From assembly GCF_024436035.1 (NCBI RefSeq), contig NZ_JANFNG010000017.1, positions 62,001 to 126,000 of the forward strand: a DNA stretch of 64,000 nucleotides, read 5' to 3'. Under the pieces are notes generated by a model, which was given only the letters and a program-made list of their open reading frames with translations, made no database searches and had not been told where the DNA came from. Shown in pieces: positions 1 to 64,000 of this stretch; the stretch's first letter is position 1, and every line of letters begins with the position of its first letter. The DNA is from Streptomyces humicola. Its GTDB lineage: Bacteria; Actinomycetota; Actinomycetes; Streptomycetales; Streptomycetaceae. Made by a program: the position numbers and the translations under genes.

Positions 1-1544
1 ACGGCACCGGGGCCGGAGCACCGCACCTGGACGCCGTCACGCTCGCCGCGCTCCTCGCCCGCGAGGCCGGAAGCGCCCCCGCCGAAGGCGCCGACCTCGC
101 CTTCCGGGTTGCCGACTCCGTCCGCCGTACCGCAGTCTTCCTGCGCGAACGCCGTATCACCGCGGCTCCGGCGCAGGGCGTGCCGCCCTTTCTCAGCGCC
201 GAGCAGTCGCTCGTCCTCGGCCACCCACTCCACCCCACCCCCAAGAGCCGCGAGTTGCTCACCGACGCCGAGGCGCAGGCCTACTCGCCCGAGCTGCGCG
301 GTGCGTTCCCGCTGCACTGGATGGCCGTCGACCGTTCCGTCCTCGCCACCGACTCGGCCTGGACCGTCCGCGGGCGCACCATCCCCGCGGACCGGCTCAC
401 CGCGGAACTCCTCGGCCCCGGCACCGAGCTGCCCGCATCCGTCGTGGCCCTGCCGCTCCACCCCTGGCAGGCCGGCGAGCTGACGCACCGTCCACAGGTG
501 CGCCGCCTGATCGACGCAGGCCTGCTCCACGATCTTGGCCCGCGAGGCGACGCATGGCACCCCACCTCGTCGGTGCGCACCGTGTACCGGCACGGCGCGC
601 CCGCCATGCTCAAACTCTCCCTCGCAGTGCGCATCACCAACTCCCGCCGGGAGAACCTGCGCAAGGAGTTGTTGCGCGGCGCCGAAGTCCATCGCCTGCT
701 GCGCACCGGCCTCGCCGACCAGTGGCACGCCGCGCACCCCCGCTTCGACATCGTCCGCGACCCGGCCTGGATCGCCGTGGACACGCCCGACGGCGAACCC
801 GTCCCCGGGCTGGACGTCGTCCTGCGCCATCCCACCTTCGGCGCCGACGACGACATCAACTGCCTCGCCGGGCTGACGGCGCTGCGACCGGAGCCCGCGA
901 CAGCGCAGCGGTCGCCGTATGTACTCCGCTCGCGCCTCGCCGGACTCGTCGAGGGGCTCGCCGTCCGGACCGGACGCCGGGTCGCCGCGGTCGCCACCGA
1001 GTGGTTCCTGCGTTATCTCGACGCGGTTGTCCTGCCAGTGCTGTGGCTGGATGGTGAAGCGGGCGTCGCCCTCGAAGCCCATCAGCAGAACACGCTGGTG
1101 CTCCTCGACCCCGACGGCTGGCCGATCGGCGGACGGTACCGCGACAACCAGGGCTACTACTTCCGGGAGTCGCGCCGCGCCGAACTCGAAAAGCGACTGC
1201 CCGGCATCGGCACCCACAGCGAGACGTTCGTCCCCGACGCGGTGGCGGACGAGCGGTTCGCGTACTACCTCGGGATCAACAACGTGCTCGGCCTGATCGG
1301 TACGTTCGGCTCCCAGCGCCTCGCCGACGAACGGGTGCTGCTCGCCGCCTTCCGCCGCTTCCTGGGGAAGGCGGCCACCGGCGGCCGATCGCCGCTGCCG
1401 ACGCACCTCCTGGACCAGCCGACTCTGCGCTGCAAGGCCAACCTGCTCACCCGGCTGCACGGCCTCGACGAACTGATCGGCCCGGTCGACACCCAGTCCG
1501 TGTACGTCACCATCCCCAACCCCCTTGCCGCACCCGCGGCGTGA
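1..1544 (+). CDS. IucA/IucC-family siderophore synthetase (5' truncated by window edge)
   Basis: NRPS-independent siderophore (NIS) synthetase, which adenylates a carboxylate (typically citrate or its derivatives) and condenses it with an amine or hydroxylamine. The frame is open from base 3, so the gene begins outside the window; 513 codons are visible, and full-length members run to about 580-620 residues. Family marks are visible: the GHPLHPTPKSR block near nt 215-260, LPLHPWQ near nt 455, an Arg-rich KLSLAVRITNSRR segment near nt 610, and EAHQQN followed by YRDNQGYYF near nt 1075-1170. The stop lies 21 nt before the acetyltransferase gene, and a second synthetase follows, so the three form one operon. 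The substrate cannot be read from sequence. Family assignment is secure. Confidence 0.93.
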   Translation, partial: GTGAGAPHLDAVTLAALLAREAGSAPAEGADLAFRVADSVRRTAVFLRERRITAAPAQGVPPFLSAEQSLVLGHPLHPTPKSRELLTDAEAQAYSPELRGAFPLHWMAVDRSVLATDSAWTVRGRTIPADRLTAELLGPGTELPASVVALPLHPWQAGELTHRPQVRRLIDAGLLHDLGPRGDAWHPTSSVRTVYRHGAPAMLKLSLAVRITNSRRENLRKELLRGAEVHRLLRTGLADQWHAAHPRFDIVRDPAWIAVDTPDGEPVPGLDVVLRHPTFGADDDINCLAGLTALRPEPATAQRSPYVLRSRLAGLVEGLAVRTGRRVAAVATEWFLRYLDAVVLPVLWLDGEAGVALEAHQQNTLVLLDPDGWPIGGRYRDNQGYYFRESRRAELEKRLPGIGTHSETFVPDAVADERFAYYLGINNVLGLIGTFGSQRLADERVLLAAFRRFLGKAATGGRSPLPTHLLDQPTLRCKANLLTRLHGLDELIGPVDTQSVYVTIPNPLAAPAA

Positions 1545-1565
1545 ACCACGCGGAGGGCCACCCCC

Positions 1566-2321
1566 ATGCCGCCGACCGAATCCCACACCCACACGGAAGC
1601 CGAAACGGAGAACGGGACGGACACCGAGGACACGCTCGACCTCACGCTCCCCGCCGAGCTCGCGAAACCCGCCGAGCGCTTCGCCGGGCTCCCTCCGGAG
1701 ACGGACACCACCGCACCGACCGGTCGCGTCCCGGTGCGCCTGGGCGATCACGATCTCCTCGACAGCCTCGCCGAGTGGGGCCCCGAGACCACCCCGCACG
1801 GCACCTTCCAGCTCGTCCCCGTCGTCGTCGCGCGCGATCTTCCGACCGTCACCGGCTGGATGAACGATCCGGCTGTCGCCGAGTTCTGGGAGCTGTCCGG
1901 CCCGCCCGACATCACCGAGAAACATCTGCGCGAACAGATCGACGGCGACGGCCGCAGCGTCCCGTGTCTCGGCGTCCTCGACGGCACGCCGATGAGCTAC
2001 TGGGAGATCTACCGAGCCGACCTCGACCCCGTAGCCCGCTACTACCCCGTACGACCCAATGACACCGGCATCCATCTGCTGATCGGCCGCGTCGCCGACC
2101 GCGGCCGCGGCCTGGGCTCGGCCCTGCTGCGCACCGTTGCCGACCAGGTGCTGGACCACCGGCCCGGCTGCGCACGCGTCATCGCAGAACCGGATCTGCG
2201 CAACAACCCCTCGGTCGCGGCCTTTCTCACCGCAGGCTTCCGGTTCGCCGCCGAGATCGACCTCCCGGAGAAGCGCGCCGCTTTGGTGATCCGCGACCGC
2301 GCCCTGCGACACCTGCTCTGA
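1566..2321 (+). CDS. GNAT acetyltransferase of siderophore biosynthesis (IucB/RhbD-like)
   Basis: 251-residue GNAT protein expected to acylate an amine or hydroxylamine building block with acetyl-CoA before NIS condensation. The N-terminal ~80 residues are Thr/Glu/Pro-rich and poorly conserved in appearance. The catalytic part has SYWEIYRADLDPVARYYPV (about residues 140-158), the acetyl-CoA loop GRGLGSALL (about 177-185) and the NNPSVAAFLTAGF segment, all typical of the siderophore branch (IucB, RhbD, MbtK). GGAGGG at 1554-1559 precedes the ATG. It sits between two IucA/IucC genes, which is the strongest argument for a siderophore role. Acyl donor and acceptor are not determinable here. Confidence 0.88.
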   Translation: MPPTESHTHTEAETENGTDTEDTLDLTLPAELAKPAERFAGLPPETDTTAPTGRVPVRLGDHDLLDSLAEWGPETTPHGTFQLVPVVVARDLPTVTGWMNDPAVAEFWELSGPPDITEKHLREQIDGDGRSVPCLGVLDGTPMSYWEIYRADLDPVARYYPVRPNDTGIHLLIGRVADRGRGLGSALLRTVADQVLDHRPGCARVIAEPDLRNNPSVAAFLTAGFRFAAEIDLPEKRAALVIRDRALRHLL

Positions 2322-2369
2322 CAAGCCCCGTCCCCAGACATCGTCCATCCCGCCCCCAGGAGCCGACAG

Positions 2370-4160
2370 GTGCTGCACCTTCCCCGCGAACTCTCCGAGG
2401 ACGTCTGGTCACGCGTAGCCCGCGCCATACTCGCCAAGATGCTCGGCGAGTTCGCCTACGAGGAGGTCCTCGCTCCCGAGCCCGACGGCGCCGGCGGCAT
2501 CGGCGGCACCGCCGCCCCCGGCGGCGCGTACCGGCTGGAGTTCGGCGACGGCGTCACCTACCGGTTCCGGGCGCGACGGGGCGCCTACGGCAGCTGGCGC
2601 GTCGACCCCGCCTCGATCACCCCGACCGGCGACCCCTTCGATTTCCTCACCCGCGCCCGCCGTGCCATCGGATTGTCCGGCGACACCCTCGGTCATCTCC
2701 TGCGGGAGCTCACCGCGACCCTCGCCGCCGACGCCCGCCTCGCGGCGCATGCACTCTCCGCCGCGGACCTCGCCGACCTCGACTACGCCTCGCTCGAAGG
2801 TCACCAGACCGGCCACCCCTGGATCGTCCCCAACAAGGGCCGCCTCGGCTTCTCATCCACCGACACCGCGCGGTGGGCGCCCGAAGCGCGATGCCCGCGG
2901 CCGCTGCCCTGGATCGCCGTGGGCCGCGGACTTGCCGCTTACCGTGGCGTCGCAGGGTTGGAGACACCCCGCAGCCTCTACGCTTGCGAGCTCGACGAGT
3001 CCGTGCTGCGCGCCTTCGACGACACCGTGCGGCGCCGCGGAGCCGACCCCGGCGACCACCTCTACCTGCCCGTCCACCCGTGGCAGTGGGACGAGACCGT
3101 CGTCCCGCTCTTCGCCCCCTCCATCGCCCGCGCGGACATCATCCCGCTGCCGACCGACGGCGACCTGCGCCTGCCCCAGCAGTCGATTCGCACCTTCCTC
3201 AACGTCAGCCGGCCGGAGCGGCACACCGTCAAACTGCCGCTCTCCGTCCTCAACACGCTGGTCTGGCGCGGCCTGCCCACGCAGCGCACGCTCGCCGCAC
3301 CCGCCGTAACGGCCTGGGTCCACGCACTGCGCGACGCCGATGCGTTCCTGCGCGACGACTGCCGCGTCATCCTGCTCGGTGAGGTCGCCTCCGTCACCGT
3401 CGAGCACCCGGTCTACGACCACCTCCCCGAGGTCCCGTACCAGTACAAGGAGCTGCTCGGGGCGATCTGGCGGGAGCCGCTCGCCCGCCACCTCGACCCC
3501 GGCGAGCGGGCCCGCACCCTCGCCGCACTGATCCACACCGATCCCGCGGGCCGCTGCCTCACCGCGGAACTCGTCCGGCGCTCCGGCCTCGACGCCCGCA
3601 CCTGGCTACGGCGGCTCTTCGCTGCCCTGCTCCCGCCGCTGCTGCATTTCCTCTACCGTTACGGCACCGTCTTCTCGCCACACGGCGAGAACGCGATCGT
3701 CGTCTTCGACGAGGGCGATGTGCCGGTGCGGCTCGCCGTCAAGGACTTCGTCGACGACATCAACATCAGCGCCGAACCGCTGCCCGAGCTCGACACCATG
3801 CCGGACGAGGTCCGCCGCATCCTGCTCACCGAACCGCCCGCCTTCCTCACCCAGTTCATCCATTCGGGTCTCTTCGTGGGAGTCCTGCGCTACCTCGCGC
3901 CGCTCTGCGAGGAGCAACTCGGCGTCTGCGAGGACGACTTCTGGGCAATGGTGCGCGAGGAGATCGTCCGCCACCACGACCGCTTCCCCGAGCTCAAGGA
4001 GCGCTTCGCCCTCTTCGACCTGCTCACCCCGCGCATCGATCGGCTCTGCCTCAACCGCAACCGGCTGCACCTCGACGGCTACCGGGACCGGCCCGAGCGC
4101 CCGCATGCCGCCGTCCACGGCACCGTGCCCAATCCGCTGCATCCCCTGCACGGGCTGTGA
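2370..4160 (+). CDS. IucA/IucC-family siderophore synthetase
   Basis: Complete 596-residue NIS synthetase. A GTG start is supported by AGGAG at 2358-2362 with 7-nt spacing. Family motifs: GHPWIVPNKGRLGFS (about residues 148-162), LPVHPWQWDETVVPLF (about 232-247), KLPLSVLNTL (about 288), HGENAIVVFDEG (about 435) and KDFVDDINIS. It resembles the upstream synthetase only in these motifs, so the two probably perform successive condensations on different intermediates rather than being a recent duplication. It is the last gene of the operon, 52 nt before the helicase gene. Synteny with S. coelicolor SCO5799-5801 is from memory; the product of that locus is, to my knowledge, not settled. Confidence 0.93.
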   Translation: MLHLPRELSEDVWSRVARAILAKMLGEFAYEEVLAPEPDGAGGIGGTAAPGGAYRLEFGDGVTYRFRARRGAYGSWRVDPASITPTGDPFDFLTRARRAIGLSGDTLGHLLRELTATLAADARLAAHALSAADLADLDYASLEGHQTGHPWIVPNKGRLGFSSTDTARWAPEARCPRPLPWIAVGRGLAAYRGVAGLETPRSLYACELDESVLRAFDDTVRRRGADPGDHLYLPVHPWQWDETVVPLFAPSIARADIIPLPTDGDLRLPQQSIRTFLNVSRPERHTVKLPLSVLNTLVWRGLPTQRTLAAPAVTAWVHALRDADAFLRDDCRVILLGEVASVTVEHPVYDHLPEVPYQYKELLGAIWREPLARHLDPGERARTLAALIHTDPAGRCLTAELVRRSGLDARTWLRRLFAALLPPLLHFLYRYGTVFSPHGENAIVVFDEGDVPVRLAVKDFVDDINISAEPLPELDTMPDEVRRILLTEPPAFLTQFIHSGLFVGVLRYLAPLCEEQLGVCEDDFWAMVREEIVRHHDRFPELKERFALFDLLTPRIDRLCLNRNRLHLDGYRDRPERPHAAVHGTVPNPLHPLHGL

Positions 4161-4212
4161 CCGCCGCCTTCGGCCACCCGCTGTCAGTGGCGCGACGTAG
4201 GGTGGGTCCCCT

Positions 4213-6189
4213 ATGAGCAAGCCCGCCCTCACCGAACTCCTCCACGCCGCTGTCACCGCTGTCGGCGGTGTCGAACGGCCCGGCCAGGTCTCGATGGCCG
4301 AGGCGGTCGCGACCGCCATCGACGACACCTCCCACCTGCTCGTTCAGGCGGGCACAGGCACCGGAAAATCGCTCGGCTACCTCGTCCCGGCCCTGGCGCA
4401 CGGCGAGCGCGTGGTCGTCGCCACCGCGACCCTCGCCCTGCAGCGGCAGCTCATCGAACGGGACCTGCCGCGCACGGTCGAGGCGCTCAGGCCCCTGCTG
4501 CGCCGCGAGCCGCAGTACGCGACGCTCAAGGGCCGCTCCAACTATCTGTGCCTTCACCGGCTGCACGAAGGGGTGCCGGGTGACGAAGAGGACGGCCTCT
4601 TCGACCCGATGGAGCAAATGGGTGGGCCGACGAGCAAGCTCGGCAAGGATCTGCTGCGGCTGCGCGACTGGGCGGACGAGGCGGAGACCGGCGACCGCGA
4701 CGCGCTCAGCCCCGGCGTCTCCGACCGTGCCTGGGCGCAGGTCTCGGTCAGCTCCCGCGAGTGCCTGGGCGCGAGCAAGTGCCCGTACGGCGCGGAGTGC
4801 TTCGCCGAGGCCGCCCGCGAGCGCGCCAAACTCGCCGACGTCGTCGTGACCAATCACGCGCTGCTGGCGATCGACGCCATCGAGGGCGCGCCCGTGCTCC
4901 CCAGCCACGAGGTGCTGATCGTCGACGAGGCCCACGAGCTGGTCTCGCGGGTCACCGGCGTCGCCACCGGGGAGCTGACGCCGGGCGCGGTGAACCGGGC
5001 CGTGAAGCGCTCGGCCAGACTCGTCAACGAGAAGGCTGCCGATGCGCTGCTCAGCGCCTCGGAGGGCTTCGAGCGGCTGATGGAGCTCGCGCTGCCCGGC
5101 CGGCTTGAGACGGTTCCGGAGGATCTGGCGTATGTGCTCGCCGCGCTGCGCGACGCCTGCCGCCAGGTGATCACCTCCCTGGGCGAGGTGCGGGACAAGT
5201 CGGTGACGGACGAGGACGCCGTACGCAAGCAGGCCCTCGCCTCGATCGAGAATGTGCACGCGGTGGCCGAGCGGCTGCTGCAGACCAATGAGTACGACGT
5301 GATCTGGTGCGAGCGCCATGACCGCTTCGGCGCCTCGCTGCGCGTCGCGCCGCTCTCGGTCTCCGGGCTGCTGCGGGAGAAGTTGTTCGCCGAGCGGTCG
5401 GTGGTACTGACCTCGGCGACGCTCAGGCTGGGCGGTGACTTCAACGGGGTGGCGGCCTCGCTCGGGCTGGCCCCGCAGGACGCCGAGCCGGCCGAGGGGG
5501 AGGAGCTGCCCGCGTGGCGGGGCATCGACGTCGGCTCGCCGTTCGACTACCCCAAGCAGGGCATCCTCTACGTCGCCAGGCACCTGCGCCAGCCCGGCCG
5601 TGAGGGCAGCCGCGACGACATGCTGGACGAGCTCGCGGAGCTGGTCGAGGCGGCGGGCGGGCGCACTCTGGGCCTGTTCTCCTCGATGCGCGCCGCCCAG
5701 GCAGCGGCGGAGGCGATGCGCGGCAGGCTCGACATGCCGGTCCTCCTGCAGGGAGAGGAGACGCTCGGCGAGCTGATCCGAGCCTTCGCCGAATCGGCGC
5801 GAACCTGCCTGTTCGGCACCTTGTCTCTCTGGCAGGGCGTGGACGTCCCGGGGTCAAACTGCCAGCTGGTGGTGATGGACCGGATTCCGTTCCCGCGGCC
5901 GGACGATCCCCTGATGAGCGCCCGCCAGAAGGCCGTCGAGGAGCACGGTGGCAACGGCTTCATGGCGGTCGCGGCGACGCATGCGGCGCTGCTGATGGCA
6001 CAGGGGGCGGGACGGCTCATCCGTTCGACGGACGACCGCGGGGTGGTCGCCGTCCTCGACCCCCGGCTGGCGACGGCACGGTACGGCAGCTTCCTGCGGG
6101 CCTCGATGCCGCCGTTCTGGTACACGGTCGACCGCAATCAGGTGCGCAAGTCGCTCGCCGCCATCGCAGCGGCAGCCGACGCCCGTTAA
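4213..6189 (+). CDS. dinG: DinG/XPD-type ATP-dependent DNA helicase
   Basis: 658-residue superfamily-2 helicase of the iron-sulphur XPD/DinG group, expected to unwind 5'-to-3' and to act on repair intermediates such as R-loops. Visible: Walker A AGTGTGKS (residues 46-53), four cysteines placed as for a 4Fe-4S cluster (Cys113, Cys184, Cys190, Cys196), DEAH box at 238-241, VLTSATL motif and a C-terminal LWQGVDVPG / QGAGRLIRS block (motifs V and VI). There is no N-terminal exonuclease domain, unlike Gram-positive long DinG proteins. TAGGGT at 4198-4203 lies 9 nt before the ATG and no Shine-Dalgarno is evident, so transcription may start at or near the start codon. It converges on lexA, but no LexA box lies upstream. 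The helicase family is certain; the exact cellular name less so. Confidence 0.9.
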   Translation: MSKPALTELLHAAVTAVGGVERPGQVSMAEAVATAIDDTSHLLVQAGTGTGKSLGYLVPALAHGERVVVATATLALQRQLIERDLPRTVEALRPLLRREPQYATLKGRSNYLCLHRLHEGVPGDEEDGLFDPMEQMGGPTSKLGKDLLRLRDWADEAETGDRDALSPGVSDRAWAQVSVSSRECLGASKCPYGAECFAEAARERAKLADVVVTNHALLAIDAIEGAPVLPSHEVLIVDEAHELVSRVTGVATGELTPGAVNRAVKRSARLVNEKAADALLSASEGFERLMELALPGRLETVPEDLAYVLAALRDACRQVITSLGEVRDKSVTDEDAVRKQALASIENVHAVAERLLQTNEYDVIWCERHDRFGASLRVAPLSVSGLLREKLFAERSVVLTSATLRLGGDFNGVAASLGLAPQDAEPAEGEELPAWRGIDVGSPFDYPKQGILYVARHLRQPGREGSRDDMLDELAELVEAAGGRTLGLFSSMRAAQAAAEAMRGRLDMPVLLQGEETLGELIRAFAESARTCLFGTLSLWQGVDVPGSNCQLVVMDRIPFPRPDDPLMSARQKAVEEHGGNGFMAVAATHAALLMAQGAGRLIRSTDDRGVVAVLDPRLATARYGSFLRASMPPFWYTVDRNQVRKSLAAIAAAADAR

Positions 6190-6198
6190 CGTCGGCTC

Positions 6199-6263
6199 AC
6201 GCAGACGTCTGCGTCATCCGCAGACGTCAGGACCCCGGAACCGGCGCAGGGGCTCCGGGGTCC
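6199..6263. terminator. Double hairpin between convergent dinG and lexA
   Basis: A perfect 16-bp palindrome (6199-6214) is followed by a 10-bp perfect stem (6230-6239 with 6254-6263, 14-nt loop). The gene ends converge here, so it can terminate both strands. No U-tract is present, as is usual in Streptomyces. Confidence 0.7.
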
Positions 6264-6278
6264 GCCTGGCAGGGGCGC

Positions 6279-7076
6279 TCAGACCCTTCGCAGTACTGCT
6301 ACGACCTTGCCGAGGATCGTCGCCTCGTCGCCGGGGATGGGCTGGTACGCGGAGTTGTGCGGGAGCAGCCACACATGGCCGTTCTCCCGCTTGAAGCGCT
6401 TGACCGTCGCTTCGCCGTCGAGCATCGCGGCGACGATGTCGCCGTTCTCCGCGACGGGCTGACGGCGCACGGTCACCCAGTCTCCGTCGCAGATGGCGGC
6501 CTCGATCATCGAGTCGCCGACCACCTTGAGCACGAACAGCTCGCCGTCGCCGACCAGTTGACGCGGGAGCGGGAAGACGTCCTCGACGGACTCCTCCGCG
6601 AGGATCGGCCCGCCCGCGGCGATCCGGCCCACCAGCGGCACATACGACGCGGACGGCTTGCCCGTGGTGTCGGTGGGCTGCGTGTGGGGGGTGTCCGAGG
6701 CGCGCACCTCATAGGCGCGCGGGCGGTGCGGGTCGCGACGCAGGAAGCCCTTGCGCTCCAGCGCCATCAGCTGGTGCGCGACGGAGGAGGTGGACGACAG
6801 CCCGACCGCCTGTCCGATCTCCCGCATGGACGGCGGGTATCCCCGCCGCTGGACCGAATCCCGGATGACTTCGATGACGCGACGCTGGCGGTCGGTGAGG
6901 CCTGAGCTGTCCGCGCGAATTCCCGGCGGCCGGCCGGGCAGCGATCGTGCGGGCTTCGTCGTCTCGTCGTTCATCGCGTCCATGGGCATGGCACTGGGCT
7001 GCAGCCGTTCCTGATTCCGGCGGTCCTGGGAGCGGTCATGTGCGGTGATGGTCGCGCTGTCTGCGGTGGTGGTCAC
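6279..7076 (-). CDS. lexA: LexA SOS repressor
   Basis: Self-cleaving repressor of the DNA-damage regulon. The N-terminal winged helix ([32 protein letters not shown] and following) starts near residue 55. The cleavage site Ala-Gly lies in GRIAAGGPI, the catalytic Ser in VGDSMIEAA and the catalytic Lys in EATVKRF. I chose the GTG at 7076 (265 residues) because GAGAGGGG lies just upstream and the [12 protein letters not shown]-terminus matches what I recall of Streptomyces LexA; the frame stays open for another 89 codons without better support, and a later ATG at MNDETT is possible. The first ~50 residues are a low-complexity extension. A LexA operator lies 64 nt upstream, giving autoregulation. 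Confidence 0.95.
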
Positions 7077-7139
7077 GGCGGCCCCTCTCGAGATGTTCTC
7101 CCTAGCGAGACAACGGTAGTTGGTTTCGAAAGGTTGCGC

Positions 7140-7153
7140 CAAACACACGTTCG
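7140..7153 (-). promoter_or_regulatory. LexA operator (SOS box) of lexA
   Basis: Read on the minus strand the site is CGAACGTGTGTTTG, matching the actinobacterial SOS box CGAAC-N4-GTTYG with both half sites and the 4-nt spacer. It lies 64 nt upstream of the lexA start codon, the expected place for autoregulation. Confidence 0.88.
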
Positions 7154-7369
7154 AGTGAACTTTCGCGAATCCGGTGACATGATCAAGATATTGGGTGTAT
7201 TGGCTGGCACTCCACCGTTGCCGAGTGGTGACCCACGGTGACGCCCGGGGGTCCGCACACACCGTACCGCCACCTCGCGTAGGCTCGCAGCCGCACTCAG
7301 GGATCGCCCGGAGGGTGTTCGAGGCGAACGGCCGACACGACACGCAGTTCGCGCGCCTCGCACCCAGGC

Positions 7370-7416
7370 CCCAGATCTAGTGGTTTCATTGGAAGTAGCC
7401 ACCCAGAAGTTGTGGT
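7370..7416. promoter_or_regulatory. Tandem NrdR-box-like pair
   Basis: CCCAGATCTAGTGGT (7370-7384) and CCCAGAAGTTGTGGT (7402-7416) match at 12 of 15 positions and are spaced 32 bp apart, about three helical turns. The first is a near-palindrome related to the NrdR consensus (acaCwAtATaTwGtgt). Paired boxes about 31-32 bp apart are characteristic of NrdR, which is encoded 130 bp downstream with its usual target. Confidence 0.65.
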
Positions 7417-7547
7417 CCCCGGGGCTCCGTTGCTCCTGGCATCGCCTATGCTTGTGGCTGCTTCGTGAGGCCTGTGAGGCGCATGAGGCGACGTTTCCAT
7501 GCCGCGCCGCAATTGTGCGCGTGCACAGAGGGTGAGGAGGGAAAGAC

Positions 7548-8072
7548 ATGCACTGCCCCTTCTGCAGGCACCCCGACAGCCGCGTCGTGGACAGCCGTAC
7601 CACCGACGACGGCACCTCGATCCGCCGACGTCGCCAGTGTCCCGACTGCGGGCGCCGTTTCACGACGGTGGAGACGGCGTCGCTGATGGTGATCAAGCGC
7701 AGCGGAGTGACCGAACCCTTCAGCCGTGACAAGGTCATCGCCGGGGTGCGGAAGGCCTGTCAGGGCCGCCCGGTCTCCGAGGACGCACTCGCCCAACTCG
7801 GGCAGCGCGTCGAGGAGGCGGTACGGGCCACCGGCAGCGCCGAGCTGTCCACCCACGACGTGGGGCTGGCGATACTCGGCCCGCTGCAGGATCTCGACCT
7901 TGTCGCCTATCTCCGCTTCGCCTCGGTCTACCGGGCCTTCGACTCGCTCGAGGACTTCGAGACAGCCATCACGGAGCTCCGCGGGGCCGCCCCCGCTGCC
8001 GAAGGCGCCGGAGTCCCCCGCGCCCCGGGCCCCCAAGGGCGGCAGACCGCCGACACCCGCAGCGCAGGGTGA
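7548..8072 (+). CDS. nrdR: NrdR ribonucleotide reductase repressor
   Basis: 174-residue transcriptional repressor that senses the ATP/dATP balance and shuts down ribonucleotide reductase operons. The N-terminal zinc ribbon uses CPFC (residues 3-6) and CPDC (about 31-34), followed by RRFTTVE. The middle is an ATP-cone ([24 protein letters not shown] onward, about residues 46-136). The C-terminal ~25 residues are a Gly/Ala/Pro tail beyond the usual ~150. ATG is preceded by GGTGAGGAGG. It is cotranscribed with nrdJ, and NrdR-like boxes upstream imply autoregulation. Confidence 0.96.
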
Positions 8073-8217
8073 CCGGCGGGGCGCGGCGGCAGGAACCGCG
8101 CCCGACGACAGAACGACATGGACTTGCCGAGGCCAGGTACGCCGAGGCGGCAGACAACACCGTGCGGCGGGAAGAACCGCGGCACTTCAGGGCGTTTTGC
8201 CCGTATAGGGAGGCGGC

Positions 8218-11142
8218 ATGACAGAGACGACGAGCGGCCCGGCGCGTGGCTCTCGCTCCAAGAGCGGCAACGGCGCGAAGACGGCCAAGGCCGCGGGTGC
8301 CGGAAAGGGGCTGCGTATGGAGCGCATCCACACCACCCCGGGCATCCACCCGTACGACGAGGTGGCCTGGGAGCGCCGTGACGTCGTCATGACCAACTGG
8401 CGCGACGGCTCGATCAACTTCGAGCAGCGAGGCGTCGAATTCCCCGACTTCTGGTCGGTCAATGCGGTCAACATCGTCACCAGCAAGTACTTCCGCGGTG
8501 CAGTGGGCTCTCCGCAGCGCGAGAACAGCCTGAAGCAGCTCATCGACCGTGTGGTCAGGACCTACCGCAAGGCGGGCGAGGAGAACGGTTACTTCGCCTC
8601 CCCGGCCGACGCCGAGATCTTCGAGCACGAGCTCGCCTATGCGCTCCTGCACCAGATCTTCAGCTTCAACTCCCCGGTCTGGTTCAACGTCGGCACCGCC
8701 CAGCCGCAGCAGGTCTCCGCGTGCTTCATCCTCTCCGTCGACGACTCCATGGAGTCGATCCTCGACTGGTACAAGGAAGAAGGCATGATCTTCAAGGGCG
8801 GCTCGGGGGCCGGCCTCAACCTCTCCCGCATCCGCTCCTCCAAGGAACTCCTCTCCTCCGGCGGCAACGCCTCCGGACCGGTCTCCTTCATGCGCGGCGC
8901 CGACGCCTCCGCCGGCACGATCAAGTCCGGCGGCGCCACCCGCCGCGCCGCCAAGATGGTCGTCCTGGACGTCGACCACCCGGACGTCGAGGCCTTCATC
9001 GAGACCAAGGTGAAGGAGGAGGAGAAGATCCGCGCCCTGCGCGACGCCGGATTCGACATGGACCTGGGCGGCGAGGACATCACCTCCGTCCAGTACCAGA
9101 ACGCGAACAACTCGGTGCGGGTCAACGACGAGTTCATGCGGGCGGTCGAGAAGGGCGAGAAGTTCGGCCTGCGCGCCCGCCTGACCGGCGAGGTCATCGA
9201 GGAGGTCGAGGCCAAGGAGCTGTTCCGCAAGATGGCCGAGGCTGCTTGGGCCTGCGCCGACCCGGGCATTCAGTACGACGACACGATCAACCACTGGCAC
9301 ACCTCGCCGGAGAGCGGCCGCATCACCGCCTCCAACCCCTGCAGCGAGTACATGCACCTGGACAACTCCTCGTGCAACCTCGCCTCGTTGAACCTGATGA
9401 AGTTCCTGCGCGACGACGACCAGGGGAATCAGAGTTTCGACGCCGAGCGGTTCGCCAAGGTCGTCGAGCTGGTCATCACCGCGATGGACATCTCCATCTG
9501 CTTCGCCGACTTCCCGACCCAGAAGATCGGCGACACCACGCGCGCCTTCCGCCAGCTCGGCATCGGGTACGCCAACCTCGGCGCCCTGCTGATGGCCACC
9601 GGTCACGCCTACGACAGCGACGGCGGCCGTGCCCTCGCGGGAGCCATCACCTCGCTGATGACCGGCACGTCGTACAAGCGCTCCGCCGAACTGGCGGCGG
9701 TCGTCGGCCCGTACGACGGCTACGCCCGCAACGCGACCGCCCACAAGCGCGTCATGAAGCAGCACGCCGACGCCAACGCAGCCGCCAAGCGCATGGACGA
9801 CCTGGACACTCCCGTCTGGGCCGCGGCCACCGAGGCGTGGCAGGACGTCATCCGCCTCGGCGAGAAGAACGGTTTCCGCAACGCCCAGGCCTCGGTGCTC
9901 GCCCCGACCGGCACCATCGGCCTGATGATGGACTGCGACACCACTGGTATCGAGCCGGACCTGGCGCTGGTCAAGTTCAAGAAGCTCGTCGGCGGCGGCT
10001 CGATGCAGATCGTCAACAACACCGTCCCGAAGGCGCTCAAGCGGCTCGGCTACCAGCCGGAGCAGGTCGAGGCGATCGTCGCCCACATCGCCGACCACGG
10101 CAACGTCATCAACGCCCCCGGACTGAAGCCGGAGCACTACGAGGTCTTCGACTGCGCGATGGGCGAGCGGGCCATCTCGGCGATGGGCCACGTCCGCATG
10201 ATGGCGGCGACGCAGCCGTTCCTGTCGGGCGCGATCTCCAAGACCTGCAACGTGCCCGAGAGCGCCACCGTCGAGGAGATCGAGGAGATCTACTTCCAGG
10301 GCTGGAAGCTCGGTCTGAAGGCGCTGGCGATCTACCGCGACAACTGCAAGGTCGGTCAGCCGCTGTCGGCGAAGAAGAAGGAGGAGAAGGCCGCGGAAGA
10401 GGCGGCCCCGGCCACGACCGCGGCTCCGGCCGAGAAGATCGTCGAATACCGCCCGGTCCGCAGGCGCCTGCCGAAGGGCCGCCCCGGCATCACCACGTCC
10501 TTCACGGTGGGCGGCGCCGAGGGCTACATGACGGCCAACTCCTACCCGGACGACGGTCTGGGCGAGGTCTTCCTGAAGATGTCCAAGCAGGGTTCGACCC
10601 TCGCGGGCATGATGGACGCCTTCTCCATCGCGGTCTCGGTGGGCATGCAGTACGGCGTTCCGCTGGAGACGTACGTCTCGAAGTTCACCAACATGCGCTT
10701 CGAGCCGGCCGGTCTCACGGACGACCCGGACGTGCGGATGGCCCAGTCCATCGTCGACTACATCTTCCGCCGTCTTGCGCTGGACTTCCTGCCGTTCGAG
10801 ACCCGCTCGGCGCTCGGCATCCACTCCGCGGAGGAGCGCCAGCGCCACCTCGACACCGGTTCGTACGAGCCGTCGGTCGACGATGTCGAGGTCGACGTCG
10901 AGGGCCTGGCCCAGTCGGCGCCGCGCCACATCGAGCCGCCGAAGCAGGCACCGGCGGCGAAGCCCGAGGTGGTGGCGGCCGTCCCGGCTCCGAAGGAGGC
11001 GCACACCTCCACGGAACTCGCCGAGATCCAGCTCGGCATGAGCGCCGACGCACCGCTGTGCTTCTCCTGCGGTACGAAGATGCGCCGCGCGGGCAGCTGC
11101 TACGTCTGCGAGGGGTGCGGTTCCACGAGCGGTTGCAGCTGA
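8218..11142 (+). CDS. nrdJ: Adenosylcobalamin-dependent (class II) ribonucleotide reductase
   Basis: 974-residue NrdJ, reducing ribonucleotides to deoxyribonucleotides with an adenosylcobalamin radical and therefore independent of oxygen. Visible: SACFILSVDD (first redox Cys), the NPCSEYMHLDNSSCNLASLN active-site block, APTGTIGLMMDCDTTGIEPD, and a C-terminal cysteine-rich tail CFSCGTKMRR...CYVCEGCGSTSGCS, which acts in thioredoxin-linked re-reduction and zinc binding. An Ala/Glu/Lys-rich insertion (about residues 715-750) is a linker. GGGAGG precedes the ATG. The operon with nrdR is the Streptomyces norm. A long open frame on the opposite strand is a codon-bias artefact. Confidence 0.97.
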   Translation: MTETTSGPARGSRSKSGNGAKTAKAAGAGKGLRMERIHTTPGIHPYDEVAWERRDVVMTNWRDGSINFEQRGVEFPDFWSVNAVNIVTSKYFRGAVGSPQRENSLKQLIDRVVRTYRKAGEENGYFASPADAEIFEHELAYALLHQIFSFNSPVWFNVGTAQPQQVSACFILSVDDSMESILDWYKEEGMIFKGGSGAGLNLSRIRSSKELLSSGGNASGPVSFMRGADASAGTIKSGGATRRAAKMVVLDVDHPDVEAFIETKVKEEEKIRALRDAGFDMDLGGEDITSVQYQNANNSVRVNDEFMRAVEKGEKFGLRARLTGEVIEEVEAKELFRKMAEAAWACADPGIQYDDTINHWHTSPESGRITASNPCSEYMHLDNSSCNLASLNLMKFLRDDDQGNQSFDAERFAKVVELVITAMDISICFADFPTQKIGDTTRAFRQLGIGYANLGALLMATGHAYDSDGGRALAGAITSLMTGTSYKRSAELAAVVGPYDGYARNATAHKRVMKQHADANAAAKRMDDLDTPVWAAATEAWQDVIRLGEKNGFRNAQASVLAPTGTIGLMMDCDTTGIEPDLALVKFKKLVGGGSMQIVNNTVPKALKRLGYQPEQVEAIVAHIADHGNVINAPGLKPEHYEVFDCAMGERAISAMGHVRMMAATQPFLSGAISKTCNVPESATVEEIEEIYFQGWKLGLKALAIYRDNCKVGQPLSAKKKEEKAAEEAAPATTAAPAEKIVEYRPVRRRLPKGRPGITTSFTVGGAEGYMTANSYPDDGLGEVFLKMSKQGSTLAGMMDAFSIAVSVGMQYGVPLETYVSKFTNMRFEPAGLTDDPDVRMAQSIVDYIFRRLALDFLPFETRSALGIHSAEERQRHLDTGSYEPSVDDVEVDVEGLAQSAPRHIEPPKQAPAAKPEVVAAVPAPKEAHTSTELAEIQLGMSADAPLCFSCGTKMRRAGSCYVCEGCGSTSGCS

Positions 11143-11174
11143 TCATCTGGCTTTCACTCTGACGGGTGAATGTT

Positions 11175-11212
11175 GAGGCGGGGCATGGACTTTCGGGTCC
11201 GTGCCCCGCCTC
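11175..11212 (+). terminator. nrdJ terminator
   Basis: 16-bp stem (11175-11190 with 11197-11212) containing one G-T wobble, 6-nt loop, 32 nt after the nrdJ stop. Confidence 0.82.
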
Positions 11213-11255
11213 GTCGTCATCGGTCCACGGGCATGGAGAGCGCCGCGAGCGGCTC

Positions 11256-11261
11256 TACGAT
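11256..11261 (+). promoter_or_regulatory. -10 hexamer of leaderless YdbC-like gene
   Basis: TACGAT ends 6 nt before the GTG start at 11268, so transcription would begin at the start codon. No ribosome site fits and no clear -35 is seen. Confidence 0.55.
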
Positions 11262-11267
11262 GGCGCG

Positions 11268-11873
11268 GTGCTGGTGAAGTGGATGCGCTGCCGGGTGCTG
11301 GACCCAATGCGCTTCGAGCAGGGGCAGCTCGCGTGGAAGGCCCTGTTGGGCGAGCCCGGTTTCCGGGGGCAGGGCGGCGGGTGGGGGCGTGAGCGGCCCG
11401 ACGAGGCCCACGTGTTCTGCTTTTGGGAGAACCGTGCGTACTACGACATGTTCATGGCCGGGCCGCATGACGCGCTCGCCATGGTCCAGGCGGGCACGTA
11501 CGACCGCGCCGATGTGCGCCTCTTCGAGCAGCGCCAGGAGGTGAAGGTCGGCTTCACGGCGCATTTCTCGGACGCCGATGTGCTGCGCGCCGCGCATTGC
11601 CGTGTGCGTCCCGGGCAGGTGGAGCACTTCATGGTGGCGCAGGAGAAGGTGTGGAACCCGGCCATGGCGGGATCGCCGGGGATGTTGCGGGGGATCTTCG
11701 CGGAGGGCGCGGGGAGCGAATTCCTGGTGCTGTCGATGTGGGACTCCGCCAACGAGCGTGGGAAGTACCGGGGCGAGTCGATCGGGCGTCTGGAGCAGCG
11801 GGCGGGGCTCGACGGGGACGTGGTGTCGGTGGCGGGTGAGATCGTGGACGTTGTGCAGGCGTGGACGGTCTGA
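11268..11873 (+). CDS. YdbC-like protein (DUF4937-type, dimeric alpha/beta-barrel fold)
   Basis: 201-residue protein starting VLVKWMRCRV at a GTG. It looks like a two-copy repeat of an ABM-like domain: an N-terminal half ending near VRLFEQRQEV and a second half with CRVRPGQVEHFMVAQEKVWNPAMAGSPGMLRG...LVLSMWDS. Proteins annotated YdbC in Streptomyces have this arrangement; no biochemical role is established that I know of. The start was chosen because a -10 hexamer sits 6 nt upstream and the upstream in-frame codons overlap the nrdJ terminator. The next gene begins 22 nt downstream and may be cotranscribed. Confidence 0.75.
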   Translation: MLVKWMRCRVLDPMRFEQGQLAWKALLGEPGFRGQGGGWGRERPDEAHVFCFWENRAYYDMFMAGPHDALAMVQAGTYDRADVRLFEQRQEVKVGFTAHFSDADVLRAAHCRVRPGQVEHFMVAQEKVWNPAMAGSPGMLRGIFAEGAGSEFLVLSMWDSANERGKYRGESIGRLEQRAGLDGDVVSVAGEIVDVVQAWTV

Positions 11874-11895
11874 GCGTCGGAGGGATGCGACGGCG

Positions 11896-12723
11896 ATGGA
11901 CACGATGCGGGACACGATTCTGGTGACGGGTGGTACGGGGGTGCTGGGCGCCCGGGTGGTGCAGCGGCTGGCGGAGGGCGGTCGCCCGGTGCGGGTGCTG
12001 AGCCGGCGCCTGCGGTGGGCCGACGCCCGGGTGCCGGAGAAGGCGGAGTGGGCGGTCGGTGATCTGGCCGAGGGGACGGGGCTCGACGCCGCGCTGGACG
12101 GGGTCGGCACGGTGGTGCACTGTGCGAGCGACCCGCGCCGGTGGAAGAACGACGTCACGGGTGCGCGCCATCTGCTCGCGGCAGCGCGGAAGGCCGGTTC
12201 CCCGCACGTGCTGTATGTGTCGATCGTCGGGATCGACAAAGTGCCGTTCGGCTACTACCGGGCGAAGCTCGAGGTCGAGCGGTTGGTGGAGCGCTCCGGA
12301 CTGCCGTGGACGGTGTTGCGGGCGACCCAGTTCCACGACTTGGTGCTTGTGATCGGGCAGCAGGTGGGGCGGTTGCCGGTGGTCCCGGTGCCGTCGGGTG
12401 TGGTGCTGCAGCCGGTGGACGTCGGGGACGTGGCAGTGCGCGTGGCGGAGCTGGCGGTGGGAGAGCCGGCGGGCCGTGCGCCGGACCTGGGCGGTCCAGC
12501 CGAGTGGCGGTTGGCCGAGGCGGTACGTGCGGTGCTGCGGGCAAAGGGCAGGCGGCGGCCGGTCGTCGAGGTGCCTGTGCCGGGCGCGGCGATCAGGGCG
12601 GTGCGGGAGGGCGCGCTGCTGGTTCCGGGGGACAGGATGGGGCGGCGGGGATTCGAGGAGTTCCTCGCGGCCGCGCCGCTGGGTGACCGCGCCTACGGGG
12701 CGGCCCAGCGCGCCGGCTCCTGA
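11896..12723 (+). CDS. NmrA-type NAD(P)-dependent epimerase/reductase
   Basis: 275-residue atypical short-chain dehydrogenase. The Rossmann nucleotide motif TGGTGVLGARVV lies at about residues 11-22; WAVGDLAEGTGLDAAL and VVHCASDPRRW are the following strands. YYRAKLEVERLVERSGLPWTVLRATQF carries the YxxxK pair typical of NmrA-like and SDR_a5 members. The substrate is unknown. ATG at 11896 follows GGAGGG; a second ATG at 11905 is possible. It converges on the TetR gene with a 9-nt gap. It could equally be a redox sensor, as NmrA proteins often lack catalytic activity. Confidence 0.82.
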   Translation: MDTMRDTILVTGGTGVLGARVVQRLAEGGRPVRVLSRRLRWADARVPEKAEWAVGDLAEGTGLDAALDGVGTVVHCASDPRRWKNDVTGARHLLAAARKAGSPHVLYVSIVGIDKVPFGYYRAKLEVERLVERSGLPWTVLRATQFHDLVLVIGQQVGRLPVVPVPSGVVLQPVDVGDVAVRVAELAVGEPAGRAPDLGGPAEWRLAEAVRAVLRAKGRRRPVVEVPVPGAAIRAVREGALLVPGDRMGRRGFEEFLAAAPLGDRAYGAAQRAGS

Positions 12724-12732
12724 CGGGCCGAG

Positions 12733-13353
12733 TCAGCGCGTGAGGTGGCGCGCGTCGTCGTCGGCCGGGGCGAGCATCCGGCGCAGGGCGGCCGTCAGTT
12801 GTCCGGCGAGTGCGGCGTCCACCGGCGCGTGGCGGCCCATCAGGCGGTACCACATGGTGCCGAAGCAGAAGTCGACGGCGAGGTCGAGTGCGATGTCGTC
12901 GTCGCTGAGGTCGCCGCGTTCGACGCCCCGGGCGAGCAGGTCGCGCAGCGCGGTTCGGCGGGGACCGATCACGGTGGCCTGGAGCCGGGACGAGAGCTCG
13001 GGGTCGTGCTGCGATTCGGCCATGAGGCCGACGATCGCCTCGCCGGTGAGGCGTTGGACGAGCGCGAAGGTCGCCTCCAGCAGGGTGCGGACATCGCGCA
13101 GGGTGTCGCCGCTGTCGGGTTGGAGGCGGGCGGCCTCGCGAAGGGCGAGGTCGCGCAGGGCCTCCATAAGTACCGCTTCCTTCGTGGGCCACCAGCGGTA
13201 GACGGTCTGCCGGCCGACGCCTGCCTTCTCTGCGATGCCCTTGATGGTCAGGGCCTGGTAGCCGTCGCGCTGGCACAGCTCGAGTGCGGCGTCGAGGATC
13301 GCCGCGCGGGCCGTCTCGCTGCGCGGCCTGCCGCGCCCTGCCGTCTCCGTCAT
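12733..13353 (-). CDS. TetR-family transcriptional repressor
   Basis: 206-residue regulator. The N-terminal HTH runs AAILDAALELCQRDGYQALTIKGIAEKAGVGRQTVYRWWPTKEAVLMEAL (about residues 16-64) and is a textbook TetR DNA-binding domain. The C-terminal helical ligand domain carries no assignable specificity. It is divergent from an SDR gene, its most likely target. ATG at 13353 is preceded, 7 nt upstream on the minus strand, by TAAAGT, so the mRNA is probably leaderless. A direct repeat of CACGGTG at 13372 and 13400 lies between the two genes and is a candidate operator. Confidence 0.92.
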   Translation of the reverse strand: MTETAGRGRPRSETARAAILDAALELCQRDGYQALTIKGIAEKAGVGRQTVYRWWPTKEAVLMEALRDLALREAARLQPDSGDTLRDVRTLLEATFALVQRLTGEAIVGLMAESQHDPELSSRLQATVIGPRRTALRDLLARGVERGDLSDDDIALDLAVDFCFGTMWYRLMGRHAPVDAALAGQLTAALRRMLAPADDDARHLTR

Positions 13354-13360
13354 GGAACCC

Positions 13361-13366
13361 ACTTTA
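13361..13366 (-). promoter_or_regulatory. -10 hexamer of leaderless TetR gene
   Basis: TAAAGT on the minus strand, 7 nt before the ATG at 13353; transcription would start at the initiation codon. Confidence 0.55.
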
Positions 13367-13371
13367 CAAGA

Positions 13372-13411
13372 CACGGTGCCTCGGATACCTTTAACGAGTC
13401 ACGGTGGTTCG
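13372..13411. promoter_or_regulatory. Direct repeat between TetR and SDR genes (candidate operator)
   Basis: CACGGTGCCTCG (13372-13383) and CACGGTGGTTCG (13400-13411) match at 10 of 12 positions. They flank TACCTT (13386-13391), a possible -10 for the SDR gene, and lie just upstream of the TetR -10. A bound repressor could block both promoters. Confidence 0.5.
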
Positions 13412-13436
13412 TAATGGTGAGCGGACGGAGCGGACG

Positions 13437-14222
13437 ATGAGCGCACAGCTGGGCGAACGGCCCGAACGGGCCGAACGGGCCGAACGTGCCGAGCATGTGG
13501 TGGTCGTCGGCGGTACCTCGGGTATCGGTTTGGCAGCGGCGGAGCGGCAGCTGCGCCGGGGCAGGGAGGTCGTCGTCACGGGGCGGGATCCGGGCAGGCT
13601 GACCGCGGCCCTGAAGGAGTTGGAGCAGGCAGGGGCCGGTGCGACGGGTGAGGTCGTGGACGCGCGGGACGATGCGGCGATGCGCGGCCTGTTCGGCCGG
13701 CTCGGCGCGGTGGATCACGTGGTGGTGACGGTGACGGGCGCGAGCGCCGCCGGGCCGTTCCGGTCCATCGCAGCGTCCGATCTGCGGGCGGCCGCGGAGG
13801 GCAAGCTCGTTGCGCAGTCGGTAGCGGCGCAGGCCGCCCTTGAGGTGTTGCGCCCCGGCGGTTCCCTCACCTTCGTCTCGGCGGGGTCTGCGGGAGCGGC
13901 GATACCGGGCACGGCGGGGCTCGCGGCCGTCAATGCCGCGGTGGAGGCGATGATCCCCGTGCTCGCCGTGGAGCTTGCGCCCACCCGCGTCAACGCCGTC
14001 TCGCCCGGCATCATCGACACGCCCTGGTGGGACTGGCTGGATGCCGACGCGCGGCAGCAGACGTTCGACGCCTACGCCGCCAGCGCCCCGGCCGGCCGGG
14101 TCGGTCGCGCCGGCGATGTCGCCGATGCCATCGGCTACCTGATCGAGGCCACGTTCGTCACCGGTGTCGTCCTGCCGGTGGACGGCGGAGCGCGGCACCG
14201 TCCGGCGTCGGCCTCTGTGTAG
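13437..14222 (+). CDS. Short-chain dehydrogenase/reductase
   Basis: 261-residue classical-type SDR. The N-terminus is a repetitive AERAERAERAE stretch (residues ~8-18), then VVVVGGTSGIGLAAAERQL, which includes TGxxxGIG-like cofactor binding with Gly in place of the first Thr. A catalytic Ser is plausible in LTFVSAGSAGA, but the usual YxxxK is replaced: after that Ser comes GTAGLAAVNAAVEAMIPVLAVELAPTRVNAVSPG, where no Tyr is visible. This is seen in several Streptomyces SDRs and makes activity uncertain. ATG at 13437 follows GGAGCGG. Likely regulated by the divergent TetR protein. Confidence 0.85.
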   Translation: MSAQLGERPERAERAERAEHVVVVGGTSGIGLAAAERQLRRGREVVVTGRDPGRLTAALKELEQAGAGATGEVVDARDDAAMRGLFGRLGAVDHVVVTVTGASAAGPFRSIAASDLRAAAEGKLVAQSVAAQAALEVLRPGGSLTFVSAGSAGAAIPGTAGLAAVNAAVEAMIPVLAVELAPTRVNAVSPGIIDTPWWDWLDADARQQTFDAYAASAPAGRVGRAGDVADAIGYLIEATFVTGVVLPVDGGARHRPASASV

Positions 14223-14314
14223 GGGCGGGCAGGGCCGGCGCGAAAGAGCAGGCGGTGAGTTTGCGCACAGGATGATTGACCCGGATGGGGGGTGATGTCA
14301 GAGTTTCCGTCGCC

Positions 14315-15271
14315 ATGACCGTTGATCCCGACCTTCCCGAGCGCTACGACCGGGCTCTCGCCAGCCTGCGAGGCCTGTCCGTGGGCGATGCGCTCGGCTC
14401 CCAGTTCTCCGTTCCCGCCAATTACGCGGCCCTCAAGAGCGGCGGACTGCCGACCGCTCCCTGGCGGTGGACCGACGACACCGAGATGGCCACTTCGGTC
14501 GTGGCGGGTCTCGTGGTGCACGGCCGGATCGACCAGGATGCCCTTGCCATGTCCTTCGCCGAGCACCATGACGTGAGCCGCGGCTACGGTGCCAACGTCG
14601 ACCGGATGCTCAGGGCGATCCGGCACGAGGGCCGGGACTGGCGGGAGCTGGCGGCGGGCTTCTTCAACGGACAGGGATCGTGGGGCAATGGCGCTGCCAT
14701 GCGGATCGCCCCGCTCGGTGCCTGGTATGCGGGTGACCCGGAGCAGGCAACGCATCAGGCCGAGATCTCTGCGTACACCACCCACCAGCACCGTGAGGCG
14801 GTGGTCGGCACCATGGCCGTGGCGGCTGCCGCCGCCCTCGTCGCCGACCCACAAGGGCCCAAGGCCCCGGCGGAGCTGCTGACCGCCGTGATGGAACTCG
14901 TGCCGCGCAGTGCTGTCCAGGCCGGGCTGCGCCGAGCGAGCGACATGCTCGACTACGCGGATGTGGGCACGGTGGCCGCGGTGCTCGGCTGTGGCCGCCG
15001 TACCAGTGCGCACGACACCGTGCCGTTCGCGCTGTGGGCCGTGGCGCGGCATCTCGACGACTACGAGCGCGCGTTCTGGTCGACGGCACGTGCGGGGGGC
15101 GACGTCGACACCACGTGCGCCATCGTCGGGGGCGTTCTGGCGGCGCGGCCTTCGGGCGCTCCCCCCGCCGAGTGGGAACGCCGCACCGAACCGCTGCCGG
15201 GCTGGCTTCCGCGGAGTCCTGCCGGAGAGGGCAGGGCCGGTGCAGCCCGGAGGGACGCAGGCGTACGCTGA
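14315..15271 (+). CDS. ADP-ribosylglycohydrolase family protein (DraG-like)
   Basis: 318-residue protein of the DraG/ARH fold, which hydrolyses ADP-ribose from proteins or ADP-ribosylated small molecules using a di-magnesium centre. Metal ligands are visible in RWTDDTEMA (about residues 49-57) and [18 protein letters not shown] (about 259-276); the N-terminal [18 protein letters not shown] is also family-typical. ATG at 14315 was chosen over in-frame starts further upstream because the family begins close to [12 protein letters not shown]. It ends 7 nt before rnhB. The target is unknown. Confidence 0.88.
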
Positions 15272-15278
15272 CAGCGCC

Positions 15279-15974
15279 ATGCCCTACGAACCTCCTACTC
15301 ACCAGGTCGAGCGGTCGATCCGAGCCACTCTCGGAGCGAAGATCGTTGCAGGCGTTGACGAAGTCGGCCGCGGAGCATGGGCGGGGCCGGTCACTGTGTG
15401 CGCCGCTGTCACCGGTCTGCGCCGACCGCCCGAGGGCCTCACCGATTCGAAGCTGCTGCCCGTCCCTCGCCGTACGGCACTCGCCGGGCAGCTCCTCACC
15501 TGGGTGAGCGATCATGCCTTGGGCCACGCCTCGCCGGAGGAGATCGACGAACTCGGCATGACGGCCGCCTTGCGCCTTGCGGCGGAGCGCGCGCTTGCGG
15601 GGCTGTCGGTTCGTCCCGATGCCGTGATCCTCGACGGCAAGCACGACTATCTCGGCGCTCCTTGGAGTGTGCGCACTGTGATCAAGGGCGATCAGTCGTG
15701 CGTCTCGGTCGCTGCCGCCTCCGTGATTGCCAAGGTGCACCGCGATGCGTTCATGGCCGAACTGGGGGCTCATCACACCGCGTTCGGATTCGACTCCAAC
15801 GCGGGGTACCCTTCGCCGGTGCATCGCGCCGCTCTGGAGGAGTGGGGTCCCACCCCGTACCACCGGTTGTCCTGGGCCTACCTCGATGCGCTGCCGCGGT
15901 GGCGCCACCTGAGGAAGATCCGCGCATCCGCCGACGTGGCGGAGGAGATCGAGCAGTTGGGGTTCGATTTTTGA
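15279..15974 (+). CDS. rnhB: Ribonuclease HII
   Basis: 231-residue RNase HII, which cuts RNA in RNA-DNA hybrids and single ribonucleotides in DNA. The active-site block [13 protein letters not shown] supplies Asp27 and Glu28; further acidic residues include Asp119 in [14 protein letters not shown] and [14 protein letters not shown] are conserved family segments. ATG at 15279, 7 nt after the ADP-ribosylglycohydrolase stop. TACGCT at 15264-15269 lies 9 nt upstream, so a short or leaderless transcript in addition to read-through is possible. Placement near NrdJ, LexA and RecQ-like genes suits genome maintenance. Confidence 0.96.
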
Positions 15975-16036
15975 CCGGTACGTTTTCGACCCACCCGCCG
16001 CTGCGTCCGTGCAGCGCATTTGATAGACAACTCACC

Positions 16037-16654
16037 ATGCCTCTCATCCCCGAGGAGCCACAGATTCACGAGAGTGTCCCGGGCCCGCGCGCCACAGCGG
16101 GGGGAACCCGAACTCCGCAGGCCCCCCGTCCCGTTCCGGCTCCTGGTCCCCGACCCGCCCCGCGCCCGGCCCCGCCGCGCGCGGCACGTACTCATCCCTC
16201 GCCCGGTCGCCCTGGGTCGGCCCGGCCCGGTGCACCTGCCGCCTCGGGCGTGCCGGCGCAGGCACGTCCCGCGGATGCGGACGTCCAGATCCAGCTCGTC
16301 CCGGCCACGGACGCCACCGCCGTCACGGCTGCCGACGAGGCGGTCGATGTGCTGCTGGACTCCGGACGGGCCCCGTCCGACATCCTGGTACTGACGACCG
16401 GCGACATCCATCCGTGGGCGCAGCACGAGCTGTCGTTCGGGGAGGAGTCCTACTGGCGCCAGCAGGACGAGGGCAGCGACGTCTTCTATGCGTCGGCCAC
16501 CTCCGGACGCGTCGCCAAGCGCCCCGCCGTGGTGCTCGCGGTCAACGGCGGCACCGATGAGGAGTCCGCTCGCGCACTGCCCGCAGCCATGGGACGTGCC
16601 GGGGCGCTGCTGGTCGTGTGCGGCGATCCCGAGCGGTTGCGCACCCTCCTCTGA
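16037..16654 (+). CDS. Uncharacterised protein with Pro/Arg/Ala-rich N-terminus
   Basis: 205 residues. The first ~75 are low-complexity Pro-Ala-Arg, likely disordered. The C-terminal ~130 residues are compact: DADVQIQLVPATDATAVTAADEAVDVLLDSGRAPSDILVLTTGD, ESYWRQQDEGSDVFYASATSGRVAKRPAVVLAVNGG and GALLVVCGDPERLRTLL. The last pieces recall the C-terminal helicase-like segment of UvrD/Rep proteins (LVVCGDPERL), and the order of strands resembles the last Rossmann-like domain of superfamily-1 helicases without the ATPase core. I do not recognise a named family. It lies between rnhB and the RecQ-like gene. Confidence 0.7.
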   Translation: MPLIPEEPQIHESVPGPRATAGGTRTPQAPRPVPAPGPRPAPRPAPPRAARTHPSPGRPGSARPGAPAASGVPAQARPADADVQIQLVPATDATAVTAADEAVDVLLDSGRAPSDILVLTTGDIHPWAQHELSFGEESYWRQQDEGSDVFYASATSGRVAKRPAVVLAVNGGTDEESARALPAAMGRAGALLVVCGDPERLRTLL

Positions 16655-16711
16655 GCCCGAGCTCCGAGTGGGGGCGGCGCAGCGGTGCGGTCGCGGGTCG
16701 CCCGCCGTCCC

Positions 16712-16751
16712 GTCAGCGCGCCGTGTGGCGTCTCAGCGCGCCGTGTGGCGT
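16712..16751. repeat. 20-bp tandem duplication at a gene 3' end
   Basis: Two copies (16712-16731 and 16732-16751) differ at one base. The inner copy contains the last codons and stop of the minus-strand gene that ends at 16733; the outer copy repeats stop-proximal sequence just beyond it. Confidence 0.85.
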
Positions 16752-17326
16752 CGCACCGCCTCCGGCGCTCCGTCATCGGAGTGCACCAACGCACCCTCGC
16801 GGTCGCGTCGTGACCAGGATCCGGTGTGCGGTGTGCGACCTTCGCGGCCATCGCCGAGGACCCGCCAACCGCCTGGCGTGAGCGTGATGTACGCACCGCA
16901 GCGCAGTCCGTGCAGTGAGCACGCGTCCCGGAGCCCCCACATCCAGGCACCGTCGGCCTCGGTCCACTCCGGAGCGCCGTCGCGGCACATGAGCAGCACT
17001 GCCGTCCGCACCGGCGTCCGCAGCCGCAGATCGTGGGGGAGCACGCGGCGCAGATGGGCGAGGATCGCGTTGCGGTGCTCCCATCCGTCGGAGGTGCCTG
17101 GCCGCTGCGCGAACGACGCGCTGGCAGCGGGCCTTCCGTCCGGGGCGAAGACAGCGACCACGGCGGTGGCCGGCGACGGGAGGTGGCGGGCGAAGAGATC
17201 GTTGACGACTTCGCGCGGGTTGTGCAGCAGGGGTATCGAGGACGCCGCCCACTCGTCCGGCCCGAGGATTCTCGTGAGACGGGAGGCGGCCGCGCTGCTC
17301 GTCTGCGGGGCGAAACCGAAAGTCAC
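16733..17326 (-). CDS. Uncharacterised conserved protein
   Basis: 197 residues starting VTFGFAPQTSSAAASRLTRILGPDEW at a GTG with GGAGG five bases upstream on the minus strand; that ribosome site decides the start. It contains ASSIPLLHNPREVVNDLFARHL, TAVVAVFAPDGRPAASASFAQ, RTAVLLMCRDGAPEWTEADGAWMWGLRDACSLHGLRCGAYITLTPGGW. A repeated V/A-rich strand pattern and paired Cys residues (MCRDG, DACSLHGLRC) are visible, but I do not recognise a family. It is in the same direction as, and downstream of, the RecQ-like gene. Confidence 0.7.
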   Translation of the reverse strand: MTFGFAPQTSSAAASRLTRILGPDEWAASSIPLLHNPREVVNDLFARHLPSPATAVVAVFAPDGRPAASASFAQRPGTSDGWEHRNAILAHLRRVLPHDLRLRTPVRTAVLLMCRDGAPEWTEADGAWMWGLRDACSLHGLRCGAYITLTPGGWRVLGDGREGRTPHTGSWSRRDREGALVHSDDGAPEAVRRHTAR

Positions 17327-17532
17327 GGTCCTCCCTTCGCGCAAACGCTCGATGGCGCGGCACGGGTGCACGCCTGTGACGAGGCTCGATGAGCCGGCCG
17401 GGGATCGGGTCCAATTCTTCCTCCCGTACGGACATGCGGCAACGAGCAATTGGCTCCACACGGCCGGTATGGGCCGGTCCGCCGGTTAGATCCTTCTGAT
17501 TCCGTTCCCGTGGCGCATACGCGGATCCGTGG

Positions 17533-19713
17533 TCAGCTTTCGACGGCCAGCACCATGGGCAGCACCCCCTCCGCTCCGGAACACAGCAGCAGGCGAGCGG
17601 CGACGGCAAGAGTCCAGCCGGTGCTCACGACATCGTCCACCAGCAGCACCGGACCCCCTGCCGTGGTGAGACTATGGGCCAATTCGGCCGGGACCGTGAA
17701 CACGTCGTGCAATGCGCGAAGCCTTTGGGCGCTGTTGCTGCGCGCCGCCCGCTCGGGTCCCGCCCCGTCCGCGTAGCCGACCCGGCCCAGCACCGGTATG
17801 CGTCCGACCTCCGCGATGTGCTCCCCGAGCGATTCGATCAGCCGGGGCCTGGTGTGTGAGGCGATCGTGACGACGCCGGCCGGCCGGGGCGGAGCCCCGG
17901 GATCCGCGCCGGCCCATCCGCCGGGTCCCTTGGCCCAGTCGGCGAGCACCTGCACTACGGCGTCCGCCACCTCGCGCGGCACATCGCCGTCGGGTGCACC
18001 ATCGGCGAACAGCGGCCGCAGCCGGTTGCCCCAGCCGATGTCGGAGAGTCTGCCCAGCGCCCGCCCGGTGAGCGCCTGTTCGCCGGGCGGGATACGGCCC
18101 TTGAGATCGACACCCACCGCGGGCATGCCGGTCGGCCACATCCGGCGAGGTTCCACCTCGATGCCCGCCCTGCCGAGCGCCGAACGGGCCGCGTCGAGTG
18201 CGTCGCCCGAGACGTCGGCGGGGAACCGGGACCCGGAGCAGTTGTCGCACCGGCCGCAGGGCGCGGCCTGTTCGTCGTCCAGCTGGAGTCGGAGGTACTC
18301 CATCCTGCACACCGTCGACGTGGCGTATTCGCGCATGGACTGCTGCTCCGCCTCGCGCTGGCGCGCGACCCACGCATAGCGTTCCGCGTCGTAGTTCCAT
18401 GGACGGCCGGTTGCTGTCCAGCCGCCTCGCACGCGGCGCACGGCACCGTCCACGTCGAGCACCTTGAGCATGGTCTCCAGGCGCGAGCGCCGCAGCTCCA
18501 CGCGGGCTTCGAGCGCGGGAAGGGACATCGGCCGTTCGGACTCGGCCAACACGCTCAACGTACGGCGCACTTGATCTTCCGCAGGGAACGCCAGGGAGGC
18601 GAAGTAGCGCCAGATCGCCTCGTCCTCGCGGCCGGGCAGAAGCAGCACCTCCGCATGTTCCACACCGCGTCCCGCCCGGCCAACTTGCTGGTAGTACGCG
18701 ATCGGCGACGACGGGGAGCCGACGTGCACCACGAACCCGAGGTCGGGCTTGTCGAACCCCATCCCCAGTGCCGAGGTGGCCACCAGCGCCTTCACCCGGT
18801 TCGCCAGCAGATCGGCCTCGGCGGCCCGCCGGTCGGCGTCCTCGGTCTTCCCCGAGTACGACGCGACGGAGTAACCGCGGCGGCGCAGGAAGGCGGCCAC
18901 TTCCTCCGCGGCGGCGACGGTGAGGGTGTAGATGATGCCCGATCCCGGAAGGGCGCCGAGGTGTTCGGCGAGCCAGGCCAGCCGGTGCGCGGCGTCGGGA
19001 AGCCGCAGGACGCTCAGTGCCAGGCTTTCGCGGTCCAGAGGGCCGCGCAGCACGAGCGCTCCTTCTACGTCGGGGCGCTCGCCATCGGGCGCCACTGTTC
19101 CGAGTTGTTCGGCGATGTCGGCGGTCACCCGTGCGTTCGCCGTGGCCGTCGTGGCCAGCACCGGGGTGCCGGGCGGGAGTTCGGCGAGCATGGTGCGCAA
19201 CCGCCGGTAGTCGGGCCGGAAATCGTGTCCCCAGTCGGAGATGCAGTGCGCCTCGTCGACGACCAGCAAGCCCGTCGTCGCGGCGAGCTTGGGGAGCACC
19301 CCGTCACGGAAATCCGGATTGTTCAGCCGCTCAGGGCTGACCAGCAGCACATCGACGTCACCCGCCGCCACCTCGGCCTGCACTTCGTCCCACTCCTCCG
19401 TGTTGGCCGAGTTGATGGTGTGGGCGCGGATTCCGGCGCGCCGGGCGGCCTCGATCTGGTTGCGCATCAACGCCAGCAGAGGTGAGACGATCACCGTCGG
19501 ACCACTGCCCTGCTCGCGCAGCAGCGCCGTGGCCACGAAGTACACCGCGGACTTGCCCCAGCCGGTGCGCTGCACCACCAGTGCGCGACGTCGCCGGGAG
19601 ACGAGCGCCTCGATCGCCCGCCACTGGTCCTCGCGCAGCCGCGCCGTACCGGTGTCGTCGCCGACGAGACGGCCGAGGACGGTGTCGGCAGCGGAGCGCA
19701 GTGGTTCGTTCAT
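17533..19713 (-). CDS. RecQ-family DNA helicase with C-terminal phosphoribosyltransferase-like domain
   Basis: 726 residues. The N-terminal ~500 form a RecQ helicase: TGWGKS Walker A (50-55), DEAHCISDWGHDFRPDY (154 onward), GSGIIYTLTV, YYQQVGRAGR (motif VI) and a zinc cluster of four Cys around residues 470-493 (STVCRM ... PCGRCDNC). It lacks the usual HRDC domain. Instead the C-terminus ends in VLLVDDVVSTGWTL (689-702), the PRPP-binding signature of type I phosphoribosyltransferases, preceded by an RSNSAQRLRALHDVF segment. ATG at 19713 agrees with family N-termini. Similar fusions occur in actinobacteria to my knowledge, but a function for the tail is not established. ComFA/ComFC (helicase plus phosphoribosyltransferase in DNA uptake) is a suggestive parallel. 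Confidence 0.92.
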   Translation of the reverse strand: MNEPLRSAADTVLGRLVGDDTGTARLREDQWRAIEALVSRRRRALVVQRTGWGKSAVYFVATALLREQGSGPTVIVSPLLALMRNQIEAARRAGIRAHTINSANTEEWDEVQAEVAAGDVDVLLVSPERLNNPDFRDGVLPKLAATTGLLVVDEAHCISDWGHDFRPDYRRLRTMLAELPPGTPVLATTATANARVTADIAEQLGTVAPDGERPDVEGALVLRGPLDRESLALSVLRLPDAAHRLAWLAEHLGALPGSGIIYTLTVAAAEEVAAFLRRRGYSVASYSGKTEDADRRAAEADLLANRVKALVATSALGMGFDKPDLGFVVHVGSPSSPIAYYQQVGRAGRGVEHAEVLLLPGREDEAIWRYFASLAFPAEDQVRRTLSVLAESERPMSLPALEARVELRRSRLETMLKVLDVDGAVRRVRGGWTATGRPWNYDAERYAWVARQREAEQQSMREYATSTVCRMEYLRLQLDDEQAAPCGRCDNCSGSRFPADVSGDALDAARSALGRAGIEVEPRRMWPTGMPAVGVDLKGRIPPGEQALTGRALGRLSDIGWGNRLRPLFADGAPDGDVPREVADAVVQVLADWAKGPGGWAGADPGAPPRPAGVVTIASHTRPRLIESLGEHIAEVGRIPVLGRVGYADGAGPERAARSNSAQRLRALHDVFTVPAELAHSLTTAGGPVLLVDDVVSTGWTLAVAARLLLCSGAEGVLPMVLAVES

Positions 19714-19880
19714 GCCCCCATGCAACCTGATGCCAGTGACATCGGGCGAACCGACCCCGAACGCCTGTGGACAACGTGTCCTTCGATCGAGTGACCGGGC
19801 GACCTTCAGTTCATATGACGATATTCGGCAGTTATCCACAGGGGGTGACGCCGCCCGATCGGGCGCGGGATCTTGTCGCC

Positions 19881-21215
19881 ATGACTCAGCACACCGATTC
19901 CTCACGTTCCTCGCGTCCCTCACGCCCGTCGGAGGAGACGCAGGTCACCCTCCACGGCCCTGCCGACCTGGCCGAGGCGCTCCCGTATCTGATGGGCTTC
20001 CACCCCGACGACAGCATCGTCATGATCGCTCTGCACGGGGCGCGCGGCCGCTTCGGCGGCCGCCTGCGCCTCGGCATCCCCGCCGACGCCGCCGAGTGGC
20101 CCGACGTGGCCGCGCAGCTCGCGGACTGCCTCATCCAGGGCGCCGGCCGCCGCGGCCGGCCCGACGCCATCGCGGTGTATCTGTGTCAGGACCCGCTCGG
20201 CAACGAGACGCCCCTACAGACAATGGAGCGCCTCCGGCCGCTCGCCCAGCATCTGCGCACCGCGTGCGGCTCACTGGACGTCCCCGTGGTCGAGGCACTG
20301 TGCATCAGTGCGGGGCGCTGGTGGTCCTACTGCTGTCCGGACACCGACTGCTGCCCGCCCGACGGCGGGCAGCTCACCCGCGAGGGCACCTCCGTGATGG
20401 CGGCCGCAGCCGCGTACGCCGGAATTCAAGTCCGCGGCTCCCTCCGCGAGATGGAGGCACGCCTGGCCCCCCTCGGGGCGGAGCGGGCAGCGGGCCAGGA
20501 ACGGGCACTCGACGCGGCATGCGCCGAACTCCTGCCGCGCCTGCTCGCCGCACCCGAGTCCGACGCTCTGCGCGAGCAGACCATCGCCCTGGCCTCTTCC
20601 GCAATGGAGCGGTTCCGCGACGCCCCCGTGTGCGCCGGACGCCCGGCGGACGATGCCGACGACGAGTTGATCACCGATGACGAGGCAGCTGCTCTCATCC
20701 TCGGCCTTCAGGACCGCGGAGCACGGGACCGGGTGGCGGAGTGGATGGAGGAACCCGACGCCGCTGCCGCACTCCGGCTGTGGCGAGCCCTTGCCCGGCG
20801 CTGCGTCGGTGCCTACACCGACCACGCCGCGCCCCCGCTCACCCTCGCAGGCTGGGTCTCCTGGTCACTCGGCGACGAGCCTGCCGCGCGGGTCGCCTTT
20901 GGCCGGGCACTCGACGCAGACCCCGATTACACCTTCGCCAAACTCCTTCACCAGGCGTGCAACCACGGACTCGACCCGGAGCCGCTGCGCCGCAGCTTGC
21001 GGGAGGAACGCTGCAGGCGAGCCAGGCGATCACCGCGCCCGCTGCCCGGCGCTGACGCCCGCCCCACGCCCGCTACGGGTCCCGCCGGACGTCCGGTCGC
21101 GGACGGTCGTCCGGAGGGCCGGCCCTCCGGACGGCGACGGCACCGGCGGAGCGGGCGCACCGGGCGGCCCGGCACTGCGGGCGGCGCCCGTGGACCGGAG
21201 GAGGGAGCGCCATGA
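19881..21215 (+). CDS. DUF4192 protein
   Basis: 444 residues. EALPYLMGFHPDDSIVMIALHG (about residues 34-55) is the hallmark of DUF4192 (actinobacterial, function unknown). The body has alternating hydrophobic strands and helices, ending in a TPR-like ALRLWRALARRCVG...LGDEPAARVAFGRALDADPDYTFAKLLHQACNHG segment (about 290-360). The last ~70 residues are Arg/Pro/Gly-rich and may be disordered, or may result from a frameshift; the low-complexity sequence does not let me decide. ATG at 19881 was chosen by fit to the family start. Divergent from the RecQ-like gene with 167 nt between. Confidence 0.85.
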   Translation: MTQHTDSSRSSRPSRPSEETQVTLHGPADLAEALPYLMGFHPDDSIVMIALHGARGRFGGRLRLGIPADAAEWPDVAAQLADCLIQGAGRRGRPDAIAVYLCQDPLGNETPLQTMERLRPLAQHLRTACGSLDVPVVEALCISAGRWWSYCCPDTDCCPPDGGQLTREGTSVMAAAAAYAGIQVRGSLREMEARLAPLGAERAAGQERALDAACAELLPRLLAAPESDALREQTIALASSAMERFRDAPVCAGRPADDADDELITDDEAAALILGLQDRGARDRVAEWMEEPDAAAALRLWRALARRCVGAYTDHAAPPLTLAGWVSWSLGDEPAARVAFGRALDADPDYTFAKLLHQACNHGLDPEPLRRSLREERCRRARRSPRPLPGADARPTPATGPAGRPVADGRPEGRPSGRRRHRRSGRTGRPGTAGGARGPEEGAP

Positions 21216-21244
21216 GGCCCGGCCCGCCGCGCGTGCCGTTCGGA

Positions 21245-22555
21245 CTACGCCTCGCCGCGCACCAGCCGGATCAGGCGGTCGAGAACGCGCCCGCTGCTCA
21301 CCCGGAGTCCGTCGTGCTCGTACTCGTCCGTCACCCAGGTGCGCAACGAGCCCACCGACCGGGCAGTGGCGAGCGACTGGGCGGCGTCCACGTACATGTC
21401 GTCGTGGTAGACCGCCGCGGCAACGGGGACCTCGTTGGCCGCGAGCTGCGAGGCGTCGTAGAGATCCGGCCAGTCCTCGCGCAACGCCAGCAGATGCGCT
21501 GTCTCGCGCAGTGGTGCCAGCGCCGGGTCCGTCGTGAACATCCACGGATAGATCATCTCGCCGGTGAACAACACCGGGCCGTCCCCCGACAGCGCCTGGT
21601 CCACGTCGAATTGCGGATGGCCGAGGTGCACCTGCTGCGCCGCCCACCCGGTGCAGTCCCTCGACACCGATCGCTGCCCGTAGATCGACTCGTGCAGGAT
21701 GGCATAGAGCGGGTTCCCGGCGAACGACAGATGGCCCTGGACCGCGGAGAGGAAGGAGTCGGAGAGCCGGCGATCGCCGTCGCCGGGTACGAAAGCGTCC
21801 TCCAGCAGGTAGTGCAGAGAGTGCGAGCCCGTCCCGGCGCCGAGCATGATGCCCAGCGACTGGAAGGCTTCGGCGGTCAGAGATCCGCCGTTGGGCAGCA
21901 GCACCCGGTGCTCGCGCAGATGCCGTGCGATCTCGCGGGTGGCGGCGACGTCCTGCGGATAGCGGGCGAAGTGCCGCTGGTTCTTGTTCTCCACCCGTGG
22001 ATAAGCCGCCCGATACACCTCCTGCGCCGTGGTGCCGAGGCCGGGCAGTCCGCCGGTGATGAACGCCTCGCGCAGCCCGTGCGGTGCGAACGACAAGTAG
22101 GTGAGTGCGCAGAAGCCTCCGAAGCTCTGCCCGAGTACCGACCACTGTCCGTCCTCTCCGAGCAGTCGGCATCGGATCAATTCGCAGTCCCTGATGATGG
22201 AATCCGCCCGGAAATGCGCAAGATACTCGGCCTGTGCGGTCGCGTCCCCGCGCAGCGGCAGCGTCTGCCGGTTCGCGGGGGTGGAACGGCCGGTGCCGCG
22301 CTGGTCGAGCAGGAGCACCCGGTAGTCGTCGAGCGCCCGCACCAGCCATCCGTCCCGGCCCAGGGGGCGAGGCGAGCGGCCGCCCGGCCCGCCCTGCAGG
22401 AACAGCAGCCACGGAAGCGAGTCACGCTCACGCCCGGCGGCCACCACCTCGCGGGCATAGACCTCGATCCGCTCGCCTCCAGGGTCGGCGTGGTCCAGAG
22501 GGACGCTGAAGGTGTGGTCGGTCAGTACGGTGCCGGGCTGGCGGAAGACGGCCAT
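21245..22555 (-). CDS. S33-family aminopeptidase / alpha-beta hydrolase (proline iminopeptidase-like)
   Basis: 436-residue serine hydrolase. LLFLQGGPGGRSPRP supplies the oxyanion loop, LLLDQRGTGRS the next conserved block, and WSVLGQSFGGFCALTYLS the nucleophile Ser. The catalytic His is plausible in TDEYEHDGLRVSSGRV near the C-terminus. Members remove N-terminal proline or other residues from peptides in the cytosol. ATG at 22555 is favoured by GAGGA upstream; an in-frame ATG at 22615 is an alternative. It is divergent from a NUDIX/winged-helix regulator with about 100 nt between them, and may be one of its targets. Confidence 0.9.
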   Translation of the reverse strand: MAVFRQPGTVLTDHTFSVPLDHADPGGERIEVYAREVVAAGRERDSLPWLLFLQGGPGGRSPRPLGRDGWLVRALDDYRVLLLDQRGTGRSTPANRQTLPLRGDATAQAEYLAHFRADSIIRDCELIRCRLLGEDGQWSVLGQSFGGFCALTYLSFAPHGLREAFITGGLPGLGTTAQEVYRAAYPRVENKNQRHFARYPQDVAATREIARHLREHRVLLPNGGSLTAEAFQSLGIMLGAGTGSHSLHYLLEDAFVPGDGDRRLSDSFLSAVQGHLSFAGNPLYAILHESIYGQRSVSRDCTGWAAQQVHLGHPQFDVDQALSGDGPVLFTGEMIYPWMFTTDPALAPLRETAHLLALREDWPDLYDASQLAANEVPVAAAVYHDDMYVDAAQSLATARSVGSLRTWVTDEYEHDGLRVSSGRVLDRLIRLVRGEA

Positions 22556-22628
22556 CGGTTTCCTCGACAGGGGGCTCGGGCAGGTGAACTGGTGAATACG
22601 CGCGGCTTGTGCCATGGAACGGTTTTTA

Positions 22629-22643
22629 TCGTCAGGCAGACGA
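22629..22643. promoter_or_regulatory. Palindrome in the promoter of the NUDIX gene (candidate operator)
   Basis: TCGTC-AGGCA-GACGA, a 5-bp perfect inverted repeat with 5-nt centre (core of a longer imperfect palindrome), immediately upstream of the -10 hexamer at 22645. A protein bound here would block RNA polymerase. Confidence 0.55.
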
Positions 22644-22644
22644 C

Positions 22645-22650
22645 TATGAT
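22645..22650 (+). promoter_or_regulatory. -10 hexamer of leaderless NUDIX gene
   Basis: TATGAT, five of six bases of the consensus, ends 6 nt before the ATG at 22657; no ribosome site is present. Confidence 0.65.
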
Positions 22651-22656
22651 CGCGCC

Positions 22657-23439
22657 ATGGCGCCCTACGACCCGTCGGCTCATCCACCCTTCGCCGTCAC
22701 CGTCGACCTGGTCGTGCTCACCGTGCGCAGACACACGCTGTGCGCGCTCGCCGTGCGCCGGGGTGAGCCGCCCTATCAGGGGCGTTGGGCACTGCCCGGC
22801 GGTTTCGTCCGGCCCGACGAAGATCTCATGGAAGCGGCCTGCCGCGAGCTCGCCGAGGAGACCGGGCTGCGTGCCCAGCCTCCTGCGTCCACGGCCGCCG
22901 CCGGCCCCTCCGGGCCGTACGGCACCGATGGCGCGCACCTCGAACAGCTCGCCACCTACGGAGATCCCAAGCGTGATCCGCGGATGCGTGTCGTCAGTGT
23001 CGCCTATCTCGTCCTCGCCCCCGACCTGCCGGCGCCGCGCGCCGGTGGTGACGCCCGCAGCGCACGCTGGGCCCCGGTCACCGATCTGCTCCGTGGCGAA
23101 GAGGGAACCGACGACGAGCAGCGGGCCCCGCTCGCCTTCGACCACGCACTCATCCTCGCCGACGGAGTCGAACGCGCCAGATCCAAGATCGAGTACTCGT
23201 CACTGGCAACGGCATTCTGCCCGTCGGAGTTCACGGTCGGCGAGCTGCGCAGGGTGTACGAGGCGGTATGGGGTGTCGCACTCGACCCGCGGAACTTCCA
23301 CCGGAAGGTGACCGGCACCCCGGGATTTCTCGTGCCCGCCGGAGGAACGACCACCCGGCAGGGCGGGCGCCCCGCCCAGCTGTTCCGTGCCGGCGGCGCA
23401 ACGCTTCTCAATCCGCCGATGCTGCGCCCCGAAGTGTGA
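22657..23439 (+). CDS. NUDIX hydrolase with C-terminal winged helix (NrtR-like)
   Basis: 260 residues. A complete Nudix box GFVRPDEDLMEAACRELAEETGL (G-x5-E-x7-REUxEExGU) lies at about residues 48-70, so pyrophosphohydrolase chemistry is possible. The C-terminal ~90 residues (YSSLATAFCPSEFTVGELRRVYEAVWG...NFHRKVTGTPGFLVPAG...GRPAQLFR) match the winged-helix half of NrtR-type regulators, which bind ADP-ribose or NAD precursors and repress NAD-related genes. It may therefore be a transcription factor as much as an enzyme. A -10 hexamer 6 nt upstream of the ATG and a palindrome over the promoter suggest a leaderless, autoregulated transcript. Its regulon cannot be inferred from this window; no NAD gene is nearby. 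Confidence 0.88.
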   Translation: MAPYDPSAHPPFAVTVDLVVLTVRRHTLCALAVRRGEPPYQGRWALPGGFVRPDEDLMEAACRELAEETGLRAQPPASTAAAGPSGPYGTDGAHLEQLATYGDPKRDPRMRVVSVAYLVLAPDLPAPRAGGDARSARWAPVTDLLRGEEGTDDEQRAPLAFDHALILADGVERARSKIEYSSLATAFCPSEFTVGELRRVYEAVWGVALDPRNFHRKVTGTPGFLVPAGGTTTRQGGRPAQLFRAGGATLLNPPMLRPEV

Positions 23440-23603
23440 TGATCGGCGGCAACGGGCCTGCAACGCAGGGGAGTTGTCTGGTATATGCCTCCAGCATGGG
23501 GGTCATGGCGCGGAGTTGAGCCGGTCCGACGGCCTCCAGCGACCCGTCGTGTCCGCAACTCATCCAGGAAAGCCCATTTCTTTCCGATAAAGCGTCAATT
23601 ATG

Positions 23604-23622
23604 GGGTGATGGTCGATCACCC
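23604..23622. promoter_or_regulatory. Palindrome in the whiH leader (candidate operator)
   Basis: GGGTGAT-GGTCG-ATCACCC, 7-bp perfect arms with a 5-nt centre, 61 nt upstream of the whiH GTG. It lies 14 nt downstream of TTCCGATAA (23582-23590), which resembles a sigma-WhiG -10 but lacks a convincing -35. Confidence 0.6.
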
Positions 23623-23682
23623 TTTCGTGTGCTTTTCAGCAAAGCCCTCAAGGCCAGGCAGGGCATCGCCGACAAAGGATGC

Positions 23683-24570
23683 GTGAGTACCCTTGCGCAC
23701 ACCATGATGACCGCGGCCCGCCCTGCTGATGCAGGTGTTACCGGACCGAACGAGCTCGACCGATACCCCTACCCCGACGTCCCGGGGTCCGACCGCTCAG
23801 CCGCGCCCAACTGGGACGGAGTGGAGCCCGAAATGGGCCGGGTCGGCCGCCGCTCCAGCGGCAGCCGTGGGCGAGGCCTGCACGGCCAACTCGTCCAACA
23901 ACTCGGCCAGATGATCGTCTCCGGGGACCTCGGAGCCGACCGCCCCCTCGTCCCCGAGGAGATCGGCCAGCGCTTCGAGGTCTCCCGCACCGTCGTCCGC
24001 GAATCCCTGAGGGTGCTGGAGGCCAAGGGCCTCGTCAGCGCCCGCCCCAACGTCGGCACCCGGGTCCGCCCGGTGAGCGATTGGAACCTCCTCGACCCCG
24101 ACATCATCGAATGGCGCGCCTTCGGCCCGCAGCGCGAGGACCAGCGCCGCGAACTGTGCGAGCTGCGCTGGACCATCGAACCGCTCGCGGCACGACTCGC
24201 CGCCGGCCACGGTCGCGACGACGTCCAGCAGCGCCTCGCCGACATGGCCGAGATCATGAGCCACGCTGTGGCCCAGGCCGACACGCTCACCTTCTCCCGC
24301 GCGGACGCCGAGTTCCATGCGCTGCTCCTCCAAGTCACCGGCAACCGGATGCTGGAGCACCTGTCCGGCATCGTCTCCGCCGCGCTCCAGGTCTCCGGCG
24401 GCCCGGCCACCGGCTGCGAGCGCCCCAGCGAGGCCGCCGTCGGCCTGCACATGCGCATCGTGGACGCTCTCGCCTCGGGCGACGGCGCGGCCGCAGAAAC
24501 CTCCATGCGGCAGTTGCTGACCGTCCACCCGGAGGTGGACCACGTCGTCCCGGCCCCCCGCGAGCACTGA
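23683..24570 (+). CDS. whiH: WhiH sporulation transcription factor (GntR/FadR type)
   Basis: 295-residue regulator needed for sporulation septation in aerial hyphae of Streptomyces. After a variable N-terminus (to ~residue 55) comes GRGLHGQLVQQLGQMIVSGDLG, then the winged helix LVPEEIGQRFEVSRTVVRESLRVLEAKGLVSARPNVGTRVRP (about 85-126) and the FCD ligand domain (ELCELRWTIEPLAARLAA ... FSRADAEFHALLLQVTGNRM). The GTG with AAAGGA upstream gives the length I recall for S. coelicolor WhiH, and position directly before hrdB matches. Regulation: whiH is known to depend on sigma-WhiG and to be negatively autoregulated in S. coelicolor; a leader palindrome here could be the self-operator. Confidence 0.95.
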   Translation: MSTLAHTMMTAARPADAGVTGPNELDRYPYPDVPGSDRSAAPNWDGVEPEMGRVGRRSSGSRGRGLHGQLVQQLGQMIVSGDLGADRPLVPEEIGQRFEVSRTVVRESLRVLEAKGLVSARPNVGTRVRPVSDWNLLDPDIIEWRAFGPQREDQRRELCELRWTIEPLAARLAAGHGRDDVQQRLADMAEIMSHAVAQADTLTFSRADAEFHALLLQVTGNRMLEHLSGIVSAALQVSGGPATGCERPSEAAVGLHMRIVDALASGDGAAAETSMRQLLTVHPEVDHVVPAPREH

Positions 24571-24986
24571 ACCGCCTCGCCGCCGCCGACCGCGATCCAC
24601 CTGCCCAGCCCGTCGGCCCGCCCGTGCAGCGGACCACCCGCGGGCCGCCGCCGGGCCCGACAAGGGGCCCGGCGGCGGCCGCGTTCGACACGGGCCCGGC
24701 ACGGGCTCGGCTGGGCTCGAGCCGGGTCGGACGGACGTACTCCCGTAGCGGCGGGCTTACGCTGAAACACGGTGTGACACGGGCCACGTAAGGGCCGCGT
24801 AACGCTCTTCGGGGAGGCGCGATGACGTAAGAGGTGGTGCCGCAGAAGGAATACAGATGACATCCCAGGTGCTGTGTTGCTGTGCGGTTCCGCCCCCATC
24901 GCCGGACCATCCCCTCCGGCGGCCGACGGCCCTTGCCGAGTGCAGGCGCGGTCGGAAGTCGTTCCCATCGTTCCGAGAGGTTGTTC
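24571..24986. other. whiH-hrdB intergenic region
   Basis: 416 nt. The first part carries the whiH terminator (24643-24680). The rest is the hrdB leader and must hold its promoter(s). TACGCT at 24758-24763 is one -10 candidate about 224 nt before the hrdB start. GGAAT at 24848 resembles a sigma-R -35, but no GTT lies 18-19 nt on. No coding frame was convincing. Confidence 0.5.
24643..24680 (+). terminator. whiH terminator
   Basis: Perfect 16-bp GC stem (24643-24658 with 24665-24680), 6-nt loop, 72 nt after the whiH stop. Confidence 0.82.
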
Positions 24987-26564
24987 GTGTCGGCCAGCAC
25001 ATCCCGTACGCTCCCGCCGGAGATCACCGAATCCGAGTCTCTGATGGCGCTCATCGAGCGGGGTAAGGCTCAGGGCCAGATCGCAGGCGACGACGTACGT
25101 CGGGCCTTCGAGGCGGACCAGATTCCGGCAACCCAGTGGAAGAACGTCCTGCGCAGCCTCAACCAGGTCCTCGACGAGGAGGGTGTGACGCTGATGGTCA
25201 GTGCCGCAGAGGCGCCCAAGCGGACCCGCAAGAGCGTCGCAGCCAAGAGCCCGGCGAAGCGTACTGCTACCAAGACCGTCACCGGCACGACGGCCGCGGT
25301 CAAGAAGACCGCCGCCGCCAAGACCGCAGCCGCGCCGGCGGCCACCGCGGAGGTCGCCATCGAAGCCGACAGCGCCGAAGAACTTGTGGCCCCCGCCAAG
25401 GCGTCGGCCGCGAAGAAGCCGGCCGCCAAGAAGGCCGCACCGAAGAAGGCCGCGGTCAAGAAGACGGCCGTAAAGAAGAGCGCGCCCAAGAAGAGCGACG
25501 ACGAGCTCATTGAGGCCGAGGACCTCGTCGACGAGGCGCCCGTTCCCGGCAAGGGCGACGAGCCCGTCGGCCCCGACCAGCCCGAGTCCGAGGGCTTCGT
25601 GCTCTCCGACGACGACGAGGACGACGCTCCCGCGCAGCAGGTCGCGGCCGCCGGTGCCACCGCCGACCCGGTCAAGGACTATCTGAAGCAGATCGGCAAG
25701 GTGCCGCTGCTCAACGCGGAGCAGGAGGTTGAGCTCGCCAAGCGCATCGAGGCCGGTCTGTTCGCCGAGGACAAGCTCTCGGCCGCCGACAAGCTCGCCC
25801 CGAAGCTGCAGCGCGAGCTGGAGATCATCGCCGAGGACGGCCGCCGCGCCAAGAACCACCTGCTGGAGGCCAACCTCCGTCTCGTGGTCTCGCTGGCCAA
25901 GCGCTACACCGGCCGTGGCATGCTCTTCCTCGACCTGATCCAGGAGGGCAACCTCGGCCTGATCCGCGCGGTCGAGAAGTTCGACTACACCAAGGGTTAC
26001 AAGTTCTCCACGTACGCCACCTGGTGGATCCGTCAGGCGATCACCCGCGCGATGGCCGACCAGGCCCGCACCATCCGCATCCCCGTGCACATGGTCGAGG
26101 TCATCAACAAGCTCGCCCGCGTGCAGCGGCAGATGCTCCAGGACCTGGGCCGCGAGCCCACCCCGGAGGAGCTGGCCAAGGAGCTCGACATGACCCCGGA
26201 GAAGGTCATCGAGGTCCAGAAGTACGGCCGCGAGCCGATCTCCCTGCACACCCCGCTCGGCGAGGACGGCGACAGCGAGTTCGGCGACCTGATCGAGGAC
26301 TCCGAGGCCGTTGTCCCGGCCGACGCCGTCAGCTTCACCCTGCTGCAGGAGCAGCTCCACTCCGTCCTCGACACGCTCTCGGAGCGTGAGGCGGGCGTGG
26401 TTTCGATGCGCTTCGGCCTCACCGACGGCCAGCCCAAGACGCTGGACGAGATCGGCAAGGTCTACGGCGTCACGCGTGAGCGGATCCGCCAGATCGAGTC
26501 CAAGACCATGTCAAAGCTGCGTCACCCGTCCCGGTCCCAGGTGCTCCGCGACTACCTGGACTGA
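24987..26564 (+). CDS. hrdB: Principal sigma factor HrdB
   Basis: 525-residue group 1 sigma factor directing housekeeping transcription. Region 1.1 spans about residues 1-60. It is followed by a long Lys/Ala-rich segment (about 70-160, repeats of AAKK/VKK) and an acidic stretch ([16 protein letters not shown]), both typical of Streptomyces HrdB. Region 1.2 ([29 protein letters not shown]), region 2 ([24 protein letters not shown]...[16 protein letters not shown]), region 3 and region 4 ([22 protein letters not shown]) are intact. GTG at 24987 with GAGAGG upstream gives the usual [13 protein letters not shown] start. The spacer between regions 1.1 and 1.2 is the fast-evolving part. Confidence 0.98.
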
Positions 26565-26592
26565 CCCGCACGACCAACGGTCTCGACCGCAA

Positions 26593-26625
26593 GGGCCCGG
26601 AACCTTCCGAGGAGGTTCCGGGCCC
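26593..26625 (+). terminator. hrdB terminator
   Basis: Perfect 13-bp stem (26593-26605 with 26613-26625), 7-nt loop, 28 nt after the stop. Confidence 0.88.
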
Positions 26626-26702
26626 GCGGCTTTCCGGATGCGTCATCGCCCGGGGTGGAACACGCTGAGTGTCCAAGCCGATCCGCATGGTCAGGAGGCC
26701 GT

Positions 26703-27572
26703 ATGCGCTACAGGCCGCGTCGTCGGAGAGCTGCCGCCCTGTTCGGTGGACTCACCTTGCTGGCTGCCGCCTCACCGCTGCTCACCCCTGCGATACCGGC
26801 GTCCGCCGACCGGATCGTGGTCGGCGGACAGCCTGCGAGCATCGAGAAACACCCCTGGGTGGTCGCCCTGGCGAGCCGAGCGCGCTTCGGTCCCAATCGA
26901 TCCGGCCAGTTCTGCGGGGGAGCGCTGGTCGCCCCGAGCGTGGTCCTCACTGCGGCGCACTGTTTTGGACGCGATGTCCTCGGGCTGGACTGGCACGATG
27001 TGCCCGACCTGCGCGTGATAGCCGGGCGGTACGACCTGCGCGGCCATGCCGGGCAGGAGGTGCCGCTCAAAAGTGTGTGGATCAATCCCGCTTACGACGC
27101 CATGACCAATACGGGGGACGTTGCCATGATCAAACTTGCCCGGCCACTGGCCGCGGCTTCCGTGATCCCGATGGCCGGTCCGGCCGACGGCCAAGCCTAC
27201 CGCTCGGGCAGCCCCGCCACCGTCTATGGCTGGGGCGACACCAGCGGGCACGGATCGTACGCGTGGACGCTGCACTCCGCGCGCGTGACGCTGCTCGACG
27301 ACTCACGGTGCACGCGCGCCTACCCGGGCAGCCCGGTCGGCACGTACGTCCCGTCCGCCATGCTCTGCGCCGGCACGCCGAGAGGGGGGCGAGACGCCTG
27401 CCAGGGGGACAGTGGCGGCCCCTTGGTCTCGCACGGGCGGCTTGTCGGTCTCGTGTCGTGGGGAACGGGCTGCGGGCAGGCAGGGCACCCCGGCGTCTAC
27501 ACGCGCGTGTCGCCGATAGCAGAGCAGGTGTCGAAGTCGGATAAGTCCGAAAAATCGGAAATGTCAGAGTAG
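26703..27572 (+). CDS. Secreted trypsin-like serine protease (S1A)
   Basis: 289 residues. A signal peptide of about 38 residues (RYRPRRRRAA basic start, AALFGGLTLLAAASPLLTPAI core, ASA-DR cleavage). The mature enzyme starts near RIVVGGQPA, resembling trypsin activation. Catalytic triad: His86 in TAAHCF, Asp139 in NTGDVAMIKL, Ser237 in DSGGP; the Asp six residues before the Ser (GGRDACQGDSGG) predicts trypsin-like cleavage after Arg/Lys. The last ~13 residues (SKSDKSEKSEMSE) are an unusual charged Ser/Lys tail. The ATG follows AGGAGG. It degrades extracellular protein; a specific developmental role is not known. Confidence 0.93.
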   Translation: MRYRPRRRRAAALFGGLTLLAAASPLLTPAIPASADRIVVGGQPASIEKHPWVVALASRARFGPNRSGQFCGGALVAPSVVLTAAHCFGRDVLGLDWHDVPDLRVIAGRYDLRGHAGQEVPLKSVWINPAYDAMTNTGDVAMIKLARPLAAASVIPMAGPADGQAYRSGSPATVYGWGDTSGHGSYAWTLHSARVTLLDDSRCTRAYPGSPVGTYVPSAMLCAGTPRGGRDACQGDSGGPLVSHGRLVGLVSWGTGCGQAGHPGVYTRVSPIAEQVSKSDKSEKSEMSE

Positions 27573-27643
27573 CGGTCCCCTGGACCGTCCATGGCATTCG
27601 GTGCGCATCCGGTTGCGTACGGAAGGTGAAGCCGAACGACGAC

Positions 27644-27674
27644 GGGCGGCCGCCCCTCGCCGGGGAGGCCGCCC
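27644..27674. terminator. Terminator between convergent trypsin and DUF7455 genes
   Basis: Stem of 8 plus 4 bp with one mismatch (27644-27656 with 27662-27674), 5-nt loop, then TTT on the plus strand. Confidence 0.75.
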
Positions 27675-27731
27675 TTTCACCGGCCTGCTTCGCCGGTCGA
27701 GCTCGTCGTTTGCGATGTGAGATGTGCCGGG

Positions 27732-27956
27732 TCAGTCCTCGACCGGCGCCGTGGGTGCGGCGTTGAGTCGTTCGGTCTCGTCCTGTATTTCCGCAGCGAT
27801 CTTCTTCAGTTCCGGCTCGAACTTGCGCCCGTGGTGCGCGCAGAAGAGAAGCTCGCCACCGCTGATGAGAACGACGCGCAGGTAAGCCTGAGCGCCGCAG
27901 CGGTCGCAGCGGTCTGCGGCAGTCAGCGGGCTTGCGGGGGTCAGAACAGTAGTCAC
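27732..27956 (-). CDS. DUF7455 small zinc-ribbon protein
   Basis: 74-residue protein: CDRCGAQAYLRVVLISGGELLFCAHHGRKFEPELKKIA. The CxxC plus CxxH arrangement (residues ~17-20 and ~39-42) forms a small zinc ribbon. It is widespread in actinobacteria, usually next to the HrdB/topoisomerase genes; no function is established. GTG start at 27956 with GAAGAGG upstream. Acidic Ala/Pro C-terminus. Confidence 0.88.
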   Translation of the reverse strand: MTTVLTPASPLTAADRCDRCGAQAYLRVVLISGGELLFCAHHGRKFEPELKKIAAEIQDETERLNAAPTAPVED

Positions 27957-28451
27957 GTCGCCTCTTCTCTAGCTCGACGAGCTGTCGTACCAGGGTCAAC
28001 ATCCAACCAGGCCGAAAACGTTCCCGCTCGTGGCTTTTCCTCGAAAGTTGAGCCCGAGGCGGCCGGATGTTACCGGTTGGCGGCGAATAGGCCTTGATGT
28101 CTTATGTGGTGTGGTCTAGGTCACTTGTCAGTATTTGTCCCCGGCTTGGGTGTGCCGGTTGTTGGAGAGGACGTGCCCGGAGCCTAAATGGTTCATGCCT
28201 CTTTGGGAACGTGATGTGGCTATCACTCGAAGGAGGTATCGAACTGGTGATCGGTTCAGCGCTAGCATGAGGACTGAAGCCGGGTCGCGGCGACGGCGTC
28301 GGTGCAGGCATCGGTACCCTCTCCTCGGCGTACAACCCATCGGGGCCGCCCGCGGTCCGACGGGAGGAGCGCGAAGTCGTGCGCACCGCCACTACCGCCC
28401 GACGCAGTACGGCCAGGAAGAACAACGCAAGAAGTGCGAGGAGCTGCCCGC
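27957..28451. other. Intergenic region upstream of parE
   Basis: 495 nt with lower GC than the rest of the window in 28000-28280. It contains a perfect Shine-Dalgarno AAGGAGGT (28230-28237) before a 7-codon frame, described separately. GTGAT-GTGGCT-ATCAC at 28211-28226 is a small inverted repeat just upstream of it. TAGCAT at 28263-28268 resembles a -10, but no -35 stands out. Confidence 0.6.
28247..28270 (+). CDS. Possible 7-codon leader peptide before parE
   Basis: GTG ATC GGT TCA GCG CTA GCA TGA encodes MIGSALA. It is preceded at 9 nt by AAGGAGGT, a full complement of the 16S 3' end. Its stop overlaps (ATGA) an ATG at 28267 that opens a 62-codon frame ending at 28455, whose TGA in turn overlaps the parE GTG (GTGA). 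The 62-codon frame has poor third-position GC bias, so it may be a coupling device rather than a protein. Low confidence that a peptide is functional. Confidence 0.35.
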   Translation: MIGSALA

Positions 28452-30572
28452 GTGACCGCCGAGACATCAGCGCCGTCGACCGCCCTGCTGAGCGGGGCGG
28501 ACCGCGACGGCTCCAACTACACCGCGCGGCACCTGCTCGTCCTCGAGGGCCTCGAGGCGGTGCGCAAGCGCCCCGGCATGTACATCGGCTCGACGGACAG
28601 TCGAGGGCTGATGCACTGCCTCTGGGAGATCATCGACAACGCCGTCGACGAGGCACTCGGCGGGCACTGTGATCACATCGAGGTGGTGCTGCACGACGAC
28701 GCTTCCGTGGAGGTGCGGGACAACGGGCGCGGCATCCCCGTCGACGTCGAGCCCAAGACCAAGCTGTCGGGCGTCGAGGTTGTCATGACCAAGCTGCACG
28801 CGGGCGGAAAGTTCGGCGGCGGCTCGTACGCGGCCTCCGGCGGCCTGCACGGTGTCGGCGCCTCAGTGGTCAACGCGCTCTCCTCCCGCCTCGATGTCGA
28901 GGTCGACCGCGGCGGCCACACGCACGCCATCAGCTTCCGCCGCGGCGTACCGGGAATCTTCACGGAATCCGGCCCTGACGCCCCGTTCGACCCGACGAGC
29001 GGGTTGCGCAAGACGAAGAAGATCCCCAAGGCGCGCACCGGAACCCGCGTGCGGTACTGGGCGGATCGTCAGATCTTCCTCAAGGACGCCAGGATCTCCC
29101 TGGACAACCTTCACCAGCGCGCCCGCCAGACCGCCTTCCTCGTGCCCGGGTTGACCATCGTCGTGCGCGACGAACGCGGCATCGAGGACGAGAATCCAGT
29201 CGAGGAGACGTTCCGTTACGACGGCGGTATCGGCGAGTTCTGCGAATACCTCGCCCAGGACAAGGCCATTTGCGACGTGTTGCGGCTGCAGGGCGAGGGC
29301 ACCTTCAAGGAGACCGTTCCCGTCCTCGACGAGCGCGGTCACATGACGCCGACGGAGGTCACACGCCACCTCGGTGTCGATGTCGCGCTGCGCTGGGGCG
29401 CCGGCTACGACACCACGATGCGCTCGTTCGTCAACATCATCGCGACCCCCAAGGGCGGCACCCATGTGGCGGGTTTCGAGCGTTCCGTCACCCGCACCCT
29501 CAACGAGGTGCTCCGCTCCACCAAGTTGTTGCGCGTCGCGGAGGACGACATCGTCAAGGACGATGCGTTGGAGGGCCTGACGGCCGTGGTGACCGTACGG
29601 CTCGCCGAGCCTCAGTTCGAGGGGCAGACGAAGGAGGTGCTCGGCACCTCCGCCGCGTCGAGGATCGTCGCCAACGTGGTGGCGAAGGAGCTGAAGGCGT
29701 TCCTCACCTCCACCAAGCGGGACAACAAGCAGCAGGCGCGCGCCGTGCTGGAGAAGGTGGTCGCCGCGGCCCGTACGCGGATCGCGGCCCGGCAGCACAA
29801 GGAGGCGCAGCGCCGCAAGACGGCTCTTGAATCGTCCTCGCTGCCCGCCAAGCTCGCCGACTGCCGCAGCGACGATGTCGACCGCACCGAACTGTTCATC
29901 GTCGAGGGCGACTCCGCGCTCGGAACGGCAAAGGTTGCGCGTAACTCCGAATTCCAGGCGCTGCTTCCGATCCGCGGCAAGATCCTCAACGTGCAGAAGT
30001 CGTCGGTCTCGGACATGTTGAAGAACGCCGAGTGCGGGTCGATCATCCAGGTGATAGGGGCCGGGTCGGGCCGGACGTTCGACGTCGACCAGGCCCGGTA
30101 CGGGAAGGTCATCTTCCTCGCCGATGCCGATGTGGACGGCGCCCACATCCGCTGTCTTCTGCTCACCCTGTTCCAGCGGTACATGCGGCCGATGGTGGAG
30201 GAGGGGCGCGTCTTCTCCGCCGTGCCGCCGTTGCACCGGATCGAACTGGTCAACCCCAAGAAGGGTCAGGACAAGTACCTCTACACCTACTCCGACAACG
30301 AGCTGCGCCAGACCTTGCTCGACCTGGAGCGCAGGAACATGCGCTACAAGGACAGCATCCAGCGCTACAAGGGTCTCGGAGAGATGGACGCCGACCAGCT
30401 GGCGGAGACAACCATGGACCCGCGCCACCGCACCCTGCGCCGGATCAACATCAGCGATCTGGAGGCGGCCGAGCGCGCCTTCGACCTGCTGATGGGCAAC
30501 CAGGTCGCACCGCGTAAGGAGTTCATCACCAACTCCGCCGCGACCTTGGACCGCTCGCGCATCGACGCCTGA
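28452..30572 (+). CDS. parE: DNA topoisomerase IV subunit B (GyrB-like)
   Basis: 706-residue ATPase subunit of the type IIA enzyme that decatenates daughter chromosomes. GHKL ATPase motifs: EIIDNAVDEALGG, DNGRGIPVD, GGKFGGGSYAASGGLHGVGASVVNAL. The TOPRIM domain has EGDSALGTAK and DADVDGAHIRCLLL, with the C-terminal KGLGEMDADQL block. Streptomyces has a separate gyrB; this second copy next to hrdB is the topoisomerase IV type, paired with the A subunit at 39684. GTG at 28452 has GAGGAG at 9-10 nt; an in-frame extension upstream is not supported by the family. Confidence 0.94.
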   Translation: MTAETSAPSTALLSGADRDGSNYTARHLLVLEGLEAVRKRPGMYIGSTDSRGLMHCLWEIIDNAVDEALGGHCDHIEVVLHDDASVEVRDNGRGIPVDVEPKTKLSGVEVVMTKLHAGGKFGGGSYAASGGLHGVGASVVNALSSRLDVEVDRGGHTHAISFRRGVPGIFTESGPDAPFDPTSGLRKTKKIPKARTGTRVRYWADRQIFLKDARISLDNLHQRARQTAFLVPGLTIVVRDERGIEDENPVEETFRYDGGIGEFCEYLAQDKAICDVLRLQGEGTFKETVPVLDERGHMTPTEVTRHLGVDVALRWGAGYDTTMRSFVNIIATPKGGTHVAGFERSVTRTLNEVLRSTKLLRVAEDDIVKDDALEGLTAVVTVRLAEPQFEGQTKEVLGTSAASRIVANVVAKELKAFLTSTKRDNKQQARAVLEKVVAAARTRIAARQHKEAQRRKTALESSSLPAKLADCRSDDVDRTELFIVEGDSALGTAKVARNSEFQALLPIRGKILNVQKSSVSDMLKNAECGSIIQVIGAGSGRTFDVDQARYGKVIFLADADVDGAHIRCLLLTLFQRYMRPMVEEGRVFSAVPPLHRIELVNPKKGQDKYLYTYSDNELRQTLLDLERRNMRYKDSIQRYKGLGEMDADQLAETTMDPRHRTLRRINISDLEAAERAFDLLMGNQVAPRKEFITNSAATLDRSRIDA

Positions 30573-30581
30573 CCGGGCTGC

Positions 30582-30617
30582 AGCTTGGTTCTCCACCCAC
30601 GGGTGGAGAACCAAGCT
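30582..30617 (+). terminator. parE terminator with 17-bp perfect stem
   Basis: 30582-30598 pairs perfectly with 30601-30617. Only 2 nt lie between the arms, so the real loop uses opened base pairs. It starts 10 nt after the parE stop; no U-tract. Confidence 0.82.
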
Positions 30618-30711
30618 CCACCCGGCATCAACCCTGGCGCCGATCCCTGCGGCCGGCCGTCTCCGTACCGTCTGAAGTGTTGGTCTTCTACGCAGCTCGG
30701 AGGCGTTTCCC

Positions 30712-31197
30712 ATGTCCGGTCTTGTCGATGCCGTGGTGATCGTCGCGGTCGTCGCGCTGGTGTTGGCGCGACAGCTCAGGCCGCAGGCGATCTCGGGCAA
30801 CAGGAAGTGGTGGGTTCTGCCGGCCGTGCTGGTCTTTGTGTCGCTGCGCCAGTCGGGGGTCGTGGACCCGCACCACGAGGCGGCCTCCGTGGCGCTGCTC
30901 GCTGCCGAGGTGCTGGTCGGAGTGGGCATGGGCGCCGTGTGGGCCTACACCACGCGGATATGGCGGGACGACAACGGCACCGTGTGGTCCAAGGGCACGA
31001 AGGCGACGGCGGCGGCATGGATAGGGGCGATTGCCATACGGTTCGGTCTGGCCGGGGCCGGAATGGCCATTGGCGTGCACCAGGGCAGCGGAGCGACGAT
31101 GCTGGCATTGGCGGCCACCTTGCTGGTCAGGAGCGGAGGGGTCGTCTGGCGGGCCCGCGAGCTGCAGCCCGCATACGCTCTGACCGCCGTGCCGTGA
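30712..31197 (+). CDS. DUF1453/CcdC-like small membrane protein
   Basis: 161 residues with four or five predicted membrane segments: LVDAVVIVAVVALVLARQL (about 4-22), WWVLPAVLVFVSLRQ, ASVALLAAEVLVGVGMGAVWAY, TAAAWIGAIAIRFGLAGAGMAI, and ATMLALAATLLV. Family function is unknown. It precedes and probably is cotranscribed with a two-component system, so it may be an accessory membrane partner of that sensor kinase. That is inference from spacing only. Confidence 0.78.
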   Translation: MSGLVDAVVIVAVVALVLARQLRPQAISGNRKWWVLPAVLVFVSLRQSGVVDPHHEAASVALLAAEVLVGVGMGAVWAYTTRIWRDDNGTVWSKGTKATAAAWIGAIAIRFGLAGAGMAIGVHQGSGATMLALAATLLVRSGGVVWRARELQPAYALTAVP

Positions 31198-31223
31198 GGC
31201 AGGCGCCGACCTGGGGAGCCCGA

Positions 31224-32381
31224 GTGTCACTGAGCTTCTGGACCGACTGGCCTTCCCGTGAGGCGCTGACCCGTGCGGGCAGACCGCCCCAGAACCGGGT
31301 GCTGCGGCTGGTCGTGCGGTTGATCATCGCGGGCGCCGTGATGTTCAGCGCGGTCGCACAGCACGAGCTCACCGGCTGGGCCTCGTTGTGGTTGGCGACC
31401 GGGGCCGTGGCCGCGATCGTCGCGACCTGGGGTTTCTTCCGCATGACCCTCGAAAACCGGCTGTGGCCCTCGGTCGCGCTGCTGTGCCTCTTCCTGGGGG
31501 GCGCGATGGCGGCGCATGTAACGGGTGTGAACGTCGTGTCCGTGGTGCTTTGGTACGCCTCGGCGGTCGCGGCCATGGAGCGGCTGCCGCTGGCCGTCGC
31601 CGTCCCCTTCACCACCGCGGCGCTCGGTGCCTACGCGCTGCTGGCCAGTCCGGACAACTGGCTCACCACGACGCTCACCACGGTCGGCCTCGGCCTCGTC
31701 GGCTATGTGATCCGGCAGGACGCGGAGGCGAGGGCCAACACGCATCGGCTGCTGGTGCAGGAGCGGGCGGCGCGGGCCGCCGAGGCGGAAACCGCCGCTC
31801 TTCGTGAGCGTGGCAGGATCGCCCGGGAGATCCACGACGTCCTGGCGCACAGCCTCTCCGCGCAGATGGTGCACCTGGAGGCGGCCCGGTTGCTGATCGA
31901 GCGCGGTGGAGAGCGGGACGAGGTGCTGGAGCGCGTCGTCGCGGCCCGGCGGATGGCACGGGAAGGTCTGGCCGAGACACGGCAGGCTCTGTCCGCGCTG
32001 CGTGGCGAACTGAGCCCGGTCGAGGAGTTCCTGCGTGAGCTGGTCGACTGCGAGGGCGCGAGACTGCAGGTCCAGGGGGAGAGCAGGGCGCTGCCCGCGG
32101 AGGCCGGGCTGGCGGTGCGGCGGGTGGCGCAGGAGGCAATGACCAACGCCCGCAAGCATGCACCCGGGGCGAAAGTGGCGATCCGGCTCGATTACGGGGC
32201 GGAGGAGGTGGAGTTGGAGGTCCGCGACTTCGGCGGCCGGCCTGTGGACAACGGGCTGAGCGCATCCGGTTCGGGTTACGGTCTGCTCGGAATGCGTGAA
32301 CGCGCTGAGTTGCTCGGCGGGACGCTGGAGGCGGGACCGGTCGAGGAGGGGTTCGTGGTCCGACTGCGGGTGCCGGCGTGA
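31224..32381 (+). CDS. Sensor histidine kinase (NarL/DesK type, HisKA_3)
   Basis: 385 residues. Five or six membrane segments occupy about residues 25-160 (VVRLIIAGAVMFSAVA, LWLATGAVAAIVATWGFF, LWPSVALLCLFLGGAMAA, VSVVLWYASAVAAM, TTLTTVGLGLVGYVI). The dimerisation helix has the phospho-His in REIHDVLAHSLSAQM, and the ATPase has QEAMTNARKHAPG (N-box) and GSGYGLLGMRERAELLGG (G-box). A GTG at 31224 with GGGGAG upstream is preferred; a GTG at 31194 overlapping the preceding stop (GTGA) is an alternative. Its cognate regulator overlaps its stop. No extracellular sensing domain is evident, so the signal is probably membrane-associated. Confidence 0.92.
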   Translation: MSLSFWTDWPSREALTRAGRPPQNRVLRLVVRLIIAGAVMFSAVAQHELTGWASLWLATGAVAAIVATWGFFRMTLENRLWPSVALLCLFLGGAMAAHVTGVNVVSVVLWYASAVAAMERLPLAVAVPFTTAALGAYALLASPDNWLTTTLTTVGLGLVGYVIRQDAEARANTHRLLVQERAARAAEAETAALRERGRIAREIHDVLAHSLSAQMVHLEAARLLIERGGERDEVLERVVAARRMAREGLAETRQALSALRGELSPVEEFLRELVDCEGARLQVQGESRALPAEAGLAVRRVAQEAMTNARKHAPGAKVAIRLDYGAEEVELEVRDFGGRPVDNGLSASGSGYGLLGMRERAELLGGTLEAGPVEEGFVVRLRVPA

Positions 32382-33100
32382 ATGCGGGGCCGAACGAGGG
32401 CCGGGCGGTGCGGGTGATCGTCGCGGACGACCAGACGGTGGTGCGCGAGGGCATCGTGATGCTGTTGGGATTGCTGCCCGGGATCGAGGTGGTCGGCGCG
32501 GCGGCGGACGGGGAGGAGGCCGTGCGGCTGGTGGCGGAGAAGGAGCCCGACGTGGCGCTGATGGATCTGCGGATGCCCAGATGCGACGGGGTGGAGGCGA
32601 CACGCCGGATCCGGTCTGAGCATCCGGAGACCCAGGTTGTCGTCCTCACCACGTTCGATGACGACGATTCCCTCTTTCCGGCGCTGCAGGCCGGGGCGCG
32701 CGGTTATCTGACGAAGGACGCCGGCGGCGACGAGATTCTGCAGGCGATCGCGAATGTGATGGCGGGGCACGCAGGCCTGTCGCCGAAGGTGCAACGGCGC
32801 ATCCTGGAGAGGTTCTCGGCTCCCCCTCCCGAGGCGCCAGAGGGCGTGACGCCGGGAGAGCCGCGTCAGCGGCGCAGGGCGGGAGAGCTGCCTGACGGGC
32901 TGACGGCACGTGAGGCCGAGGTGCTCGCTCTGGTCGCCGAGGGGTTGTCGAACGCCGAGATCGCCGCGAAGCTCTACGTCAGTCAGGCGACGGTGAAGAC
33001 GCACATCAACAATCTCTTCGCCAAGACGGGGGCGCGCGATCGGGCGCAGGCCGTCCGGTACGCGTTCGAGCACGGGCTCGTGCAGCCACGACATCGCTGA
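32378..33100 (+). CDS. LuxR/NarL-family response regulator
   Basis: 240 residues. Receiver: VRVIVADDQTVVREGI with acidic pocket, phospho-Asp in VALMDLRMP, Thr in VVLTTFDDD, Lys in GYLTKDAGG. Output: LTAREAEVLALVAEGLSNAEIAAKLYVSQATVKTHINNLFAKTGARDR (about 175-222), a classic GerE helix-turn-helix. A Pro/Arg linker (about 145-175) is longer than average. The GTG start overlaps the kinase stop (GTGA), giving translational coupling. Target genes unknown. Confidence 0.94.
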   Translation: MNAGPNEGRAVRVIVADDQTVVREGIVMLLGLLPGIEVVGAAADGEEAVRLVAEKEPDVALMDLRMPRCDGVEATRRIRSEHPETQVVVLTTFDDDDSLFPALQAGARGYLTKDAGGDEILQAIANVMAGHAGLSPKVQRRILERFSAPPPEAPEGVTPGEPRQRRRAGELPDGLTAREAEVLALVAEGLSNAEIAAKLYVSQATVKTHINNLFAKTGARDRAQAVRYAFEHGLVQPRHR

Positions 33101-33150
33101 TACCCGGCAAACCGCGGATCGCGTGTTCTGCAGTCCAGGGTGGCCGGCAG

Positions 33151-33840
33151 TCAGGCCGTCGCGCGGTATCGGTGCTCCGGCCGCCCTGTGGCCCCGTACC
33201 GCAGCTCCAGCCGGGCGAGCCCCTCACGTACGAGATACGACAGATAGCGCTGGGCGGTCGCCCGCGACACCCCCGTCGCCTCCGCCACCTCGGCCGCCGA
33301 CAGGTCTCGTTGGGCCGACCGCACCGCCTCCCGCACCAGTGCGAGCGTTGGCGCCGAGTGGCCCTTGGCCGGCACGGCAGGCAGGGCGCTGGGCCGGGCC
33401 GCGCTGAACAGCGCGTCCACATCGGCCTGGTCGGTCTCCGCCTGTGGGTCCAGCGCGTCCACCCGGTGGCGCAACTCGCGGTAGGAGGTGAGCCGTTCGG
33501 CGAGAGCGGCGGACCCGAAGGGTTTGACGAGATAGCCGACCGCACCCAGTTGCATCGCCGCCCGCACCGACGCGACATCGCGTGCCGCGGTCGTCATGAT
33601 CGCATCCGGCCGCGCCCCGCCCGCGTCGCCGGTCAGCTGCCGCAGGACGTCCAGGCCGCTGCCGTCGGGCAGGTACACGTCCAGCAGCATCAGGTCGGGC
33701 TCCAGCGAACCGACTGCCTCCAGGGCCTCGGTCACCGTGCCCGACCGCCCCACCACCTCGAACCCTGGTACCCGGCCGACGTAGGCGGCGTGGATGCCGC
33801 TCACCCGGAAGTCGTCCTCGACGACGAGGGTTCTGATCAC
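33151..33840 (-). CDS. CitB/DcuR-type response regulator
   Basis: 229 residues. Receiver TLVVEDDFRVSGIHAAYVGRVPGFEVVGRSG with phospho-Asp in LMLLDVYLPDGSG and Lys in GYLVKPFGS. Output is a C-terminal HTH: LSAAEVAEATGVSRATAQRYLSYLVREGLARLELRYGATGRPEHRY (about 180-226), as in DcuR/CitB/MalR. It overlaps the upstream kinase gene by 4 nt. It lies divergent from a NitT/TauT-type ABC importer, which is its most likely target. Confidence 0.92.
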   Translation of the reverse strand: MIRTLVVEDDFRVSGIHAAYVGRVPGFEVVGRSGTVTEALEAVGSLEPDLMLLDVYLPDGSGLDVLRQLTGDAGGARPDAIMTTAARDVASVRAAMQLGAVGYLVKPFGSAALAERLTSYRELRHRVDALDPQAETDQADVDALFSAARPSALPAVPAKGHSAPTLALVREAVRSAQRDLSAAEVAEATGVSRATAQRYLSYLVREGLARLELRYGATGRPEHRYRATA

Positions 33841-35519
33841 CAGCCTGCTCCCTTCTCGGCCAGTCGGGTTCTCGGAAGTTCTTCCGTGCCGTCCGTCCCT
33901 GCCTCGTCGGCGTCCGCCGCGTGGGGCTGCGGCAGGACGACGGTGAAGACCGCGCCGGGGCCTTCGCTGACGTCGATCGTGCCCCCGTGCCGCTGCACGA
34001 GGCGGTGAACCAGGGCGAGGCCGAGTCCACGGCGCGCGGTGCCGCGGTCCGGACGGGTCGACCAGCCGTCCTCGAAGATCCGATCGCGTGCCACGGCGGG
34101 CACACCGGGACCGCTGTCGGCCACCCGTACCGTCACCCTCGTGGGGTCCTCGACCACGGCCAGACGCACCTCCGGCGGGCCCTGGCCGCCGGATGCCGCA
34201 GCGTCCACCGCGTTGTCGACGAGATTGCCGACGATGGTGAGCAGCCGGTCCAGGTGCGGTGGCTGCTCGCCGAGCTCGGAGTCCTCGGTGAGCGCCAGGC
34301 GCACCCCGCGCTCTGCCGCGACCGTGGTCTTGGCCATCACCAGGCCGACCATCAGCGGATTGCCGATCCGGTCGCGCACCGACTCGGCGAGCAAGGGCTC
34401 CGCGCCGGCCGACTCCACCGCGAACTCGTACGCCGCGTCGTGCTCGCCGAGCTCCAGCAGCCCGGCAAGGGTGTGCATGCGGTTGGAGAACTCGTGCTGC
34501 TGGGAGCGGAGGGCGTCGGTGAGCCCGCGTACCGAGTCCAGTTCACGCAGCAGCCCGACCAGTTCGGTGCGGTCGCGTACGGTCACCACGGCGCCGAGTT
34601 CGTGCCCGTGCAGGGTGACCGGCATGCGGTTGACGACAAGGCAGTGGCTGTCAGTGAGCACCGTCACGTCGCTGCCGGTGAGGGTGCCGTCCAGGGCGCG
34701 GCGCAGCCGTCCGTCCGGCAGCGCCTCGTCGAGCCGCGAGCCCAGGGCTGTGCCGAGCCCGAGCAGCCGGCGCGCCTCGTCGTTGACGACGGTGATCCTG
34801 CCGTGTGGGTCGAGGGCGACCACGCCTTCGCGGATGCCGTGCAGCATCGCCTCGCGGTCCTGCAGCAGCCCGGCGAGGTCCTCCAGCTCCAGGCCGAACG
34901 TGTTGCGCTTGAGCCGATGGGCAAGGGTATACGCGGCAACCACGCCCACTCCGAGAGCGATTCCGGCGTAAAGCCCGAAACTGGGCAATTCACTCCACAG
35001 TTCTCCGGTGACTTTCTTCTCCGGTATGCCCACCGACACCTGGCCCAGGAGTTTGCCGCTCGGGCTGAGGAGCGGGGCCCTGCCGTTGGCCGAAATGCCC
35101 GTGAATCCAACGTCGATGCCCACGTGCGTCTGCCCGTCCACCGTCACCCCCGGATCGCGCTGGCCGATGAGGGCGGGGTGGGGGTGCGAGTGCCGGACTC
35201 CGTGCAGGTCGAACACCACGACGTACGAGGCTCTGGAGGCGTTCTTGATCCGCTGCGCGATCTCCTGCACCACGTTCCCGCCGCCTCCGTACTCCATGGC
35301 GTGCTGGATCTGCGGCTCGGCGGCGGTGGTGCGGGCGATGGCCAGGGCCTGGTTCTCGTACTCCCTGTCCAACTGGGCGCGCTGTGCGATGGCAAGCAGG
35401 ACGAAGCCGATGGCGCTGGTCAGGGCGAGGATGGCCAGTTGCCACACAAGAATGCGGGCGTACAGCTTCCGGTTCCGGCCGCGCCACCCGCGTACCCGAT
35501 TCAGCGCGCGCATGGACAT
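33837..35519 (-). CDS. DcuS/CitA-type sensor histidine kinase
   Basis: 560 residues. TM1 (ILVWQLAILALTSAIGFVLLAIA, about 23-45), a PAS-like extracellular domain of about 140 residues including VVFDLHGVRHSHPHPALIGQRDPGVTVDGQTHVGIDVGFTGISANGRAPLLSPSG, TM2 (FGLYAGIALGVGVVAAYTLA, about 180-199), a cytosolic PAS (MLHGIREGVVALDPHGRITVVNDEA) and the kinase with phospho-His in LRSQQHEFSNRMHTLAGL and ATPase DNAVDAA / ADSGPGVP / GLGLALVHRLVQRHGG. This architecture senses carboxylates in DcuS/CitA. The S(H/D)PxxxxIG segment of those sensors is recognisable, so a small organic acid ligand is plausible. Confidence 0.92.
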   Translation of the reverse strand: MSMRALNRVRGWRGRNRKLYARILVWQLAILALTSAIGFVLLAIAQRAQLDREYENQALAIARTTAAEPQIQHAMEYGGGGNVVQEIAQRIKNASRASYVVVFDLHGVRHSHPHPALIGQRDPGVTVDGQTHVGIDVGFTGISANGRAPLLSPSGKLLGQVSVGIPEKKVTGELWSELPSFGLYAGIALGVGVVAAYTLAHRLKRNTFGLELEDLAGLLQDREAMLHGIREGVVALDPHGRITVVNDEARRLLGLGTALGSRLDEALPDGRLRRALDGTLTGSDVTVLTDSHCLVVNRMPVTLHGHELGAVVTVRDRTELVGLLRELDSVRGLTDALRSQQHEFSNRMHTLAGLLELGEHDAAYEFAVESAGAEPLLAESVRDRIGNPLMVGLVMAKTTVAAERGVRLALTEDSELGEQPPHLDRLLTIVGNLVDNAVDAAASGGQGPPEVRLAVVEDPTRVTVRVADSGPGVPAVARDRIFEDGWSTRPDRGTARRGLGLALVHRLVQRHGGTIDVSEGPGAVFTVVLPQPHAADADEAGTDGTEELPRTRLAEKGAGW

Positions 35520-35715
35520 TGCGCCGATTGTGCATGGCCGAAACCGATCTGCCTACCCCCGGTCCGTGAGCACAACGCGCAGAACTCCTGTCAACGCGGA
35601 AAAGCCGCGCAACGCACGCAAGACTCGTCGCCCCGCCAGGCCCGCCCTACGGTCTCGACACCCGCTTGAAACCCCCGCGAAACGCATGGGTGCTCGGGAC
35701 TGAAGGGAGATGGAA

Positions 35716-36579
35716 ATGATGGCTGCTGTCAGCGACCATACGGTGGGCCCGACGGCCGACCGATCCGCGCGGGAGAGTGCCCGGGTCGAGATCTCCGGGC
35801 TCACCAAGCGGTTCCTGACGCCAGGCGGTGAGGTGTTCACGGCGCTGCAGGACGTTTCGTTCACGGTGGAGCCGGGGCAGTTCTGCGCGGTGGTGGGTCC
35901 GACCGGCTGCGGCAAGTCGACGACGCTGAGTATGGTGTCCGGTCTCGACCGGCCGAGCGAGGGCTCGGTGACGGTCGGCGGCCGCGAAGTGGACGGCATC
36001 ACCGACGGCGTCAGCTTCATGTTCCAGGCGGACGCGCTGCTCCCTTGGAAGACCGTCCTCGGCAACGTGCTGATGGGCCCGATCTTCCGCGGTGTCCCCA
36101 AGCAGGAGGCACATGCTTCGGCACGTGACTGGCTGCGCCGGGTGGGCCTGACAGGGTTCGAGGACCGCTACCCGCACCAACTGTCGGGTGGTATGCGCAA
36201 GCGCGTGGCGATGGCCGCGGCGCTGATCAACGAACCGAAGATCCTCATGATGGACGAGCCGTTCGGCGCGCTGGACGTGCAGACGAAGGCGATCATGTCA
36301 ACCGAACTGCTCGGCCTGTGGGAGCAGATCCGTCCCTCGGTCATCTTCATCACCCACGACCTGGACGAGGCCGTCGCCCTCGCCGACCGGGTCGTGGTCA
36401 TGACGTCCAGCCCGGGATCCGTCAAGGCCGTCTTCGACATCGACCTGCCGCGCCCGCGCGGCTCGGTCCAGGAGATCCGTTACGAATCCCACTTCGTCGA
36501 ACTGCAGCACCAGATCTGGGAGACGCTGCGCGAGGAGGTGGAGCGCGCCTACGCGCGCACCGCAGGAGGTAAGGCATGA
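35716..36579 (+). CDS. ABC transporter ATP-binding protein (NitT/TauT type)
   Basis: 287 residues. Walker A GPTGCGKST (about 72-80), Q-loop FQADALLPW, signature LSGGMRKRVAMAAAL, Walker B ILMMDEPFGALD, H-loop ITHDLDEAV. This is the ATPase of an importer that takes up nitrate-, sulfonate- or pyrimidine-like small molecules. Three in-frame ATGs cluster at 35710, 35716 and 35719; AAGGGA at 35703-35708 is spaced correctly only for 35716 or 35719. Its stop overlaps the permease ATG (ATGA). Divergent from the DcuS/DcuR-like pair. Confidence 0.93.
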   Translation: MMAAVSDHTVGPTADRSARESARVEISGLTKRFLTPGGEVFTALQDVSFTVEPGQFCAVVGPTGCGKSTTLSMVSGLDRPSEGSVTVGGREVDGITDGVSFMFQADALLPWKTVLGNVLMGPIFRGVPKQEAHASARDWLRRVGLTGFEDRYPHQLSGGMRKRVAMAAALINEPKILMMDEPFGALDVQTKAIMSTELLGLWEQIRPSVIFITHDLDEAVALADRVVVMTSSPGSVKAVFDIDLPRPRGSVQEIRYESHFVELQHQIWETLREEVERAYARTAGGKA

Positions 36580-37463
36580 GGACCGCATCCACCACATCCA
36601 CCACATCCGCCCCCGTCGCCGACGGCACACCGTCGTCGGCTAGCGCCGCCGCCAAACGCGCCATCCGGCGGCGCAAGGTCTTGGTGTGGGCGGGCCGCCT
36701 CGGCCTCGCGGCCTTCGTCATCGGCGGCTGGCAGTTGTTCACCACTTGGAAGATCGTCGACCCGTTCTTCTTCGGGCAGCCGTCGGGCATCGCCAAGCGG
36801 CTGGTCGACTACTTTCAGCACGGCACCGAGTTCGGGTCCTACTACTCCAACATCTGGACCACGATCGAGGAGGCCCTCATCGGCTTCGCCATTGGCACCG
36901 TCGCCGGTGTCCTGCTCGGCGTGGCGCTGGGCCAGAGCCGCTACCTCGCCGACCTGCTCGGCCCCTACATCAAGATCGTGAACGCGATCCCGCGCATCGT
37001 CCTGGGCTCCATCTTCATCGTCGCCTTCGGCATCGGCACGACGCCCAAGATCCTGCTGGCTGCGGTGCTGGTGTTCTTCGTGGTCTTCTTCAACGCCTTC
37101 CAGGGCGCGCGAGAGGTCGACCGCAACATCCTCTCCAACGCCAAGGTCCTCGGCGCCTCGCGCCTGCAGATCATCCGGCATGTCATCGTGCCGTCCGCGC
37201 TCACCTGGATCGTCGCCAGCCTGCACTCCGCCTTGGGCTTCTCCATCGTCGGCGCGCTCGTCGGCGAGGTGCTCGGCGCCAGGTCCGGCCTCGGGCTGGT
37301 CATCACGACCGCGCAGAACAACTTCGACCCGAACGGCGTGTTCGCCACGATGCTCACCATCGCGGTCCTCGTGCTCGGGGCCGAGTGGCTCATGGCCAAA
37401 TTGGAGCAGCGACTCCTCTCGTGGCGCCCGCCGTCGCCGTCCGAGTCCTCCAACATCATCTGA
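36576..37463 (+). CDS. ABC transporter permease (NitT/TauT type)
   Basis: 295 residues with about six membrane spans and the BPD_transp_1 coupling loop NAFQGAREVDRNILSNAKVLGASRLQIIRHVIVPSALTWI (about 170-210), in which the EAA-like Ala-Gly region contacts the ATPase. The N-terminal ~35 residues are Thr/Ser/Ala-rich and cytosolic. Translationally coupled to the ATPase by a 4-nt overlap. Probably works as a homodimer, since only one permease gene is present. Confidence 0.93.
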   Translation: MRTASTTSTTSAPVADGTPSSASAAAKRAIRRRKVLVWAGRLGLAAFVIGGWQLFTTWKIVDPFFFGQPSGIAKRLVDYFQHGTEFGSYYSNIWTTIEEALIGFAIGTVAGVLLGVALGQSRYLADLLGPYIKIVNAIPRIVLGSIFIVAFGIGTTPKILLAAVLVFFVVFFNAFQGAREVDRNILSNAKVLGASRLQIIRHVIVPSALTWIVASLHSALGFSIVGALVGEVLGARSGLGLVITTAQNNFDPNGVFATMLTIAVLVLGAEWLMAKLEQRLLSWRPPSPSESSNII

Positions 37464-37507
37464 TCCCTCGCGCCCACCGCCCCACCCTCCCAAGAAGGAA
37501 GACAGCC

Positions 37508-38608
37508 ATGCGCAATGCCGTGCTCAAGCGTGCCCTCACCGCATCACTTGCCACCGCCCTCACCCTTGGTGCGGCCGCCGCCTGTTCCAGCGGCTCCGGC
37601 AGCAGCGACTCGGCCGGCGGCTCCGGTGGCACGCCGACGGTGAGCCTCATGGTCGGCGGTATCGACAAGCAGATTTACCTGCCCTACCAGCTCGCCCAGG
37701 ACCTGGGCTTCTACAAGAAGTACGGCGTCAACGTCCAGCTGAGCACGGAGACCGCGGGCGGCGTCGGCGCCGAGGACGCGATGGCCTCCGGCCAGGTGGA
37801 CATGGCGGGCGCCTGGTACAACCACGCCATCGACTACCAGGTGAAGGGCAAGGCCGTCGAGGACATCGTCCAGCTCTCCGGCGCGCCGGGCGAGCGGGTG
37901 ATGTGCGCCAAGGGCCAGAACGTCCACTCCCCGGCCGACTTCAAGGGCAAGACGATCGGCGTCACCGACCTCGGGTCCGGAACCGACACCCTCACCAAGT
38001 TCCTCGCTGCCAAAGCCGGCCTGAAGACCAATGATTTCAGCCGGATTGCCGTCGGCGATGGCTCGACCGCGGTTGCCGCGCTGCAGAACGGCAAGGCGGC
38101 CTGCGTCATGACGACTCAGCCGACGGTCAACGCGATCGAGAAGAAGGGCATCGGCTACCCGGCCATCGACCTGGCCACCTCCGCGGGCACCAAGGCCGTG
38201 CTGGGCGGCTTCTGGCCCGCGGCGGGTGTCCTGGCCCGCACTGACTGGGTCAACTCCCACAAGCAGACGGCGCAGAAGGTCGTCGACGCCCTGGTGGCCA
38301 CCATGCACTGGATCAACACTCACTCCGCGGCCGACATCGCCAACAACCTGCCGTCGCAGTTCGTGTCGAACGCCCTGGTGACCAAGGCCGACTACATCGC
38401 CGGACTGAGCCAGGACAAGGCCCAGTTCCTGCCGGACGGCATCATGCCCACCGGCGGACCGAAGACGGCTCTGGCGACGGAGGAACTGATCGGCAACGCG
38501 ACCTCGTCCGTCAACCTCGGCGCGACGTTCACCAACGAATTCGCCACCGCGGCCAACAAGCTCGAGGGCTTCTCCACTGCGACCACCCCGGCCGGCTCCA
38601 ACGGCTGA
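37508..38608 (+). CDS. ABC transporter substrate-binding lipoprotein (NMT1/THI5-like)
   Basis: 366 residues. A lipoprotein signal (MRNAVLKRALTASLATALTLGAAAAC) with lipobox LGAAAAC; Cys26 is the lipidated residue, followed by a Ser/Gly spacer. The mature fold shows SLMVGGIDKQIYLPYQLAQDLGFYKKYGVNVQLST, DAMASGQVDMAGAWYNHAIDY and FKGKTIGVTDLGSGTDTL, as in NMT1/SsuA-type binding proteins. The ligand is not identifiable, but gene context (a carboxylate-type two-component sensor) suggests an anionic small molecule. ATG follows AGAAGGAAG at a good distance. Confidence 0.92.
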   Translation: MRNAVLKRALTASLATALTLGAAAACSSGSGSSDSAGGSGGTPTVSLMVGGIDKQIYLPYQLAQDLGFYKKYGVNVQLSTETAGGVGAEDAMASGQVDMAGAWYNHAIDYQVKGKAVEDIVQLSGAPGERVMCAKGQNVHSPADFKGKTIGVTDLGSGTDTLTKFLAAKAGLKTNDFSRIAVGDGSTAVAALQNGKAACVMTTQPTVNAIEKKGIGYPAIDLATSAGTKAVLGGFWPAAGVLARTDWVNSHKQTAQKVVDALVATMHWINTHSAADIANNLPSQFVSNALVTKADYIAGLSQDKAQFLPDGIMPTGGPKTALATEELIGNATSSVNLGATFTNEFATAANKLEGFSTATTPAGSNG

Positions 38609-38648
38609 GGCTCCCAACTGCCGGTAACGGCTAAGCCATAAAACCGGA

Positions 38649-38679
38649 CCCCGGGCGCGCCACCCCACCGCGCCCGGGG
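38649..38679 (+). terminator. Terminator of the ABC operon
   Basis: Perfect 11-bp GC stem (38649-38659 with 38669-38679), 9-nt loop, between the ABC operon and the convergent sucrase/ferredoxin-like gene; probably bidirectional. Confidence 0.82.
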
Positions 38680-38687
38680 GTTCCTCG

Positions 38688-39593
38688 TCAGGCCTCGCTC
38701 ACCGAGGAGACGACCATGTGGGCAGGGGTGCCGAGTGCGGCACCGCAGCTCTCCGGGCGGGGCGGCCCGGACTGCCGCTGCTCGACCGTGACCGTCCAGG
38801 CGCGGCCGTCTGCGTGCGTCACGTCCACCGTCCAGCGGTCGGCGCCGAGCTCGACGGTGGGGGAGGCGACGAGCGCGTCCGCGAGCTCCTCGCCGGTCAG
38901 CTCGCGCACCGCCAACTCGGCTGCCTGCCCGGGCCGTTGCCAGGCCGAGCGGCCACGGCATCCGGACGGCACCATGCGGCCCTCGCGCGTCGCGTCCAGC
39001 ACTTGCTTCGCCGTACCCGCATCGAGCCTGCCGTACGCGTAGCCGTACGGCAGGACGAGCATCGTCGGGGAGAAGCGGTGGCCGCCGAGGTGGGTGACCT
39101 CCCAGACCTCGCCGTTCCCGGACGACGCGAGCTCGGCCGCGAGCGGCCGCCCGAGTACTGCGCAGCACCGGTCCCGCTTGCCGTTGGTGCACACCAGGGC
39201 GAGCGGCGGGCCGTGGTGAGCGGACCCGAAGCCGCCGTGCTCGCCCCGTCCCAGCGCCGCGAAGTCGAGGCCGAGCAGCTCGCCCGGGTCCTCCACCAAC
39301 GCCTCACGGATCCAGCCGGCGCTGGGCACGGTGTGCGCCACGAACACCCTGCGTCGCGTGCCCCGGTCACCGCCCGAGTCGCGGGCGGGCTGCCGGATGA
39401 GCCCGAGCCGCACGTTCGTCCCGTCGGCCCGGCTCTCCAGCGCACGCCCGAGCGCGGGGTCGAGGCGGCTGGAGGTGAACGCCTTGGCTCCCCAGGGGCC
39501 CGGCTGCTCCAGCAGCAGCCAGGTGCGCGCGCTGGCCGCTGTCGCGGCCATCGGCTCGGCCAGTTCCCTGGAGGCGGATGCACAAGGAGTCAC
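38688..39593 (-). CDS. Sucrase/ferredoxin-like protein (thioredoxin-like ferredoxin fold)
   Basis: 301 residues. CTNGKRDRCCAVLGRPLAAEL (about 134-154) and VTHLGGHRFSPTMLVLPYGYAYGRL are the signature of the Suc_Fer-like family, whose fold resembles 2Fe-2S thioredoxin-like ferredoxins. The N-terminal WLLLEQPGPWGAKAF is also typical. Function is not settled. The GTG at 39593 directly abuts an iron box that overlaps the likely -10, so expression should be repressed by iron. That suggests a role in siderophore or iron reduction, but it is inference. Transcribed in the same direction as parC from its own promoter. Confidence 0.87.
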   Translation of the reverse strand: MTPCASASRELAEPMAATAASARTWLLLEQPGPWGAKAFTSSRLDPALGRALESRADGTNVRLGLIRQPARDSGGDRGTRRRVFVAHTVPSAGWIREALVEDPGELLGLDFAALGRGEHGGFGSAHHGPPLALVCTNGKRDRCCAVLGRPLAAELASSGNGEVWEVTHLGGHRFSPTMLVLPYGYAYGRLDAGTAKQVLDATREGRMVPSGCRGRSAWQRPGQAAELAVRELTGEELADALVASPTVELGADRWTVDVTHADGRAWTVTVEQRQSGPPRPESCGAALGTPAHMVVSSVSEA

Positions 39594-39612
39594 GAAGGTG
39601 AGCCTAACCTAC
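39594..39612 (-). promoter_or_regulatory. Iron box (DmdR/IdeR operator) of sucrase/ferredoxin-like gene
   Basis: Minus strand GTAGGTTAGGCTCACCTTC against the consensus TTAGGTTAGGCTCACCTAA: 16 of 19 match, including the whole 15-nt core. It begins one base upstream of the GTG and contains the TAGGCT -10 (39601-39606), 7 nt before the start codon, so bound repressor covers the -10 of a probably leaderless gene. Confidence 0.88.
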
Positions 39613-39683
39613 CTTCGTTCGGCGTGCCCGTCCGTCACGGCGTCACGCCGTCACTCCTCGAGGTCACTCCGCGAGCAACACCG

Positions 39684-42134
39684 TCACACCGGCCCCGCCA
39701 CCGCCGCGACCGGCCGCTTCAGCGGCACACCGGAACCGTCACGCCGAGGATCTCGTTCCGGCAGCTCCGCGGGCGTGCCCTCCGCCGTGCAGGCGCGCGC
39801 CGGAGCCGCACCCGCCCAGGCAAAGGCGAGCCCGTTCTCGCCGCGCAGGAAGCGGTGGCACCGCACCCCGCCGGTGGCGCGCCCCTTGCGGGGATACTGC
39901 TCGAACGGAGTCAGCTTCGCCGAGGCCTGCACCGCGCCGTCGAGCGTGCCCTCCGCCCGCGCCACCGTGAACACCACGGCGTCGTCCGCCGGGTCGACGG
40001 CGGTGAAGGAGATCACCTTCGCGCCCTCACCCAGCTTGATGCCCGCCATTCCGCCCGCCGGCCGGCCCTGCGGCCGGACCTGCCCGGCGGGATACCGCAG
40101 CAACTGGGCCTCGTCGGTGATGAAGACCAGATCCTCCTCACCCGTGCGCAGCTCGACAGCGCCGACGAGCCGGTCGCCCTCCTTCAGCCCGATGATCTCG
40201 AACTCGTCCCTGTTGGCCGGGAAGTCGGGCACCACGCGCTTGACGACCCCCTGCTCGGTGCCGAGCGCCAGGCCCGGTGAGGACTCGTCGAGCGTCGACA
40301 GGCACAGCACCTGCTCGTCCTCATCAAGCGGGACGAACTCCGAGACGGGCGCGCCGCCCGAGAGGTTCGGCGCCGCCGCGCTCTCCGGGAGCGTCGGCAG
40401 ATCGACCACTGGCAGCCGCAGCAGCCGCCCGGCGGAGGTCACCACGCCCACATCGCCCCGGGTCGTCGCCGGCACCGCCGAGACGATCACGTCGTGCTTG
40501 GCCCGCTTACCGTCCTCGTACTGGAAGGCATCCGTCGTCGCCGTGCGGGCCAGCAGCCCCGTGGCGGAGAGCAGCACGCGGCACGGATCGTCCGAGACCT
40601 CCAGCGGCACCGCGGCCACCGGCGTATCAGCCGACTCCAGCAGAACCGTGCGCCGCTCGGATCCGTACTTCTTGGCCACCGCGGCGAGTTCGCCCGAGAC
40701 GAGCTTGCGCAGCTCGGCGTCGGACTCCAGGATCCGGGTCAGCTCCGCGATCTCGGCGCCCAGCCGCTCGCGCTCCGACTCCAGCTCCAACCGGTCGTAC
40801 TTGGTCAGCCTGCGCAGCGGCGTGTCGAGGATGTACTGCGTCTGCACCTCGGAGAGCGAGAAGCGCTCCATCAGCTGCTGCTTGGCGTCGGCCGAGTTCT
40901 CGCTGGAGCGGATCAGCCGGATGACCTCGTCGATGTCGACCAGAGCCACCAGCAACCCCTCGACCAGGTGCAACCGGTCGGCGCGCTTGGTGCGGCGGAA
41001 CTCGCTGCGCCGCCGGACGACGTCGAAGCGGTGGTCGACATAGACCTCCAGCAGCTCCTTGAGGCCGAGCGTGAGCGGCTGCCCGTCCACCAGGGCCACG
41101 TTGTTGATCCCGAAGGACTCCTCCATCGGGGTCAGCCTGTAGAGCTGTTCGAGCACCGCCTCGGGGTTGAAGCCGTTCTTCACCTCGATCACCAGACGCA
41201 GCCCGTGCTCGCGGTCGGTGAGGTCCTTCACGTCCGCGATGCCCTGCAGCTTCTTCGCACCGACCAGGTCCTTGATCTTGGCGATCACCTTCTCCGGGCC
41301 GACGGTGAAGGGCAGTTCGGTGACGACGATGCCCTTGCGGCGCGCCGTGACGTTCTCGATCGTCGCCGTCGAGCGGATGCGGAAGCTGCCGCGCCCGGTC
41401 TCGTATGCCTCGCGGATCCCGGACAAGCCCACGATGCGGCCGCCGGTCGGCAGGTCGGGCCCGGGAATGTGGCGCATCAGGGCGTCCAGGTCCGCGTTCG
41501 GGTACCTGATCAGATGGCGGGCGGCGGCGATCACCTCGACCAGGTTGTGCGGCGGCATGTTGGTCGCCATGCCGACCGCGATCCCGGAGGCGCCGTTGAC
41601 CAGCAGATTCGGGAAGGCGGCGGGCAGCGTGACCGGCTCGCGCTCCTGGCCGTCGTAGTTAGGCGCGAAATCGACGGTGTCCTCGTCGATCGACTCGGTC
41701 ATCAGCATCGCGGCGGGAGCCATCCGCGACTCGGTGTACCGCATGGCGGCCGGCGGGTCGTCGTTGCCCAGCGAGCCGAAGTTGCCGTGCCCGTCGACCA
41801 GCGGCATCCGCATGGAGAAGTCCTGCGCCATGCGCACCAGCGCGTCGTAGATCGACGCGTCGCCGTGCGGGTGCAGCTTTCCCATCACCTCGCCGACGAC
41901 GCGGGCGCACTTGACGTACCCGCGGTCGGGGCGCAGGCCCATCTCGTTCATCTGGTAGACGATGCGGCGGTGCACCGGCTTGAAGCCGTCGCGCGCGTCG
42001 GGCAGGGCGCGCGAGTAGATGACGGAATAGGCGTACTCGAGGTAGGAGCCCTGCATCTCGTCGACGACGTCGATGTCGAGGATGCGCTCCTCGAAATCGT
42101 CCGGAGGCGGGGTCTTCGTGCTGCGGCGGGCCAT
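39684..42134 (-). CDS. parC: DNA topoisomerase IV subunit A (GyrA-like)
   Basis: 816-residue DNA-cleaving subunit that pairs with the ParE at 28452 to separate replicated chromosomes. Catalytic Tyr133 lies in AAMRYTESR. The quinolone region reads [16 protein letters not shown] (88-103); the position equivalent to E. coli GyrA Ser83 is Ala93. [22 protein letters not shown] and the coiled-coil [29 protein letters not shown] are typical. The C-terminal beta-pinwheel lacks an obvious GyrA-box (QRRGGKG), consistent with topoisomerase IV rather than gyrase. ATG preceded by AAGGAGC on the minus strand. Divergent from the M16 genes across 214 nt. Confidence 0.94.
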
Positions 42135-42223
42135 CGGACGGATGCTCCTTCAACGGACCTGTTCGGGATCTGATGCGGTCCATTGTGGACTGCCGCACTG
42201 ACACCCCGTACCACGACCCGGTT

Positions 42224-42262
42224 CTTCTTCGTGGCATTCGTGACACAGCCGCCACGAAGAAG
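42224..42262. promoter_or_regulatory. Inverted repeat in the parC-M16 divergent region
   Basis: 42223-42235 pairs perfectly with 42251-42263 (13 bp, CTTCTTCGTGGC / GCCACGAAGAAG core) across 15 nt. Because the genes diverge, a terminator is not expected; an operator or leader hairpin is more likely. Confidence 0.6.
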
Positions 42263-42348
42263 ATCCCCGGCCGGGAACTTCGCGCGGTGTCGGTGCGCTT
42301 CCCTAAGGTGGGGGTCGACCAGTTCGCGACCGGAAGGACAGCTTGCCC

Positions 42349-43680
42349 ATGGGTCACACGGCCACGCCGGAGGCACGATCCGGCGGCCTGACAGCGACCG
42401 AGCACCGTCTCGCCAACGGGCTGCGGGTGGTGCTCTCGGAGGATCATCTGTCACCGGTCGCAGCCGTCTGTCTGTGGTACGACGTGGGGTCGCGCCACGA
42501 GGTGGAGGGCCGCACGGGACTCGCCCACCTCTTCGAACACCTGATGTTCCAGGGGTCGGCGCAGGTGCCGGGCAACGGGCACTTCGAGCTGGTTCAGGCC
42601 GCGGGGGGTTCCCTCAACGGCACCACGAGCTTCGAGCGCACCAACTACTTCGAGACGATGCCCGCCCACCAGCTCGAACTCGCCCTGTGGCTGGAGGCGG
42701 ACCGGATGGGCAGCCTGCTCACCGCGCTCGACCAGCAGAGCCTGGACAACCAGCGGGACGTGGTGAAGAACGAGCGCCGCCAGCGCTACGACAACGTCCC
42801 CTACGGCACTGCCTTCGAGCGGTTGACGGCGATGGCCTACCCCGAGGGCCACCCCTACCACCACACCCCGATCGGCTCGATGGCCGATCTGGACGCGGCC
42901 TCGCTGGAGGACGCGCAGGAGTTCTTCCGCACCTACTACGCGCCCAACAACGCGGTCCTCGCGGTCGTCGGCGACATCGACCCCGAGCGGACGCTCGGCT
43001 GGGTGGAGAAGTACTTCGGCTCCATCCCCTCCCATGAAGGCAAACCCGCCCCGCGGGAGGGCTCGCTCCCCGCGGTCATGGGCTCGCAGCTGCGCGAGGT
43101 CGTCACCGAGGACGTGCCCTCCCGCGCCCTGATGGCCGCCTACCGGCTCCCGCAGGACGGCACCCGCGAGGCCGACGCCGCCGACCTCGCGCTGACCGTG
43201 CTCGGGGGCGGCGAGTCCTCCCGGCTGCACAACAGGCTGGTGCGGCGCGACAGGACGGCCGTCGGCGCCGGCTTCGGCATGCTCAGGCTCGCCGGGGCGC
43301 CGTCGCTCGGCTGGCTCGACGTCAAGGCGTCGAGCGAGGTCGAGGTGGCTGAGATCGAGGCCGCTGTTGACGACGAGCTGGCCCGCTTTGCCGAACAGGG
43401 CCCCACGCCGGAGGAGATGGAGCGCGCCCAGGCCCAGCTGGAGCGCGAGTGGCTCGACCGGCTGGCGACCGTCGGTGGCCGCGCCGACGAACTGTGCCGC
43501 TACGCCGTGCTCTTCGGCGACCCGCAGCTGGCGCTGACCGCCGTCGACCGGGTCCTGAAGATCACGTCCGACGAGGTCAAGGAGGTGGCCGCCGCCCGGC
43601 TGCGCCCCGACAACCGCGCCGTCCTGGTCTACGAACCGACCGGCGGCGCCACGGAAGAGGAAGAGGGCGAGGGCGCCTGA
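42349..43680 (+). CDS. M16-family zinc peptidase, catalytic subunit
   Basis: 443 residues. The inverted zinc motif HLFEH (HxxEH, about residues 59-63) sits in [15 protein letters not shown], and the second Glu ligand is in [12 protein letters not shown] (about 139). [18 protein letters not shown] and the lower-conservation second half are typical of M16B (processing peptidase-like). ATG at 42349 with GGAAGGA 10 nt upstream; TAAGGT at 42304-42309 is a candidate -10. The stop overlaps the next gene's ATG by one base (TGATG), giving coupled synthesis of a two-subunit enzyme. Confidence 0.94.
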
Positions 43681-45125
43681 TGACCGACGCAACGGCCGCC
43701 ACCGGCAACACCGGCAACACCGGCAACACCGGCAACACCGACAACGCTGCCCCTTCGATGATCTTCCACCCCAGGCCCGAGGCGGGCCCCGCCAAGCCGT
43801 GGGCCTTCCCCGCCCCCGAGCGCTCCGGCCTGCCGGGCGGCCTGTCCGTGCTGCGCTGCCACCGGCCCGGCCAGAAGGTCGTCGCCGTCGAGGTGCTGCT
43901 CGACGCGCCGCTCGACGCGGAGCCGCGGGGCCTGGACGGCGTGGCCACCATCATGGCCAGGGCGTTCTCCGAGGGCACCGACACCCTCACCGCCGAGGAG
44001 TTCGCCGCCGAGCTGGAGCGCTGCGGAGCCACGCTCGACGCACACGCCGACCACCCCGGCGTCCGCCTCTCCCTCGAAGTACCCGCCTCCCGCCTGGAGA
44101 GGGCGCTCGGTCTGCTCGCCGATGCGCTGCGCGCCCCCGCCTTTCCCGAGAGCGAGGTGGGCCGGCTGGTCCGCAACCGGCTCGACGAGATCCCCCACGA
44201 GCTCGCCAACCCGGCCCGCCGCGCCGCCATGGCACTTTCCGACGAGCTGTTCCCCGCCGACTCCCGGATGTCCCGGCCCCGGCAGGGCACCGAGGAGACC
44301 GTCGCCCGGATCGACGCGGCCGCGGTGCGCGCCTTCTACGAGGCGCATGTGCGCCCCGCCACCGCCACGGCCGTCGTCGTCGGCGATCTGACGGGCATCG
44401 ACCTCGACGCGCTGCTCACGGCCACGCTGGGTGCCTGGACCGGTACCAAGGCCGAGCCCCGTCCGGCGCCGCCCGTGGTGGCCGACGACTCCGCACGCGT
44501 GGTGATCGTCGACCGGCCCGGCTCGGTCCAAACGCAACTGCTCGTCGGGCGGACGGGCCCCGACCGCCATGACGCGGTCTGGCCCGCCCAGGTGCTCGGT
44601 ACCTACTGCCTCGGCGGCACCCTGACCTCGCGGCTCGACCGTGTGCTGCGCGAGGAGAAGGGCTACACCTACGGTGTGCGGGCCTTCGCCCAGGTGCTGC
44701 GCTCGGCCCCGGACGGCACCGGCGCCTCGATGCTGGCGATCAGCGGCTCGGTTGCCACCGACGTGACCGCCCCTGCGCTCGCCGACACCTGGCAGGTGCT
44801 GCGCGGCCTCGCCGAGGGCGGGCTCACCGACGAGGAGCGCGATGTCGCCGTGCAGAACCTGGTGGGCGTCGCCCCGCTGAAGTACGAGACGGCGGCGGCC
44901 GTCGCCGGCACCTTCGCCGACCAGGTGGAGCAGCATCTGCCGGACGACTACCAGGCGGGGCTGTACGCACGCCTGGCGCAGACCGGCACGGTCGAGGCGA
45001 CGGCAGCCGTGGTGAACGCGTTCGCGCCCGAGCGCCTCGTGGTCGTGCTGGTGGGCGACGCCTCACAGATCGAGGCCGAAGTCGGCAAGCTCGGCATCGG
45101 CCCGGTGACAGTGGTCCGCGGCTAG
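43680..45125 (+). CDS. M16-family peptidase, non-catalytic partner
   Basis: 481 residues. No HxxEH is present: the equivalent position reads GLDGVATIMARAFSEGT. The C-terminal half has the conserved substrate-binding REEKGYTYGVRAFAQV (Arg/Tyr pair). This split of catalytic and substrate-binding subunits is the known M16B arrangement. The N-terminus has a TGN tandem repeat (residues ~8-22) coded by five 9-bp units and is likely disordered. It is coupled to the upstream catalytic subunit and presumably forms a heterodimer. A terminator follows at 45146. Confidence 0.92.
   Translation: MTDATAATGNTGNTGNTGNTDNAAPSMIFHPRPEAGPAKPWAFPAPERSGLPGGLSVLRCHRPGQKVVAVEVLLDAPLDAEPRGLDGVATIMARAFSEGTDTLTAEEFAAELERCGATLDAHADHPGVRLSLEVPASRLERALGLLADALRAPAFPESEVGRLVRNRLDEIPHELANPARRAAMALSDELFPADSRMSRPRQGTEETVARIDAAAVRAFYEAHVRPATATAVVVGDLTGIDLDALLTATLGAWTGTKAEPRPAPPVVADDSARVVIVDRPGSVQTQLLVGRTGPDRHDAVWPAQVLGTYCLGGTLTSRLDRVLREEKGYTYGVRAFAQVLRSAPDGTGASMLAISGSVATDVTAPALADTWQVLRGLAEGGLTDEERDVAVQNLVGVAPLKYETAAAVAGTFADQVEQHLPDDYQAGLYARLAQTGTVEATAAVVNAFAPERLVVVLVGDASQIEAEVGKLGIGPVTVVRG
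43701..43745 (+). repeat. 9-bp tandem repeat inside the M16 partner gene
   Basis: Five units of ACCGGCAAC, the fifth with one change (ACCGACAAC), coding Thr-Gly-Asn; such in-frame minisatellites can change length without frameshift. Confidence 0.9.
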
Positions 45126-45145
45126 CCGTCGGCAGACGGTCCGCA

Positions 45146-45184
45146 AAGGGCCCCGGCCTCCCCGACGCGGGGGCCGGGGCCCTT
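45146..45184 (+). terminator. Terminator of M16 operon
   Basis: Perfect 13-bp stem (45146-45158 with 45172-45184), 13-nt loop that can pair further, 20 nt after the stop. Confidence 0.88.
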
Positions 45185-45312
45185 CTCCGTTCCGTGGTGT
45201 GCTGCGCCTCACCGTACATTCCCGGCCAAGAATTCCGTCGGATTCGGGGCTGCCGCGGGAAAGCGTGCTGCGCTGCCATAGAGTTGCTGGATAAAAAGAC
45301 TGTGCGCATGAA

Positions 45313-46023
45313 ATGGGGACCGGCGATGCGGGATTGGATGTGAACGGGGAGGGCGGCGCGGGGAACGGCGGGCGGCGGTTGTCCGCCCAGACCGTGTGCT
45401 CCGCGATCCGCGACGACATCGTGAGCGGCTACTTCGCGCCCGGCGGCCGGCTGACCGAGGAACTGCTCGCCAAGCGCTACGGGGTCTCCCGGGTCCCGGT
45501 GCGCGAGGCGTTGCGCACCCTGGAGTCCGAGGGGTTCGTCCGCACCCGCAAGCATGCCGGTGCATCGGTTGCCGAGCCGAGCGAGCAGGAGGCGGGAGAC
45601 CTGCTGGAGATCCGAGCGCTGCTGGAGCCGTTGGGCGCCGCACGGGCGGCCGAACGCCGCACCGAGCAGCATCTGCGGGTGCTGCGCGGCCTGGTGAGGC
45701 TCAGCCAGGAACGCTCGCAGAAGGGCCAGTTCTCCGACCTTCCCGCACTCGACGGCTGGTTCCACCAGACGCTGGCGCAGGCCTCGGGCAGCCCCGGCCT
45801 CGCCGCGCTCCTCATCCAGCTGCGCCAGAAGATCTCGTGGATGTACGCCGTCGAGCTGCCCGGCAGGTCGATGGCTACCTGGGACGAACATGGGGCGATC
45901 ACAGACGCGGTGGCACGCGGCGACGCCGAACGGGCGCGCAGACTCACCACGGCGCACATCGAGCGGTGGGCGGCCGCGCACCGATTGCGCAGGGCTCCCA
46001 GCATTCCCGGCGCCGCCGGATGA
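45313..46023 (+). CDS. GntR-family regulator (FCD type)
   Basis: 236 residues. Winged helix TVCSAIRDDIVSGYFAPGGRLTEELLAKRYGVSRVPVREALRTLESEGFVRTRKHAGASV (about 27-86) and the FCD domain (LLEIRALLEPLGAARAAE ... DGWFHQTLAQASGSPGLAALL ... DEHGAITDAVARGDAERA) with the Asp/His metal or ligand residues typical of the group. Start ATG at 45313 has only a weak ribosome site; a GTG at 45340 is an alternative. It converges on ptsH. Ligand unknown; FCD proteins usually sense organic or sugar acids. Confidence 0.92.
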   Translation: MGTGDAGLDVNGEGGAGNGGRRLSAQTVCSAIRDDIVSGYFAPGGRLTEELLAKRYGVSRVPVREALRTLESEGFVRTRKHAGASVAEPSEQEAGDLLEIRALLEPLGAARAAERRTEQHLRVLRGLVRLSQERSQKGQFSDLPALDGWFHQTLAQASGSPGLAALLIQLRQKISWMYAVELPGRSMATWDEHGAITDAVARGDAERARRLTTAHIERWAAAHRLRRAPSIPGAAG

Positions 46024-46111
46024 GAGCGCGCGTGAGGATTCCGAAACGTGCAGTAAACATTTCGCGTGCACGTCCTTAACAGGCGCGCGGTAAAAAGTTC
46101 CGTATACGAGA

Positions 46112-46143
46112 CCGCGGGGAATTGCTTCTGCAATTCCCCGCGG
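46112..46143. terminator. Bidirectional terminator between GntR gene and ptsH
   Basis: Perfect 14-bp stem (46112-46125 with 46130-46143) with the tetraloop TTCT, in the convergent gap. Confidence 0.9.
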
Positions 46144-46180
46144 ATATTGGTGTTGCGCCGGGCGAGACCGGCGGGAGTTG

Positions 46181-46462
46181 TCAGACGGTCTCGGGAAGCT
46201 CGTCGAGCCCCTCGGAAACCAGCTTCGCCAGGCGGTCGAGCGCCGCCTCCGCATCGTCGGACTCCGACGCCAGCACGATCTCCTCGCCGCCCTTGGCGCC
46301 CAGACCGAGCACGGCGAGCATCGATGCGGCATTGACCGGGGCGCCGTCGGCCTTGGCGATCGTCACCGGGACGCCTGCGGCGGTCGCAGCGCGGACGAAG
46401 ATCGAGGCGGGGCGGGCGTGCAGGCCTTCGGCCCAGCCAACGGTGACGCGGCGCTCAGCCAT
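46181..46462 (-). CDS. ptsH: Phosphocarrier protein HPr of the PTS
   Basis: 93-residue HPr, which accepts phosphate from EI~P on His15 (GLHARPASIFV) and passes it to sugar-specific EIIA. The stretch VNAASMLAVLGLG puts Ser47 at the site where Firmicute HPr is regulated by HPr kinase. ATG at 46462 with GAAGGG upstream. Divergent from the protein acetyltransferase gene (147 nt apart). Regulation is not visible in the short intergenic sequence. Confidence 0.96.
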   Translation of the reverse strand: MAERRVTVGWAEGLHARPASIFVRAATAAGVPVTIAKADGAPVNAASMLAVLGLGAKGGEEIVLASESDDAEAALDRLAKLVSEGLDELPETV

Positions 46463-46595
46463 GGTGTAACCCTTCTGGTGATTCCGGTTGTCTAGACCAG
46501 TGTACGCACGGCTGCGGGGGGAATCCCGCTCCGTCGAGGGTAGGCTGCCGCACCGCCCGCGCGTCCGCCGGGGCGCCACGCGCCGCACCGCGTCC

Positions 46596-46601
46596 TACTC
46601 T
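46596..46601 (+). promoter_or_regulatory. -10 hexamer of leaderless pat gene
   Basis: TACTCT ends 7 nt before the ATG at 46609; no ribosome site. Confidence 0.55.
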
Positions 46602-46608
46602 TGCGCCC

Positions 46609-49437
46609 ATGGAGACCTCTGCGACGTCGGCGCAGCCCGCGTACCCGGTCCACTGGGAGGCGGACGTCGTGCTGCGCGACGGCGGCATCGCCCATGTCCG
46701 CCCGATCACCCCGGACGATGCGCAACGCCTGGTCAGCTTCTACGAACAGGTCTCCGACGAGTCCAAGTACTACCGCTTCTTCGCGCCCTACCCCCGTCTC
46801 TCCGACCGCGACGTGCGGCGGTTCACGCACCACGACTACGTCGACCGCGTCGGGCTGGCCGCGACCGTCGGCGGTGAGTTCATAGGGACCGTCCGCTACG
46901 ACCGGATCGACGAGCACGGCAGGCCGGCCGGTGGGGGCGCGACCCGCGCCGAGGTTGCCTTCCTCGTCCAGGACGCCCATCAGGGCCGCGGCGTCGCGTC
47001 CGCGTTGCTCGAACACATCGCGGCCGTGGCACGCGAACGCGGCATCCGCCGCTTCGTCGCCGAAGTGCTCCCGGCCAACCGCAAGATGATCAAGGTCTTC
47101 ACCGACGTCGGCTACACCCAGCAGCGCAGCTTCACCGACGGAGTCGTCCGTCTCGAACTCGACTTGGAACCCACCGAGGCCTCGGTCGCGGTGATGCGCG
47201 CCCGAGAACAGCGAGCCGAGGCCCGCTCCGTGCAGCGGCTGCTCGCTCCGCGCTCCGTGGCCGTCGTCGGCACCGGCAGAAGCGAGGGCAGTGTCGGCCG
47301 AACCGTGCTGCGCAATCTGCTCGCCGCCGGGTTCCGCGGCCGGGTGCACGCCGTCAACCACCACTTCCCCGACTCCATGGACCTCCTGCAGCCCGAGGGC
47401 GTGGCGGCACACCGTTCCGTCGGCTCCATCGATGAAGCGGTCGACCTGGCGATCCTCGCCGTCTCCGCCGAGCACGTCCCCGAGGCCGTCGCGGACTGCG
47501 GGGCCCATGGGGTCCAAGGGCTGCTGGTGATCGCCGACGGCTACGCCGAATCCGGCCCCGAAGGCCGTGAGCGGCAGCGTGCCCTGGTCCGTCAGGCCCG
47601 CTCCTACGGCATGCGGATCATCGGCCCCAACGCGTTCGGCATCCTCAACACCTCACCGCGCGTGCGGCTCAACGCCTCGCTGGCACCCGAGACCCCGGCG
47701 ACCGGCCGGCTCGGCCTGTTCACCCAGTCCGGCGCCATCGGCATCGCGCTGCTCGCAGGCCTCCACCGCCGCGGCCCGGGTGGCATCGCAGGAGTCTCGA
47801 CGTTCATCTCCGCAGGCAACCGCGCCGATGTCTCCGGCAACGACCTGCTGCAGTACTGGTACGACGACCCCGAGACCGACGTCGCCCTGATGTACCTCGA
47901 ATCCATCGGCAACCCGCGGAAGTTCACCCGCCTCGCACGGCGGACCGCCGCCGCCAAGCCCGTGGTCGTCGTCAAGGGCGCCCGGCACACCGGCAGCCTG
48001 CCGCCCGGACATCCGGAGGCCGCCGCCCGCATCCCCGACGCCACCGTCTCGGCGCTCTTCCGGCAAGTGGGGATCCTCCGCGTCAACACGGTGACCGAAC
48101 TGCTGGACACCGGGCTGCTGTTGGCTCACCAGCCGCTCCCCGCAGGAGGGCGCGTCGCGATCCTCGGCAACTCCGAGTCGCTCGGGCTGCTGGCGTACGA
48201 CGTGAGCATCAGCGCCGGTCTGCTGCCGCGCGCACCGATCGACCTGACCACCACGGCCGTCCCCGACGACTTCCGTACCGCGCTCGCCGTGGCGCTCGCA
48301 GACGACGAGGTGGACGCCGTCGTCGTCACCGCCATCCCGCGCGTCGGCGCCGCAGGCGCACGGGAACCCGACTCCGGGGACGACCCCGAGCTCGCCGTGG
48401 CGCTCCAGTCGGCGGCGGCCGGCAGCACCAAGCCCGTCGTCGTGGTCCACCTCACCCTCGACCGGCTCGCCGAGCGCCTCGGCGCCGCCCCCGCCGGCGG
48501 CGAAGCGGACGCCACCGCGCGTATCCCCGCCTACCCCTCGGCCGAGCGCGCCGTCCAGCCGCTGGCGGAGGCCGTCCGCTATGCGGACTGGCGGCGCACC
48601 ACCGCCACCCCTGGCACGGTCCCCGAGCTCGACGGGATCGACGAGGCCGCCGCCCATGACGACGTGGCTCGCCTCCTCGACTCCGCCGACGACCGCCGCC
48701 CCAGCGCCGTCGATGCCGATGCCGCCCCCGCCGACGAACGCCGGCGCGGCGCCGTCAACCTCGACGAGCCGGCCGCCGCCGCACTGCTCGCCCGCTACGG
48801 CATCGAGGTCCGTCAGACGCTCCCCGCCCAGGACGCCACCGCCGCGGCGACCGCCGCCCGCCGCCTCGGCTACCCCGTGGCGCTCAAGACCACCGCACCC
48901 CACCTGCGCCACCGCGCCGACCTCGGCGGGGTGCGCCTCGACATCGCCTCCGAGGCCGAACTCCTGCGCGCTTACGAAGAGTTGACCGACCGGCTCGGCA
49001 AGCCCGCCGAGGTGCTCCCGGTGGTTCAGGCGATGGCTCCGCGCGGTGTCGACACCGTCGTGCGGGCCGCCGTCGACCCCGCCGTCGGCGCCATGCTCTC
49101 CTTCGGCCTGGCGGGCGCCCCGTCCGAGCTGCTCGGCGACGTCGCCCACCGCTTCATCCCCGCCACCGACCGGGACGTCGCCGATCTCGTCCGGTCCATC
49201 AAGGCGGCCCCGCTGCTCTTCGGCTGGCGCGGCGCCGAGCCCGCCGACACCGGTGCGCTCGAAGAGCTGCTGCTGCGCGTCTCGCGGCTGGTCGACGACC
49301 TGCCGGAGATCGTCGCGGTGACGCTCGAACCCGTCGTCGTCGCGCACACCGGCCTGACCGTGCTCGGGGCCGGCGTCCGGCTGGCCCGGCCCCCCGCCCG
49401 TACCGACCTGGGGCCCCGTGCACTGTCGTCTCATTGA
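46609..49437 (+). CDS. Protein lysine acetyltransferase: GNAT fused to NDP-forming acyl-CoA synthetase (Pat/PatA type)
   Basis: 942 residues. An N-terminal GNAT domain (about 20-185) has YRFFAPYPRLSDRDVRRFTH, EVAFLVQDAHQGRGVASALLEHIAAVARERGI (acetyl-CoA loop QGRGVA) and VLPANRKMIKVFTDVGY. Then come the CoA-binding Rossmann domain (LLAPRSVAVVGTGRSEGSVGRTVLRNL), ligase-CoA domains (LFTQSGAIGIALLAG, ISAGNRADVSGNDLLQYW) and the ATP-grasp (NLDEPAAAALLARYGIEVRQT onward, about 715-930). GNAT first matches the Streptomyces PatA arrangement, opposite to enterobacterial Pat. Such enzymes acetylate and inactivate acetyl-CoA synthetase. The synthetase half is usually inactive and regulatory; I could not confirm loss of the catalytic His. 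Transcript probably leaderless; divergent from ptsH. Confidence 0.92.
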   Translation: METSATSAQPAYPVHWEADVVLRDGGIAHVRPITPDDAQRLVSFYEQVSDESKYYRFFAPYPRLSDRDVRRFTHHDYVDRVGLAATVGGEFIGTVRYDRIDEHGRPAGGGATRAEVAFLVQDAHQGRGVASALLEHIAAVARERGIRRFVAEVLPANRKMIKVFTDVGYTQQRSFTDGVVRLELDLEPTEASVAVMRAREQRAEARSVQRLLAPRSVAVVGTGRSEGSVGRTVLRNLLAAGFRGRVHAVNHHFPDSMDLLQPEGVAAHRSVGSIDEAVDLAILAVSAEHVPEAVADCGAHGVQGLLVIADGYAESGPEGRERQRALVRQARSYGMRIIGPNAFGILNTSPRVRLNASLAPETPATGRLGLFTQSGAIGIALLAGLHRRGPGGIAGVSTFISAGNRADVSGNDLLQYWYDDPETDVALMYLESIGNPRKFTRLARRTAAAKPVVVVKGARHTGSLPPGHPEAAARIPDATVSALFRQVGILRVNTVTELLDTGLLLAHQPLPAGGRVAILGNSESLGLLAYDVSISAGLLPRAPIDLTTTAVPDDFRTALAVALADDEVDAVVVTAIPRVGAAGAREPDSGDDPELAVALQSAAAGSTKPVVVVHLTLDRLAERLGAAPAGGEADATARIPAYPSAERAVQPLAEAVRYADWRRTTATPGTVPELDGIDEAAAHDDVARLLDSADDRRPSAVDADAAPADERRRGAVNLDEPAAAALLARYGIEVRQTLPAQDATAAATAARRLGYPVALKTTAPHLRHRADLGGVRLDIASEAELLRAYEELTDRLGKPAEVLPVVQAMAPRGVDTVVRAAVDPAVGAMLSFGLAGAPSELLGDVAHRFIPATDRDVADLVRSIKAAPLLFGWRGAEPADTGALEELLLRVSRLVDDLPEIVAVTLEPVVVAHTGLTVLGAGVRLARPPARTDLGPRALSSH

Positions 49438-49467
49438 GCGGCGCCTCTTCGAGCGGAGAGCCGCCAC

Positions 49468-49473
49468 TAAGAT
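49468..49473 (+). promoter_or_regulatory. -10 hexamer of leaderless DUF5998 gene
   Basis: TAAGAT ends 7 nt before the ATG at 49481, with no ribosome site between. Confidence 0.65.
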
Positions 49474-49480
49474 GGTCCTC

Positions 49481-50083
49481 ATGGCGAAAACCGGTACGAC
49501 GACCCAGGGGCTGCGTGCGGCCATCGAGCGCAGCGGCTACTACCCGGCACTCGTGGCGGAGGCCGTGGAGGCCTCGGTCGGTGGCGAGCCGGTCGTCGCG
49601 TACCTGGTCAACCAGGAGACCACCTTCGACGCCAACGAGGTCAGGCGGCACGTCACCGTCCTCGTCCTCACCCGCACCCGGTTCCTCGTCAGCCACACCG
49701 ACGAGCAGGGCGCCGACGACACCTCGCCGACGCCGTACACCACCACCTCCACCGAGTCCGTCAAGATCGGCCGGATCTCCTCCGTGGTGGTCAGCCGGGT
49801 CGTCGCCAACCCCGAGTCGTACACCCCCGGCACGCTGCCACGCGAGGTGGTGCTCACCATCGGCTGGGGCGCCGTCAGCCGGATCGATCTGGAGCCCGCC
49901 GCCTGCGCCGACCCCAACTGCGAGGCCGACCACGGCTACACCGGTTCCTCGACCGCCGACGACCTCAGCCTGCGGGTGAGCGAGGCCGCCGACGGCCCGG
50001 AGGCGGTACGCGAGACGCTCGCCTTCGCCGAGGCGCTCTCGGCCGCCACGGCCGCCGTCACAACCACGTCGGCGCACCACTGA
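49481..50083 (+). CDS. DUF5998 protein
   Basis: 200 residues, starting MAKTGTTTQGLRAAIERSGYYPALVAEAVEASVGGEPVVAYLVNQETTFDANEVRRHVTVLVLTRTRFLVSHTDE. The family is actinobacterial and uncharacterised; it folds as mixed alpha/beta with a PH-like beta region (TVLVLTRTRFLVSH). Two Cys near CADPNCEADHGY resemble a small metal or redox site. It begins 44 nt after the pat stop, and its stop overlaps the next ATG (TGATG), so it is coupled to a phosphodiesterase. No function can be assigned. Confidence 0.85.
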   Translation: MAKTGTTTQGLRAAIERSGYYPALVAEAVEASVGGEPVVAYLVNQETTFDANEVRRHVTVLVLTRTRFLVSHTDEQGADDTSPTPYTTTSTESVKIGRISSVVVSRVVANPESYTPGTLPREVVLTIGWGAVSRIDLEPAACADPNCEADHGYTGSSTADDLSLRVSEAADGPEAVRETLAFAEALSAATAAVTTTSAHH

Positions 50084-51279
50084 TGGCGCACCCCGCGGCA
50101 GCGGGCCCACGCGAGGACGACCACGTACCGCTCGACATCCGCAGCGCCCCCGCGCCGCGCTACGGCACCGCGGCCCTGAGCGATCTGCTCCCCGCGGCCC
50201 TCGCCGGTCACGGCGTGCCTGGCGCCCCCGCCACCGGGCTCGGCCTCACCTCTGCGGACCGCACGTGCGTCTTCCTCGTCGACGGCCTCGGCTGGGAGCT
50301 GCTCAAGGCCCACCCGGACGAGGCACCGTTCCTCACCTCGCTCCTCGGCACCTCGCTCGCCGGCACCGGAGATCCGCTCACCGCGGGCTTCCCGGCGACC
50401 ACGGCGACCTCGCTCGCCTCGGTGGGCACCGGCCTGCCGCCGGGCGCGCACGGACTCGCCGGATACACGGTGGCGATACCGGGCGAGAACCAGCTGATGA
50501 ACCAGTTGCGGTGGCAGCCGTGGACCGACCCGCACGCCTGGCAGCCCTACCCGACGGTGTTCCAACTCGCCGACGCGGCAGGCATCGAGACGTGCCAGGT
50601 CTCCTCGCCCGCCTTCGAGCAGACCCCGCTCACCCGGATCGCGCTCTCCGGCGGCACCTTCCACGGCCGCCTCACCGGCGACGAGCGGATGGATCTCGCC
50701 GCCGACCGCCTGGCCTGCGCCGACCGCACCCTCGTCTACACCTACTACAGCGAGCTCGACGGCAACGGCCACCGCTACGGCGTCGACTCCGACGCGTGGC
50801 GCGGGCAGTTGATGATGGTCGACCGGCTCGCGCAGCGCCTCGCCGAGCAGTTGCCGCCGCGCTCCGTCCTCTATGTGACCGCCGACCACGGCATGATCGA
50901 CATCCCGGCCGAGAAGCGGATCGACTTCGACGAGGACTGGGAGCTCGCCGCCGGCGTCGCTCTGCTCGGCGGCGAGGCGCGCGCACGGCACGTCTACGCC
51001 GTACCGGGAGCCGCTGCCGACGTGCACGCGGTGTGGAGCGAGGTGCTCGGCGAGCAGATGTGGGTCGCCACCCGGGAGCAGGCGATCGAAGCGGGCTGGT
51101 TCGGTCCGCACGTCGACGAGCGGGTGTACGAGCGGATCGGCGACGTGGTTGCAGTGGCGAGTGACGAGATCGCGGTGATCGCGAGCAGGCGGGAGCCGGG
51201 GGAGTCGTCGATGGTCGGGCTGCACGGCTCGCTCGCACCGGCCGAACAGCTGGTGCCGCTGTTGGAAGTCCGGAGCTGA
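50083..51279 (+). CDS. Alkaline-phosphatase-fold phosphodiesterase / nucleotide pyrophosphatase
   Basis: 398 residues. Metal and nucleophile residues of the alkaline phosphatase superfamily are visible: Asp in TCVFLVDGLGWE (about 62-73), nucleophile Thr in GFPATTATSLASVGTG (about 103-118), SELDGNGHRYG (about 223-233), TADHGMIDIP (about 266-275) and a His in MVGLHGSLAP near the C-terminus. This is the type I phosphodiesterase/nucleotide pyrophosphatase pattern. No signal peptide is evident, so it is probably cytosolic. Translationally coupled to the DUF5998 gene. Its stop begins a triple 18-bp repeat. Confidence 0.92.
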   Translation: MAHPAAAGPREDDHVPLDIRSAPAPRYGTAALSDLLPAALAGHGVPGAPATGLGLTSADRTCVFLVDGLGWELLKAHPDEAPFLTSLLGTSLAGTGDPLTAGFPATTATSLASVGTGLPPGAHGLAGYTVAIPGENQLMNQLRWQPWTDPHAWQPYPTVFQLADAAGIETCQVSSPAFEQTPLTRIALSGGTFHGRLTGDERMDLAADRLACADRTLVYTYYSELDGNGHRYGVDSDAWRGQLMMVDRLAQRLAEQLPPRSVLYVTADHGMIDIPAEKRIDFDEDWELAAGVALLGGEARARHVYAVPGAAADVHAVWSEVLGEQMWVATREQAIEAGWFGPHVDERVYERIGDVVAVASDEIAVIASRREPGESSMVGLHGSLAPAEQLVPLLEVRS

Positions 51280-51330
51280 GCGGCTCCGTAAATATGAGCG
51301 GCTCCGTAAATATGAGCGGCTCCGTATATA
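51277..51330 (+). repeat. Three 18-bp tandem repeats after phosphodiesterase stop
   Basis: Units 51277-51294, 51295-51312 (identical, TGAGCGGCTCCGTAAATA) and 51313-51330 (one base changed, TGAGCGGCTCCGTATATA). The first TGA is the stop codon of the upstream gene; CGGAGC/GCTCCG can form a stem with the preceding bases. Confidence 0.95.
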
Positions 51331-51343
51331 CGGGGCTCGGTAC

Positions 51344-52120
51344 CTACGAGTCGAGGCGGATCACGGTGAACATGGCCCCCTCCGGGTCGGCCACCGTGGC
51401 CAGCCGCCCGTACGCCGAGTCACGCGGCGGGCGCAGCACCCTCCCGCCCAGTTCCGTCACCTTCCTCGCCGCGGCGTCCGCGTCCGCCACTGCGAAGTAC
51501 GTCATCCAGTACGCGCCCAGGTCCTGCGGGAGCGCCGTGCCGACCCCGTGGATCCCGGCCACCGGCTGCCCGTCGAGGTGCAGCGTCAGGTAGTCGAAAT
51601 CGGCCGAGACCACTGCCTCCTCCTCGAAGCCGAACACCACGGAGTAGAACTTGCTGACCGCCGACGTCTCCAGCGTCACCAGTTCGTTCCACACCAAGGT
51701 TCCCGGCTCGCCGACGACGCCCACCCCTGTGTGGCCGATCGGCTGCCAGATGCCGAACACCGCGCCGCACGGGTCGGCGGCGATCGCCATGCGCCCTGCC
51801 TCGTCGTCCGCGTCGAGCGGTCCGACGGCCACGGTGCCGCCGCAGTCGCGGATCAGCTCGGCGGTGGCGTCGGCGTCCTCCACCGACAGATACGTGGTCC
51901 AGGCGACCGGAAGGTGGCGGTTCTCGTGGCACTCACCGATCCCGGCCACGAACCGGCCACCGAGCGAGGCCTTCACATAGGGCCCGAAATGCTGGGGTCC
52001 GGCGTGGAATTCCCAGCTGAACAGCCCGCCGTAGAACTCCTGTGTCGCGGGCAGGCTGTGCACCAGCAGACTTACCCAGCAGGGTGCACCCTGGGGACGC
52101 CGGGCCGATACCTCGGTCAT
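51344..52120 (-). CDS. VOC-superfamily protein, two glyoxalase-like domains
   Basis: 258 residues made of two betaalphabetabetabeta units: first SLLVHSLPATQEFYGGLFSWEF...VEDADATAELIRDCGGTV...AADPCGAVFGIWQPIGH (about 16-130), second VWNELVTLETSAVSKFYSVVFGFEEE...VADADAAARKVTELGGRV...VADPEGAMFTVIRLDS (about 145-258). Members bind metal or small molecules, including self-resistance proteins and dioxygenases. No clear HxE metal triad is seen, so catalysis is uncertain. ATG follows GAGGAGA. Confidence 0.88.
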   Translation of the reverse strand: MTEVSARRPQGAPCWVSLLVHSLPATQEFYGGLFSWEFHAGPQHFGPYVKASLGGRFVAGIGECHENRHLPVAWTTYLSVEDADATAELIRDCGGTVAVGPLDADDEAGRMAIAADPCGAVFGIWQPIGHTGVGVVGEPGTLVWNELVTLETSAVSKFYSVVFGFEEEAVVSADFDYLTLHLDGQPVAGIHGVGTALPQDLGAYWMTYFAVADADAAARKVTELGGRVLRPPRDSAYGRLATVADPEGAMFTVIRLDS

Positions 52121-52315
52121 CGGAAATCTCTCCTCGCGCGACGGTCAGCGGGGGACGAGCCAGGATGATGGTTTCACCACCTCGCGCGTCGTGCGCCCCG
52201 GCCGCGCCGGTCCGGGACGCCCCGGAAGGAGAATGCCCGATAGCTTGTGATGTGTCGTTCTCCTGGCCACGCCGTCCATACGATCACCAGGACACCGGAC
52301 AGCGGTGGCCGCGGT

Positions 52316-52321
52316 CACAAT
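52316..52321 (+). promoter_or_regulatory. -10-like hexamer of leaderless sulfurtransferase gene
   Basis: CACAAT (A2 and T6 conserved) ends 7 nt before the ATG at 52329; supports that start over the upstream GTG/ATG codons. Confidence 0.4.
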
Positions 52322-52328
52322 GGGCCGC

Positions 52329-53162
52329 ATGGAAGCCATCATCTCCGAGGCGGAGCTCCGCAGCCAAGACCGCAGCCGTGACCGGGAACACGACGCGGTC
52401 CTTCTCGACGTCCGCTATCAGCTCGGCGGGCCGCCCGGCCGTCCGCAGTACGAGGCCGGACACATCCCCGGCGCCGTCTACGTCGACCTGGACTCCGAGC
52501 TCGCAGGCCCGCCCGGCGCCGCCGGACGCCATCCGCTGCCCGATCTCGACGTCTTCGCCGAAGCCATGCGACGCGCCGGCGTCAGTGCCTCCCGCCCCGT
52601 CGTGGTCTACGACGGCGGTCAGGGCTGGGCGGCGGCGCGCGCCTGGTGGTTGCTGCGGTGGACCGGACACCCCGATGTCCGCGTCCTCGACGGCGGCCTC
52701 GCGGCCTGGCAGGGTCCTCTGGAGACGACGACGCCCACCCCTGTCCCCGGCGATTTCACCCCCGTGCCCGGTGCGTTGCCGCTCCTGACCGCCGACGACG
52801 CCGCGGCGCTGGCCCGCCGCGGCCTGCTGCTCGACGCCCGCGCCCCCGAGCGGTACCGGGGCGAGGTTGAGCCCATCGACCCAGTGGCCGGACACATCCC
52901 CGGCGCCGTCAACGCCCCGACGACCGGCAACGTCGCCGCCGACGGACGATTCCTGCCCGCCAACCAGCTGGCCCAGCGGTTCAAGGCGCTGGGCGCCACC
53001 GAGGACACCGAGGTCGGCGTCTACTGCGGCTCGGGCGTCTCGGCCGCGCAAGAGGTCCTGGCGCTCGCCGTCGCGGGCATCCAGGCTGCTCTCTACGTCG
53101 GCTCGTGGAGTGAGTGGACCGCCGATCCGTCGCGGCCGGTGGCGACGGGGGAGAAGCCCTGA
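52329..53162 (+). CDS. Thiosulfate/3-mercaptopyruvate sulfurtransferase (tandem rhodanese)
   Basis: 277 residues, two rhodanese domains. The N-terminal domain (about 1-135) has no catalytic Cys: the equivalent loop reads VVYDGGQGWAAARAW. The C-terminal domain has the active Cys in GVYCGSGVSAAQEV (about 235-248); CGSGV is the loop associated with 3-mercaptopyruvate sulfurtransferases rather than CRKGV of thiosulfate enzymes. It transfers sulfane sulfur in cysteine/cyanide metabolism. Start chosen at MEAIISEAEL. Confidence 0.92.
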   Translation: MEAIISEAELRSQDRSRDREHDAVLLDVRYQLGGPPGRPQYEAGHIPGAVYVDLDSELAGPPGAAGRHPLPDLDVFAEAMRRAGVSASRPVVVYDGGQGWAAARAWWLLRWTGHPDVRVLDGGLAAWQGPLETTTPTPVPGDFTPVPGALPLLTADDAAALARRGLLLDARAPERYRGEVEPIDPVAGHIPGAVNAPTTGNVAADGRFLPANQLAQRFKALGATEDTEVGVYCGSGVSAAQEVLALAVAGIQAALYVGSWSEWTADPSRPVATGEKP

Positions 53163-53167
53163 ACGAA

Positions 53168-53205
53168 CCTCGCGGGCGGCGCGCCGGTGCGCCGCCCGCG
53201 AGGTC
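53168..53205. terminator. Bidirectional terminator between sulfurtransferase gene and sepH
   Basis: Perfect 16-bp GC stem (53168-53183 with 53190-53205), 6-nt loop, in the convergent gap. Confidence 0.9.
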
Positions 53206-53250
53206 TGCCGCTGCAGGATCGCTCCTGCGCCATGCGTGATGCGCTGTGCG

Positions 53251-54402
53251 CTACTCCTGCTTCTTCCTCCGGCTGCCGAAGACGATCTCGTCCCAGCTCG
53301 GCACGGTCGCCCGGCGCCCGGGCCGTACCCCGTCCGCCTCGGCCTGCCGGTCGGTCGTACCGATCAGCCGCTCCCGGTGGGAGCCCACCGAGCGCGGCAT
53401 GAGGACATCGGCGTAGGCCGATCCGGCACCCGCGCTCGCGGCAGGCGGCGCCGCCTCCTCGGTCGCTGTCCCGGCCGTCTCCTCGCCGTCCTGGCCGCCG
53501 GCGACGGTGGCCGGGGCGGAATCCGGTGCCGGGCCGGACGACGGCACGACCATGTCACCGCGGAAGCTCGGAACCGCTTCGAGCAGGCTGGTCAGCGAGT
53601 CCCGCTCCTTCTCGGGGCGCCCGTCGCGCCCCTCGCGCCCCTCGCGCTCGTCACGCTGGTCGCCGCCCGGGCGCTCGCCCCGATCCGGACGGTCGCTTCG
53701 TTCGGACCTGTCGGTCCGCTCCGGGCGCTCGCCGCGGTCCAACTGGCGGTCCAACGCCCGGTCCAGCGGACGGTCGCGCGGCAGCCGCGCGATCCGCGGT
53801 ACGAACGGGAAGCTCGGCTCGGGCTGCTCCGGCGGGGTCTCGCCGATCAGCGCCCGCGCCTCGTCGTCCACGGCCTGCACGAGGCGGCGCGGCGGGTCGT
53901 ACGTCCAGCTCGCGGAGTGCGGCTCGCCCGCGACGCGGTAGACGAGCAGCACCTCCCACGTGCCGTCGTCGCGACGCCAGGAGTCCCACTGGGCGCTGTC
54001 CTTTTCGGCGCCGCGCAGCAGGAGCCGCTCGGTCACGGCCTCACCCAGCTGGGGGCCAGTGGACTCGCCCTGCCGCCGTACCGGCGTCTTGCGGGCCCGC
54101 TCGGCCATGAACGCCCGCTCGGCGAGAACGGGGCCTTCGAAGCGCCGTACCCGCTCGACCGGGATCCCGGCGAGCTGTGCCACCTCTTCCGCGGAGGCTC
54201 CCGCTCGTATCCGTGCCTGGATGTCACGCGGCCGCAGATGGCTCTCGACCTCGATCTCGATCTGGCCGAGGCGTGCCCTGTCGTTGCGTACGGCAGCGCG
54301 CAGCCGCTCGTCGATGGGAAGCGTGTATTCCGTGCTGTCCGCAGCTTTGAGCACCAGTCGTGTGCCGTCGTTGCTGACGGCCACGACACGCAGATCGGGC
54401 AT
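53251..54402 (-). CDS. sepH: SepH cell division protein (DUF3071)
   Basis: 383 residues. In Streptomyces SepH binds FtsZ and stimulates its assembly during vegetative and sporulation septation. The N-terminal conserved domain PDLRVVAVSNDGTRLVLKAADSTEYTLPIDERLRAAVR leads into an HTH-like segment (EVESHLRPRDIQARIRAGASAEEVAQLAGIPVERVRRFEGPVLAERAFMAERA, about 45-100). A long charged linker (about 220-285) is rich in DR/ER repeats, and the C-terminal motif ATVPSWDEIVFGSRRKKQE is conserved. ATG at 54402 with GGAGGT upstream. It matches S. coelicolor SCO5855 in position and features, from memory. Confidence 0.94.
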   Translation of the reverse strand: MPDLRVVAVSNDGTRLVLKAADSTEYTLPIDERLRAAVRNDRARLGQIEIEVESHLRPRDIQARIRAGASAEEVAQLAGIPVERVRRFEGPVLAERAFMAERARKTPVRRQGESTGPQLGEAVTERLLLRGAEKDSAQWDSWRRDDGTWEVLLVYRVAGEPHSASWTYDPPRRLVQAVDDEARALIGETPPEQPEPSFPFVPRIARLPRDRPLDRALDRQLDRGERPERTDRSERSDRPDRGERPGGDQRDEREGREGRDGRPEKERDSLTSLLEAVPSFRGDMVVPSSGPAPDSAPATVAGGQDGEETAGTATEEAAPPAASAGAGSAYADVLMPRSVGSHRERLIGTTDRQAEADGVRPGRRATVPSWDEIVFGSRRKKQE

Positions 54403-54908
54403 GGGGACCTCCCGGGTGGTGCCTGCCGACGTCACGTGCGTCGCTGCTCCCGAAGAACGAGTGTGGCCTGCCCGACTGCGGCCTGCCACAACCTTGCCGA
54501 CTTGCCCGGCGTGTCGGGCGCCTTCCCCGACCCGCCGTTATGGCACGGTTACCTTTTCGCAACTCAAAGTGACGGAGATCATCACCTTCTGTTACGAGCC
54601 GTCACGTATATCTCTCCTGCGCAACGGCGCCTGGTCGCACAGCACCCTCGGGCCCCCTCCCGCAGGATCCGGGCAGCCGGATGGAAACCGGTGCACGGGC
54701 TCGTCACAGTACTCCATTCGGGCCATCGGGGTGCAGCACCGCGCCGTCGACGTTCCGATCCGCCGCGGGAGTTGGGCGAGCGATCGCCGTGTGTATCGCA
54801 ATCAACTCGTGGTGATGTTCACACAATCAACAGAAGTGGAACCGACTCCTTCACCTTTGCGGTCCGTCTTCTACGTAAGAAGAACGGACGTTCCACCGAG
54901 GGACAGGG
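54403..54908. other. Intergenic region upstream of sepH and of a membrane protein gene
   Basis: 506 nt between divergent genes, with lower GC in 54540-54620 and 54790-54880. It holds a strong hairpin (54862-54889) just before the ribosome site of the plus-strand gene. I see no reliable coding frame; promoters for both flanking genes must lie here, but none is clear. Confidence 0.5.
54862..54889 (+). promoter_or_regulatory. Hairpin or operator before membrane protein gene
   Basis: An 11-bp stem with one bulged base (GTCCGT-CTTCT / AGAAG-A-ACGGAC) and loop ACGTA, ending 10 nt before the ribosome site GAGGGACAGGG of the gene at 54909. As RNA it could affect initiation; as DNA it could be an operator. 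Confidence 0.5.
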
Positions 54909-55733
54909 ATGGGACACGCGGCTGGGACCAGCGAGAAGACCGAGACGACTGAGAAGACCGAGAAGACCGAGAAGACCGAGAAGAAGCGCATCGATCTGTC
55001 CCTTCCGCAGGTTGCGGGGAGCGGGGCAGCCACCATGGTGGCCGCGTACCTGGCGTCGTTCCTGGGGGTGTACGGAACCATCCTCGGCGCGGCGGTGGTC
55101 AGTGTGCTCGCCACGACGGGAGGCGCGATCTTCCAACATCTGTTCCGGCGCACCGGTGAGCAGTTGCGAGAATCGGTGGTGCTGACGCGCCCCCAGGAAC
55201 TGCAGCTCCGGCGTGCGCCGGAGCAGGGAGCGAGCGTTCGGGCGCCGGGCGAGTACGGCGAGGCGACCCTGCACGGCACCACATGGCGCGGCTGGCGCCG
55301 CTCGTTGGTCGCCTCCGGTGCGCTCTTCGCCGCGGTGATGGTCGCGATCACGGGCCTCGAGCTGGCCACCGGGAGCTCGATGGCGGGCTGGACCGGCCAC
55401 GGGGGCAAGGCCCCGACCCTCGTCTCCTTCGCGGGAGGTTCCTCCTCGTCGAAGAAGCCGAGCCCCGGACCGACGCCGTCCGAGTCGACCACCCCATCCG
55501 GTGACGGATCGCAGACCGGTACGGCTCCCCAGCCGTCCGCGTCGAGCAGCCCGCAGACGAGCGGCGGCGCAACGGGGAGCGGCAGTGCATCGAGCCCCGC
55601 CCCGAACGAGACGTCCTCGTCCGGCACCGGCTCCTCCTTCAAGCCGACGCCCACCCCGGTCCCGTCACAGAACCAGGGCGCGGGCGCTTCGCAGCAGCCC
55701 GCGCTCGGAGGAACGGCGACGGCCACGCCGTAG
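54909..55733 (+). CDS. Membrane protein with Glu-Lys-Thr repeat and Ser/Thr/Pro-rich tail
   Basis: 274 residues. Residues ~8-26 are EKTETTEKTEKTEKTEKK, coded by six 9-bp units (54933-54986). One or two membrane segments follow in ATMVAAYLASFLGVYGTILGAAVVSVLATTGGAIF (about 41-75), then a cytosolic or loop segment with LRRAPEQG, a further segment LVASGALFAAVMVAITGLELATG (about 138-160), and a low-complexity Ser/Thr/Pro/Gly tail of about 100 residues resembling cell-wall-spanning regions. ATG preceded by GAGGGACAGGG. No family recognised; it could be a wall-associated anchor. It converges on the lactone oxidase gene with a 16-nt gap. Confidence 0.75.
   Translation: MGHAAGTSEKTETTEKTEKTEKTEKKRIDLSLPQVAGSGAATMVAAYLASFLGVYGTILGAAVVSVLATTGGAIFQHLFRRTGEQLRESVVLTRPQELQLRRAPEQGASVRAPGEYGEATLHGTTWRGWRRSLVASGALFAAVMVAITGLELATGSSMAGWTGHGGKAPTLVSFAGGSSSSKKPSPGPTPSESTTPSGDGSQTGTAPQPSASSSPQTSGGATGSGSASSPAPNETSSSGTGSSFKPTPTPVPSQNQGAGASQQPALGGTATATP
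54933..54986 (+). repeat. 9-bp tandem repeat coding Glu-Lys-Thr
   Basis: Six units related to GAGAAGACC: four exact, one GAGACGACT and the last GAGAAGAAG. Confidence 0.9.
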
Positions 55734-55749
55734 AGCACGCCGCGCAGGT

Positions 55750-57090
55750 TCAGTCGCCGAGCACCCTGCGCAGATAGCCATTGGCGAACAGGCGCTGCGG
55801 GTCCAACCGGTCCCGCAGCGCCGTGAATTCGGCGAAACGCGGATAGGCGGCCGACAGGTATGCGGCGTCCCGTGTGTGCATCTTCCCCCAGTGCGGCCGC
55901 CCCTCGTGAGCGACCATGATCCGCTCGACGGCCGTGAAGTACTCCTGGTAGCGGCTGCCTCGGTACATGTGCACGGCGATGTACGCCGTCTCGCGCCCCG
56001 ACGCCGTGGACAGCGCGATGTCGTCGGCCGGCGCCACCCGCACCTCCACCGGGAAGCTGATCCTCAGTCGCGACCGCTCCACCATGGCCTTGACCTCGCG
56101 CAGTGCGTCCACCGCGGCCTCGCGGGGTACGGCGTACTCCATCTCCACGAACCGCACCCGCCTCGGGCTGGTGAAGACCTTGTACGCGGTGTCGGTGTAC
56201 GTGCGGGCGGACAGCGCCCGGCTGGAGATCTGCGCGATGCCGGGGACGGCCGCGGGAACGGCCTTGCCGAGCGCGCAGGCCAGTTGGAAGACGCCGTTGG
56301 AGAGCAGCTCGTCGTCGATCCAGCCGCGCGCCCTGGTCAGCGGGGCGGCCGGCCCCTGACTCCTGTTGTTCCGCTTGGTGTTGCAGCCGTCGGTGTGAGG
56401 GAACCAGTAGAACTCGAAGTGCTCGTTCTCGGCGACGAGTTGATCGAACTGCGAGGTGACCTGGTCGAAGCCCGTCGGCTCCTCACGCGCCGCCAGCAGA
56501 AACGACGGCTCGACCCCGAAGGTGATGGAGCCGATCACCCCGAGCGCGCCGAGGCCGATCCGGGCAGCGGCGAAGACATCGGCGTTCTCGTCGGCCGAGC
56601 AGTGCAGTACCGACCCGTCGGCACAGACCAGTTCGAGCCCCTTGATCTGAGTGGCGATCGATCCCGAGTCGCGGCCGGTACCGTGCGTTCCGGTGCTGGT
56701 CGCCCCGGCGACCGTCTGCTGCATAATGTCGCCCATATTGGTGAGCGAGAGGCCGTGGGCGTCGAGCATCCGGTTCAGCTGGTGCAGCGGCAGCCCCGCC
56801 TCGACCGTGACCGTTCCCGCCTTCTCGTCCACGCTCCGCACAGCCGCCAGCCGGTCCGGGCGGATCAGCACGCCCTCGGTGGCGGCCGCGGCGGTGAAGG
56901 AGTGGCCGGTGCCGACGGCCTTGACGGTGAGGCCGTCCTCGGCCGCCTCACGCACGACGGCGGCCAGCTCGTCGACCGACGCGGGCGTCACGGTCCGCCG
57001 CGGCCGAGCCGTGACGTTCCCCGCCCAATTGCGCCATACCTCGGCCCCGGTCGTCCCGCCGGCTATGCCCGACGTCCTCGCCGTATCCAC
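55750..57090 (-). CDS. FAD-linked D-arabinono-1,4-lactone oxidase family protein
   Basis: 446 residues of the VAO/ALO flavoprotein family. N-terminal FAD-binding PCMH domain: [36 protein letters not shown] (about 34-70; the His in GTGHS is the usual flavin-linked residue) and [12 protein letters not shown]-terminal ALO domain: [19 protein letters not shown] and the conserved RPHWGKMHT (about 395-403), ending in [16 protein letters not shown]. The likely reaction is aldonolactone or polyol oxidation to H2O2 and a keto product; the substrate is not established. GTG at 57090. Divergent from hemH. Confidence 0.9.
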
Positions 57091-57115
57091 CGCCTGTACG
57101 CCCCCTCCCAGTCGA

Positions 57116-57135
57116 CCCTCCAGTCGATTGGAGGG
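57116..57135. promoter_or_regulatory. Palindrome between lactone oxidase gene and hemH
   Basis: CCCTCCA-GTCGAT-TGGAGGG, 7-bp perfect arms and 6-nt centre, 25 nt from the oxidase start and 42 nt from the hemH start. It could be a shared operator. It does not resemble the iron box. Confidence 0.5.
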
Positions 57136-57176
57136 GGATCATACTCACGCCGGACGGCGGATGGCAGGATCGAGGC

Positions 57177-58301
57177 ATGGCCGATCAGCAAGACCCACGC
57201 CCGTACGACGCCCTCCTGCTGCTCTCCTTCGGCGGCCCCGAAGGCCCCGACGACGTCGTCCCGTTCCTGGAGAACGTCACCCGGGGGCGCGGTATCCCGC
57301 GCGAGCGGCTGAAAGAGGTCGGGCAGCACTACTTCCTCTTCGGCGGGGTCAGCCCGATCAACGCCCAGAACCGCGCCCTGCTCGACGCGCTGCGCAAGGA
57401 CTTCGCCGAGAACGGCCTCGACCTGCCCGTCCACTGGGGCAACCGCAACTGGGCGCCGTATCTGACCGACACCCTGCGCACCATGGTCGACGAGGGCCAC
57501 CGGCGGATCCTCACCCTGGCCACCAGCGCCTACGCCTCGTACTCGGGCTGCCGGCAGTACCGCGAGAACCTCGCCGACGCGCTCGCCGCGCTGGAGGCGG
57601 AGGGCCGTCCCCTGCCCCGGATCGACAAGTTGCGCCACTACTTCAACCACCCCGGCTTCATCCGCCCCATGACGGATGCGGTGCTCGCCGCGCTCGACGA
57701 GTTGCCCGCGGAGGTGCGGGACGGGGCGCACATCGCCTTCACCACGCACTCCATCCCGACCGCTGCCGCCGACACCTCCGGCCCGGTCGAGGCCCACACC
57801 ACCGACGGCGAGGGCGGCGCATACGTCGCGCAGCACCTGGACGTTGCCGCCGTGATCGCCGACGCGGTGCGCGAGGCCACCGGCGTCGACCGGCCGTGGC
57901 GGCTGGTCTACCAGTCGCGCAGCGGTGCTCCGCACATCCCGTGGCTGGAGCCCGACATCTGCGACCACCTCGAAGAGCTGCACGCACAGGGCGCGCCCGC
58001 GGTGGTGATGGCGCCGATCGGCTTCGTCTCCGATCACATGGAGGTCAAGTACGACCTGGACACGGAGGCGGCGGCCAAGGCGGCCGAGCTCGGCCTGCCG
58101 GTCAGCCGCGCCGGCACCGTGGGCGCCGACCCGCGCTTCGCCGCAGCCGTGCGCGAGCTGGTGCTGGAGCGGGCCGCCATCGAGCGCGGCGAGGCGGTGG
58201 AGCGCTGCGCGCTGGGCGCGCTCGGCCCGAGCCACGACGTGTGCCCTGTCGGCTGCTGTCCGGCCCGCAGCCCCCGTCCCGCCGCCGCGGGGCTCGACTG
58301 A
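57177..58301 (+). CDS. hemH: Ferrochelatase (coproporphyrin III type)
   Basis: 374 residues; inserts Fe2+ into coproporphyrin III in the actinobacterial route (CpfC). Catalytic His in IAFTTHSIP and Glu in [42 protein letters not shown] is the usual start. The C-terminal tail [19 protein letters not shown] has four Cys and is the 2Fe-2S cluster segment found in actinobacterial ferrochelatases, with the first ligand expected upstream (GCRQY). ATG at 57177 has no strong ribosome site; CAGGAT 6 nt upstream suggests a possible leaderless start. Confidence 0.95.
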
Positions 58302-58365
58302 CGGCCCGCGCGTCGCATGAGCGCCAGCCCGAGCACGAGCACGACGAGAGCACGAGAGGAACACC

Positions 58366-59166
58366 GTGACCGACGCCAGCACCGCCGAGCTGCTCGACAC
58401 CGCGCTGGAGGCCGCTCGCCGTGCGGGCGTGCTGCTGCGTGACGGGCGCCCCGCCGACCTCGGTGTCGCCGCCACCAAATCCAGCCCGATCGACGTCGTC
58501 ACCGAGATGGACATCGCCGCGGAGAAGCTGATCACCGGCTTCATTTCCGAGCGCCGTCCCGACGACGGCCTGCTAGGGGAGGAGGGCGCGAGCGTCGAGG
58601 GCACCACGGGCGTGCGGTGGGTGATCGACCCGCTCGACGGCACCGTCAACTATCTGTACGGCCTGCCCTCCTGGGCGGTGAGCATCGCCGCCGAGAAGGA
58701 CGGCGAGACGATCGTCGGCGTCGTCGAGGCCCCCATGCGCGGCGAGACCTACCAGGCGGTTCGCGGCGGAGGCGCGTATGTGGGCGGCCGACGGGTGAGC
58801 TGCCGACCGGCCCCCGCCTTCGAGCAGGCGCTCATCGGCACCGGCTTCGGCTACCTCACCGAGCGCCGCGTCGCCCAGGCCAGGGTGGTCGGCGAGCTGC
58901 TGCCCCGGGTGCGTGACATCCGGCGCGGCGGATCGGCCGCGATAGACCTGTGCGACGTCGGCTGCGGCCGGTTGGACGGCTACTACGAGCGGGGGCTCAA
59001 CCCGTGGGACTTCGCTGCCGGGGCACTGTTCGCCCGTGAGGCGGGAGCACTCACCGGAGGCCGGCCGGGCGAGAAGCCATCGCCTGAGCTCGCCGTCGCG
59101 GCCCCTGCTGGCCTCTTCGAGCCGCTGCAGGCCCTCCTGGACGAGCTCGGCGCCTGGCACGACTGA
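58366..59166 (+). CDS. Inositol monophosphatase family protein (SuhB-like)
   Basis: 266 residues with the Li+-sensitive Mg-dependent phosphatase fold. LLGEEG (about 66-71) and WVIDPLDGTVNYLYGLPSWAVSIAAE (about 84-109) form the first metal site, and GLNPWDFAAGALFAREAGALTGG (about 206-228) supplies the WDxAAG motif. Substrates may be inositol-1-phosphate, histidinol phosphate or related; not decidable here. GTG start with GAGAGGAAC upstream, 64 nt after hemH. Confidence 0.92.
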   Translation: MTDASTAELLDTALEAARRAGVLLRDGRPADLGVAATKSSPIDVVTEMDIAAEKLITGFISERRPDDGLLGEEGASVEGTTGVRWVIDPLDGTVNYLYGLPSWAVSIAAEKDGETIVGVVEAPMRGETYQAVRGGGAYVGGRRVSCRPAPAFEQALIGTGFGYLTERRVAQARVVGELLPRVRDIRRGGSAAIDLCDVGCGRLDGYYERGLNPWDFAAGALFAREAGALTGGRPGEKPSPELAVAAPAGLFEPLQALLDELGAWHD

Positions 59167-59223
59167 AAACGGGCTACTGAACGGCACCGCCTCACGCAGG
59201 GGCGCCGTACGAGGGCGCGCAAA

Positions 59224-59256
59224 CGCCCCGGCACCCGCATGCAGGTGTCCGGGGCG
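59224..59256. terminator. Terminator between inositol-monophosphatase-like gene and small gene
   Basis: Stem of 8 plus 4 bp with a single bulge (59224-59235 with 59244-59256), convergent gap. Confidence 0.78.
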
Positions 59257-59281
59257 CAGGCCCGCCCGTAAGTATGGAGTT

Positions 59282-59452
59282 TCAGGCGATCTTCGGCAGG
59301 TCGACGCCGTGCTCGGCGGCGATCCGGTGCAGATCGTCGAGCTCGGCCTGCTCCACCTCGGCGAGGAAGTCGTCCCCGGCCTCGCGGGCCCGGTGCAGGT
59401 CGGATTCGGTGCTTCTTATGCGCTGCATGATGCCAGTGGTGAATGCGTCCAT
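59282..59452 (-). CDS. Small conserved-looking protein, 56 residues
   Basis: MDAFTTGIMQRIRSTESDLHRAREAGDDFLAEVEQAELDDLHRIAAEHGVDLPKIA. It is an amphipathic, probably two-helix coil with no Cys. ATG at 59452 with GAGGGGG seven bases upstream on the minus strand decides the start. I do not recognise a named family. Divergent from the cutR leader. Confidence 0.75.
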   Translation of the reverse strand: MDAFTTGIMQRIRSTESDLHRAREAGDDFLAEVEQAELDDLHRIAAEHGVDLPKIA

Positions 59453-59808
59453 GAGGCGCCCCCTCGTCGTCGTCGGTGGCACGAGATGGTCTACGGGTAG
59501 GTCTACGGATTGAGCTGACAGTGGCTGCTGACGGTGGCTTGCGGGTGGTCTGGGCGATCACGGAAAGCGCGGCGACGCGCGCACAGGATGGGGTGATCGC
59601 GGGGTTGCAGTCGTCTTCCCCACCCCCTGCGGAAGGGAAACCTCCCGTTGCCCGGAAATCTCGCGAGGAATTCTCCGGTGTCGTGTGCCGTCTGACCCCG
59701 CGATCTTCGGGGGCGGCCTTCCGAGCCCCCGTCTTACCGGTGTTTTATGGGCATCCGAGGCAGGATGGAGGGACATCCAGTCTTGCTTCACGTGGAAGGA
59801 CCAGCGAC
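59453..59808. other. Leader region upstream of cutR
   Basis: 356 nt. Contains CGGGGGC / GCCCCCG (59708-59714 with 59725-59731, 10-nt loop), a hairpin about 80 nt before the cutR start that could attenuate. No clear promoter hexamers and no reliable coding frame. Confidence 0.45.
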
Positions 59809-60462
59809 GTGCGCGTACTCGTCGTCGAGGACGAGCAGCTGCTCGCCGATGCCGTGGCCACCGGTCTGCGCCGGGAGGCCATGGCCGTCGATGTCGTCTA
59901 CGACGGCGGTGCGGCGCTCGAGCGCATCGGGGTCAACGATTACGACGTGGTCGTGCTCGACCGCGACCTGCCGGTGACCCACGGTGACGAGGTGTGCCGC
60001 AAGCTCGTCGACATGGGCCTGCCCACCCGCGTCCTCATGCTCACCGCCGCGGGTGATGTGAGCGACCGCGTCGAGGGCCTGGAGCTCGGCGCCGACGACT
60101 ACCTCCCCAAGCCGTTCGCCTTCAGCGAGCTGACCGCGCGCGTACGGGCGCTCGGCCGCCGTACCAGCGTGCCGCTGCCGCCTGTGCTGGAGCGGGCCGG
60201 GATCAGGCTCGACCCCAACCGCCGCGAGGTCTTCCGCGGCGGCGAGGAGGTCCATCTCGCCCCGAAGGAGTTCGCGGTGCTCGAAGTGCTGATGCGCAGC
60301 GAGGGCTCTGTGGTCTCCGCCGAGCAGCTGCTGGAGAAGGCCTGGGACGAGAACACCGACCCGTTCACCAACGTCGTCCGGGTGACCGTGATGACCTTGC
60401 GTCGCAAGCTCGGCGAACCGCCCGTCATCGTGACGGTGCCCGGCTCCGGCTACCGGATCTGA
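59809..60462 (+). CDS. cutR: CutR response regulator (OmpR family)
   Basis: 217 residues, the length I recall for Streptomyces CutR. Receiver VRVLVVEDEQLLADAVATGLRREAMAVDVVYDGGAALERIGVNDYDVVVLDRDLPVTHGDE (phospho-Asp in VVLDRDLP), Lys in DDYLPKPFAFSELTARVRALGRR, and OmpR winged helix LDPNRREVFRGGEEVHLAPKEFAVLEVLMRSEGSVVSAEQLLEKAWDE...VTVMTLRRKLGEPPVIVTVPGSGYRI. CutRS was first linked to antibiotic and copper phenotypes and later to secretion stress. GTG start with AAGGA upstream; kinase gene follows after 5 nt. Confidence 0.96.
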   Translation: MRVLVVEDEQLLADAVATGLRREAMAVDVVYDGGAALERIGVNDYDVVVLDRDLPVTHGDEVCRKLVDMGLPTRVLMLTAAGDVSDRVEGLELGADDYLPKPFAFSELTARVRALGRRTSVPLPPVLERAGIRLDPNRREVFRGGEEVHLAPKEFAVLEVLMRSEGSVVSAEQLLEKAWDENTDPFTNVVRVTVMTLRRKLGEPPVIVTVPGSGYRI

Positions 60463-60467
60463 CCGGG

Positions 60468-61811
60468 ATGGCTGCTCCCATGTCCGAATCCCCCGTGTCC
60501 CCCGGGGCCGCTCCGGCGTCCGCGGGCGCAGACGCCTCGACGTCCTCCGTACCGCCGCAGCCCTCGGCCACTCCGCCCCCCGCGACCCCGCCCAAGCCCA
60601 CCTGGGAACCGCGCGCGGCCGAGTCGTCAGGCCCGTGGCTGCGGCCGACCATCCGGATACGTCTCACCGTGCTCTACGGGGGGATGTTCCTCATCGCCGG
60701 CGTACTGCTGCTGCTGGTGATCTACCTCCTCGCGGCCGAGGCGATGCGTCAGGGCAGCATGACTCCGTTCCGCCTGGTCACCGGGCAGGTGCGGCTCACC
60801 AGCAACACCTGTCCCGGGCTGACCGACCCGACCTTGGACTCCTCCGCCGCCCAGTTCAACGACGCCCTCGACGCCTGCATGAAGGCCCAGCGCGAGCTGG
60901 CGCTGACCAATCTGCTCCGCCATGCCCTGCTCGCGCTGCTCGGCCTGTCGGTGATCGCCTTCGCCTTCGGCTACGTGATGGCCGGGCGGGTGCTGGCGCC
61001 GCTGGGCCGGATCACCCGTACCGCCCGGTCCGTGGCCGGCTCCGACCTGTCGCGGCGGATCGAGATGGACGGCCCCGACGACGAGCTCAAGGAGCTCGCC
61101 GACACCTTCGACGACATGCTCGACCGGCTTGCCCGCTCGTTCGAGTCGCAGCGCAGATTCGTCGCCAATGCCTCGCACGAGCTGCGCACGCCGCTGGCGA
61201 TCAACCGGACCCTGCTGGAGGTCCAGCTCGCCGATCCCAACGCGTCTGCGGACCTGCAGCAGCTGGGCAAGACGCTGCTCGCCACCAATCTGCGCAGCGA
61301 GCAGCTGGTGGAGGGGCTGCTGCTGCTCGCGCGCAGCGACAACGAGGTCGTGGAGCGCAAGGCGGTGGACCTGGCGGAGGCGGCCGCCCAGGCGGTCGAC
61401 CAGAGCCGTGCAGAGGCCCAGGAGAGGGGCGTGGGGCTGCGCAACGGCGATCTCGCCCCGGCCGTGGTGCAGGGCAGCGGCGTGCTGCTGGAGCGGATCG
61501 CCCTGAACCTGGTACAGAACGCCGTGCGCTACAACGTGCCCGAGGACGGCTGGGTGGAGGTCACCACGGGCGTGGAGGCGGGCCAGGCGTACCTGGTGGT
61601 GGCCAATACCGGCCCCGTCGTCCCGGCCTACGAGCTGGACAACATTTTCGAGCCGTTCCGCAGGCTGCGCACCGAGCGGACGGGCAGCGACAAGGGTGTC
61701 GGTCTCGGCCTGTCCATCGTCCGCTCCGTCGCGCGGGCACACGGCGGAGCGATCACCGCCGAGCCGCGCGAGGGCGGCGGACTGGTGATGAGGGTCTCGA
61801 TTCCCGTCTGA
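60468..61811 (+). CDS. cutS: CutS sensor histidine kinase
   Basis: 447 residues. Pro/Ser/Ala-rich N-terminus (to ~55), TM1 (LTVLYGGMFLIAGVLLLLVIYLLA, about 66-89), an extracellular loop of about 60 residues with two Cys (Cys115 in SNTCPGL and Cys137 in DACMKA), TM2 (ALLALLGLSVIAFAFGYVMAG, about 150-170), HAMP, phospho-His in NASHELRTPLAINR, and ATPase blocks LNLVQNAVRYN, GLGLSIVRSVARAHGG. Paired extracellular Cys are characteristic of CutS and suit a disulphide or redox sensing role in secretion stress. ATG at 60468. Confidence 0.95.
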   Translation: MAAPMSESPVSPGAAPASAGADASTSSVPPQPSATPPPATPPKPTWEPRAAESSGPWLRPTIRIRLTVLYGGMFLIAGVLLLLVIYLLAAEAMRQGSMTPFRLVTGQVRLTSNTCPGLTDPTLDSSAAQFNDALDACMKAQRELALTNLLRHALLALLGLSVIAFAFGYVMAGRVLAPLGRITRTARSVAGSDLSRRIEMDGPDDELKELADTFDDMLDRLARSFESQRRFVANASHELRTPLAINRTLLEVQLADPNASADLQQLGKTLLATNLRSEQLVEGLLLLARSDNEVVERKAVDLAEAAAQAVDQSRAEAQERGVGLRNGDLAPAVVQGSGVLLERIALNLVQNAVRYNVPEDGWVEVTTGVEAGQAYLVVANTGPVVPAYELDNIFEPFRRLRTERTGSDKGVGLGLSIVRSVARAHGGAITAEPREGGGLVMRVSIPV

Positions 61812-62206
61812 CCTGCGCCGACCGGCCCGCGCCACGCGTTCGCTTTGCGCGAAATATGATGATCTGTCCTTCGACGTTCCCAGCTGTGACCGATTGCACA
61901 TAGGATTTCGGCCACCGGCACGGAGAGTGATCAACATACCTGCGCAAAAAGCGGAAAAATCCAGGTTTCCGCAGGGCATGATCACGGGAAGTACACGGAA
62001 CGGCGTGAGTGAAGTGCGACATTCGGACCGTGTTCGGGCCTGATTGACAGCCGACCCGATCACCTCTTCGGGGGTGCGGTTGGGTGTCGATTGAGTAACA
62101 GGCCTTGATGTAAGGCAAAATCTCCGCCTCGGGTCGGGCACAAGTCCGGCCTCTCACGCGTTACGTGCGCTGGAGATACCGCAGACACCCGGAGGGGGAG
62201 AGCGAC
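61812..62206. other. Leader region upstream of DUF4193 gene
   Basis: 395 nt, AT-richer in 61840-61990. Its main content is a nested inverted-repeat structure (61927-61985). GGAGGGGGAGAG at 62191-62202 is the ribosome site of the downstream gene. No reliable coding frame. Confidence 0.55.
61927..61985 (+). ncRNA. Candidate structured RNA or operator, nested inverted repeats
   Basis: Outer arms GTGATCA (61927-61933) and TGATCAC (61979-61985) enclose CCTGCG (61939-61944) with CGCAGG (61970-61975), which competes with GCGGAAA (61951-61957) paired to TTTCCGC (61966-61972). The two inner pairings are mutually exclusive, as in a switch. I could not match it to a known riboswitch class. It lies about 220 nt before the DUF4193 gene. 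Confidence 0.4.
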
Positions 62207-62506
62207 ATGGCAACGGACTACGACACCCCACGCAAGACCGACGATGACGTCAACGAGGACAGCATCGAGGAACTGAAGGCCCGCCGCAGCGACAAGTCGG
62301 CCTCGGCCGTCGACGTCGACGAGTTCGAGCAGGCCGAGGGACTTGAGCTGCCCGGCGCCGACCTCTCCAACGAGGAGCTGTCGGTGCGGGTGCTGCCTCG
62401 CCAGGCGGACGAGTTCACGTGCATGAGCTGCTTCCTCGTCCACCACCGCAGCCAGCTGGCCGCAGAGAAGAACGGCCAGCCGATCTGCCGCGACTGCGCG
62501 GCCTGA
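62207..62506 (+). CDS. DUF4193 protein with C-terminal zinc ribbon
   Basis: 99 residues. Acidic N-terminus (DDDVNEDSIEELKARRSDKSASAVDVDEFEQAEGLELPGADLSNEEL) and a C-terminal EFTCMSCFLVHHRSQLAAEKNGQPICRDCAA with CxxC ... CxxC zinc ligands. Conserved across actinobacteria, function unknown; the fold recalls small RNA polymerase- or ribosome-associated zinc ribbons such as RbpA-like proteins, which is speculation. ATG follows GGAGGGGGAGAG. A second gene follows after 12 nt. Confidence 0.9.
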   Translation: MATDYDTPRKTDDDVNEDSIEELKARRSDKSASAVDVDEFEQAEGLELPGADLSNEELSVRVLPRQADEFTCMSCFLVHHRSQLAAEKNGQPICRDCAA

Positions 62507-62518
62507 GGCCGGGCAGCC

Positions 62519-63331
62519 GTGGCGGGCTCCATACCTTTCCGGAAGAAGCGCATGAACCGCTCAGAGGGGGAGGACGACGCTCCGCCGCCCGGTGCGGTCG
62601 AGCTGCACTACGGCACGCCCTCCCCGGCGGCGGATCGTGAGGGAGAACGGGAGCACGGCGACGAGCGGGGTTCGTTCGCACATCGCGTCGGCCGCGGCGC
62701 CAAATACGGTCTGGCGTCCCTCGGCGACCGGTTGATCGACGTGGCCCCGCGCATCCCTGTCCGCGATCTGGAAACACTGCGCAAGCACTTCCCGGGCCTC
62801 GGTCCCGAGGAGATCGCGGACAAGCTGGTCGCCGCCGCCACGACCGGTACGGCGACCGTCGGCGCCGGAGTCGGCGCCGCGGCCATGCTGCCCGTACCAC
62901 CGGCCATGACGGCCGAGCTGGCCGCCGAGACGCTCGCCGTCGCGGCGGTGGAGTTCAAGCTGATCGCGGAGCTGCACGAGGTCTACGGAGTGCGGGCCCC
63001 CGGAGGCCTCAAGCAGCGCACCACCGCTTATCTCGCCGCCTGGACACAGCAGCGCGGCATCGAGGTCACCAAGCCCTCGACCGTCAACATGGCACTCAGC
63101 AGCCAGATGAAGCGCGAACTGCGCCAGCAGCTGGTCAAGCGCACCGCACGCCACTTGCCCACGCTGACCCCGCTCATGGTCGGCGCGGCGGTCGGCGCCG
63201 TGCTGAACCGGCGAGACACCAAGAAGCTCGCCAAGCGCGTCCGCCACGACCTGCGTGCCCGGCAGGTCCCGTGGGGCGCCCTGCCCCACGAGCCTCTCCA
63301 GCCCTACCGGCCCGGAGAGGTCACGCCTTGA
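62519..63331 (+). CDS. Uncharacterised protein with Gly/Ala hydrophobic segments
   Basis: 270 residues. Charged N-terminus (to ~residue 50), then HRVGRGAKYGLASLGDRLIDVAPRIPVRDLETLRKHFPGLGPEEIADKLVAAATTGTATVGAGVGAAAMLPVPPAMTAELAAETLAVAAVEFKLIAELHEVYG. The middle Gly/Ala region (about 105-125) and LTPLMVGAAVGAVLNRRDTKKLAKRV (about 220-245) may be membrane-associated. The layout is reminiscent of EcsC-type proteins, but I would not assign it. GTG at 62519 has a weak ribosome site; a later ATG at 62552 is possible. Its end overlaps the convergent DUF3093 gene by 11 nt. Confidence 0.75.
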   Translation: MAGSIPFRKKRMNRSEGEDDAPPPGAVELHYGTPSPAADREGEREHGDERGSFAHRVGRGAKYGLASLGDRLIDVAPRIPVRDLETLRKHFPGLGPEEIADKLVAAATTGTATVGAGVGAAAMLPVPPAMTAELAAETLAVAAVEFKLIAELHEVYGVRAPGGLKQRTTAYLAAWTQQRGIEVTKPSTVNMALSSQMKRELRQQLVKRTARHLPTLTPLMVGAAVGAVLNRRDTKKLAKRVRHDLRARQVPWGALPHEPLQPYRPGEVTP

Positions 63332-63764
63332 CGGCCTGCAGCGCCGCCGCGAGACGCTCCGGCGAACGCGTCGAGAGGTAGAGGTACGGGGTCGGGTCCT
63401 CGGGATCGGTGACCTCGACCTTGAGCGCCGTCGGCACATAGCTGCGCAGCAGCATGAAGGCGCGGGTGTCGGCCTTGTACGTCCGCCAGGCCGCCGCCTC
63501 GTCCGCGTCGAGCACGACCGCCTCACCGAGCGCCTCCAGCGGGATCTTCGCGTCGCCCGCCACCAGCGAGCCGGCGACGACCCGGATCCGCGCCGAGCCG
63601 TAGGCGCTCACCAGCGCCGTCGAGAGCGCTGTACCCGCGACGAACGCGCCCAGGAACGGCAGGGGCCCGAAGGGAAGACCGATCAGGCCGAACGCGACTC
63701 CGGCCGCTACGGCAATCAACCACCATGAGCGCGGCACGGTGAGACGTTCGTCGTAAGGCTGCAT
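63321..63764 (-). CDS. DUF3093 membrane protein
   Basis: 147 residues: YDERLTVPRSWWLIAVAAGVAFGLIGLPFGPLPFLGAFVAGTALSTALVSAYGS has two membrane helices (about 11-32 and 36-55), followed by ARIRVVAGSLVAGDAKIPLEALGEAVVLDADEAAAWRTYKADTRAFMLLRSYVPTALKVEV, a cytosolic PH-like part. Conserved in actinobacteria, function unknown; dut commonly lies close by. ATG at 63764 chosen because family members begin MxxYxERLxVP. Confidence 0.9.
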   Translation of the reverse strand: MQPYDERLTVPRSWWLIAVAAGVAFGLIGLPFGPLPFLGAFVAGTALSTALVSAYGSARIRVVAGSLVAGDAKIPLEALGEAVVLDADEAAAWRTYKADTRAFMLLRSYVPTALKVEVTDPEDPTPYLYLSTRSPERLAAALQAVKA

Positions 63765-63827
63765 GGAGACAAGCTTGGCACGGGAGTCCGAAGCGCCCGC
63801 AGCACGGGTCACGAGGCCGAGGGAGGG

Positions 63828-63833
63828 TAGGGT
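63828..63833 (+). promoter_or_regulatory. -10 hexamer of leaderless thioesterase gene
   Basis: TAGGGT ends 7 nt before the GTG at 63841; no ribosome site. Confidence 0.6.
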
Positions 63834-63840
63834 CTGGGCC

Positions 63841-64000
63841 GTGAGTCGCGCTACAGCATCCGAAGGCGGGCCGGTGGGCCCTGGACGTACCACTCTGGTG
63901 CCTCCGCCAGGCGCCGCTTCGCCGGTACGTCATCCCGAAGCCCCCGCCCCCGGCACGCTGCTCGGCCCGCACTACGACCAGTGCTTTGGCTGCGGGGAGG
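63841..64000 (+). CDS. PaaI-family thioesterase, N-terminal part (cut by window edge)
   Basis: 53 codons are visible: a Gly/Pro-rich start, then LLGPHYDQCFGCGE, the entry of actinobacterial PaaI/hotdog thioesterases (HYxxCFGCG). These hydrolyse acyl-CoA thioesters. The rest lies outside the window. GTG start is supported by the -10 hexamer 7 nt upstream. Confidence 0.75.
   Translation, partial: MSRATASEGGPVGPGRTTLVPPPGAASPVRHPEAPAPGTLLGPHYDQCFGCGE

Follow-up and report, generated by a model that had tools for sequence, protein, structure and literature searches.

A predicted RecQ-type helicase with a ComF-like phosphoribosyltransferase domain in Streptomyces humicola: rqlH without a detected antitoxin partner

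The locus

What is the role of a RecQ-type helicase that ends in a phosphoribosyltransferase (PRTase) domain in Streptomyces, and do the genes around it act together with it? The question is raised by a stretch of 64,000 nucleotides from Streptomyces humicola (NZ_JANFNG010000017.1, positions 62,001 to 126,000; hereafter the window), in which the following features were assigned (window positions):

17533..19713, minus strand: rqlH (orphan PsyrT), 726-aa RecQ-type helicase with C-terminal PRTase domain
18634..19641, minus strand: Superfamily 2 helicase core, residues about 25–360 (Walker A GWGKS 51–55, DEAH 153–156, QQVGRAGR 342–349)
18238..18378, minus strand: zinc-binding segment, residues about 446–492 (Cys 469, 486, 489, 492)
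17536..18237, minus strand: C-terminal tail, residues 493–726, linker and predicted ComF-like PRTase-fold domain (AlphaFold model, VIA-align)
17608..17649, minus strand: PRPP loop VLLVDDVVSTGWTL, residues 689–702 (sequence and RqlH alignment)
15279..15974, plus strand: rnhB (ribonuclease HII), flanking marker gene (NCBIfam, E = 2.2e-65)
16037..16654, plus strand: orf205, 205 aa, Pro-rich N-terminus and detached C-terminal domain of NERD/UvrD-like proteins
16733..17461, minus strand: orf242 (242 codons), neighbour, RadC-like (JAB/MPN fold) without the HxHP metal motif
19881..21215, plus strand: DUF4192 protein (Pfam, E = 5.8e-85), neighbour, class-wide in actinobacteria

Identity and conservation of the helicase

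The PADLOC profile of PsyrT matched the window helicase with E = 1.3e-211 and covered residues 20–724. Pfam identified DEAD (E = 4e-23) and Helicase_C (E = 1.2e-16), and RecQ_Zn_bind scored just under its cut-off of 25 (24.4 bits, E = 5.1e-5). The window helicase scores above the NCBIfam cut-off of TIGR00614, which marks the product as a RecQ-family helicase, whereas the 274.9 bits reached with the canonical RecQ model TIGR01389 lie below the equivalog cut-off of 640.2. HRDC was not found among the nine Pfam rows at E ≤ 1, and the RqlH family is not known to have this domain. RqlH is known from Mycobacterium smegmatis and E. coli F11, and the window protein is built like E. coli RqlH over its full length, with a RecQ-type core, a zinc site, and a C-terminal PRTase, and shares 41% identity with it over residues 24–726 (E = 7e-170; helicase core 58%, PRTase part 32%). 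SCO5815 is presumably the S. coelicolor ortholog. The first-pass annotation had described a RecQ-type helicase that ends in a PRTase tail with a PRPP loop in place of HRDC, which is borne out by Pfam, the PADLOC profile, and the tail model. Judged by its sequence, the window gene is a member of the known RqlH family, and the RecQ–PRTase fusion is not new, as RqlH with its PRTase domain and its distribution in Streptomyces without the antitoxin RqlI were published in 2015 (PMC4670107, in excerpt).

Conservation was assessed in 115 distinct RqlH proteins, after removal of 15 duplicate entries and of one member of an identical pair; from the set of 80 loci, the alignment omits the incomplete L043 and the window's own copy (L085). 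Cys469, Cys486, Cys489, and Cys492 are each conserved in 115 of 115 proteins, as is GWGKS, and DEAH in 114. The median dN/dS was 0.095 for the helicase and 0.22 for the PRTase part (393 Streptomycetaceae pairs, which are not independent), so that the latter evolves about twice as fast, and these ratios point to purifying selection on both halves. PHROGs matches of rqlH were confined to the helicase core; orf205, orf242, and the DUF4192 gene had none.

Fold of the C-terminal tail

The AlphaFold model of the tail (pLDDT 88.5, pTM 0.84) was closest to ComFC in VIA-align (7p0h, Z 12.9, rmsd 3.5, 164 residues aligned), followed by ShosT (8zvd, Z 11.1). The Pfam family Pribosyltran scored 20.6 bits (E = 3e-4), under its cut-off of 26.3, and Foldseek returned nothing at E ≤ 0.001 (best 1.8e-3). 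Since the predicted structure has a PRTase fold and the family profile spans residues 20–724, the tail is more than a chance match. The tail alignment A1 comprised 52 of the 77 listed tails. No match to the tail was found in phage records (tblastn, E ≤ 1e-3).

A parallel to ComFA/ComFC, proposed earlier on, holds in that ComFC is the best structural match and in the pairing of a helicase with a PRTase. ComFA, however, exists as a protein of its own and is not known as a RecQ helicase, whereas the window helicase belongs to the RecQ family and does not lie in a competence operon; no com genes were present among the neighbours identified by Pfam. ShosT is a PRTase-fold protein of the toxin–antitoxin system ShosTA. 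The matched chain of 412 residues aligns with the window tail only, and ShosT is not known to contain a helicase domain. ComFC has a zinc finger of its own, unlike the arrangement in RqlH, and the ShosTA antitoxin is DprA-like; the sources for the statements on ComFC and on DprA–PRTase pairs and ShosTA are among PMC5512222, PMC9122126, and PMC9005727 (in excerpt).

Distribution and the antitoxin partner

rqlH was present in about 70 of 296 genomes, in 32 of the 35 genomes of the actinobacterial class searched, and in 40 of 41 near relatives; the copy of G304 lies in scattered pieces, and those of G299 and G325 each in two adjoining pieces. A clear PsyrA (E ≤ 4.5e-50) directly 3' of rqlH was found in seven of the 296 genomes. 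The window gene matches the PsyrT half of PsyrTA (PADLOC) over nearly its whole length, yet none of the 35 class genomes, the window's own and 34 others, encodes a clear PsyrA. The best PsyrA match in the window's own genome (2.2e-22) is at the level of ordinary DprA, no antitoxin of the RqlI/PsyrA type was detected there, and the gene downstream of rqlH is the RadC-like orf242. In E. coli, by contrast, the rqlH gene inspected has its partner dprA (RqlI) behind it within a type I restriction operon, and on an Acinetobacter plasmid PsyrA comes after rqlH within a BREX locus. The window rqlH is thus, as far as sequence comparison can tell, an orphan without a detected antitoxin partner.

RqlH/PsyrT is an antitoxin-held toxin in E. 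coli, yet it occurs without a detected partner in 32 of the 35 class genomes searched. This makes Streptomyces a clean setting for the role of the RecQ–PRTase protein and its restraint.

Proposed function

The explanation that we favour, and hold to be rather probable, is that orphan rqlH encodes an ATP-driven, RecQ-like genome-maintenance helicase (core and Cys4 zinc site), in which a ComF-like PRTase domain takes the place of the HRDC of canonical RecQ. RqlH would load on single-stranded or damaged DNA and unwind it as a genome-maintenance enzyme. The PRTase domain may bind PRPP or nucleotides, perhaps also single-stranded DNA as ComFC does, and this binding could switch or perform a step at DNA ends. 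In actinobacteria, the helicase half rather than an antitoxin would restrain the PRTase half. RqlH of M. smegmatis was reportedly found by Ordonez in 2012 to translocate and unwind in the 3'–5' direction. Excerpts of PMC4670107 state that the PRTase is dispensable for this unwinding activity and that E. coli RqlH exerts a PRTase-dependent DNA-damage effect, which RqlI and, apparently, the helicase half too keep in check; mutants of the PRTase loop no longer inhibited growth or induced the SOS response. For helicase-dead E. coli RqlH, the data on which the idea of self-restraint rests are mixed, and the authors caution about dominant-negative effects (PMC4670107, in excerpt).

Several observations count against the genome-maintenance explanation. 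The PRTase part changes faster than the helicase, loop residues are replaced in some RqlH proteins, the tail has no Foldseek match at E ≤ 0.001, and the allele exchange described below is not what would be expected of a housekeeping gene under plain vertical descent.

Apparent allele exchange in Streptomycetaceae

Among the 73 Streptomycetaceae loci, 20 have rqlH in the opposite orientation with respect to the same flanking genes (type B; the window copy is type A). The 20 inverted genes form one RqlH clade, but on the tree of the neighbours 13 changes are needed, at least eight of them forced. Two rqlH alleles have therefore apparently been exchanged again and again at one site. An ancient divergent duplication with differential loss would be an alternative. 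It fits less well than exchange, since the A loci among the 80 contained no second RqlH fragment (only two weak helicase-core matches, in L083 and L084) and A-type fragments were found in just one of the 20 B loci (L062). G304 and G331 contain fragments of a second copy, and G324 and G330 show partial second matches; these findings are compatible with either exchange or loss.

The apparent repeated swapping of rqlH alleles was the least expected result of the analysis. Closely related species that carry one or the other allele at this site provide natural test material for the role and restraint of RqlH.

Somewhat tentatively, A and B may be regarded as competing alleles that repeatedly replace each other at a fixed site, B often being accompanied by inserted DNA that it brought along or attracted; antitoxin-free RqlH would then behave less like a plain housekeeping gene than like a gene of immunity or conflict. 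Ten cargo proteins of B loci, the longest predicted ORFs chosen by hand, were inspected. Pfam assigned phosphoesterase, ABC2 membrane, histidine kinase, YcaO, UreD, AMP-binding, peptidase M1, and RPE65 domains, the L069 protein combined trypsin, NACHT, and TPR, and one protein had no Pfam match. The insert in the DUF4192 gene of G275 carries HerA-like and methylase genes. A defence island at the inverted loci was considered and is weakened as an idea, given the mostly metabolic or regulatory cargo and a single weak PADLOC match in ten (L069, 3.1e-5).

A direct role of RqlH as effector against phages or foreign DNA appears unlikely. On this view, which follows proposals for PsyrTA and ShosTA, the helicase would detect invading or damaged DNA and the PRTase would then harm either the DNA or the cell itself, with another restraint replacing PsyrA. 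The homology to PsyrT, the placement of relatives at BREX or type I restriction loci, and an allele exchange that resembles immune genes are in line with such a role, as are the second-best fold match, ShosT, from a system titled phage defence, and the inserted DNA that is in part defence-like (the L069 protein, one of ten, and the HerA-like and methylase genes of G275). A DprA–PRTase pair guards E. coli from T7 and lambda, according to the sources in excerpt named above. Nevertheless, rqlH is chromosomal and widespread in the class (32/35) with low dN/dS, PADLOC gave no match in orf205, orf242, or the DUF4192 gene of the window, and the cargo proteins with a Pfam match look mostly metabolic or regulatory.

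Conservation of the PRPP loop

Asp693 and Trp700 of the loop are conserved in 115 of 115 distinct RqlH proteins, Asp694 in 111, and Gly699 in 102. Because Asp694 is lost in four proteins and Gly699 is replaced by Arg in 13, PRPP chemistry may not be universal in RqlH. The same replacements, together with M. smegmatis unwinding without need for the PRTase (PMC4670107, in excerpt), would suit a tail that is a catalytically dead relic, retained just as a fold or DNA-binding surface. This is improbable, as all 83 Streptomycetaceae RqlH proteins examined have the two loop Asp residues, the Gly, and the Trp intact, the dN/dS of the PRTase is 0.22, and the E. coli phenotype was abolished by loop mutation.

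At position 697, the window protein has Ser, and 107 of the 115 distinct proteins have Asp or Glu. These acidic residues were first taken as a sign that the PRPP loop is non-canonical, a view given up because a PRPP synthetase (4s2u) has VDDMIDTGGTL at the aligned positions.

Neighbouring genes

The DUF4192 gene, confirmed as such by Pfam, is divergent from rqlH at a distance of 167 nt. It is found in 35 of the 296 genomes, which are all 35 of the class, three of them without rqlH. By contrast, orf242 was found only in Streptomycetaceae, in 11 of the 296 genomes, and beside rqlH in all 11. In the 73 Streptomycetaceae loci, rqlH is accompanied by orf242 in 72, by orf205 in 69, by rnhB in 68, and by the DUF4192 gene in 62. 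Outside the family, none of 39 distinct rqlH loci (three samples of 7, 20, and 12; L184 and L185, repeats of L080 and L081, were excluded) had any of these neighbours in the flanking sequence available. The first-pass annotation had made joint action depend on a conserved neighbourhood. The neighbours do separate from rqlH, and the flanking genes are, on the loci compared, syntenic neighbours in one family and no conserved module. That helicase, orf205, orf242, and DUF4192 protein cooperate in repair is very improbable despite the synteny in Streptomycetaceae and the exclusive position and RadC-like fold of orf242, as the 39 outside loci lack the neighbours, gene strands alternate, rqlH changes allele and orientation alone, DUF4192 lies apart from rqlH in other genomes (by 2.8 Mb in G038, for example) and also occurs without it, orf242 is far rarer than rqlH (11 versus about 70 genomes), and the Streptomycetaceae genome G162 has rqlH beside orf205 without orf242.

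A helicase-like C-terminal segment had been noticed in one neighbour, and the resemblance is real: orf205 matched the C-terminus of a NERD and UvrD_C_2 protein (hhalign, 99.0%) and shares 34% identity over 134 residues with the C-terminal part of the NERD/UvrD_C_2 protein L166. The likeness is limited to this part, as Pfam detected no NERD or ATPase family in orf205. A PDB search by sequence gave chance matches only, and alignment A3 (33 of 68 listed sequences) found nothing beyond orf205 itself in its own genome. Rfam and the promoter/terminator scan yielded nothing useful.

The likely true start of orf242 is at 17326, which gives a protein of 197 aa. A sequence search of the PDB was not useful. 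The predicted model (pLDDT 79.9) resembles RadC, with which it shares the JAB/MPN-type fold (2qlc, Z 10.8 across 117 residues, against 6.0 for the second-best match), but the HxHP motif is absent from all 43 sequences examined. The RadC-like fold provides a structural lead for this orphan gene family.

Gene order at the rqlH locus

The genome containing the window measures 7.07 Mb, and the closest named relatives at the rqlH locus belong to Streptomyces. The locus is composed of the following genes (window positions):

15279-15974, + strand, rnhB
16037-16654, + strand, orf205
16733-17461, − strand, orf242 (likely start 17326)
17533-19713, − strand, the helicase gene rqlH
19881-21215, + strand, the DUF4192 gene

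Relatives of orf242 are conserved from an EGxxVxxGF-like stretch onward (seen in 34 of 43 sequences), and orf242 therefore probably starts at 17326, giving 197 aa. Between the stop of the helicase gene and the start of orf242 lie 71 nt, or 206 nt with the later start. An ADP-ribosylglycohydrolase gene (14276-15271, E=2.2e-50) directly precedes rnhB; a relative was found in 49 of 80 rqlH loci (80 of 586 confirmed relatives).

Affiliation of the helicase

The window helicase belongs to the RqlH family, whose name is said to come from M. smegmatis. It scored 224.2 bits against the RecQ family TIGR00614 (cut-off 219.8) and 274.9 bits against the canonical RecQ model TIGR01389, far under the cut-off of 640.2. 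The Pfam matches were DEAD and Helicase_C, with a zinc-binding segment slightly under the cut-off and a Pribosyltran stretch also sub-threshold; HRDC was absent from them. The PADLOC model PsyrT covers residues 20-724 (E=1.3e-211). Together with the phosphoribosyltransferase (PRTase) fold of the tail model, these results uphold the first-pass annotation of a RecQ-type helicase carrying a PRTase tail and lacking HRDC. Some PADLOC models named DpdF (PDLC02866 and others) strongly match the C-terminal part (3.1e-116 over 471-726), so this label may be misleading for RqlH-like proteins.

E. coli RqlH (locus L164) is 41% identical to the window helicase over 24-726 (E=7e-170), with 58% in the helicase core and 32% in the PRTase region. 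The gene order there is restriction subunits M and S, rqlH, dprA and subunit R, and the RqlH-DprA pair (L164:3956-7473) lies within this type I restriction operon. An Acinetobacter plasmid copy, with PsyrA next downstream, is located inside a BREX cluster (RqlH-DprA pair at L115:3450-6979). On a Nostoc plasmid, too, the gene after rqlH is a dprA, with a score typical of PsyrA.

The C-terminal domain

The 234-residue tail was modelled from an alignment of 52 of the 77 listed tails (pLDDT 88.5, pTM 0.84). Foldseek returned mainly PRTases in its top rows (best E 1.8e-3), with no match at E<=0.001. In VIA-align, ComFC (7p0h) was the top structural match (Z 12.9, rmsd 3.5, 164 residues), which is in line with the parallel to ComFA/ComFC drawn earlier; ShosT (8zvd, Z 11.1) and PurF, APRT and HGXPRT entries (Z about 8.6-9.8) followed. 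In H. pylori ComFC, whose structure was reportedly solved with PRPP, DDIITTGTTL occupies the place of the PRPP loop.

In this loop, Asp693 and Trp700 are invariant among 115 distinct RqlH proteins; Asp694 is retained in 111 and Gly699 in 102, with Arg at the Gly position in the other 13. Both Asp, Gly and Trp are kept in 83/83 Streptomycetaceae proteins, and both Asp in 28/32 others. Position 697 is Ser in the window copy and Asp or Glu in 107/115. RqlH is under purifying selection along its whole length, weaker in the tail: median dN/dS over 393 non-independent Streptomycetaceae pairs (overall dS 0.05-0.6) was 0.095 in the helicase core, 0.156 in the next segment, 0.169 in the linker and 0.22 in the PRTase.

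Neighboring genes

Neighbors were counted in the same 80 loci, some cut by contig ends. The 73 listed Streptomycetaceae loci contained orf242 in 72, orf205 in 69, rnhB in 68 and DUF4192 in 62 cases. None of the four occurred in the seven remaining loci, in 20 further loci of other families or in 12 distinct loci (14 less two repeats) from the pair of families closest to Streptomycetaceae in its order. With 0/39 distinct loci outside Streptomycetaceae carrying any neighbor in the flanks covered, which span roughly 1.5 to 9 kb, the suggestion that rqlH and its surroundings form a conserved four-gene module was not borne out.

Among 296 actinobacterial genomes, orf242 was found in 11, all Streptomycetaceae and each time adjoining rqlH; it was not found in G162, the twelfth Streptomycetaceae genome. 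The orf242 model (43 sequences, pLDDT 79.9) resembles RadC (2qlc, Z 10.8; runner-up 6.0), but the HxHP motif was present in 0/43 orf242 sequences. orf205 occurs in all 12 Streptomycetaceae genomes, and its C-terminal part within ORFs of 532-639 aa in six other genomes of the class. One of these, L166, is a NERD + UvrD_C_2 protein, to which hhalign assigned orf205 with 99.0% over 134 residues (alignment of 33 of 68 listed sequences), in agreement with the noted resemblance of this segment to helicase domains. DUF4192 was detected in 35/296 genomes, exactly those of the class, three of them without rqlH. It is split by an insert of ~12 kb in L171 (G275:C1:3756500-3772500) and of ~36 kb in G295:C9:78786-116082, and may be an integration target; the L171 insert encodes two Phage_integrase ORFs, a HerA-like protein and an N6/N4 methylase.

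Distribution of rqlH and PsyrA

rqlH was present in 70/296 genomes, 32/35 within the class and 38/261 outside. Of these 38, 37 match at E<=1e-120; in the remaining one, G215, the match is partial and PsyrA lies next to it. For two genomes among the 70, G094 and G286, the match ends near residue 470, with the tail outside the matched part. Of 41 near relatives, 40 have rqlH, in scattered pieces in G304 and in two adjoining pieces in G299 and G325. The PsyrA model also detects ordinary DprA (281/296 genomes, 11/14 controls). Clear PsyrA (E<=4.5e-50, match starting at model positions 1-7) comprised eight genes in 7/296 genomes, all directly downstream of an rqlH match. None was detected in the 35 genomes of the window's class; the window genome has a single match (2.2e-22).

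According to PMC4670107, RqlH without RqlI occurs in Streptomyces, likewise in 99.6% of Gram-positive strains in that set. Since the fusion and RqlH-only Streptomyces are in print, the main finding is already published. The same study reports that wild-type E. coli RqlH is restrained by RqlI and that PRTase-domain deletion or loop mutation removes growth inhibition and SOS induction. Helicase-dead mutants reach normal density, but viable cells are fewer and SOS induction and filaments increase; an added loop mutation brings titres back. From these phenotypes and the rescue, its authors infer that the helicase domain, too, restrains the PRTase domain, in interactions called complex. Streptomyces RqlH would be a DNA-maintenance helicase. 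Its PRTase half may sense or use PRPP or nucleotides on DNA, and the helicase half would hold it back.

Two rqlH alleles at one site

In 20 of the 73 listed Streptomycetaceae loci (L052, L055, L057-L072, L074 and L076 among L005-L084), rqlH is inverted relative to orf242 (B allele; the window carries the A allele). DUF4192 lies beyond rqlH on the same contig in 17/20 and on another contig in L067; no copy turned up in the L052 or L074 genome. The inverted loci form a single clade in the RqlH tree (support 100; quick method, SH-aLRT only). On the neighbor tree (rnhB+orf205+orf242, 68 rows, 18 inverted), orientation changes 13 times, at least eight of them forced by starred branches. The label is thus nearly, though not fully, scattered, since shuffled labels gave a mean of 16.0 changes and 20/500 shuffles were as low. 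One RqlH clade scattered over the neighbor tree points to repeated exchange of alleles at a single site.

Pairs picked by hand from the tree give the same picture. Neighbors are 81-91% identical and RqlH just 76-78% in six A/B sister pairs, 87-92% and 91-92% in three A/A or B/B sister pairs, and 75% and 84-85% in two distant pairs (one B/B, one A/A). In the B locus of S. flaveus (L062), A-gene fragments (residues 8-133, 681-726) flank B on both sides:

5730-5867, A fragment, strand opposite to B
6001-8136, intact B
13361-13737, A fragment, strand opposite to B

The pieces lie at the same place in L158. About 5 kb of other genes separate them. The arrangement resembles an insertion of B, together with roughly 5 kb, into A. 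Second-copy fragments on the opposite strand near the first copy were also seen in L162 (G331:C521) and L163 (G304:C87, cut by contig ends on both sides).

A role of RqlH as a defence gene appears unlikely and is retained mainly because of homology and allele exchange. The rqlH-DUF4192 distance is <=607 nt in 48/49 A loci (4444 nt in L011), 279-5706 nt in 12 B loci measured within the locus and about 5.9, 5.9, 6.0, 34 and 55 kb in five others. Ten B-locus cargo proteins were sampled; those with a Pfam match mostly look metabolic or regulatory, and one combines trypsin, NACHT and TPR domains.
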